A stretch of 28,243 nucleotides of DNA from a virus. Positions within the stretch are counted from its first letter, which is position 1; each line of letters opens with the position of its first letter. Both the position numbers and the translations under genes were made by a program. The stretch covers positions 1 through 28,243 of the IMG/VR virus record IMGVR_UViG_3300027730_000112. One strand, given 5' to 3'. Below the pieces are notes generated by a model that searched no databases, was not told the DNA's origin, and was given only the letters and a program-made list of their open reading frames with translations. Below are positions 1 through 28,243 of the stretch, one piece after another.

Positions 1-98
1 TCTTTAGATTCTTCTAATTCAGCCTCCTGACTTTCGAGAGAGGTTTCTCCAGTGTCAGTTTCTGTTTCTAATTCCTCTTGTTTTATTTCATCTTCCAT
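1..98 (-). CDS. partial acidic protein, possible scaffold N-terminus
   Basis: Only the first 32 codons are present; the gene runs off the left edge. The ATG is at 98. The visible residues begin MEDEIKQEELETETDTGETS and stay very rich in Glu, Asp, Thr and Ser with no hydrophobic stretch. It lies downstream of the portal gene in the late block, where tailed phages usually place the scaffold or head-maturation protease and then the major capsid protein. An acidic helical N-terminus is common in scaffold proteins, so that is my best guess, but no domain can be recognised from so short a piece. An AGGAAG sequence sits about 13 bases before the ATG, and two adjacent hairpins precede the gene. Confidence 0.5.
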   Translation of the reverse strand, partial: MEDEIKQEELETETDTGETSLESQEAELEESK

Positions 99-115
99 AG
101 TTTTTTTGTCTTCCT

Positions 116-166
116 AGTCCTTGTCGGACTCAATGGTGAACTGGGGAAGTTCCAGTACACCATTGA
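116..166 (-). promoter_or_regulatory. two adjacent hairpins between late genes
   Basis: The bases 130-144 and 152-166 form a 15-bp stem with one mismatch and a 7-base loop. A smaller stem (116-120 with 126-130, loop 121-125) abuts it. No run of T follows on the minus strand, so this does not look like a simple terminator. It sits 18 bases before the next ATG. It could be an RNA-processing or stability element, or a partial terminator that lowers expression between the preceding small genes and the left-edge gene. Confidence 0.5.
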
Positions 167-184
167 ATCTAACAAGGAATTATC

Positions 185-514
185 TTATAAATTTTTACAA
201 CGCTTTATAAATTGTTCTAATATATTCAAATTATACAACATTGCTCTACCAAACACCGAATTTCCTTCTACTGCACTTTTCTCAAACATTCTATCATTTG
301 ATAAAAATCTGACTTCATTTGTCATTACTTGCCAAAGAAAAGATTTTTCAAATGAATTAGCATCATCTTTTAATTGAAAAACCTCCTCATTCGTTAGTCT
401 TCTACCTTTTAAATAAGTACCTTGATTTGTAAAAGTAATTATTTCATCAGCATTAATAGCTACCAAAAGATTTTTAACTAAATATTGAATTAATTTTAGT
501 TTGAGATAGTTCAT
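185..514 (-). CDS. conserved-looking small phage protein, unknown function
   Basis: A 109-residue protein that I cannot assign to a named family. The second half contains a dense, probably helical segment, FLWQVMTNEVRFLSNDRMFE followed by GNSVFGRAMLYN, the kind of compact alpha-helical sequence seen in small phage structural or packaging accessories. There is no signal peptide or membrane segment. Its ATG overlaps the stop of the preceding gene by one base (TAATG at 514), which indicates translational coupling. It lies downstream of the portal gene, so expression is expected late. A head-completion or internal role is only a guess from position. Confidence 0.7.
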   Translation of the reverse strand: MNYLKLKLIQYLVKNLLVAINADEIITFTNQGTYLKGRRLTNEEVFQLKDDANSFEKSFLWQVMTNEVRFLSNDRMFEKSAVEGNSVFGRAMLYNLNILEQFIKRCKNL

Positions 515-894
515 TATTCTTTAAGACCCATTATGTTTTTCTTACCTTTGTCTTTCATTTCTTTACTTTTTTTAACAGCTTCAGTGTGTTCAGATATAGT
601 CCTTATAAGACCACCTAGAATTTCATAAAGGGCTGGCAGAGCAATATCGCTTTTTAGGTCTACTTCTTGAATTTCAAGTTGTCTTTGATAATGTTCTATT
701 CTCATCAATTCTTCTTGTTTTATGGCAGCTCTATTGCCATTAATTAAATCAAGAATATCTTTTGCTCGTCTGTATTTAGCACCGTTTACAAATACAGCTT
801 CATTCTTTTCATCTATTACTGGCTGTGATTTTCTTAGTTCTTCACGCCTTTCTTTGTCAATGTTCTCTTCTTTTTTCTTTAAAAATGTTTTCAT
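514..894 (-). CDS. coiled-coil phage protein of unknown function
   Basis: A 126-residue, strongly charged protein that begins MKTFLKKKEENIDKERREEL and ends in a Lys-rich tail. Long stretches have heptad-like spacing with many Lys, Glu and Arg, so a helical coiled coil is likely. One short stretch in the middle (VFVNGAKYRRAKDILDLING) may form a small folded unit. It is coupled to the downstream gene by a TAATG overlap. Its position between portal and the putative scaffold suggests a late head-associated protein, but no family is recognised. Confidence 0.65.
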   Translation of the reverse strand: MKTFLKKKEENIDKERREELRKSQPVIDEKNEAVFVNGAKYRRAKDILDLINGNRAAIKQEELMRIEHYQRQLEIQEVDLKSDIALPALYEILGGLIRTISEHTEAVKKSKEMKDKGKKNIMGLKE

Positions 895-922
895 AATCTT
901 CCAATTATCTTCCTAATAATAA

Positions 923-1108
923 CTAAACTGGCATATAGCCATGTCCTTCACTAAACGTTCCTCCTAAAGCCGTATAAGCTTCTTTAACAGACTTATATTC
1001 TTTAGAATCAACCATTTTAACTGCTCTCTTATACTTATCAGCAGTAGCATAAAATAGTTTTGAAACCTTTTTAGCACTTCCTAGTCTTTTTGTTACTTTC
1101 TTTGCCAT
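923..1108 (-). CDS. small basic protein
   Basis: A 61-residue basic protein (MAKKVTKRLGSAKKVSKLFY at the start, ending in EGHGYMPV). The central part, DSKEYKSVKEAYTALGGTF, reads like one helix plus a turn. The basic charge would suit nucleic-acid or capsid binding. It starts 8 bases after the portal stop and has an A-rich leader with no Shine-Dalgarno sequence. Function unknown. I accept it as a gene because of its spacing and orientation within a packed operon. Confidence 0.6.
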   Translation of the reverse strand: MAKKVTKRLGSAKKVSKLFYATADKYKRAVKMVDSKEYKSVKEAYTALGGTFSEGHGYMPV

Positions 1109-1116
1109 TTTATTTG

Positions 1117-3045
1117 TTAAATATTAATATTCTCCATCGCACTCGACTTCATTATGCGACTTGGTAGGTCATTACCTCCCTGATCCTCTTGTTGAGGAAT
1201 CAAAGCATTAGCCACTTTTTGAATATTTGGCAAATATTTTGATGCCTCACCTTTTATTAGAGGTTCAAACAGAAAATCTCTTGTAATTTTAAGCTGTGAT
1301 TCTGGGTCTTGCTGTACCAAAGGGTTTGCTATCGCTCGGTCATATGTTTCAAGTTTAAATGCTCTCTCAAATGCGTCGTTTCTTTGTAAAACTCTATCTG
1401 CATCAATAGTTATTAAGTAGTCCATCATAGCAAAAGCGTACGGGTTGACTTCGTATATTTCTTCTTCATCACTAGCATTATCAAGCATTTTATATTCTTC
1501 CATTTCTCTTTCAGCTTTTGACATAACTTTACCGGCAAATCTATCAGTAAAAACTATTTTTGATGTTTTATTCTTACCACCTTGTATTTTACCGTCTACA
1601 AGAAAAGTCTTATAACTCATTTCACCTGTTATTTCTTTTATTTCACCAATAGATTGATACCGAATAATGTCATCTACTACAAGTGAGCCAATTTCCTTGA
1701 CCATAAAACCTATCATTTTACTAGCAATACCGAGATTGGTTTGAGCATTTTGTTGCAATAGTATTGATTCTCTAGCTGTCTTCTCTACTTGACCGCCTTG
1801 TCCTTGTAATTGTGAATCTTGTGATGATTCTGTAACAGACCTTTCGGCTTCTCTTAATGCACCCAAAGCTGCACTAGGGTTTGATATGTTTATAGGTTGT
1901 ATCTTTGCATCTCTGCCTATTTCTGTGTTAGTAGCAGGAGCCATAACACTTCTATCAATTATTCCAGCCCCCATAGTTATTGTAGGAGGAAATGTAGATA
2001 AGAATGATGAATCAAAATACATTTGCCATTCTCTATCAACAGCCTCTTGGTCGTTAGACATTTTAGCTACCAAAGACTTGTAGTAAAAGAATTTCATTTC
2101 ATCAATAGGTTCATAGCCAAATTTAACAAGATTATACTTAGGCTTATTATTATTAGTTCTGTGAGCAATAGGGTTGTAGTCTATGTTATCACTACCAAAA
2201 TATACACCACCAACAAATTTTATCTCTTGGTCTTTTCGTCTATTCTTATATACTATTTTTTCAACAAGACCGTCGTTAGGGTCTTCTATATCATAAAAAT
2301 TACCGTCTTCATGTAAAATAACTTTCTTACCAGCTTGTACATATCTAAATTGCTCGAATTGTCCACATTCTGCTTCTGCTGTGCCATAAGATATAAGGTC
2401 TTTTTCCATTATCCAGTCTTGCTTTTGTAGTTCAAATTGATATGGATTTTCTATCATCACATCATCAGCACCTCGGAGAGAGTGTTGAAAGCCTGTGAAT
2501 ATGTCATCAATTACTTTCTTTAGTTTGTCTCCTTCCCATATATCTTGCCATGACATAGTGTAATCAACTTGAAAGAATGTTACAGGGTTTACTAGACCAG
2601 ATATAACAGCAAATAGGAATGTAGTCTCGTAGTTAGAGCGTTTAATGTTGTATTCTATCAAATCACGCATTACATTAGCCACCTCTCTATCTTGTTCATC
2701 AAATTGATTTTGAGCAAATACATGAGGGATTATAAGTTGTGCAGTTAAGTGTGCTGCTGTAGATATAACTTTATTCCTTGTTATTGGTCTTATACCATTC
2801 CATCTCCAATCATCATCTCCTTCATAAGGTTCTGGTGTCCATGATAACCATGCTCTTTGGTCTTCATTAGTTCTTTCTATTACAGAACGATTATTAAATT
2901 CTTTGTATGAAGTAGTTAAATTAGTTTCTCCGTCTTGGTATTTTTGTTTAATGGCAAAAGTAAGTTCACGAATGCTATCGCTTGGTTGATAAGCAGACAA
3001 AGGAGAAATGATATTATTTTTTTCTATTAGAATATCGCCTAACAC
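1117..3045 (-). CDS. portal protein
   Basis: A 642-residue protein directly downstream of the terminase large subunit, the usual place and size for a podovirus-type portal. The portal forms the dodecameric ring at one capsid vertex through which terminase packages DNA. Supporting features are the N-terminal WRWNGIRPITRNKVISTAAH segment, a helical middle section (residues roughly 310-345) preceding a hydrophobic FPPTITMGAG stretch, and a long Gln/Ser-rich segment followed by a helical tail. The identity rests on context plus overall character; I cannot point to a diagnostic catalytic motif. Translation starts at a GTG (3045) and lacks a Shine-Dalgarno sequence. A promoter lies just upstream. 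Confidence 0.75.
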   Translation of the reverse strand: MLGDILIEKNNIISPLSAYQPSDSIRELTFAIKQKYQDGETNLTTSYKEFNNRSVIERTNEDQRAWLSWTPEPYEGDDDWRWNGIRPITRNKVISTAAHLTAQLIIPHVFAQNQFDEQDREVANVMRDLIEYNIKRSNYETTFLFAVISGLVNPVTFFQVDYTMSWQDIWEGDKLKKVIDDIFTGFQHSLRGADDVMIENPYQFELQKQDWIMEKDLISYGTAEAECGQFEQFRYVQAGKKVILHEDGNFYDIEDPNDGLVEKIVYKNRRKDQEIKFVGGVYFGSDNIDYNPIAHRTNNNKPKYNLVKFGYEPIDEMKFFYYKSLVAKMSNDQEAVDREWQMYFDSSFLSTFPPTITMGAGIIDRSVMAPATNTEIGRDAKIQPINISNPSAALGALREAERSVTESSQDSQLQGQGGQVEKTARESILLQQNAQTNLGIASKMIGFMVKEIGSLVVDDIIRYQSIGEIKEITGEMSYKTFLVDGKIQGGKNKTSKIVFTDRFAGKVMSKAEREMEEYKMLDNASDEEEIYEVNPYAFAMMDYLITIDADRVLQRNDAFERAFKLETYDRAIANPLVQQDPESQLKITRDFLFEPLIKGEASKYLPNIQKVANALIPQQEDQGGNDLPSRIMKSSAMENINI

Positions 3046-3081
3046 TTTTTTAAATTAATAACGATACTTCCTTTCGTTACA

Positions 3082-3111
3082 TATATTATAACATAAAATA
3101 ATTTGTAAAGC
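3082..3111 (-). promoter_or_regulatory. promoter of portal gene, late-type element
   Basis: On the minus strand this reads GCTTTACAAAT, ten other bases, then TATAATATA. The -10 box TATAAT (3085-3090) is preceded by TG with one base between, an extended -10. The same two blocks with the same spacing occur before the chaperonin gene. It lies between the TerL stop and the portal GTG. Confidence 0.65.
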
Positions 3112-3122
3112 ACAAATGTCAA

Positions 3123-4430
3123 TTATTTTCTTTTAATCCATATTGGTCGTGTCTGTATTATTCTTTCATCTCTAGGTAATTCTGGTCTAAGTATTCCGTT
3201 TGATTTCCTTGATATCCAATCAGGGCGAGTTCGAATAGCATACTCTTGTTCTTTTACGGATGATTCCATCATCAGTGCATAACGTAACGCATCCATTAAA
3301 TGATCATTCTCTTTTTTAGGTATTTCATCAAATCTAGGACTCAATTTAGGCTCATCATAAGAATATGTTTCTAATTCCCATACTGTATTAATACAAGATT
3401 CATGAACATACAATCTACCTTGTTTGAATAATTCTCTAACAACATTAACTCCATTTCGTATAGAATCTCTACCTTTATTAACTTCTCTAACATTAACTCC
3501 ACGTCTATTTAATTCTTCGATACCGCCAGCACTTTCTGGGTCTGGGTAACACTCATTCCATTGTAATGCAGAAACATAATCGGCTATTTGAGCATCTGTT
3601 TTGCCAGTCTTATACCATTCATCAGATATATAATATGTACCATTGCCTGATTTTTTTAGTGTAATGACACCTGCATAATGTACGAAACCAAAGTCAACAC
3701 CACCAAATGTTTTAATTATATTATAATCATCATTATTAAATTCTCCTTTTATTATGTGTCTTTCTCTATTAAATTCTTTATACACAACACCTTCTGTTTT
3801 TCTAAAATCGGCTAAATACTCTTGTGCAAATCTATCTTCTGTTATTTCTTTTTTAGATTTGTCTATTTCTTCAGTTGGCACAAATGGATTGTCATAAGTA
3901 GTAAAGTGGAATGATTCATAGTCTGTATCTTGTATATGCAAGTTATATAAATCGTAAAAATGATTAAATCCTTTTGGTGTTGATATGAATAAACCGCAAC
4001 CTTTCCTATCTGTGAGAGTAGGTCTTAATACTTCTTGCCAGTTCATCCAAAAGTTACGATATGATGATATTTCGTCTAATACTAGAAAATCAAACATTTG
4101 ACCTCTTAATGTATCCACACTTTCCCACCCTCTTAATGATATTTGAGATGTACCACCAAACTTATTTTTAACTTTTATCTCTAGTCTACTTTCATTTGGT
4201 TGTCCTTCCATAACAGGTAGACATATCTTCTTTAATTCATTCCATGCTATATCCCTAGCTTGTTGATAAGTAGGTGCAATATAAGCTACTCTCCCATCTT
4301 CTTTAGCTACAGCAAAAGCAAACATTTCCCAACAAGACAATAAAGTCTTTCCAAATCGTCTACCACAATTAACGACTCTAAATCTTGCTTTGCTTTTAGC
4401 TATCTTGCTTTGTGCTTCGTGTAATATCAT
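3123..4430 (-). CDS. terL: terminase large subunit
   Basis: The packaging motor ATPase-nuclease, 435 residues, near the usual family length. The Walker A region is CGRRFGKT (residues 22-29) and Walker B is FLVLDE (115-120), followed by the coupling motif at FISTPKG (148-154). The C-terminal RuvC-like nuclease begins with GGVDFG (Asp 246). Further acids occur at PDPES (297-299) and in NDHLMDALRYAL (Asp 376, Asp 380), as expected for metal binding. It acts with TerS and the portal at the procapsid vertex. TerS lies upstream with a 20-base gap and the portal lies downstream, the canonical order. The ATG at 4430 is close to the start of the ATPase fold, with little room for any longer N-terminus. 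Confidence 0.96.
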   Translation of the reverse strand: MILHEAQSKIAKSKARFRVVNCGRRFGKTLLSCWEMFAFAVAKEDGRVAYIAPTYQQARDIAWNELKKICLPVMEGQPNESRLEIKVKNKFGGTSQISLRGWESVDTLRGQMFDFLVLDEISSYRNFWMNWQEVLRPTLTDRKGCGLFISTPKGFNHFYDLYNLHIQDTDYESFHFTTYDNPFVPTEEIDKSKKEITEDRFAQEYLADFRKTEGVVYKEFNRERHIIKGEFNNDDYNIIKTFGGVDFGFVHYAGVITLKKSGNGTYYISDEWYKTGKTDAQIADYVSALQWNECYPDPESAGGIEELNRRGVNVREVNKGRDSIRNGVNVVRELFKQGRLYVHESCINTVWELETYSYDEPKLSPRFDEIPKKENDHLMDALRYALMMESSVKEQEYAIRTRPDWISRKSNGILRPELPRDERIIQTRPIWIKRK

Positions 4431-4450
4431 TACATTTTGAAAGTTGTCTT

Positions 4451-4921
4451 TTATGATGTTCGTTGGTTTTCTTCATTTATTGAATGTTTGTCTAATAGTT
4501 CTTGTGGCATAAATACTATTTTATCTCCTCCACTTGTTATATCTAGTTTCTTTTGTATCCTTTGTTTTAATTCGTTATATTCCTTAATAGCACCAAGTTT
4601 AGTCTTTAAATCTGCATGTTGATTTATCAAGAATAAATGTTGCTTATCTACATTCTCATCAGTAAATCCACCAGTCTCTAGTAGTTCATTTATCCTACTA
4701 ATAATCTTAACGTTGCTTAACATACGAGAGGCACTAGCCATTGCCACTTGGTAGCTCATTGGCTTTTTATTTTTCAATAGATATTCTGCTCCATATACCT
4801 GTAAATAGCATTGTGTACCATTACCAAATAGTTCTCTTTCACTATTAACATATAATTGACAAAATTGTTCTTGTTGCAGATTTAATCCTTTTTCTGTTTT
4901 TGATGCTGTCTCTTTAGACAT
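4451..4921 (-). CDS. terS: terminase small subunit
   Basis: A 156-residue DNA-recognition subunit of the packaging terminase. The N-terminal half has the pattern of the Terminase_2 type: LNLQQEQFCQLYVNSE, a Gly-rich turn, a Tyr/Leu helix (CYLQVYG), then a second helix unit ASRMLSNVKIISRINELLE resembling the helix-turn-helix repeat region. The C-terminal half is helical and charged, suited to ring assembly and contact with TerL. It immediately precedes TerL, which supports the assignment. No Shine-Dalgarno sequence is visible. Confidence 0.88.
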   Translation of the reverse strand: MSKETASKTEKGLNLQQEQFCQLYVNSERELFGNGTQCYLQVYGAEYLLKNKKPMSYQVAMASASRMLSNVKIISRINELLETGGFTDENVDKQHLFLINQHADLKTKLGAIKEYNELKQRIQKKLDITSGGDKIVFMPQELLDKHSINEENQRTS

Positions 4922-4927
4922 TGAGTA

Positions 4928-5110
4928 TTATGGTCTAGCTCCGTATTCCATAGAAGCTTTTACATTCTTATTATTTTCTTTTAAAAAGTTACCTATTTTC
5001 TTAAGTCCTTTTATTGGCTTTTCTATATATATTTCTTTTGCTACTTTGAAAGGTGACTCTTTTTTATATTTGTCCCTCATCATTTTTTTAGCTGCTGCAC
5101 TATATGGCAT
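4928..5110 (-). CDS. small basic protein near terminase
   Basis: A 60-residue, Lys-rich protein (MPYSAAAKKMMRDKYKKESP, ending SMEYGARP) with no recognised domain. It fits between TerS (6-base gap) and the metallopeptidase-like gene (one-base gap), and the A-rich leader matches its neighbours. The net positive charge suggests DNA or capsid association. It could be a head-decoration or packaging accessory, but that is a guess from position. Confidence 0.6.
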   Translation of the reverse strand: MPYSAAAKKMMRDKYKKESPFKVAKEIYIEKPIKGLKKIGNFLKENNKNVKASMEYGARP

Positions 5111-5111
5111 A

Positions 5112-5540
5112 TTATTTGTGTTTATTATAATTTCTAATCTTATTCTCTATTATACCATAATCTAATCCGAAACCATAAGTTTTTCCTGACATTTCCATTG
5201 CTATTTGCGTTAAAAAGTATTTTGCTTGTTTATTATTCATTTTAGATTTAGCAAATTGATATTGTGCGGAGTAAGCCATAAGTTCTTGCTCTAATCTAAA
5301 ATCTTTATCTTCTATATATTTATCCCACCATTCTTCTACTCCAATTTTAAGCTGTTCTTGTTGATGTATTAATTCGTGTACGTTCAAATGATGTGGTATA
5401 AGTAGTCCTGATGGATTAAATAAAGTCATACCATAAGCAAAACAGATACCTTTTTCAAGGATATCTTTTTCTGTAAGGTTGAAAACCTTTTTTATTTGTT
5501 CTATATTAGGCGGATATTGTTTTAATACTTCAAATTTCAT
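5112..5540 (-). CDS. HExxH zinc metallopeptidase-like protein
   Basis: A 142-residue protein with a zinc-protease signature: HELIHQQEQ at residues 55-63 supplies two His ligands and the catalytic Glu, and the later EQELMAYSAQY (from residue 84) offers an acidic third ligand one helix away, as in gluzincin-type folds. The WWDKYI stretch between them is also typical of a small phage-encoded family whose substrates are not known. There is no signal peptide, so it should act in the cytoplasm or virion. It overlaps the preceding gene by four bases (ATGA). Sitting in the late block beside terminase, it might process a virion protein. The motif is seen directly; the role is inferred. Confidence 0.65.
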   Translation of the reverse strand: MKFEVLKQYPPNIEQIKKVFNLTEKDILEKGICFAYGMTLFNPSGLLIPHHLNVHELIHQQEQLKIGVEEWWDKYIEDKDFRLEQELMAYSAQYQFAKSKMNNKQAKYFLTQIAMEMSGKTYGFGLDYGIIENKIRNYNKHK

Positions 5541-5722
5541 CCTTGTATTTGTAAATCTGACTCTGATAATCCTTTAGGTAATGGTTCGTCTGTGTATTTG
5601 TAAGCCTTCAAAGTAGCTTGGAGTAGAAATTCTTTTACTTCTTCCCATGTTTTATCACTTGGGATTTCTGTTTCAGTCTGCCTTGTTTGGCGACCTTCTG
5701 TCCATTGTAGGATTATTTTCAT
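5537..5722 (-). CDS. small protein coupled to metallopeptidase-like gene
   Basis: A 61-residue protein with a predicted beta-rich first half (MKIILQWTEGRQTRQTETEI) and a helical segment TWEEVKEFLLQATLKAY. It ends in TGA, which overlaps the next ATG (ATGA), so the two are likely translated together. There is no domain I can name. It lies 10 bases after the chaperonin stop. It could be a small partner of the metallopeptidase-like protein. Confidence 0.6.
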   Translation of the reverse strand: MKIILQWTEGRQTRQTETEIPSDKTWEEVKEFLLQATLKAYKYTDEPLPKGLSESDLQIQG

Positions 5723-5732
5723 TATTTTTGAA

Positions 5733-7397
5733 TTAGTTTATATTACTTCCTCTACCTAAATCTCTATTGCTCTCATCTCTCCAATCATCAGTACTTTCAA
5801 GAGCAGACATGTGTTTAGATAATGCTTTCTCTAGAAAGTCTCCGTAAGTAAGTTTTTGATCTGCTATTGCACCATCAGAAGTTATCAACATACCAGCACC
5901 AGAACAAGCATTTTCAAGAGCTAGACGAATAACTTTAGTAGGGTCAACTACTGTTTTTGGTATATCTAATACTACACCAGCGTTTTTCTGTATTCTTTCA
6001 AATGGAGCTTTTAATGCTGTATACAGAATAGAGTCTTTTCCTAATATCTTTGCTATTTCTGCCAGTGTTTGACCTCCACCTTTAACATATCCTTCTTGTT
6101 GAGCCACTTTAGCTGCTGATACAGCATCTTTAAGTTTTTCTTTAAGATATGCTCTTTCACTTTCAGTTTGAGCACCTACACGAATGATACCAACACCAGA
6201 AGCCAAAGAAGCCACTCGTCTTTTTAGTTTTTCTTGAAACATTACATCTTTCTCAAGTTCTATTTGTTTCTTTAAAACTTCTATTCTGTCTTTTACATCT
6301 CCTTTACCACCTATTAGATTCACTTCATCTTCAGTAACAGATATTTTTTTGGCAAATCCCAGAGATTCAGTTCTAACACTTTGCATTTGTATACCTAAAT
6401 TTTTATCTATGAAAGTAGCACCTACAAAAGTTGACACGTCTTCTAATTCTGATGAAGTTAGGGAGGGAGCTTTAATTGCTAGTATTTCAAACAAAGGATT
6501 GTTAGATGTAATCTTACCTTCTTTTTGCATTCTTGAGGCTACACATTCTCTTGCAAGCATCTCTATAACTCTTTTTGAATATCCTGATTCTCCTTCTGAA
6601 TAACCAGATATAATTATAACTTTTCTTATATTGTTTTTAATCAAATCTTCTAACAAAGGTTTTATTTCGTTTTCATGTTCTATTTTATGATTTGTCACCA
6701 AGATATGTGATTCTTCCCAAATCGCTTCTTTACCATTGGAGGTATTAGCTAAATATGGCGATGCCATTTTTCCTAAAAACCTCATACCTGTTGTCATTTC
6801 TGTTGTTATTCCATACTTTGTAGCCCAGTTATCTTCCACTGATACATAACCATCTATACCTATTTCTCTAAGTAATTTACCAAGAGTTTGTCCATATTCG
6901 AGATTTTCAAGAGAAGTAGATATAATATTATCTAAATCTTTATCTTTGAGTTCTTTTGAAAATTTTGTTTTTAGTATCTCAACCGCTTTGTCTTTTTCTG
7001 ATTGAATATCTCTCCACATTTGCATCGGATTTGATTTTGAACTTCCTAGAAAAGTAGGTTCATTACCTTCTTTAATCATTTTACCTAGACAATGTCTTGC
7101 AATTTCAGATGCAATAACTACTGAGCCAGTAGTACCATCACCAGCTTGTTCTGCTGTTCTTTGAGATACTTCAATAATAGTTTGGGCTGCTAAATCTTCA
7201 ATAGGATCATCTAATACAATTCTACGAGCTATCTCCATACCGTCATTTATAACCCAAGGAGATTTATATTTCATTGGCAATAAACGGTTTCGCCCACTCG
7301 GACCAAGTGTGTCTCCAACCATTTTATCTACAACTTCAATGCCTTTTAAAAACTTTTTTTGAGCCTCAACACCATTAACAATTATTTTCTTCCACAT
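5733..7397 (-). CDS. groEL: phage-encoded GroEL-type chaperonin (HSP60)
   Basis: A 554-residue group I chaperonin, an ATP-driven folding chamber in the cytoplasm. The equatorial ATP site is intact: DTLGPSGRN (29-37), GDGTT (86-90, with Asp 87), and KDAVSAAKVAQQEGYVKGGG ending near 442, whose Asp 424 matches the hydrolysis Asp 398 of the E. coli protein. The distance between these two aspartates is about 26 residues longer than in E. coli, with extra sequence in the intermediate and apical parts. The C-terminus is shorter and lacks the Gly-Gly-Met tail. No GroES gene is visible in the window. Known phage GroELs, such as that of Pseudomonas phage EL, fold virion proteins, and its place upstream of terminase and portal fits a late folding role. 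AAGGAAG before the ATG is one of the few Shine-Dalgarno-like sites here. Confidence 0.93.
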   Translation of the reverse strand: MWKKIIVNGVEAQKKFLKGIEVVDKMVGDTLGPSGRNRLLPMKYKSPWVINDGMEIARRIVLDDPIEDLAAQTIIEVSQRTAEQAGDGTTGSVVIASEIARHCLGKMIKEGNEPTFLGSSKSNPMQMWRDIQSEKDKAVEILKTKFSKELKDKDLDNIISTSLENLEYGQTLGKLLREIGIDGYVSVEDNWATKYGITTEMTTGMRFLGKMASPYLANTSNGKEAIWEESHILVTNHKIEHENEIKPLLEDLIKNNIRKVIIISGYSEGESGYSKRVIEMLARECVASRMQKEGKITSNNPLFEILAIKAPSLTSSELEDVSTFVGATFIDKNLGIQMQSVRTESLGFAKKISVTEDEVNLIGGKGDVKDRIEVLKKQIELEKDVMFQEKLKRRVASLASGVGIIRVGAQTESERAYLKEKLKDAVSAAKVAQQEGYVKGGGQTLAEIAKILGKDSILYTALKAPFERIQKNAGVVLDIPKTVVDPTKVIRLALENACSGAGMLITSDGAIADQKLTYGDFLEKALSKHMSALESTDDWRDESNRDLGRGSNIN

Positions 7398-7425
7398 ATT
7401 TCTTCCTTAATTAAATTCTAATACC

Positions 7426-7455
7426 TATATTATACTACACTTTTATTTGTAAAGC
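7426..7455 (-). promoter_or_regulatory. promoter of chaperonin gene, late-type element
   Basis: The minus strand reads GCTTTACAAAT, ten bases, TATAATATA, matching the portal promoter block for block. The TATAAT box is at 7429-7434, giving a leader of roughly 25-30 bases to the ATG at 7397. Read as TTTACA/TATAAT the spacing would be only 13, unusually short for sigma-70, so a phage-modified polymerase or an additional factor is possible. Confidence 0.6.
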
Positions 7456-7471
7456 CAAATTGTAGTTCATG

Positions 7472-7603
7472 TTATTTTGTCTTAACCACTAACTCCACAC
7501 ACTTATATCCCTTCTCCTTCAACTTATGTGTACATACCATTACTTTACCTGTGATAGTAGTAAATAGGTGTCCGTCTTTGTTTTGTAGGGCGTAGTATTT
7601 CAT
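7472..7603 (-). CDS. 43-residue hypothetical protein
   Basis: A short ORF beginning MKYYALQNKDGHLFTTITGK and ending VELVVKTK. The alternating pattern suggests a small beta sheet. Two Cys residues (24 and 35) are too few for a zinc ribbon. The gene follows the 42-residue gene by about 22 bases and precedes the chaperonin promoter. I accept it because it fills an otherwise empty stretch in the right orientation with a sensible amino-acid composition, but no family is recognised. Confidence 0.5.
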   Translation of the reverse strand: MKYYALQNKDGHLFTTITGKVMVCTHKLKEKGYKCVELVVKTK

Positions 7604-7625
7604 TTATCTAATTTTATTTTAATAA

Positions 7626-7754
7626 TTAAACTGTTTCCCATTGATTCCATGAACCATCACAGTTTCCTTGAATACATTTAAACTTTCTATCAAACCTATT
7701 CTCCATACTATCTGAGTCTTCCTCTGATTTTTGTTTTGATTCTTGTCTGTTCAT
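7626..7754 (-). CDS. 42-residue hypothetical protein with CxxxxC
   Basis: A short ORF of 42 residues. The first half is charged and Ser-rich (MNRQESKQKSEEDSDSMENR). The second half holds FKCIQGNCDGSWNQW, a Cys-x4-Cys turn that resembles half of a zinc-binding or CPXC-type knuckle seen in very small phage proteins. With only two Cys it would need a dimer or other ligands to bind metal. Its ATG is one base downstream of the stop of the preceding gene, which supports it as real. Confidence 0.5.
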   Translation of the reverse strand: MNRQESKQKSEEDSDSMENRFDRKFKCIQGNCDGSWNQWETV

Positions 7755-7755
7755 C

Positions 7756-8016
7756 TTATAACTTATTTACTATAAACTCCGTAGAGCTTATATATCCTAA
7801 TAACATTGCTTTGTTAAAATCATTTGGGTTTTTTTCAAACTTCTGTGCAATTTTATAAAGTCCTGAAAACCAACCTTTTAATACTATTACTTCATCAGGG
7901 CTACAAATATCTGTTTTTTTAATTTTTTTCTTTAGTATATGGTCTTCCTCACATAGTAAAGGGTGATTTTTTATTGAACGTTTATTCATTTGGTTTTTTA
8001 GTGTGTTTGGTTTCAT
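7756..8016 (-). CDS. hypothetical protein, helical
   Basis: An 86-residue protein. The N-terminus is basic (MKPNTLKNQMNKRSIKNHPL), and the remainder is predicted helical with FSGLYKIAQKFEKNPNDFNK and a hydrophobic end. No transmembrane helix or known motif is visible. It belongs to the run of small accessory genes between the repeat-containing protein genes and the chaperonin. Function unknown. Confidence 0.55.
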   Translation of the reverse strand: MKPNTLKNQMNKRSIKNHPLLCEEDHILKKKIKKTDICSPDEVIVLKGWFSGLYKIAQKFEKNPNDFNKAMLLGYISSTEFIVNKL

Positions 8017-8035
8017 ATATCTATTTGTTATTACT

Positions 8036-8254
8036 TTAAGAAATAGCTAATACAACTTCTCCAGCTGTTAAAGGTTTAAGCACAGGTGTTGTACCGAGGT
8101 ATTCTTCAGTCATTTCTAAGAATGACATTTGACTTTCCATATCTTCATATAATACATCTCCCTTTTCTCGTTCTTCCCATTTTTTAGGAAAGACACTGTC
8201 TATATCACGATAATATATATTTTCTCCTTTGAATAAGTCTTTTGTTTTTTTCAT
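8036..8254 (-). CDS. hypothetical protein
   Basis: A 72-residue acidic protein (MKKTKDLFKGENIYYRDIDS at the start, LKPLTAGEVVLAIS at the end). The gene starts two bases after the stop of the macro-like repeat protein, so they are probably cotranscribed and coupled. No recognised domain. Confidence 0.55.
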   Translation of the reverse strand: MKKTKDLFKGENIYYRDIDSVFPKKWEEREKGDVLYEDMESQMSFLEMTEEYLGTTPVLKPLTAGEVVLAIS

Positions 8255-8256
8255 GG

Positions 8257-9696
8257 TTATTTTAATTTAAACCCACTAATTTCTTCAAATATTTTACTAT
8301 CAAAATTAGGGAGTTTTTTTATTAATTCCAAATCTTCTTTTGAGGCTTTTGCCAGTGATTCACTAAATGCTTTTTTGTAATCTAGTTTTTTCATGTAACC
8401 ACCTGTATATTTTGCAGTACCTATATTTTCTTTTTCTTCATCTGTCATATCTGAAAATTGTACCCATTTATTCACATTAAAAAATAAACAATTCGGTTTT
8501 TCTGCTTTTTTCCATTTTTTTGTATCACATTCTTTATTAAACACTAATACTTTATCTGGTGTTATTGTATTAAATGAACCTGTGTTCCTGTCACCTGTGT
8601 TCCAATCACCTGTGTTCCTGTTACCTGTGTTGCTGTGACCTGTGTTGCTGTTACCTGTGTTGCTGTGACCTGTGTTCCTGTCACCTGTGTTCCAATCACC
8701 TGTGTTGCTGTGACCTGTGTTCCAGTCACCTGTGTTCCAGTCACCTGTGTTCCTGTCACCCGTGTTCCTGTCACCCGTGTTCCTGTCACCCGTGTTCCAG
8801 TTACCTGTGTTGCTGTTACCTGTGTTGCTGTCACCTGTGTTGCTGTGACCTGTGTTGCTGTTACCTGTGTTGCTTTGACCTGTGTTGCTGTTACCTGTGT
8901 TGCTGTTACCTGTGTTCCTGTCACCCGTGTTCCTGTCACCCGTGTTCCTGTCACCCGTGTTCCTGTCACCCGTGTTCCTGTCACCTGTGTTCCTGTCACC
9001 TGTGTTGCTGTGACCTAGATTATCCAATCCATTATTATTACTTGCTTCCTCTGCGTTTAATATACGAGTTATTCTAATATGATTTGTTACAGATTTTTCT
9101 TGTCCATCTTCGTCTATAACATCACCTTCACTTTCTATTTCTGCTACTACAATATCATTACCGTATAAATAATATGAATACACATTCCCTAAAGACTTAC
9201 AAAAATGAAAACCAGAATGGCATAGACTAATTTCTCCTTTATGGTTAAAGTCCTTACCTAATTCATATTGAAAGCCTCGACATTTAAGTCCTTTTTCAAA
9301 AGCTTTATAACCATATACTTTAGCCCACCCAGCAGGTAAAATAACATTTTTAGGCTTATCGCCTTTAAATATCTTTTTCATTTCATCTTCTGTAAATCCA
9401 GCTATACCACAACCTACTTTTGTAACTAAAAATGTTTTAGTTGGATTTTCTTTTGCATATTCGTATAATTTATTTTTATTAGAATATAGAGATACTTCAG
9501 ATACTTTCTTCATTTTTTTATCTAATGTAGGAAAAGCATACGATTGTCCCATAATACCTTCTCCTATTCCGTTTATTGCACCGAAACTCTCTTGTGCTTG
9601 TTTGGCGGCTCCACCGGCATGATTTCCATTTAGATTAGAGCCGAAAACAAATATTTCATTTTCTTTTAAACTTTCTATTTTTTTTGGTGTTGTCAT
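8257..9696 (-). CDS. macro-like domain, DUF7666-like and pentapeptide-repeat protein
   Basis: A 479-residue protein with three visible parts. Residues 10-125 match the pattern of the A1S_2505-type macro-like phage domain: EIFVFGSNLNGNHAGGAAKQ, GQSYAFPTLD, VTKVGCGIAGF and LPAGWAKVYG. Macro domains bind ADP-ribose or its derivatives. Residues 130-213 (YKAFEKGLKCRGFQYELGKD, SLCHSGFHFCKSL) resemble DUF7666, a domain often attached to pentapeptide repeats in phages. Residues 229-377 are about 29 tandem NTG-x-x pentapeptides, probably a right-handed beta-solenoid. A 100-residue charged tail follows. One could imagine a role in NAD or ADP-ribose based host conflict or DNA mimicry, but the sequence does not prove either. 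Confidence 0.75.
   Translation of the reverse strand: MTTPKKIESLKENEIFVFGSNLNGNHAGGAAKQAQESFGAINGIGEGIMGQSYAFPTLDKKMKKVSEVSLYSNKNKLYEYAKENPTKTFLVTKVGCGIAGFTEDEMKKIFKGDKPKNVILPAGWAKVYGYKAFEKGLKCRGFQYELGKDFNHKGEISLCHSGFHFCKSLGNVYSYYLYGNDIVVAEIESEGDVIDEDGQEKSVTNHIRITRILNAEEASNNNGLDNLGHSNTGDRNTGDRNTGDRNTGDRNTGDRNTGDRNTGNSNTGNSNTGQSNTGNSNTGHSNTGDSNTGNSNTGNWNTGDRNTGDRNTGDRNTGDWNTGDWNTGHSNTGDWNTGDRNTGHSNTGNSNTGHSNTGNRNTGDWNTGDRNTGSFNTITPDKVLVFNKECDTKKWKKAEKPNCLFFNVNKWVQFSDMTDEEKENIGTAKYTGGYMKKLDYKKAFSESLAKASKEDLELIKKLPNFDSKIFEEISGFKLK
8566..9012 (-). repeat. 15-bp tandem repeat array encoding NTGxx pentapeptides
   Basis: About 29 uninterrupted units of 15 bp. The plus-strand core is TGTGTTCCTGTCACC. 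The bases encoding Asn-Thr-Gly are almost invariant, with variation confined to the two following codons (Asp/Asn/His/Gln then Arg/Ser/Trp). Such an array is prone to length change by slippage or recombination without breaking the reading frame. Confidence 0.95.
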
Positions 9697-9697
9697 G

Positions 9698-9856
9698 TTA
9701 TTTCAACTTATCTATTAATCCATCTAAAGCCTCCTCTAAAGTGTCGCCTTCTGCTGTTGCTTCTTCTTTATGGATTCCTGACTCTCCTGTTGTCTTGTGA
9801 GCGTAGTACTTGTTTTTAAATTCATCTAGCCAGAACTCAAGGTTTGTACCTTTCAT
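9698..9856 (-). CDS. small HicB-like acidic protein
   Basis: A 52-residue ORF beginning MKGTNLEFWLDEFKNKYYAH. The end, ATAEGDTLEEALDGLIDKLK, has the spacing of the second half of HicB-type partial RNase-H folds (a strand then a helix with xxxLEEALxxL). The downstream-facing stop is one base before the ATG of the macro-like gene, indicating coupling. No HicA toxin is visible beside it, so it is not claimed as a toxin-antitoxin pair. Confidence 0.5.
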   Translation of the reverse strand: MKGTNLEFWLDEFKNKYYAHKTTGESGIHKEEATAEGDTLEEALDGLIDKLK

Positions 9857-9896
9857 TGTTCTTAGTGTGTTTATTTTTTATTGTGTTTTGTTCATG

Positions 9897-10106
9897 TTAT
9901 TTAATTAAATGTTTTAATACGTTCATTAAATTATTTAAAGCCTCAACATTTGTCTTACCAGATGTAACGTATTCATTACTTCTAAATATACCTGTGGCTT
10001 GTACGTTATTTTTTAGAAGTTTTATGTATATTACTATTTCTAATCCTCTTTCTTTTTCCCACCGCTTGTATACTGCTTCTTTTGCTTTTTGTTTGTTAAA
10101 TGGCAT
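9897..10106 (-). CDS. small HicB-like basic protein
   Basis: A 69-residue protein with a basic first helix (MPFNKQKAKEAVYKRWEKER), then beta-like segments, and an end (TNVEALNNLMNVLKHLIK) that parallels the end of the 52-residue neighbour. The two may be diverged relatives of the same small fold. Leader A-rich, no Shine-Dalgarno sequence. Function unknown. Confidence 0.55.
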   Translation of the reverse strand: MPFNKQKAKEAVYKRWEKERGLEIVIYIKLLKNNVQATGIFRSNEYVTSGKTNVEALNNLMNVLKHLIK

Positions 10107-10129
10107 GTTATTTTAAATATAATAATTAT

Positions 10130-11290
10130 TTATGATTCCATTTTCATATTTATATAATCTTCTATTGTAAGACCACACAATAGGGCTTGCATAGCAGTTG
10201 CGTTTGGATTTTTTTCTGCTTCTTCTGGTGGAACACCCTCAATGAATATTCTTCCAGTGGGACAAGTCATTTTAAGAAACCATATTTTATTCTCCTCTAG
10301 TTCTTTATTTATTTCTTTATTTTTAATAAGGTATAATTCGTTTTTCCTATCATCTTTATGTATTAATATGGCTCCTTCATTAAGAATTGCTTGATGGTTA
10401 TATTTTAATGCAACCGTTCTTCTATCAGATATATCTATTGCCATTATTTCTTTAAATGACATTTTTTCAGATACTACTTTCTCCCATAATTCTTTTTCAA
10501 AATGTACGCCGTCTAAATAGTATAGTTCATAACCGTCTTTAAATGATACAGCTGGAACTTGGTCTGAATGAAGTCTATCATTTTCTCTTTTTAATACAGG
10601 CTTTCTTGAAACTATTGCAATATTAGGTGAATAATATACAGCCCACGCATCTATACACATTTCTATGTAGGCATTTAATTGTTGTGAGTATTTATCTTCA
10701 AGCAACAAACCATTATCAAAATAATATTTCTGATAAATATACCAATGTAGCCATGTCGCCTCATTTAATGAAAATCCAAAATACTTTAATTTGTTGTTAT
10801 AAATGTTGTTATAAATGTTGCTATCAATGTTGCTATCAATGTTGCTACAAATGTTGTTATAAATGTTGTTATAAATGTTGCTATCAATGTTGCTATCAAT
10901 GTTGCTACAAATGTTGTTATAAATGTTGTTATAAATGTTGTTATAAATGTTGTTATAAATGTTGCTACGAATGTTGTTATAAATGTTGCTACAAATGTTG
11001 CTATCAATGTTGTTATAAATGTTGCTACAAATGTTGCTATCAATGTTGCTACAAATGTTGCTCAATTCTAAACCATTGTTTTTAAGAAAATTAATAGCTA
11101 CTTGAACACCAAACATAGAGTCCATTATCCATACTTCTTTTGGTTGTTCTAAACCAACCATTGTGTATAGTTTTTTTATATTTTTCTTTATTTCATCATC
11201 AGTCTGCTCTGTACGAAATATTCTATCTATCCAATATTCTCTATATGGAATAATTGCATCTTTTTGTTTTTTTGTGAGTTGAGTTATCAT
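10130..11290 (-). CDS. DUF6745-like protein with tetrapeptide repeats
   Basis: A 386-residue protein with the layout of the DUF6745 family. The N-terminal segment is LTKKQKDAIIPYREYWIDRI, and the middle and C-terminal part contains AWAVYYSPNIAIVSRKPVLK, RLHSDQVPAVSFKDGYELYY, LDGVHFEKELWEKV and a late TCPTGRIFIEGVPPEEAEKN. Between residues 77 and 166 sits an array of 22 tetrapeptides of the form (S/N)-N-I-(C/D/Y/R). Other members I recall carry a comparable period-4 region (V-x-x-S type). The biochemical function is not known to me. The gene downstream of its neighbour at 11301-11642 follows a pairing I associate with this family. Confidence 0.7.
   Translation of the reverse strand: MITQLTKKQKDAIIPYREYWIDRIFRTEQTDDEIKKNIKKLYTMVGLEQPKEVWIMDSMFGVQVAINFLKNNGLELSNICSNIDSNICSNIYNNIDSNICSNIYNNIRSNIYNNIYNNIYNNIYNNICSNIDSNIDSNIYNNIYNNICSNIDSNIDSNIYNNIYNNKLKYFGFSLNEATWLHWYIYQKYYFDNGLLLEDKYSQQLNAYIEMCIDAWAVYYSPNIAIVSRKPVLKRENDRLHSDQVPAVSFKDGYELYYLDGVHFEKELWEKVVSEKMSFKEIMAIDISDRRTVALKYNHQAILNEGAILIHKDDRKNELYLIKNKEINKELEENKIWFLKMTCPTGRIFIEGVPPEEAEKNPNATAMQALLCGLTIEDYINMKMES
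10793..11062 (-). repeat. 12-bp tandem repeat array encoding xNIx tetrapeptides
   Basis: Twenty-two units of 12 bp, with a typical plus-strand unit AAATGTTGTTAT. Two identical 60-bp blocks (10801-10860 and 10861-10920) show a recent higher-order duplication of five units. The invariant codons encode Asn-Ile. Variation falls on the residues on either side. The reading frame is kept throughout. Confidence 0.95.
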
Positions 11291-11300
11291 TTCAGTTTAA

Positions 11301-11642
11301 TTAGTCGCGCACATTTTGTAACTTTTTCAAAAAATAATCATAACTTTGTTTTATAGTTACTTTGTATATACTAGGTTGTATAACATGTGGTGTGTGTACA
11401 TCTGCACCTGTTTTTTCATGAAATAAGTTACCTAAAGTACCTAGTTTTATATAAGTATCTCCTTCTACTGTGTATATCTCATATGTGTCTTTACTTTCAA
11501 GTACATGATGATGTCCAGTTTCACTGTGAGCTACTATATATTTTTTAGTAGTCTCTTTTAATGTTGCATTTTCTGGTAAAGAAGTTATAGGTTTTAATAT
11601 TACTTCTCCATGTCTTACTATTTGTGGTTTTGTGTTTTTCAT
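11301..11642 (-). CDS. small beta-rich protein with HGEV...ETGHHHV motif
   Basis: A 113-residue protein. It contains RHGEVILKPITSLPENA, then AHSETGHHHVLE, then a late PSIYKVTIKQSYDYF. This layout (HGE, TGH-H-V, Y-V-x-x-x-Y) matches a family of short beta-rich proteins of unknown function in phages and actinobacteria that I associate with DUF6745-like genes, and that arrangement occurs here. The several His residues could bind metal. It is the first gene after a clear promoter (11671-11715), so it heads the transcription unit running to the chaperonin region. Confidence 0.6.
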   Translation of the reverse strand: MKNTKPQIVRHGEVILKPITSLPENATLKETTKKYIVAHSETGHHHVLESKDTYEIYTVEGDTYIKLGTLGNLFHEKTGADVHTPHVIQPSIYKVTIKQSYDYFLKKLQNVRD

Positions 11643-11670
11643 ATTTTTTAATTAAATTACTTATGTTATA

Positions 11671-11715
11671 AGTATATAGTATTGCGTTATACTTGTAAAT
11701 GTAATGTGTGGATAA
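11671..11715 (-). promoter_or_regulatory. promoter with upstream TTATCCACA element
   Basis: On the minus strand TTTACA (11694-11699) is followed after 17 bases by TATACT (11671-11676), a good sigma-70 match. A perfect DnaA-box sequence TTATCCACA occupies 11707-11715, seven bases upstream of the -35. A 13-bp palindrome, CTTAT-GTT-ATAAG (11660-11672), overlaps the start region and could be an operator. It drives the accessory genes below 11642. Confidence 0.7.
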
Positions 11716-11958
11716 CTATTTTATTTTAACAGGTGTACCAGTTTTCTTTAAAATCCCGTAAACTACACCGTATTCTGTCGGCTCGTTTATATCTATTGAA
11801 TATGCTTTCTGCATAGCTTCGTCGTATGTGTCACAAGTATAATCTGCATGTTTACTGTCTAAATAATTTACCTTATCCCAAGGTTCTGCCATTACATTAT
11901 CAAATACAAGATATTTATTTTTATGTTTACATACTAACACTTGATTGTTTGCACTCAT
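11716..11958 (-). CDS. hypothetical protein
   Basis: An 80-residue protein starting MSANNQVLVCKHKNKYLVFD, with alternating strand-like segments and one acidic helix (DTYDEAMQKAYSI). This beta-beta-helix order resembles small single-domain phage proteins, but I cannot name the family. Its ATG overlaps the stop of the nuclease-like gene by four bases (ATGA), so the two are cotranslated. It is the last gene of the replication and recombination operon. Confidence 0.6.
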   Translation of the reverse strand: MSANNQVLVCKHKNKYLVFDNVMAEPWDKVNYLDSKHADYTCDTYDEAMQKAYSIDINEPTEYGVVYGILKKTGTPVKIK

Positions 11959-12320
11959 TTTATTTTTTTCTTTAATTCTTCGTTTTCTTTTATTAATTCC
12001 AGTAGAGTATCAAAATATATTGTACAGAGAGTCTCTGATAAAGGTTGATTGTGTATTTTATAAACTAACACTGGCTCTTTGCTTAAATCTTGTAGCTTCC
12101 TAGTCTGTCGCCACCAATCTGGTATTGATAGTGTCTTTTGATTTTTAGCTTCTATGCCTATGTTCTGACCGAGTATCATTAATGAAGTCCATATATCTGC
12201 TTTCTCACTATTTGTTGCACCAGAGTTGTAAGATGGTCTAGCTCTGTCGTCTAAACCTTTTTTGATTATCTGCTTACAGATATACTTCTCTAATACTAAC
12301 CCTTTTTGTTTAGTGTTCAC
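11955..12320 (-). CDS. PD-(D/E)xK nuclease, Holliday-junction-resolvase-like
   Basis: A 121-residue protein with a compact PD-(D/E)xK pattern. An early acidic residue lies in GLVLEKYICKQ (Glu 11), then RPSYNSGATNSEKADIW (Asp 42), then the core GIEAKNQ (Glu 57, Lys 59), then a helix with PDWWRQ. The order and the Ser-Gly turn before the first core acid resemble archaeal-type Hjc resolvases, which cut four-way DNA junctions. In a phage this would resolve recombination or replication branches before packaging. A different substrate, such as a VRR-NUC-type role, remains possible. It sits between the recombination-region hypotheticals and is coupled on both sides (TAATG upstream, ATGA downstream). 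Confidence 0.72.
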   Translation of the reverse strand: MNTKQKGLVLEKYICKQIIKKGLDDRARPSYNSGATNSEKADIWTSLMILGQNIGIEAKNQKTLSIPDWWRQTRKLQDLSKEPVLVYKIHNQPLSETLCTIYFDTLLELIKENEELKKKIK

Positions 12321-12676
12321 TATTTTAACTTACTTGATAATTTTATATATTGATTATATCCGACTTCGTAACCAAGATTAATTTCTTCCTCCTGTTCCAA
12401 TTCTTCGCTGTCGCCATAATCAGAACCTCTTAGTGATTTTATTTCTCTTGTGACATCACCCCATGCGTGTCTATAGGAGTCATAAATTCTTCCAAAACTT
12501 ACCAACTCTGGTAAAGCTATCTTGTAGATAACACCTTCTAACCTATCTTCTAGCCCTAATTCTCTTAAGGTAAGGATAGCCAAATATGTACCTCTAAATC
12601 TTCTTTCTCTAAATTGAGTGAAGTCTTCTAGTTTTTTTTGTACTATTCCATATCTATCAATAGTTTTCTTTGCCAT
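12320..12676 (-). CDS. conserved-looking hypothetical in replication operon
   Basis: A 118-residue, charged protein: ERRFRGTYLAILTLRELGLE, then SFGRIYDSYRHAWGDVT, then an acidic run and LGYEVGYNQYIKLSSKLK. The dense aromatic and charged motifs look like a folded, conserved phage protein, but I do not recognise a named family. It overlaps the nuclease gene start by one base (TAATG), which suggests shared expression and possibly a joint role in recombination. Confidence 0.6.
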   Translation of the reverse strand: MAKKTIDRYGIVQKKLEDFTQFRERRFRGTYLAILTLRELGLEDRLEGVIYKIALPELVSFGRIYDSYRHAWGDVTREIKSLRGSDYGDSEELEQEEEINLGYEVGYNQYIKLSSKLK

Positions 12677-12677
12677 G

Positions 12678-12974
12678 TTAGTAAAGACTATACAATCTGC
12701 TTTTAAGCGAGTTTAATAATTCTTTTGTGGCTAGACAATACCTTTTGAGTTCTATCTCTCGTAGTCCTTCCTTTGTTGCTTTCCATTTAATTTTTTTACC
12801 TATTGCAGTATTTTCGCCAGAACTTTCAGTGTAGAGAGCTTCTAGTTTCTCAATTTCTGCCAATTCCAGTGTCATTTCTGCAAAGAGTATGGACAAATCA
12901 TCTCTATACAATTCGAGTTGTTCTTTTGACAATTTTTTTTCACGTACAGATTCAATTAATTCACGTAGTTTCAT
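12678..12974 (-). CDS. helical hypothetical protein
   Basis: About 98 residues, almost entirely predicted helical (MKLRELIESVREKKLSKEQL, and a C-terminal CLATKELLNSLKSRLYSLY). There is an in-frame GTG one codon upstream at 12977; I prefer the ATG at 12974. The helix, charged loop, helix layout resembles small phage proteins found beside ssDNA-binding or recombinase genes, but I cannot identify it. It is packed one base before the next gene. Confidence 0.6.
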   Translation of the reverse strand: MKLRELIESVREKKLSKEQLELYRDDLSILFAEMTLELAEIEKLEALYTESSGENTAIGKKIKWKATKEGLREIELKRYCLATKELLNSLKSRLYSLY

Positions 12975-13013
12975 CACTTTTTGGTTTATGTAGATAAACT
13001 CCTTTTGGCATGG

Positions 13014-13589
13014 TTATTTACCAAAGTTATTGAAAGCGTCATCTATCTTTTCCATAGTGATGTTTCTATCTTCTTCCACTACTCGCATATCTTCTTTTGA
13101 AGCAAATGGATCACTACCGCTATAAAGTGTTTCTAGGTTAAGGTTCATAGATTTACATTTATCGACAATACTTTGTGATATAGGCTCTTTAGGGTTTACT
13201 GATACTGTGTATTCTGTATCCATACCACTACCTTTACGAGTTACTATAAAGTCATATTCTCTAGGATTACCCCATTTTGGATTTTTAACATAAGACTCCA
13301 TTGTTGCCATTATTGTCTTTTGAGTTATCTCAAGTATCTGTATTTTGTTTTCGTTTATATTAAATACTGCAAAAGCCCAAAAGTGATTTATACGCCCATC
13401 TTTTTTTATATTCGAAGGTACTACATCAAAAGCCTCCCTTTGTCTTACTGGTTTATTGTCTTCTGTGAAGTATTGATACCCAATCACCGCTGATGATAGT
13501 ACTCTAAATGGATTTTCGCCTTCTATAAACTTCATGTAATTCGAAGCTGTTGGCATTTTGTAATCTTCTGTTGGAAAAAAGTTATTCAT
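13014..13589 (-). CDS. putative single-stranded DNA-binding protein
   Basis: A 191-residue protein with the look of a phage gp32/OB-fold type ssDNA-binding protein. A stretch YMKFIEGENPFRVLSSAVIG is followed by strands with NHFWAFAVFNINENKIQILE and TQKTIMATMESYVKNPKWGN, then a strand pair (REYDFIVTRKG, TEYTVSVNPKE). The C-terminus is acidic (MRVVEEDRNITMEKIDDAFN), as is usual for tails that recruit replication partners. Position in the replication region with a nuclease and DnaD-like protein agrees. I recognise the pattern rather than a diagnostic residue. Confidence 0.62.
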   Translation of the reverse strand: MNNFFPTEDYKMPTASNYMKFIEGENPFRVLSSAVIGYQYFTEDNKPVRQREAFDVVPSNIKKDGRINHFWAFAVFNINENKIQILEITQKTIMATMESYVKNPKWGNPREYDFIVTRKGSGMDTEYTVSVNPKEPISQSIVDKCKSMNLNLETLYSGSDPFASKEDMRVVEEDRNITMEKIDDAFNNFGK

Positions 13590-13599
13590 TGTTTTTATG

Positions 13600-13731
13600 T
13601 TAATTTTCTAATTTTGATAATATATGTCTCATTATAGCATTTGATGTTTCGGAGTAGTCTTGTTGTAATTCATGCAATAGATGATTTTGTAACCACTGCC
13701 ACGATTGCTCGTTTAATTCTAGTGTTTTCAT
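13600..13731 (-). CDS. 43-residue helical protein
   Basis: A short helical ORF, MKTLELNEQSWQWLQNHLLH followed by ELQQDYSETSNAIMRHILSK. An in-frame ATG nine bases upstream (13740) overlaps the preceding gene's end. The downstream one follows that stop by one base. No family recognised; the amphipathic helices suggest a small regulatory or binding protein. It is tightly packed with both neighbours. Confidence 0.55.
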   Translation of the reverse strand: MKTLELNEQSWQWLQNHLLHELQQDYSETSNAIMRHILSKLEN

Positions 13732-13732
13732 A

Positions 13733-13900
13733 TTAGTCATTGTAGCTTCCGCTACCGAAATTACTTATTAATCTGTCTAAATTTATATCCTCTGATATAG
13801 ACACAAATTGTCTCTCATCAAATCTGTCTCTTGCTTCGTCTTCTGTCATTCCACGCTCTAAACTCATAAAGGCTGTATCGTATTTATTATCTGTTTCCAT
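13733..13900 (-). CDS. 55-residue acidic protein
   Basis: A small acidic ORF: METDNKYDTAFMSLERGMTE, DEARDRFDERQF and an end in SNFGSGSYND. Its ATG overlaps the stop of the small membrane protein gene (TAATG), and its own stop is within a few bases of the next start. The tight coupling argues that it is real. Function unknown. Confidence 0.55.
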   Translation of the reverse strand: METDNKYDTAFMSLERGMTEDEARDRFDERQFVSISEDINLDRLISNFGSGSYND

Positions 13901-14001
13901 TATTTTATAGTTGTGATGATTAATAATATTAATACGACCACTACTAGAACTTTATCTCTTTTCTCTGACTCTCTTTGGAGTCTAAATCTGCTTTGATACA
14001 T
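13900..14001 (-). CDS. 33-residue single-pass membrane peptide
   Basis: Residues 1-17 are hydrophilic and basic (MYQSRFRLQRESEKRDK). Residues 18-30 are a continuous hydrophobic run, VLVVVVLILLIIT, ending TIK. A single inner-membrane helix with a positive N-terminus facing the cytoplasm is expected. It opens a coupled set of three tiny genes behind a promoter with tandem palindromes. Small phage membrane peptides of this kind may act in superinfection exclusion or host-membrane modification, but this is not shown here. Confidence 0.6.
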   Translation of the reverse strand: MYQSRFRLQRESEKRDKVLVVVVLILLIITTIK

Positions 14002-14069
14002 AGTTTGTTTTTGCTCTACCCCCACCGCTCATGAAAGAGTGAGGGGAGTGGAACACATGAGCTTTTAAT

Positions 14070-14102
14070 ATAACTTAGTTATGGACTAGATAACTTTGTT
14101 AT
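14070..14102 (-). promoter_or_regulatory. tandem 13-bp operator-like palindromes
   Basis: Two near-identical palindromes, ATAACTTAGTTAT (14070-14082) and ATAACTTTGTTAT (14090-14102), share ATAAC-N3-GTTAT and are 20 bp apart centre to centre, about two helical turns. They lie from the expected transcription start to about +33 of the promoter at 14109. This is a classic arrangement for cooperative repressor dimers. A second, longer inverted repeat (GCTCATG at 14027-14033 with CATGAGC at 14056-14062) follows in the leader. Confidence 0.6.
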
Positions 14103-14108
14103 GTAAGT

Positions 14109-14153
14109 AGTATAGCATGTAGCTAGTAAGTTGCAATAGTAAACTGTTGATAA
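14109..14153 (-). promoter_or_regulatory. promoter of small-gene operon with TTATCAACA element
   Basis: TTGCAA (14131-14136), 16 bases, TATACT (14109-14114) on the minus strand. A TTATCAACA variant of the box found at other promoters lies at 14145-14153, eight bases upstream. The leader of about 100 bases carries the palindromes and an inverted repeat. It should transcribe the genes from 14001 down toward 11716. Confidence 0.6.
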
Positions 14154-14369
14154 CTATTTTTCATCTCTATAATTTAAAAAATGTCCTTCACAAGCATACT
14201 CATTCTGAATATCAAACAAATATTGAGCGTGGTCTTCATCAGTAATTACAATTCCATTCTTTTCTATATCATTACATGTATTACAACCACAAGGAGGATT
14301 ATTTGCGTCTCTAAATACTTTTTTGTTTATTCTTGACTTGAACCAATCTAGTGTCTGTGTAGTTTTCAT
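14154..14369 (-). CDS. small Cys-rich phage protein
   Basis: A 71-residue protein: MKTTQTLDWFKSRINKKVFR, then CGCNTC, then GIVITDEDHAQYLFDIQNEY, one more Cys, and an end in NYRDEK. This combination of a CxCxxC knuckle followed by I-x-D-x-x-HAQYL and a final YRD occurs in many unrelated phages as a short protein of unknown role, probably metal-binding. It stands between two regulatory regions and is likely its own transcription unit or the tail of the upstream one. Confidence 0.6.
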   Translation of the reverse strand: MKTTQTLDWFKSRINKKVFRDANNPPCGCNTCNDIEKNGIVITDEDHAQYLFDIQNEYACEGHFLNYRDEK

Positions 14370-14388
14370 ATTTTATAGTTATCAGTAT

Positions 14389-14403
14389 GTCGGAAATTCC
14401 GAC
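14389..14403. promoter_or_regulatory. perfect 15-bp palindrome GTCGGAA-A-TTCCGAC
   Basis: Two 7-bp arms around a single base, located 20 bases upstream of the ATG at 14369. It stands out by GC content from the AT-rich surroundings. The one-base centre makes an RNA hairpin awkward, so a protein-binding operator is likelier. TATAAAAT follows three bases before the ATG, but the start site cannot be fixed by eye. Confidence 0.5.
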
Positions 14404-14492
14404 GGACTTTCTTTTAAAATTTTAACTTTATATATTTTGTTATTTTAAATGTCATAGTGTTGTTCTTATTTGTTTTTTATTATTTGTAATAT

Positions 14493-14915
14493 TTAAACTT
14501 TTAATTTATCTGATAATTGTTTTGAAGCTTCTGATACTTCCGTCTTCATATTCGGCAATAGTACTGGTAATTCTGCATTTTTACCTATCAAATGTTCCTG
14601 ATTATTTGAAATTAAATAGTTAACTCTATCTCTATAATAATCCACTATGCCATCATAACTAGGACAGTCTCTTTCTATCTGTTTCCAATCGTCGCCATCT
14701 TTAGGCTCATAAAAATCATGCCAACCAGTATGTTTATGATAGTGTGGTTCTATAACAATTATATTTGAACCATTTATATATTTATTACCTATCTGTGCAG
14801 GTATTTTTTTTCTTTGAGCATAAATAGCTTTTTCTACTTCGTCTTCTTCTATGGATACTTGGTCAGACACATTGTAACCATATCTAACTCTAAAAAATCT
14901 TTTTTCTTTATTCAT
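14493..14915 (-). CDS. hypothetical protein coupled to replisome organizer
   Basis: A 140-residue protein. The conserved-looking core is EDEVEKAIYAQRKKIPAQIG followed by GSNIIVIEPHYHKHTGWHDF and DDWKQIERDCP; a helical tail follows. The first part resembles phage proteins found next to DnaD-like initiators, whose role is not known to me. The HYHKHTGWH cluster could bind metal. Its ATG overlaps the stop of the DnaD-like gene by four bases (ATGA), so the two are translated together. Confidence 0.6.
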   Translation of the reverse strand: MNKEKRFFRVRYGYNVSDQVSIEEDEVEKAIYAQRKKIPAQIGNKYINGSNIIVIEPHYHKHTGWHDFYEPKDGDDWKQIERDCPSYDGIVDYYRDRVNYLISNNQEHLIGKNAELPVLLPNMKTEVSEASKQLSDKLKV

Positions 14916-15610
14916 AACATTATTGGTTTATTATTTTTATATTTTTGCCAAGCTGAGGCAAGTTGAGCACCTTTATCTTCGAGTTGAACTGGAGTCGTTA
15001 TCACTGGCATATACTGAATATTATTTGATTTAGGCAGAGATGATATTATTTTTTGTAATCTATCAATCCCATGAGTTTCAAGAAGGCGAGAAATAGCGGA
15101 GCGTTGAGTTTTATTTCCGTACCATTTCTTATAAGCAGAATTTACTTCTTTAAACATATCAATAACTGAAACTATATCAGCCGAGCTTTGCTCGGTATCT
15201 TTCCTTTCCTTTCCTTCCCTAACCTCTCCTAACCTATCCTTACCTAACCTAACCTGTGTCGCCATTTCGTCTACCAATGGTATACCAGTTGACAACCTTT
15301 TAATTTCTTCCTTGTAAATCTCTAAATATTTACTCGGAGTATACCTATCGTTTCTCAAATAATTGTTTTCTTTCCAGTCTTTTATTACTAATACTTTATC
15401 ATCAAAAACTGTAATAAAATTTTTTGCTTGTAAAACTTTTAAATCATCTGGTTTACTTTCTGTCATTCTCATAATAGTAAAATGCTCACAAAACCCATCA
15501 TCATCTGCATTCATTCCTAAATGAAAATACAAATTTTGAGAAGATTGTGGCATCATCAAAAACTGACTAGAATTAGTTATTGTTTTTGAGAACATTCTTC
15601 TTTGTGCCAT
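14912..15610 (-). CDS. DnaD-like phage replisome organizer
   Basis: A 232-residue replication initiator. The N-terminal domain (1-95) is a clear match to phage replisome organizers: MAQRRMFSKTITNSSQFLMM, YFHLGMNADDDGF, DDLKVLQAKNFITVFDDKVL, DWKENNYLRNDRYTPSKY. A low-complexity linker RLGKDRLGEVREGKERK follows and is encoded by the 5-bp repeat array. The rest (150-232) is a helical domain with a KKWYGNKTQRSAISRLLE segment. Such proteins bind origin iterons, often inside their own gene, and recruit the helicase loader. The long, structured leader upstream suggests regulated expression. Confidence 0.88.
   Translation of the reverse strand: MAQRRMFSKTITNSSQFLMMPQSSQNLYFHLGMNADDDGFCEHFTIMRMTESKPDDLKVLQAKNFITVFDDKVLVIKDWKENNYLRNDRYTPSKYLEIYKEEIKRLSTGIPLVDEMATQVRLGKDRLGEVREGKERKDTEQSSADIVSVIDMFKEVNSAYKKWYGNKTQRSAISRLLETHGIDRLQKIISSLPKSNNIQYMPVITTPVQLEDKGAQLASAWQKYKNNKPIML
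15181..15255 (-). repeat. iteron-like 5-bp array with hairpin, candidate origin
   Basis: On the plus strand, CC doublets recur every 5 bp from 15203 to 15254: ten tandem units of the form NNAGG on the minus strand, four of them TTAGG. Directly beside them, CCGAGC-TTT-GCTCGG (15181-15195) is a perfect 6-bp GC-rich hairpin. Iterons inside the replisome-organizer gene are known origins in phages of Gram-positive hosts. Here the array also encodes the linker of the protein. Confidence 0.55.
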
Positions 15611-15621
15611 GTTGTTAAAAT

Positions 15622-15710
15622 AAAAAATCTCCGTTCACCGAAGAACAAACATTAAGATTTCTCTTGCAGTTTGCCCCCCTGTGAATGGAGACTAAAAGTA
15701 AATAGGGGGC
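15622..15710 (-). ncRNA. structured leader with attenuator or pseudoknot
   Basis: In the order of transcription the RNA reads GCCCCC (15710-15705), UCUCCAUUCAC (15691-15681), GGGGGGC (15679-15673), then GUGAACGGAGA (15638-15628) and at once six U (15627-15622). The C and G runs can pair, with the second element in their loop. That element is complementary, with one mismatch, to the last one, giving an H-type pseudoknot or two competing hairpins. The U-run makes the long stem look like a terminator. It lies between a promoter and the DnaD-like gene, so it may attenuate that gene. No known riboswitch class is recognised. Confidence 0.5.
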
Positions 15711-15734
15711 GGTGGTGATTGCTCACATTAATAT

Positions 15735-15779
15735 TCTATAAATTAAAAGACAATAGTGCAAACTATAACCTGTGGACAA
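15735..15779 (-). promoter_or_regulatory. promoter of DnaD-like gene with TTGTCCACA element
   Basis: TTTGCA (15757-15762), 16 bases, TATAGA (15735-15740) on the minus strand, with TTGTCCACA at 15771-15779, eight bases farther upstream. It gives a leader of about 115-120 bases that contains the structured element at 15622-15710. Confidence 0.6.
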
Positions 15780-15783
15780 GAAA

Positions 15784-15864
15784 TTATATTAAATCTTTTT
15801 GTGTGAATGAGCGTAGTCTGTCATGGAGTAAATCAAATGTAGATTTTATTTGTGTGTCTTCCAT
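15784..15864 (-). CDS. 26-residue ORF, possibly leaderless
   Basis: A very short ORF starting MEDTQIKSTFDLLHDRLRSF and ending in DLI. The -10 box of the promoter at 15871 ends six bases before its ATG, so transcription would begin at or next to the start codon and the message would be leaderless. It ends five bases before the next promoter's box. The tidy fit between two promoters is the only support; composition alone cannot prove coding. Confidence 0.35.
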   Translation of the reverse strand: MEDTQIKSTFDLLHDRLRSFTQKDLI

Positions 15865-15870
15865 ACAACA

Positions 15871-15916
15871 ATTTTACTACTACACTATGCGTATAGGAAA
15901 TATATTGTGTGGACAA
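15871..15916 (-). promoter_or_regulatory. promoter with TTGTCCACA element
   Basis: TTGTCCACA at 15908-15916, seven bases, TTTCCT (15895-15900), 18 bases, TAAAAT (15871-15876) on the minus strand. The core boxes are weaker than at 11671 or 17226, but the geometry is the same. It serves the 26-residue ORF and perhaps genes beyond. Confidence 0.5.
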
Positions 15917-15995
15917 TAATTTACACTATGTTATACTTAAATTGTCTAGTACCTCCTTAATGGGCGTTAAAATTAGACTAACTATATAGCAACAA

Positions 15996-16025
15996 AAAAG
16001 ACTCTTCCTTTCGGGAGGGTCTTTT
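15996..16025. terminator. bidirectional rho-independent terminator
   Basis: A 12-bp stem (15996-16007 with 16014-16025, two G-U or mismatch steps) with a 6-base loop, flanked by six A on the left and containing four T on the right, so it works as a terminator on both strands. On the minus strand it ends the unit of the zinc-finger gene at 16130. The stretch 15917-16129 otherwise holds no gene that I can see; it contains an isolated AAGGAGGTACTA near 15943-15955 with no start codon after it. Confidence 0.8.
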
Positions 16026-16129
16026 AAGTTACTACTGACTATCCGTTGCTCCTACCAAGTGAATGATGATTGCTTACGAGATAGCTAGTAGTGCGGTTAG
16101 TGTTGAAAGAAAACTCAAAAAAATAGTTG

Positions 16130-16438
16130 TTAGTTGTCTTTCGGGATTATTTTATCATATCTTGATGTGTTGCAATCTGCACAGGTTGTAGATAGTGGGG
16201 GATTTAATCCATCGCAGTTGTCACAGATAAAACCACACATTTTTTCGTTGTAGTTTATTTTACTTTCTCCATATCTTTTTTTATTAACTTTTCTTCTATA
16301 TTCTTTACTTTTTTTAAAATAAATTTCTTTTTTTCTTAATTTGTCGCAAATATTGCAATTCGTTTTAACATCTTTTTCTCTAAAGAAGTCACCAAAGCTT
16401 TTTATTATTTTACATTTAGGACATGTTTTAAAACTCAT
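16130..16438 (-). CDS. double zinc-finger protein, C-terminal RanBP2-type
   Basis: I start it at the ATG 16438 (an in-frame GTG lies at 16444), giving 102 residues. The N-terminal part, CPKCKIIKSFGDFF then CNICDKL, is a four-Cys zinc module like those heading phage HNH endonucleases, followed by a very basic KEIYFKKSKEYRRKVNKKR stretch. No HNH catalytic core follows. The C-terminal part CDNCDGLNPPLSTTCADC fits the RanBP2 zinc-finger spacing C-x2-C-x3-N-x6-C-x2-C exactly, lacking only the usual Trp (Phe here). RanBP2 fingers bind RNA or ubiquitin in eukaryotes and are less usual in phages. The role is probably nucleic-acid binding. A promoter ends next to its start. Confidence 0.65.
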   Translation of the reverse strand: MSFKTCPKCKIIKSFGDFFREKDVKTNCNICDKLRKKEIYFKKSKEYRRKVNKKRYGESKINYNEKMCGFICDNCDGLNPPLSTTCADCNTSRYDKIIPKDN

Positions 16439-16446
16439 ACACACAT

Positions 16447-16490
16447 TTTATCACTACAACATTTAATGTGTGTAAAATATCTGTGGACAA
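16447..16490 (-). promoter_or_regulatory. promoter with TTGTCCACA element
   Basis: TTGTCCACA (16482-16490), then TTTACA (16471-16476), 18 bases, GATAAA (16447-16452) on the minus strand. The -10 is imperfect. If it is right, the start site falls only a few bases before the ATG at 16438, an almost leaderless message. Confidence 0.5.
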
Positions 16491-16495
16491 TGGGA

Positions 16496-16523
16496 AAGGG
16501 GGGAGGCAAATTGCCCCCCCCTT
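16496..16523. terminator. strong GC hairpin between cassettes
   Basis: AAGGGGGG (16496-16503), one unpaired A, GGC, a short AT loop, GCC, and CCCCCCTT (16516-16523) pair almost perfectly. No long U-run follows on the minus strand (TTTCCC does), so its efficiency as a terminator is uncertain. It separates the 38-residue gene (stop at 16560) from the next promoter. Confidence 0.6.
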
Positions 16524-16559
16524 AGCACTCCCTCTTGTCAGAGCGTCCGCACCGCCTTT

Positions 16560-16676
16560 CTAGTTGCTGGTTAATACGAGTAGAAGTAGCGTAGCGAAGT
16601 GCAGAATGATAAGTCCTGCAATCACTATACTACCCCAAAACACAAAGACTATGAGTGAGTAGAGAAAGTCTCTCAT
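16560..16676 (-). CDS. 38-residue membrane peptide
   Basis: MRDFLYSLIVFVFWGSIVIA followed by GLIILHFATLLLLVLTSN: almost the whole peptide is hydrophobic, enough for one long or two short membrane helices. The start overlaps the previous stop (ATGA), with GAAGG upstream as a ribosome site. The codon choice and GC content are higher than in most of the window. A holin-like or membrane-modifying peptide is possible; nothing specific can be said. Confidence 0.6.
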   Translation of the reverse strand: MRDFLYSLIVFVFWGSIVIAGLIILHFATLLLLVLTSN

Positions 16677-16828
16677 GCGACCTTCTTTATCTGAATGAGC
16701 TGTTGCCTCGGTTTCTTGCCGAGGTTAGGACACTGGATACGACTGCAAAAATTCGCAATCTTGCCAAGTGAAGGATACTTCTTCAATCGGCAGAAGTAGA
16801 AGAAATCTCTGTCGAGTCTCTTGTACAT
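16673..16828 (-). CDS. 51-residue basic protein
   Basis: MYKRLDRDFFYFCRLKKYPS, then LGKIANFCSRIQCPNLGKKP and a basic tail. Three Cys and many Lys/Arg suggest nucleic-acid binding, possibly with metal. It has a good Shine-Dalgarno sequence (AAAGGA, six bases before the ATG), unlike most genes here, and an extended -10 promoter just upstream. It is translationally coupled to the membrane peptide after it. It lies in the GC-richer segment. No family recognised. Confidence 0.6.
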   Translation of the reverse strand: MYKRLDRDFFYFCRLKKYPSLGKIANFCSRIQCPNLGKKPRQQLIQIKKVA

Positions 16829-16848
16829 GACGAGTCCTTTCTAATGTA

Positions 16849-16857
16849 ATTATAACA
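16849..16857 (-). promoter_or_regulatory. extended -10 promoter TGTTATAAT
   Basis: TG-T-TATAAT on the minus strand, 20 bases before the ATG at 16828. No -35 box and no TTRTCCACA element is seen, which is compatible with an extended -10 promoter. It follows directly after the hairpin at 16865-16886. Confidence 0.5.
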
Positions 16858-16864
16858 TACACAA

Positions 16865-16886
16865 AGGAGGCACTGTAGTACCTCCT
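16865..16886. terminator. AGGAGG/CCTCCT hairpin between small genes
   Basis: A 6-bp stem (16865-16870 with 16881-16886) and a 10-base loop, followed on the minus strand by TTTG. A second small inverted repeat AGTGA-N5-TCACT lies just upstream. It probably ends the zinc-ribbon pair before the next promoter, but the stem is short. Confidence 0.4.
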
Positions 16887-16910
16887 AGTGAGATGATCAC
16901 TCTCCTTTCT

Positions 16911-17093
16911 TTATACAATACACCGAGCGAAACTCGGAGTTGCATGTTGAGGTTTGCGTTCTGGACGCACTACCTTGACTTTGTTCTCCGCTCCGCAGTG
17001 AAGACAGGTTTTCTGGTCGGCACGAGTGTATAACCAACAGTTCGTGCAAATACGCTCTGGCAAGTTAATCAATGTCAGCGAGCGAGTCTTCAT
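16911..17093 (-). CDS. zinc-ribbon protein, 60 residues
   Basis: Residues 15-34 form a rubredoxin-like zinc ribbon: CTNC, a spacer of 12 residues, CLHC followed by Gly, the pattern of ribbons that bind nucleic acid or act as protein knuckles. A basic and Pro-rich tail follows (VKVVRPERKPQHATPSFARC). The start has a good Shine-Dalgarno sequence (GAGGTG), and the gene begins 29 bases inside the end of the preceding zinc-ribbon gene. Codon use is richer in G and C than in the structural genes, suggesting a separate origin. Confidence 0.65.
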   Translation of the reverse strand: MKTRSLTLINLPERICTNCWLYTRADQKTCLHCGAENKVKVVRPERKPQHATPSFARCIV

Positions 17094-17208
17094 AAACCCA
17101 CCTCTTTTCGCATGCGATACAGATTGTGGCGTACATGCCGTTCTGTTCTTCGATGCGGTGATTCTGTTGTGAGTCGCACACGTTGCAGTGTTTGACAGTG
17201 TATCCCAT
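17065..17208 (-). CDS. zinc-ribbon protein, 47 residues
   Basis: MGYTVKHCNVCDSQQNHRIE, then a CIAC pair after 19 residues: two CxxC knuckles make a compact zinc ribbon, with the end CEKRWVYEDSLADID. AGGAG sits six bases before the ATG, and a strong promoter (17226-17253) lies directly upstream. It overlaps the next ribbon gene, so the two are probably made together and might act as partners. Function unknown. Confidence 0.65.
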   Translation of the reverse strand: MGYTVKHCNVCDSQQNHRIEEQNGMYATICIACEKRWVYEDSLADID

Positions 17209-17225
17209 AGGAACTCCTGTATATA

Positions 17226-17268
17226 ATTATACGCCTGTTATTTTATATGTAAATAAAAAAGTGGATAA
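17226..17268 (-). promoter_or_regulatory. strong promoter with TTATCCACT element
   Basis: TTTACA (17248-17253), 16 bases, TATAAT (17226-17231) on the minus strand, the best match in the window. TTATCCACT lies at 17260-17268, six bases upstream of the -35. The terminator of the preceding unit ends directly against it. Confidence 0.75.
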
Positions 17269-17294
17269 CACAAAAAGCCTTTCGGCTCTCTGTG
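17269..17294 (-). terminator. rho-independent terminator
   Basis: An 11-bp stem, CACAGAGAGCC with GGCTTTTTGTG on the minus strand, closes a GAAA tetraloop; the five T are part of the descending arm. It lies about 80 bases after the stop at 17374 and ends the lysis transcript. The 17295-17373 stretch holds nothing else that I recognise. Confidence 0.7.
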
Positions 17295-17373
17295 CTTAGC
17301 ATTATTTAATTAGGATAATCGGTTTTTATCGAATATAACTAATTTAATAATTTGTACCAGTTATTATGGGAGA

Positions 17374-17712
17374 CTAATCCATAGTATCTGGTCTGTAAAA
17401 TTCTGCCTTTCGGTCTTTGAGATACTGCCACGTGAGAAGTCTTTTACCACACTTGCCTTCTTCGTAGTTACATTCAGAAATAGTTAGACCTTCTTCCTCT
17501 ACTTTTTCGTTTAGCATGTAGTGAATTGTGCCGTCATAATTTATGATAGTCACGCCACCTATATTCGGAAAAATAGAGTTAGGGATTATTTCTTTAGTGG
17601 GTTTTAAGCTTTTTATTTTACTTTTGATGTACAGATAACAGTTGTACTCTATACGCCCAATGGTGGGCAGTTTAGGGGCTAATACAGGGGCTTCTAGGGG
17701 CTGTTCTATCAT
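17374..17712 (-). CDS. secreted or periplasmic small protein, N-terminus disrupted
   Basis: From the ATG at 17712 the protein has 112 residues: MIEQPLEAPVLAPKLPTIGR, a middle IIPNSIFPNIGGVTIINYDG and an end with two Cys (SECNYEEGKCGKR). The reading frame stays open upstream to 17826 and encodes IERIISLGAILIQSL, then TIPVAHAQ directly before the Met, which looks like a signal peptide with an Ala-x-Ala cleavage site. No ATG, GTG or TTG exists in that upstream frame. The only ATG (17818) is one base out and stops after three codons. Either the start is unusual, a +1 frameshift is used, or there is an indel. It lies after the holin and may aid lysis or act at the cell surface. Confidence 0.6.
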   Translation of the reverse strand: MIEQPLEAPVLAPKLPTIGRIEYNCYLYIKSKIKSLKPTKEIIPNSIFPNIGGVTIINYDGTIHYMLNEKVEEEGLTISECNYEEGKCGKRLLTWQYLKDRKAEFYRPDTMD

Positions 17713-17847
17713 CTGTGCGTGTGCTACTGGGATAGTTAATATTTCATTTATTACTGGTGCTGGGTTTAATGATTGAATTAAAATAGCACCAAGAGAGATG
17801 ATACGTTCAATAAGCCATTGTGTTAGTTATAAATCCGAGTGACTGTA

Positions 17848-18096
17848 TTATTTTTGTGCAACAAATGCAACAATTTTTCTTATCAAACCAAATGCTGTTT
17901 CTGCTACACCATAAAATGTATATCCTAGTGTCACTAGAGTACCTATTTGATCTGCAAGACTTGTTATATCACCACTAATAGCTGTATAGCCAAAATAAAC
18001 TGCAAGACCTCCAGCCATTTTTATAAATCCTTCCACTGATTTTGAAAGTTCTTGTGGATTTACTGAAGATGATAAAGCTCCAAATTTCTTTTCCAT
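17848..18096 (-). CDS. holin-like membrane protein
   Basis: An 82-residue protein with a hydrophilic start (MEKKFGALSSSVNPQELSKS) and two hydrophobic segments, roughly 26-42 (MAGGLAVYFGYTAISG) and 48-78 (LADQIGTLVTLGYTFYGVAE and the following FGLIRKIVAFVA). A short positively charged end follows. Size, two-helix topology and position directly after the endolysin gene agree with a phage holin that permeabilises the membrane at lysis. The VNPxxLxxSVxG start is one I associate with similar proteins in Patescibacteria; that link is from memory. Confidence 0.68.
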   Translation of the reverse strand: MEKKFGALSSSVNPQELSKSVEGFIKMAGGLAVYFGYTAISGDITSLADQIGTLVTLGYTFYGVAETAFGLIRKIVAFVAQK

Positions 18097-18128
18097 AATG
18101 TTTTATTTATATTAAAGGGACTTATTAA

Positions 18129-18662
18129 TTATACTACAATTTCATAAATATATGTCTTCAATTTGCGTTTATCTTCAAACTCACGCCTCCATTCTTCGAG
18201 GGTATAATTGCCAGTAAATTTGCCAGCGTTTTTACCAAAAGAATTGTTGCTTGCTATACGTTCGTTAGTTATAAATACACCTACATGTCCGTTCTTACTA
18301 GGTGTCCGAGGAGATACTATTATTCTTCCTTTATTTTGCATATCTACTCTTTTAAATCTTTTATCCATAAATAATTTCATGTCTAAATCTTTGGTAGAGG
18401 CAAGAATAGGGAAATCTGGGAATACTTTTTTAAGTAAAGTAGATATTACTTCAGCACAGGCTACATCATCAGATATTTCATCTTTTGGTGTGGGGTCTAT
18501 ATCAAGAGCTTCTAAACATACTTTTAAAAATTTATCTTCGTGTGTCATAGGTTTTATTTCTATTGGGATATATTCCATTTCCTCAATCTTGCTTCTTTGA
18601 GAAAGTAGCCGAGATAATTCCTCCAACATTCCCCGTAATTTGTTTAATAAGGAGAGCAACAT
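18129..18662 (-). CDS. putative endolysin, Cys/His/Asn peptidase fold
   Basis: A 177-residue protein from the ATG at 18662. It starts with an amphipathic helix (MLLSLLNKLRGMLEELSRLL) that overlaps the protease gene by 80 bases. A second possible start at Met 29 (18578), right after the upstream stop and behind GAGGAA, gives 149 residues. The catalytic part resembles CHAP/NlpC-type wall hydrolases common in Patescibacteria: DDVACAE (Cys 69), NGHVGVF (His 126), IASNNSFGK (Asn 139 or 140), then NYTLEEWR. It would cut peptidoglycan cross-links. The holin-like gene follows 32 bases on. Family and role are pattern-based, but the triad order is convincing. Confidence 0.7.
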   Translation of the reverse strand: MLLSLLNKLRGMLEELSRLLSQRSKIEEMEYIPIEIKPMTHEDKFLKVCLEALDIDPTPKDEISDDVACAEVISTLLKKVFPDFPILASTKDLDMKLFMDKRFKRVDMQNKGRIIVSPRTPSKNGHVGVFITNERIASNNSFGKNAGKFTGNYTLEEWRREFEDKRKLKTYIYEIVV

Positions 18663-20532
18663 GTGATTGTAATAATTTAATTAATAATTTTTGTAGTTTG
18701 TTTACTACACTTTCATCTATCATTTTACCACTTTCTAAAGCTTTTCTAAGCTCATCTGGGGACAAGTCTATGAAGGTAAAAGCACCATTGTATTTTTTAA
18801 TATAATAGTTTGCTTCCTCTCTTGGTAGTACATGTTTACCTTGTTTACCTGCTTGTAAACCTGCGGAGTTTAATAAAATAAGTCCATCTTTATTCCAACC
18901 TATAATAGCTATCATGTGACCAAAACCATCATCAATACCATTAAGGACATAATCGTATATGTTCCAGTGCCAATCTAGTCCCATAACAGCACCTCTTTTT
19001 TCGTCTCTGTATTTCCATAAAGTAGCTCTAACATTGTCATAGTGGTCGTATTTACCTGATATTTCTACATAAGCTTTTTTACGTTGTCCGATAGCTATCT
19101 GATATAAGTCATTTAAGTTAGGGAAGTTTTTTAAATATCGTACTTTATCTTTATCTTTTATAGTAAAAGGAGCAAATACTTTACCTATTGCACCAACTTT
19201 AACATGTCCTTTAAGAGCATATGAAAATGTTTGCCCCCATTCTTCTTCATTTCCTGATAGGCTTTTAGATACTGCAAACGAGTATAAAGGGTCTAGTACA
19301 AAACCTTCTTGAATAGAAGATATCGCACAAGTACTGTAAGCGGAACAGTTATGCACGGCACTATTATTTACTATATAAGTTTTATCATCTTCAACTTCAA
19401 GATTGTACACTGTTCCATTTGGTCTGAATTGTTTTTTCTCTATTTTATTTATTCTTGCGTAAAAATAGTTTTCATCTTCTCCGTAGTTAACTCCTTTATT
19501 TTTATTATAAGACCATTCAAGATAATAGCTCTGTAATCTATCTTTTTTTTCTTTTACTTTATGTAAAAAAGAATGAATATCATTTCTAGCAAGTATTATT
19601 TTTATCTGTTCCAAAAGATTTAAAGAAGTCATGCCAATTACTTTTCTTTTTTTACCCTTTGTTCCATCTCCATCAAAAACTCCCCTCACTATATTCATTT
19701 GCAATTTTGGTTCAATACACATTAATCGTCTGTTTATTCTTTTATGATTACAAATTTTATTACCTAGTTCATGAAAAATTGAAACCCAATTACTTTTATG
19801 AAACGAATTACCACCAGAAATATATACTTTCGTTGTAGTTAGATGTTTATATCTATTTATTGACACTGTTGCACCATATCTTTCCATAACATTTTTTATT
19901 CTATTGGCAAAATTGATTTCTTTATAATGTAAAGAAAATGCAACTCGATATTCGTCAATATGACCCTCTGCTAAATACATACCTAATACCCAAAGAAATT
20001 CGGGGTCTCTTTCATATGCATTCAAAGTTGTATCCCTTATTATGGTTTTTATTTTTGGTTGAACAACAAAATCTCCGACCCTTAAATCCTCGGCTTTTAC
20101 TTCCTCTATTTGTTTTTTTGAAATAAATCCTTTTATACCAGTACTGCCATAGTTTTTTATTCTCCTTTTAATAGCAAAAAAAGGATGACTCGGTGTTGTT
20201 TCTATAGTTCTAAAGTCACCTTTTATATCAATTTTAACACTATTGCCTTGCCATATTCTTTTTAATTTTTTATTAACTCTTCTAACATTTGAATCTTTTG
20301 TTATAACAAATTCTCCTTCTTTTATGTTTTCAATATTTTTGTATGTGAAATCTTCCATCAATACTTTCGTTTTACCATAAAAGCAAAAATCAGTGTCTTC
20401 TTGGTCTTGCACCTCTAAATATTCCAGCATGTATTCTTCTGGCAATTCTTCCAGTTTAGGAAGCGTGATGAGAGCACCTAATTTAATATCTCTCTCGTCT
20501 TTTTTTTCTTGTCTTAATCCACTTGATATCAT
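18583..20532 (-). CDS. papain-family (C1) protease precursor with intein
   Basis: A 649-residue precursor. Residues 1-49 and 396-649 form a C1-type cysteine protease of about 303 residues after splicing. The oxyanion Gln is Gln 44 (VQDQEDTDF), the nucleophile is the Cys in CSAYSTC (396), the His is in FGHMIAIIGW (539), and the Asn is in LLNSAG (555). Gln-to-Cys spacing after splicing is six, as in papain. A hydrophobic helical tail (residues 610-640) follows. Residues 50-395 are an intein. The protease lies between coiled-coil or tail genes and the endolysin; it might cut virion precursors or host surface proteins. There is no signal peptide. Its ATG overlaps the preceding stop (ATGA). Confidence 0.88.
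   Translation of the reverse strand: MISSGLRQEKKDERDIKLGALITLPKLEELPEEYMLEYLEVQDQEDTDFCFYGKTKVLMEDFTYKNIENIKEGEFVITKDSNVRRVNKKLKRIWQGNSVKIDIKGDFRTIETTPSHPFFAIKRRIKNYGSTGIKGFISKKQIEEVKAEDLRVGDFVVQPKIKTIIRDTTLNAYERDPEFLWVLGMYLAEGHIDEYRVAFSLHYKEINFANRIKNVMERYGATVSINRYKHLTTTKVYISGGNSFHKSNWVSIFHELGNKICNHKRINRRLMCIEPKLQMNIVRGVFDGDGTKGKKRKVIGMTSLNLLEQIKIILARNDIHSFLHKVKEKKDRLQSYYLEWSYNKNKGVNYGEDENYFYARINKIEKKQFRPNGTVYNLEVEDDKTYIVNNSAVHNCSAYSTCAISSIQEGFVLDPLYSFAVSKSLSGNEEEWGQTFSYALKGHVKVGAIGKVFAPFTIKDKDKVRYLKNFPNLNDLYQIAIGQRKKAYVEISGKYDHYDNVRATLWKYRDEKRGAVMGLDWHWNIYDYVLNGIDDGFGHMIAIIGWNKDGLILLNSAGLQAGKQGKHVLPREEANYYIKKYNGAFTFIDLSPDELRKALESGKMIDESVVNKLQKLLIKLLQSHVALLIKQITGNVGGIISATFSKKQD
19348..20385 (-). 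other. intein with LAGLIDADG homing endonuclease
   Basis: A 346-residue intein (residues 50-395 of the precursor). Block A begins at Cys 50 (CFYGKTKVLMEDF), block B has the T-x-x-H pattern in TTPSHPFF (His 116), block F is YNLEVEDDKTYIVNN, and block G ends in VHN (His 394, Asn 395) followed by Cys 396. Two LAGLIDADG-like motifs, LGMYLAEGH (183-191) and RGVFDGDG (283-290), indicate a homing endonuclease that may still be active. All residues for splicing are present. The insertion is directly before the protease's catalytic Cys. Confidence 0.93.
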
Positions 20533-20948
20533 TTTGATAATATATTAAATATTAAATACTTTAATCCAGCACCAATAATTGCTATTCCTCCAAATATACC
20601 AGCTACCCATGCAATAAATGTTTTTGTACCACGAGCAGTAATCAATATTTGGTGTACATCTTTCATATCGCCTAACATTTTTTCAAGTGAATCAGTTAAA
20701 TATTGTATAACTTTTTGTTGTTCTTTATTTACTTCTATTTGTGCAGAAAGTCCATCAGTAAGGTCTTTTTGTATTTTATCTATTTTTCCATTAACAACTA
20801 TTTTTATAGTTGACTCCACTGTATTTTTCACTTCTTGTTTATGTTCAAAAAACAAGTCATTAAAGGTATGTATTAGGCTTTCACGACTTTGGTTCCTCAT
20901 ATCTCTTTCTACATCCATTGCTATTTTTTTTACTTGTTTTGTGTCCAT
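20529..20948 (-). CDS. coiled-coil protein with C-terminal membrane helix
   Basis: I start at the ATG 20948 (139 residues); an in-frame TTG at 20969 would overlap the preceding gene. The first hundred residues are charged and helical (MDTKQVKKIAMDVERDMRNQ, with VNGKIDKIQKDLTDGL as a turn). Residues near 108-134, TFIAWVAGIFGGIAIIGAG and the following hydrophobics, form a membrane helix. This layout recalls small phage membrane proteins placed between tail genes and lysis genes (sometimes called holin- or spanin-like). The actual role is not shown. Confidence 0.6.
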   Translation of the reverse strand: MDTKQVKKIAMDVERDMRNQSRESLIHTFNDLFFEHKQEVKNTVESTIKIVVNGKIDKIQKDLTDGLSAQIEVNKEQQKVIQYLTDSLEKMLGDMKDVHQILITARGTKTFIAWVAGIFGGIAIIGAGLKYLIFNILSK

Positions 20949-20955
20949 GCCTAGT

Positions 20956-21321
20956 TTACTTACTCTCAATAATTTCTGGCTCTACAGCCTCGATAACATC
21001 TGCTTTTACTTCTTCTTTTACTTCTGGCACTTCTGTTTCAATCACAGCTATTTTTTCTTTTTTCTTATCAATTACTTCTTGCAATTTAGTAATCTCTGCA
21101 TTCAATTGGTCGATAGGGTTAACATATGAGGCTATAAGCTCATCTCGTCTAATAGTAAGGTCTGACTTTTGTATTTCAAGTTGTTCTATTTCTCTTTTAA
21201 AACCAGAAAGGTCAATCAAAGACACTTTAATTTCCTCTGGTACTACATATTCAAGAGTTTTAATTTCTTCTTTGATAAGTCCGCTTTCGTATAGTGTGTA
21301 TTTTACTTCTTCTGTTTTCAT
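20956..21321 (-). CDS. coiled-coil phage protein
   Basis: A 121-residue acidic protein. The middle (DLSGFKREIEQLEIQKSDLT and LNAEITKLQEVIDKKKEKIA) is a long heptad-like coiled coil, and the last 25 residues are Glu/Val/Pro-rich. The N-terminal TLYESGLIKEEIKTLEYVVP resembles the start of short phage tail-associated proteins. There is no membrane segment. It is cotranscribed with the S74-type protein gene two bases away and may be a tail accessory or chaperone. Unknown function. Confidence 0.58.
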   Translation of the reverse strand: MKTEEVKYTLYESGLIKEEIKTLEYVVPEEIKVSLIDLSGFKREIEQLEIQKSDLTIRRDELIASYVNPIDQLNAEITKLQEVIDKKKEKIAVIETEVPEVKEEVKADVIEAVEPEIIESK

Positions 21322-21322
21322 A

Positions 21323-22747
21323 TTATTTGTTTTTTAATTTAATAATTTCTCGTTGTTGATATATAAGCACTAATCCAAATATACCAAATACAATCCATTT
21401 CCAATTTTCTTCTGCACTTCTTTTTCCTTGTCCTACATATTGAGGTAATGCTTCTATTTTTGTATCAAGTTCTTGAATAGCCTTTGAGTTAATAGCAATT
21501 AAAGCTGGTAAATCTATTGAACGAGCAATACCTTCTTTGTCGTATCCATCTGCAAGATGAGAATCTATTTCTTGTAAAGATTGTGCTCCAAAACCATAGC
21601 GAAGTCTGTCTGTATTATCATTGTAGTAAAAAGAGCTTGGTTGTATTTTATTTACCATTTCAAGAGCTGAAAAAGTAAGTTTCTTAAGTGGTGTTTTTTG
21701 TTCTTCGTCAGATACAGTACAGGTAAGAGCGGCATTTTCTGTAACTTCTTTGGTTGTTGCATTAATACATACTGAATTTGGTGTTCCTGTAGATCCAGTA
21801 AGACCATTTACTGCCATAGTTCCTGTGACTGATAAAGTTTTCCAAGGTGTAGTTGTCCCCACTCCCACATATCCATTTCTATCAACAATCAATAATGTTG
21901 CAGTAGAAGAACCAATGATAAGTGGTGTCGCTCCCGCAGCTGCATTGATTGAGAGAGTGCCAAATGCAGTAGTAGTTCCAATACCCAAATTACCAACAGT
22001 ATCTATTCGTGCTCTTTCTGCACCACTGATTCTAAACACATGTGCCGCTGCATCAAAGTTGGTGTTTGCATAAGCTGCGGTGTTTCTGTTATATGTTTGG
22101 AAGGTAACCGCACCAATGGCAGGTATTATTTCAGACGCAGCGGTGCCGCTATTACCACCTACTACAAGTTTTGCAAGAGGATTCGCTGTCCCAATACCAA
22201 CATTTCCATTATTCAACAAAGTTATTATAGGAGTTGTTGTCGCATATACATCAGTACTTGTGCCTATATACAAGTTTCCACTTCTGTTAGATAGAAGCAT
22301 GTGTTTTGCATCTGTACTTCCTGCGGAATCTGATATAGCAAAGTCAGGGCGTGTGCCTGCAACTTGAAGTCTCCATGCAGGTGTCGTTGTTCCAATACCC
22401 ACATTCGCACCTGTGTAAGTGACAAAAGAAGAAAGAGAAAGACCACTGTCTTTGATTAGCTTACCTGTTGTGCCGTCGAATAGGGCGACGTTAGAGTCAA
22501 CGGATGAAACGGGTCCGACGACATCACCAGAGCCACAAGTGCCTAGTGTATAAGTAAAAGGTGAGTTATTAGATATAATAAGACATTTATTTAAATCTCC
22601 TGCTGTTGCAGTACCTATGCCAGTGCCTCCTTGAGTTGCGGTTATGATTCTTGGATTGCTTCCTAAAGTAAAATCTTGACCAAACAAACTTGATATCAAG
22701 ATTAAACCTATCGCTACAATTTCTTTAATGTTATTTAAAAATTCCAT
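21323..22747 (-). CDS. S74-type fibre protein with hydrophobic ends
   Basis: A 474-residue fibre-like protein. After a hydrophobic N-terminus (VAIGLILISSLFG) comes a beta-rich body with four GIGTTTP-type repeats (near 117, 183, 254 and 294), then an S74 intramolecular-chaperone domain: SDEEQK (346-351, Ser and Lys of the cleavage dyad), LEMVNKIQPSSFYYND, RYGFGAQSLQEID and LPALIAINSKAIQEL. A C-terminal membrane helix (WIVFGIFGLVLIYQQ, 451-465) follows, which is unusual for a virion fibre. S74 domains trimerise the fibre and are then cut off, so the helix could be released with the chaperone. A host-surface role is an alternative. Confidence 0.8.
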   Translation of the reverse strand: MEFLNNIKEIVAIGLILISSLFGQDFTLGSNPRIITATQGGTGIGTATAGDLNKCLIISNNSPFTYTLGTCGSGDVVGPVSSVDSNVALFDGTTGKLIKDSGLSLSSFVTYTGANVGIGTTTPAWRLQVAGTRPDFAISDSAGSTDAKHMLLSNRSGNLYIGTSTDVYATTTPIITLLNNGNVGIGTANPLAKLVVGGNSGTAASEIIPAIGAVTFQTYNRNTAAYANTNFDAAAHVFRISGAERARIDTVGNLGIGTTTAFGTLSINAAAGATPLIIGSSTATLLIVDRNGYVGVGTTTPWKTLSVTGTMAVNGLTGSTGTPNSVCINATTKEVTENAALTCTVSDEEQKTPLKKLTFSALEMVNKIQPSSFYYNDNTDRLRYGFGAQSLQEIDSHLADGYDKEGIARSIDLPALIAINSKAIQELDTKIEALPQYVGQGKRSAEENWKWIVFGIFGLVLIYQQREIIKLKNK

Positions 22748-22748
22748 A

Positions 22749-23600
22749 TTATTTTCTTATATAGATTATGTCTGCAACAGTATTATCATCAGGTGTAAAT
22801 AATAATGTTATTATTTTACCAGATACAGTGAAATGAACACCTAGTTGTTGTTGTTGACCTTGATAATTGAACCAAATTGCTTTTCCATTTGAAGCAATGT
22901 TGTGTACTAAGTTTATTGTAGTTGTTGCAGATGATAGGTTTGTACTTTGTGTTTCTACATTACCCATACCACCACTTCTAAACGTAGTATTATTTGTGTT
23001 ACTAGATGTCTCGTTCGGAGTATTTTTAAGTCCTGTACGATAGTCTAATTTTTTCTGTTCTGGTAATGATTCAATACCTCTTGCTATCTCGTCAAAAGTA
23101 GGTATTTTTAATTTTGGCAATAATTCGTTAACAGTTTTTTTATAATCTACTGTAATAGTAGAAAACATATTCTCAATCATTTCTTTTATTTGTCTTTCCG
23201 ATGGATAATCAAGTCCTTCGATTGGTGTTTTACCGTCTTCACCTTTTTCTGGCGGTGGTATTTGAGATTTTATAATTTCTGTGAGTTCTTCTATTGTAGG
23301 TACTTTTCCATCTTCACCTTTTATAGATTCCCCTTTTTCACCTTTAAATAGCTCTGGGTGTTCATAGACATATTCTTTTACACTATTAACAGCTTCTTTT
23401 ATTAATGGATTTATTTCTTTTTTTACAGCCTTAATTGCTTCATCTCTCTCTTTTACAAATTTATTTATTATTTCTTGAGTCTTTTGTTCAAAAGCTTTCA
23501 TTACTATTTCATTTGCAACAGATTTTAATTGCTCAAGATAAAGCAGTGTAGCAAATGCAGGGTCTTTTTTTATTTGTAAATATTGGTCTAGTCTTTTCAT
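22749..23600 (-). CDS. tail protein with short collagen-like segments
   Basis: I prefer the ATG at 23600 (MKRLDQYLQIKKDPAFATLL), since the longer frame would overlap the upstream gene; this gives 283 residues. A helical first third is followed by GEKGESIKGEDGKVP and EKGEDGKTPIEGLDY, short Gly-x-y runs typical of phage fibre connectors. The C-terminal third (GMGNVETQSTNLSS, then IWFNYQGQQQQLGVHF) is beta-rich and ends in a receptor- or knob-like strand pattern. It is likely trimeric and part of the tail tip or fibre base, upstream of the S74 protein in the operon. Confidence 0.68.
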   Translation of the reverse strand: MKRLDQYLQIKKDPAFATLLYLEQLKSVANEIVMKAFEQKTQEIINKFVKERDEAIKAVKKEINPLIKEAVNSVKEYVYEHPELFKGEKGESIKGEDGKVPTIEELTEIIKSQIPPPEKGEDGKTPIEGLDYPSERQIKEMIENMFSTITVDYKKTVNELLPKLKIPTFDEIARGIESLPEQKKLDYRTGLKNTPNETSSNTNNTTFRSGGMGNVETQSTNLSSATTTINLVHNIASNGKAIWFNYQGQQQQLGVHFTVSGKIITLLFTPDDNTVADIIYIRK

Positions 23601-23616
23601 ATATATATTATAACAT

Positions 23617-25224
23617 TTATTCTTCTTCACTAAATATACCAGAAAGGGCATCAACTAAGACTTTTCTCATTGTTGGCTCTGCTTTTTCAAGTGCATTTAC
23701 AAAAGGTTCTGCCTTTTTACCTTGTTTACCAACCCATGCAGTTACTTGAGCCACTCTCTCTGGCGGAACAATTGTTTGTATCAATCCTCCTACTCTGTCG
23801 CCAATACTAGCAGATGTCCTGCTTATTCCTTGTGCCATTTCTCTACCTGCTTCTATTGATAATAAATCCTCTCCACCTGTCATCTTACTAATAACATCTC
23901 TAGCTATTTGTTTATTTGCAGTAAATAAATTAGCTACTTTCCTAGATACTTGGTCAATAAGTTCTGGTGTTACAGATTTTCCAGTTATTTGTCCCATTTG
24001 ATTTTCTAGTTGTTGAATAAACTGCATAGCTGTCTTATATTCATTATTCATTTCTCTAATACCAGGTACTCGTTCAGCTACATAATCGTCTATTGAATTT
24101 ACAACTTTATATATAATTGCATTTGCTCTCTTTAGACTAGGAGATTCTGCCCTAGCATACCCTTCTATTATTTGACTAAGCCTATTAAGACCAGAAGGTG
24201 TTATATCTGTCCAATCAGAAAACTTGTTAACAACTCTACTCATAACCGCTTCTTCTTGTTGATTTAGAGATGAGTTTGAAAAATCAAATCCACTTTTTGT
24301 TGAACCAGACACATTAAAATCTTTAAGTCCACCAGTGACATATTTCTTTAGAGACCCCAAAGATAAGTTAAAATTGTTACCATTTGGGTCTTTAATTATG
24401 GAAGTACCAGTTTGCGGATTTATCAAAGTCATACCATCTTTTTTAGATACTCTAAAATTAGACAATACTTCTGTATAGTTTTTTTCTATATCATCCAATG
24501 TATTTGAATATGTTTGCTTTGCAGATTTTGCAAAATTCTTAGTGAAATCCACTACTGATTTTGCACCACTTCTTAATACTTGGACTGGATCACCTTTTAT
24601 ACCTTGCATAGCTAATTCTGGGTCTTTTAAAACTTGTTCCACAACTTCTGAACCTTTAGAAGTCAATAAACCAGCACCACGTTTAAATATGTTACTTAAA
24701 TACTTTGCTCCTACCTTAAGAGTTCCAGGTATAGCTTGTGATGCTAGAGAAATACCACCTTGTTGAGCTAGTTTAAACTTACCTTCTTGTGCAGATAAAA
24801 CACCAATATCAGCAATAGTTCTAGCTAAAACTCGTTGAACAAATGGTAATGATTTTGTTGCAGTACTTACTTTACTTAGAGGAATAGCAAACTCGACAAT
24901 ACGTTCAATTCCTTTACCTATTTTTTGAAGAGTATTTGTTGCTTTTAAGGTTTCTTCAGGTATTCCAATTTCATTTTCAGGTATTCCCATAGCTTTACCT
25001 AGTGGTTTGGCAACAACATTACCAATATTCTGTAATGTTTCCAAAGCTCCTTTGCCAGCTCCTTTAAATACATCTACATTAGTAGAAGTTTCTTTTGTAG
25101 AAGAATTATCAGAATTAAGAAAATTCATTTTTTCATCGGCTGATTGTGAATCACTAGTTAAAACTGGCTTATCAATACCATATTTTTTTCTTGCTTCTAT
25201 TATCTGTTCTGGTGTGAGAGCCAT
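23617..25224 (-). CDS. putative internal virion or ejection protein
   Basis: A 535-residue protein with no catalytic motif. The first part (MALTPEQIIEARKKYGIDKP) is hydrophilic. Residues 50-180 hold several amphipathic or weakly hydrophobic helices (FKGAGKGALETLQNIGNVVA, EFAIPLSKVSTATKSLP), as in internal podovirus proteins ejected into the host membrane. The rest is helical with Asn/Ser-rich links. It lies between two other large virion-like genes. An ejection or internal core protein is my best reading by size, helical content and position; a tail-hub component cannot be excluded. Confidence 0.5.
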   Translation of the reverse strand: MALTPEQIIEARKKYGIDKPVLTSDSQSADEKMNFLNSDNSSTKETSTNVDVFKGAGKGALETLQNIGNVVAKPLGKAMGIPENEIGIPEETLKATNTLQKIGKGIERIVEFAIPLSKVSTATKSLPFVQRVLARTIADIGVLSAQEGKFKLAQQGGISLASQAIPGTLKVGAKYLSNIFKRGAGLLTSKGSEVVEQVLKDPELAMQGIKGDPVQVLRSGAKSVVDFTKNFAKSAKQTYSNTLDDIEKNYTEVLSNFRVSKKDGMTLINPQTGTSIIKDPNGNNFNLSLGSLKKYVTGGLKDFNVSGSTKSGFDFSNSSLNQQEEAVMSRVVNKFSDWTDITPSGLNRLSQIIEGYARAESPSLKRANAIIYKVVNSIDDYVAERVPGIREMNNEYKTAMQFIQQLENQMGQITGKSVTPELIDQVSRKVANLFTANKQIARDVISKMTGGEDLLSIEAGREMAQGISRTSASIGDRVGGLIQTIVPPERVAQVTAWVGKQGKKAEPFVNALEKAEPTMRKVLVDALSGIFSEEE

Positions 25225-25225
25225 A

Positions 25226-27070
25226 TTATTTAGAAGTTAAAACTTGTAAAATATCTTCCCATGAATACCCATCTTCAACCATAGAATTGACCGTTGGTTG
25301 TAATTTAGGGTTTTTAGTATACAAGCCTTTTACTTGTTGATTAGCAGGTACTATTGGAGTCACATCGGAATTTATATTATCTGTTTTAAATAGTTCATCA
25401 TAACCATTTATTCTAAATCTAAAATAAGCATCAGAACCTGTTAAAAAATTTTCTCTAAGAGAAGCTATTTTAGCTGCATTTAGCTCTTTATCTTTTCCAA
25501 TACTAGGAAATACACTCTCATATGCTTTACCTTCTGATTCTGTAAATGCTGCACCAGAAACAGCCCTTCTAAAGCTAATTATTGACAAAGCAATATCATT
25601 TGCCATTCTTGCTAGAGCTGGGTCAGTAATTTTTTTATTAATTGAATCATAATCTGCTTTACCAATTTTCTCAAGACTTTTTTGTGAAATATTAGTAAAT
25701 ATTCCAGTATCAATTCCAGCGTTTTCAAGCTGTTGAAGTCCATTCTCAACTTTGTTAAGAGATTGTAGTCCTTGTTCATATCCGATAATAACTTGTGAGT
25801 TTGTTTCTCCAAATGAATTCTTTGCATATTGCATTACAAGATTTTTTGCACCATTTACATCTCCATTCAACAGCTTTGTCCTTATTGCTTCATCTGCTCG
25901 CTTTCGTGCATCAACTGTAGCAAATTTCATACCCTCAAGTGCATCATTTATTGCACCTGTAGTATCTTTTCCAATACCAGGGACATCAGTAACACCAACC
26001 CCTGAGCCTGTTTGTGTAATAGTTTTAGGTTCTCTTCCAGCCGCACCTTTTAATTTAATGTAATCAAATAAATTATTAACTCCACTTGGTAAAGCTCCTG
26101 GTATATTTTTTAGGATAAAATAATCCTTTGCATCCCCAGTTAATTTTTCCTCAAATCCTTTAGAATCTTCCTCTGGCGGTAAAAATCTTTCAAGACTTTC
26201 TTTTATTTCTTTAGTAGTTAAAGTTTTTCCAGATGCCTCAAATATTTCTTCAATAGTCGAATAACCACTGTTTATTGCATTAAATACTGCATTGTCAGTT
26301 TTAATCTCACGATTTATTTTATTTGACTCTTTTGCTTGTTCTTTTATCAGATAAAGAGCTTTTTCTTCAATATTACCTAACTCTTGTGTTAATTGTGCCG
26401 CCAAAGACATAGTATTAGACTCTAGTGCTTGGTTGATATCTGCTACTTTATAATTGTATTCTTGGTCTAATTTTGATATTTCATTTATACCTTCTTGTTC
26501 TTTCATTGTAATAAAACTTTCTGCGGACATAGGACTATAACGAGATATACCAGAGCGTTGTAATGCTGTTTCAGTGCCTCTGATACCTCTGTTAAAACTT
26601 TCTTGCATCAAAGACTTTCTTTCAGTAAGTTGTCTATTAAGTGAGTTTATTTGTCCTTGTGCGTTAGTTTGTTGAGAAAATATGGATGTATTGAATACAT
26701 TTTTAACATTTTCTATTTGTTTATCAAGTCTACCGATGTATTCTCTGTTTATTTTTTGTTCTGGCGTTTCGTCTTCGTTAAGTAATTCAGTAGGTATGTC
26801 TGATTGTTGATTTTGAGTTTGTTGTGATTGCTTGTTTTGCACTTGTGTTACTCCTTTAATAGCTTTGTTTGCTGTATCTATTTTAGGTTGTATTTTAGTT
26901 TCAAAATTAGTACGAGCAGTTGATGTAGCAAGCACAGAAGGCTCACCTCTTTGAAGACTTGCGTAATTTTGGGCTTGTTGAAGTCCTACATCTGATAGGA
27001 ATTTAGGATTAACTGAAGTATTGGCTCCAGTCATTATCATTCCCGAATTGTCTTTTATTAAATCGTTCAT
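25226..27070 (-). CDS. large helical virion protein, possibly internal
   Basis: A 614-residue protein dominated by Gln/Asn/Lys-rich helices. It begins MNDLIKDNSGMIMTGANTSV, with a low-complexity NKQSQQTQNQQSDIPTELL part, long coiled segments in the middle (NIEEKALYLIKEQAKESNKI) and a final GYSWEDILQVLTSK. There is no membrane segment or enzyme motif. It begins two bases after the stop of the 389-codon gene and sits one base before the 535-residue gene. Together these two resemble the paired large internal virion proteins of short-tailed phages; a tape-measure-like role seems less likely because it lacks a hydrophobic belt. Confidence 0.5.
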   Translation of the reverse strand: MNDLIKDNSGMIMTGANTSVNPKFLSDVGLQQAQNYASLQRGEPSVLATSTARTNFETKIQPKIDTANKAIKGVTQVQNKQSQQTQNQQSDIPTELLNEDETPEQKINREYIGRLDKQIENVKNVFNTSIFSQQTNAQGQINSLNRQLTERKSLMQESFNRGIRGTETALQRSGISRYSPMSAESFITMKEQEGINEISKLDQEYNYKVADINQALESNTMSLAAQLTQELGNIEEKALYLIKEQAKESNKINREIKTDNAVFNAINSGYSTIEEIFEASGKTLTTKEIKESLERFLPPEEDSKGFEEKLTGDAKDYFILKNIPGALPSGVNNLFDYIKLKGAAGREPKTITQTGSGVGVTDVPGIGKDTTGAINDALEGMKFATVDARKRADEAIRTKLLNGDVNGAKNLVMQYAKNSFGETNSQVIIGYEQGLQSLNKVENGLQQLENAGIDTGIFTNISQKSLEKIGKADYDSINKKITDPALARMANDIALSIISFRRAVSGAAFTESEGKAYESVFPSIGKDKELNAAKIASLRENFLTGSDAYFRFRINGYDELFKTDNINSDVTPIVPANQQVKGLYTKNPKLQPTVNSMVEDGYSWEDILQVLTSK

Positions 27071-27072
27071 TG

Positions 27073-28243
27073 TTATCTAATTATTTCTCCATAAGAATAT
27101 GCGGCTCTATATCGACAATCTCCTGCATCAGCACCATTTAATTGCATTGTCATTCGAAGATTTAAGGGGTTGTTTGTATTTAATGAATAAATTGCTGTGG
27201 TAGTAGCTACCCTATCTGCAATACCAACATTAACAGCACCAAAAACATTATTCGTTGAAGATGCTATATCCATATTAACCACTTGTGAAGTTCCACTGAT
27301 ATCTAAAACTGAAAATTTTAATCTCAAAAATGATTCATCTCCTACAAATAAAGTTGAACTAGCAACAACCGTACTTCCGAGATAAAGTTTTACATAATTT
27401 GTAGTACAAGAATTAGTTTGAACATTTAATGGTTCGAATACAGATTCAACATTTAATTTTCCGTCTTTTAATAAAGCTGGTTTAAGATTTAATCCCCACA
27501 TTGTTATTTCTGTATTTCCACTTGTTGTTTGGGTTGTAGTAGTCGCAAATACTTTTTGTATATTAGTAAAATAATCTGATGTTGTAGTAGATACATTAAG
27601 TTGTGTTATTGTAGTTGATGCTAAATAAGCATTTCCTGTATTGGTTATTTGCGTCGTAGATGCTTGTTGATTGTAACTTGTTAAGTCCAAAAAGAAATCA
27701 GTATCGAAGTAAAATTCAGTTGGAGATTTTATTAATCCTAATATTTTTGTTACTGTTCCTGCCGTTGTTGAAGTTGCACCTGCTGTGTTAGAAAGATAGA
27801 CAAAATTTCCTGTAGTTCCTCCTATGTTATTAGTATCATAACCCTTTATCATTACTCCATTACTAATAATATTACCATCTGTTCCTGAGCCTTGAGCTAC
27901 CCCTAATAATACTCTTTGGGTTGTTGAAGCAAAATCAGCATCAGCTTTTCTCCATTCACCCTCAAATCTATTAAAATAAACAATTGTGCCTGTTGCTATT
28001 GTTTCTCCAGCATTACCAGCTACTACAATAGAATCATAAGAAACTGCACCACCACTTACTATTCCATCAACATAAGATTTTGTTGCAAAATGTGGACCAC
28101 TTAAAGGAGTTAATCCAGACCAATAAGCACTAATAGTCTCGTTATTTCTTTTCACAGCATATTCTGCAAACAAACAAGGAGAGTCTGACAAAATAAATAC
28201 TGATTGAGCAGCATGTCTCAAAGCTAACGTACTAGAAGCCACA
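27073..28243 (-). CDS. partial virion or fibre protein, Thr/Ser-rich
   Basis: Open to the right edge, so the N-terminus is missing; 389 codons are visible. The visible part is beta-rich and full of Ser/Thr runs (QASTTQITNTGNAYLASTTI, NVSTTTSDYF), with a SYVDGIVSGGAVSYDSIVVA stretch and a final GDCRYRAAYSYGEIIR. The SYVDG start, after an ATKSYVDG-type junction, is a phrase common in phage tail-fibre and baseplate proteins. Repeated ASTTT patterns are like those in the S74 protein. It heads the visible part of the late operon. Confidence 0.6.
   Translation of the reverse strand, partial: VASSTLALRHAAQSVFILSDSPCLFAEYAVKRNNETISAYWSGLTPLSGPHFATKSYVDGIVSGGAVSYDSIVVAGNAGETIATGTIVYFNRFEGEWRKADADFASTTQRVLLGVAQGSGTDGNIISNGVMIKGYDTNNIGGTTGNFVYLSNTAGATSTTAGTVTKILGLIKSPTEFYFDTDFFLDLTSYNQQASTTQITNTGNAYLASTTITQLNVSTTTSDYFTNIQKVFATTTTQTTSGNTEITMWGLNLKPALLKDGKLNVESVFEPLNVQTNSCTTNYVKLYLGSTVVASSTLFVGDESFLRLKFSVLDISGTSQVVNMDIASSTNNVFGAVNVGIADRVATTTAIYSLNTNNPLNLRMTMQLNGADAGDCRYRAAYSYGEIIR

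Follow-up and report, generated by a model that had tools for sequence, protein, structure and literature searches.

The stretch of DNA analysed here (the window; 28,243 nucleotides) is a 28-kb phage record, from a virus of bacteria, and it carries a gene in which an intein lies directly before the codon of the predicted catalytic cysteine of a C1 papain-like peptidase. Our main reading, to which we give a probability of roughly 0.8, is that a class 1 homing intein took this site, that its splicing yields the peptidase, and that inactivity of the precursor is a by-product of the location rather than an evolved switch. The reading builds on the anatomy of the gene, the empty sites in homologs, the fold together with the alignment of the triad, and the conservation of the insertion site; from these it predicts splicing, endonuclease activity and peptidase activity, as well as a precursor in which the latter is absent. 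The features of the gene are as follows.

18583..20532, minus strand: gene for the intein-containing papain-like peptidase precursor, 649 aa; open frame with an ATG start
20386..20532, minus strand: N-extein, residues 1-49, with the oxyanion-hole Gln44 (codon 20401-20403)
19348..20385, minus strand: intein, residues 50-395 (346 aa), starting with Cys50; PF14890 at 2e-13
20185-20196, minus strand: intein block B, TPSH, residues 113-116
19963..19989, minus strand: LAGLIDADG motif 1, VLGMYLAEG, residues 182-190
19663..19689, minus strand: LAGLIDADG motif 2, VRGVFDGDG, residues 282-290; Pfam LAGLIDADG_3
19369-19416, minus strand: intein block F, VYNLEVED
19348-19353, minus strand: intein end, His394-Asn395
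18586..19347, minus strand: C-extein, residues 396-649
19345..19347, minus strand: Cys396, splicing +1 nucleophile and predicted protease nucleophile; Cys in 9/9 family members, aligned with the catalytic Cys of cathepsin S
18916..18918, minus strand: His539, predicted catalytic His (GHMIAIIGW); His in 8/9 members, aligned with the cathepsin His
18868..18870, minus strand: Asn555, predicted third residue of the triad (LLNSAG); Asn in 5/9 members, aligned with the cathepsin Asn

An earlier note on this DNA had described a 346-residue intein that ends in His-Asn and is followed by Cys396, and the translation of the open reading frame and the Pfam profiles confirm this description. As judged from the sequence, Cys396 is both the +1 nucleophile for splicing and, by homology, the nucleophile of the protease. 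The spliced product would be 303 aa long, with a putative triad Cys50-His193-Asn209 in addition to Gln44. The extein has two cysteines, at positions 50 and 56 of the spliced numbering; Cys56, the only other candidate, is not conserved in the family alignment and was rejected as the catalytic residue.

The sequence hallmarks of a class 1 intein are present: Cys50, TPSH at 113-116, His394-Asn395, and Cys396 at +1. The precursor matches the Pfam profiles Intein_splicing (1.7e-12) and LAGLIDADG_3 (5.3e-12), well outside what chance would give, and for the intein alone the match to PF14890 spans intein residues 10-346 and is accompanied by PF14528 (LAGLIDADG_3, 1.1e-12). Alignments to phage inteins of thymidylate synthase, ribonucleotide reductase, DNA methyltransferase and other proteins start exactly at residue 50, and several of them stop at residues 396-401. 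Eight aligned phage inteins all share Cys1, the block B Thr and His, and the final Asn, and the phage-intein profile matches the solved structures of PI-PkoII (1e-26) and PI-SceI (6e-15). Acidic residues are kept in both LAGLIDADG motifs (LAEG, DGDG), which along with the profile match agrees with the earlier view that both motifs look usable, as a prediction from sequence. The G+C content is 27.8% in the intein versus 33.8% in the extein.

A second IMG/VR contig of 34.3 kb carries the identical locus (100% over 18,076 nt) and has different ends, and the two contigs may belong to one phage population. Since the locus recurs in this way, a simple assembly error at the intein junctions is unlikely, and the insert was rejected as an artefact of this kind. 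One intein-bearing member of the family was found, identical in the two assemblies; the pattern HN|CxA[YF]...QE, used to look for another intein at the equivalent site, returned only the same phage, and the intein profile held no stretch conserved enough to scan the sequence collection with.

The host protein is assigned, through its homologs and its modelled fold, to the C1 papain-like proteins, its own Pfam match being absent. The spliced 303-residue extein has no credible match in Pfam, PHROG or the PDB, and none among 50,697 phage records. As single queries, precursor and spliced extein recovered only the same phage, with no match in phage records or genome contigs; likewise, the homolog profile had no match in the genome contigs, nor did two homologs used as queries against the phage records. 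Relatives were reached by DNA patterns. A first one, QDQxxxDFCxA, gave two chance matches; a degenerate one, DFCxA[YF]xxxA...QE, which combines the Cys with a later QE pair, led to three intein-less relatives, and a profile built from these brought the number of intein-less IMG/VR homologs to eight (L012-L019; 30-41% identity). At the insertion point, every one of the eight has an uninterrupted Gln-x(5-6)-Cys, and the proposal that splicing would restore a Gln-x5-Cys spacing from Gln44 is supported. Gln44, Asp48 and the Cys are invariant in the family, as is the Ser after the triad Asn (9/9 members), and the insert of the window lies exactly between Phe49 and Cys396. No other intein was found in the eight homolog records.

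The family profile aligns with cathepsins at 4e-5 when four sequences are used and at 6e-8 with nine, and Cys, His and Asn fall on their catalytic counterparts. The Pfam profile PF00112 (Peptidase_C1) matches three of the nine members (best 2.8e-7), the window extein being without a match, and a PHROG 'peptidase' match is present in four of nine. An AlphaFold2 model of one homolog (P0002, from L012; pLDDT 87, pTM 0.86) has its central helix begin at the Cys (residue 57); its best solved match is xylellain (PDB 3ois; Z 25.5, 238 aligned residues, rmsd 2.6), papain-family enzymes fill the list, and phage proteins annotated as Peptidase_C1 are among the viral matches. In the model of the precursor, the two extein halves jointly match xylellain with Z 24.0 over 232 residues, which points to the papain fold for the window protein itself. 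It is important to point out that the intein part of this model is of low confidence and carries no structural statement on the intein, and that AlphaFold, guided by the homologs, packs the extein halves around the insert, an arrangement that speaks neither for nor against an inactive precursor.

These comparisons uphold what had been proposed from the letters of the DNA, namely that the host is a papain-type protease (homolog profile, cathepsin alignment and fold match) and that the +1 Cys is its catalytic Cys (homology, including the alignment to cathepsin S). The two findings that would have spoken against it were looked for: intein-less homologs carry the Cys right at the insertion point and not elsewhere, and in the homolog model the central helix begins with this Cys, which does not lie off the active site. 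The objection that the C1 assignment was made by eye only was rejected in view of the cathepsin profile alignments and the fold match to xylellain.

One alternative, improbable as it is, holds that the host is a papain-fold protein without peptidase activity, with a binding or structural role at the virion end and a 'catalytic' Cys that is merely historical. The triad Asn is replaced by Leu or Gln in four of the nine members (L015, L016, L017 and L019), and L015 has Asp in place of the His; since Asn or even His is absent in some relatives, some members may have lost or altered the activity and may fall outside the canonical peptidases. The gene that follows the peptidase gene in L015, L016 and L018, which is similar to an adaptor or structural gene of the SU10 type, fits a structural role as well. 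Against this, Gln, Cys and the Ser after the Asn are invariant in all nine members, and the window member keeps the whole triad, with Gln, Cys, His and Asn in the C1 register, unlike L015.

In one homolog (L019:3408-4240), an HNH-like ORF (CxxC...HPHHI by eye, without a Pfam match) interrupts the 3′ part of the peptidase gene, and a direct duplication of 143 nt from that part flanks it. Together with the intein in the window, this means that the gene family has been struck by mobile elements at least twice.

The neighbours of the peptidase gene, on the same strand, are the following.

20529..20969, minus strand: upstream gene, 146 aa, one predicted C-terminal membrane segment; 4-nt overlap with the start of the peptidase gene
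18129..18662, minus strand: downstream gene, 177 aa, possibly an NlpC/P60-type cysteine peptidase or amidase (weak); 80-nt overlap with the peptidase gene
17848..18096, minus strand: 82-aa gene, possibly holin-like (weak), with a counterpart in L149

A small membrane protein occupies the upstream slot in six of the other loci covered (L012-L015, L017 and L149), and the one of L013 is clearly a holin (3e-19), encoded directly upstream of the peptidase gene. The peptidase gene of L017 is followed by an M23 gene, by one with weak holin likeness and by an SLT gene. The related phage L149 shares the neighbouring genes of the window: its relative of the 177-aa protein is 68% identical and itself reaches only 0.13 to NlpC/P60, and its counterpart of the 82-aa gene, at the same position, matches Holin_SPP1 at 0.0064, below the cut-off; a simple membrane-segment scan found no membrane segment in the 82-aa protein. 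Lysis neighbours are clear in L013 and L017 and weak in the window, and overall the peptidase probably serves in a module for lysis or for the virion end. The peptidase slot of L149 (L149:3232-4092) is taken by an intein-less protein of 286 aa without detectable similarity; by eye, it has motifs with Gln, Cys and His, and its C-terminal tail looks similar.

Several other genes of the window, all on the minus strand, deserve mention. A GroEL-type chaperonin (5733-7397; PHROG 5725, 8e-72) is about 30% identical to other phage GroELs, and its presence seems unusual given the size of this phage genome. Two proteins are rich in five-residue repeats, one with a long run of NTGxx and an N-terminus that is macro-domain-like by eye (8257-9696), the other with many NIxxN-type repeats (10130-11290; NIYNNICSNIDSNI). 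A tail-fibre-like protein with an S74 chaperone and 'GIGTTTP' repeats is encoded at 21323-22747 and 27073-28242, and presumably resembles proteins of Patescibacteria and their phages.

The position of the intein coincides with the best-conserved part of the host gene. When conservation is ranked as mean pairwise identity over the nine members, the segment centred on the insertion point comes first among 299 five-residue segments and first among 297 seven-residue segments; wider segments rank second (nine residues) and 10 to 12 (eleven to fifteen residues), which is still high on the list. Two things would keep the intein there: no other site of the gene is as conserved, and imprecise loss would destroy the catalytic Cys. 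The earlier note had left a choice between splicing as a switch and simple targeting of a conserved site, and it is the second that is favoured by the ranking, by the lower G+C of the intein and by the like placement before catalytic cysteines in other phage enzymes, the support for the switch being its location. The switch would mean that slow or conditional splicing is kept to delay the peptidase, for example until lysis, or to sense redox conditions through the cysteines of the splicing and active sites. The catalytic Cys is indeed tied up until splicing, L013 and L017 offer a lysis-like setting in which timing would matter, and conditional splicing and the tuning of phage inteins have been put forward in the literature (PMC5050341). 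However, the eight closest homologs and the related phage L149 all manage without an intein, the endonuclease motifs look intact as in a mobile element, and the residues of canonical splicing, the penultimate His among them, are kept as in an efficient splicer. An evolved switch is hence doubtful, and a homing intein that took the most conserved spot of the gene is the simpler account.

According to this homing account, the intein would fold after translation, and Cys50 with the His of TPSH would form the N-terminal thioester. Cys396 would then take over the N-extein to give a branched thioester, Asn395 would cyclise with the help of His394 and free the intein, and an S-to-N shift would join Phe49 to Cys396 in the 303-residue peptidase, whose papain active site would fold or be completed once splicing is done. 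In the DNA, alleles without the intein would be cut at the insertion stretch by its LAGLIDADG part, and the intein would spread by homing. The unspliced peptidase, which the earlier note said must be inactive, is most likely so, as the chemistry suggests: Cys396, which opens the active-site helix, is peptide-bonded to the intein Asn and has a 346-residue domain in front of it, which makes activity of the precursor unlikely.

A twist on this scheme, which the earlier note does not raise and which we consider about as doubtful as the switch, is that the papain halves assemble before excision, as the precursor model allows, and that His539 and Gln44 either activate Cys396 for splicing or set the N-extein free by hydrolysis of the thioester; intein and peptidase would then have a single active site in common, with coupled kinetics. 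Chemically, the branched thioester that would form on Cys396 is the same species as the acyl-enzyme of papain, with the N-extein as acyl group, and catalysis by the extein could therefore help or spoil splicing. The chemistry of methyltransferase and thymidylate synthase hosts differs, so that only in a cysteine peptidase could the His and the oxyanion hole act on the branched intermediate. Poor or absent splicing, with a gene product that is dead or cleaved at its N-terminal side, is very unlikely: the Asp of block F is Asn here (VYNLEVED), at a position that matters in some inteins, but Asn is usual there in related phage inteins, all other splicing residues are kept, and the extein is undecayed, with triad and invariant residues retained in an open frame.

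If the main reading is correct, the active-site inteins of phages extend from enzymes of nucleic acids and nucleotides to a cysteine peptidase, probably one of lysis or the virion end. The precursor would be a natural zymogen-like protein with self-splicing as its activating step, and it would provide a test case in which the splicing intermediate and the enzyme intermediate are one chemical species on one residue. The family described here also aids the annotation of phage papain-like proteins, the window member being invisible to Pfam and PHROGs.

Placement before an active-site Cys is typical of phage inteins. Related phage inteins have the junctions FP|CQ in two C5 methyltransferases, TP|CH in thymidylate synthase and S|CFLIQVED in ribonucleotide reductase, and a sample of 120 phage-intein stretches contains more CQ-x-FS junctions of the methyltransferase kind. 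In these hosts the +1 Cys is the catalytic nucleophile (methyltransferase and thymidylate synthase) or a redox-active Cys (ribonucleotide reductase). The inteins of the C5-cytosine DNA methyltransferases of Lactobacillus phage Nyseid (AUV59832) and MT835477 are likewise of the LAGLIDADG type, start with Cys, end in His-Asn and lie directly before the catalytic Cys (GFP|CQ); they are 312-319 aa long and about 25% identical to the intein of the window, and their host modifies DNA by a chemistry other than acyl transfer. Thymidylate synthase of Aeromonas phage PS1 (QDJ96702) has a 337-aa intein at LTP|CH, again before the catalytic Cys, in a host of nucleotide metabolism.

Insertion at active centres is a theme of mycobacteriophage inteins, with splicing generating the active site (Kelley et al. 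2016, PMC5050341), and a review reports it for inteins generally (PMC7765530). The mycobacteriophage hosts, in the part of that study we drew on, are mainly nucleic-acid or nucleotide enzymes, terminases and RDFs, with no cysteine peptidase among them (PMC5050341). The earlier note knew of no intein in this kind of host protein, and no such report was found in the open-access literature, within which the kind of host is accordingly new. Inteins inside chloroplast ClpP (PMC5784728 and a reference therein) also interrupt a peptidase, though a serine peptidase of another fold. Xylellain and other C1 papains, finally, share with the window protein the fold and the Gln...Cys...His...Asn arrangement, and they differ from it in being free of an intein, in an identity of about 20% and in the contexts in which they occur.
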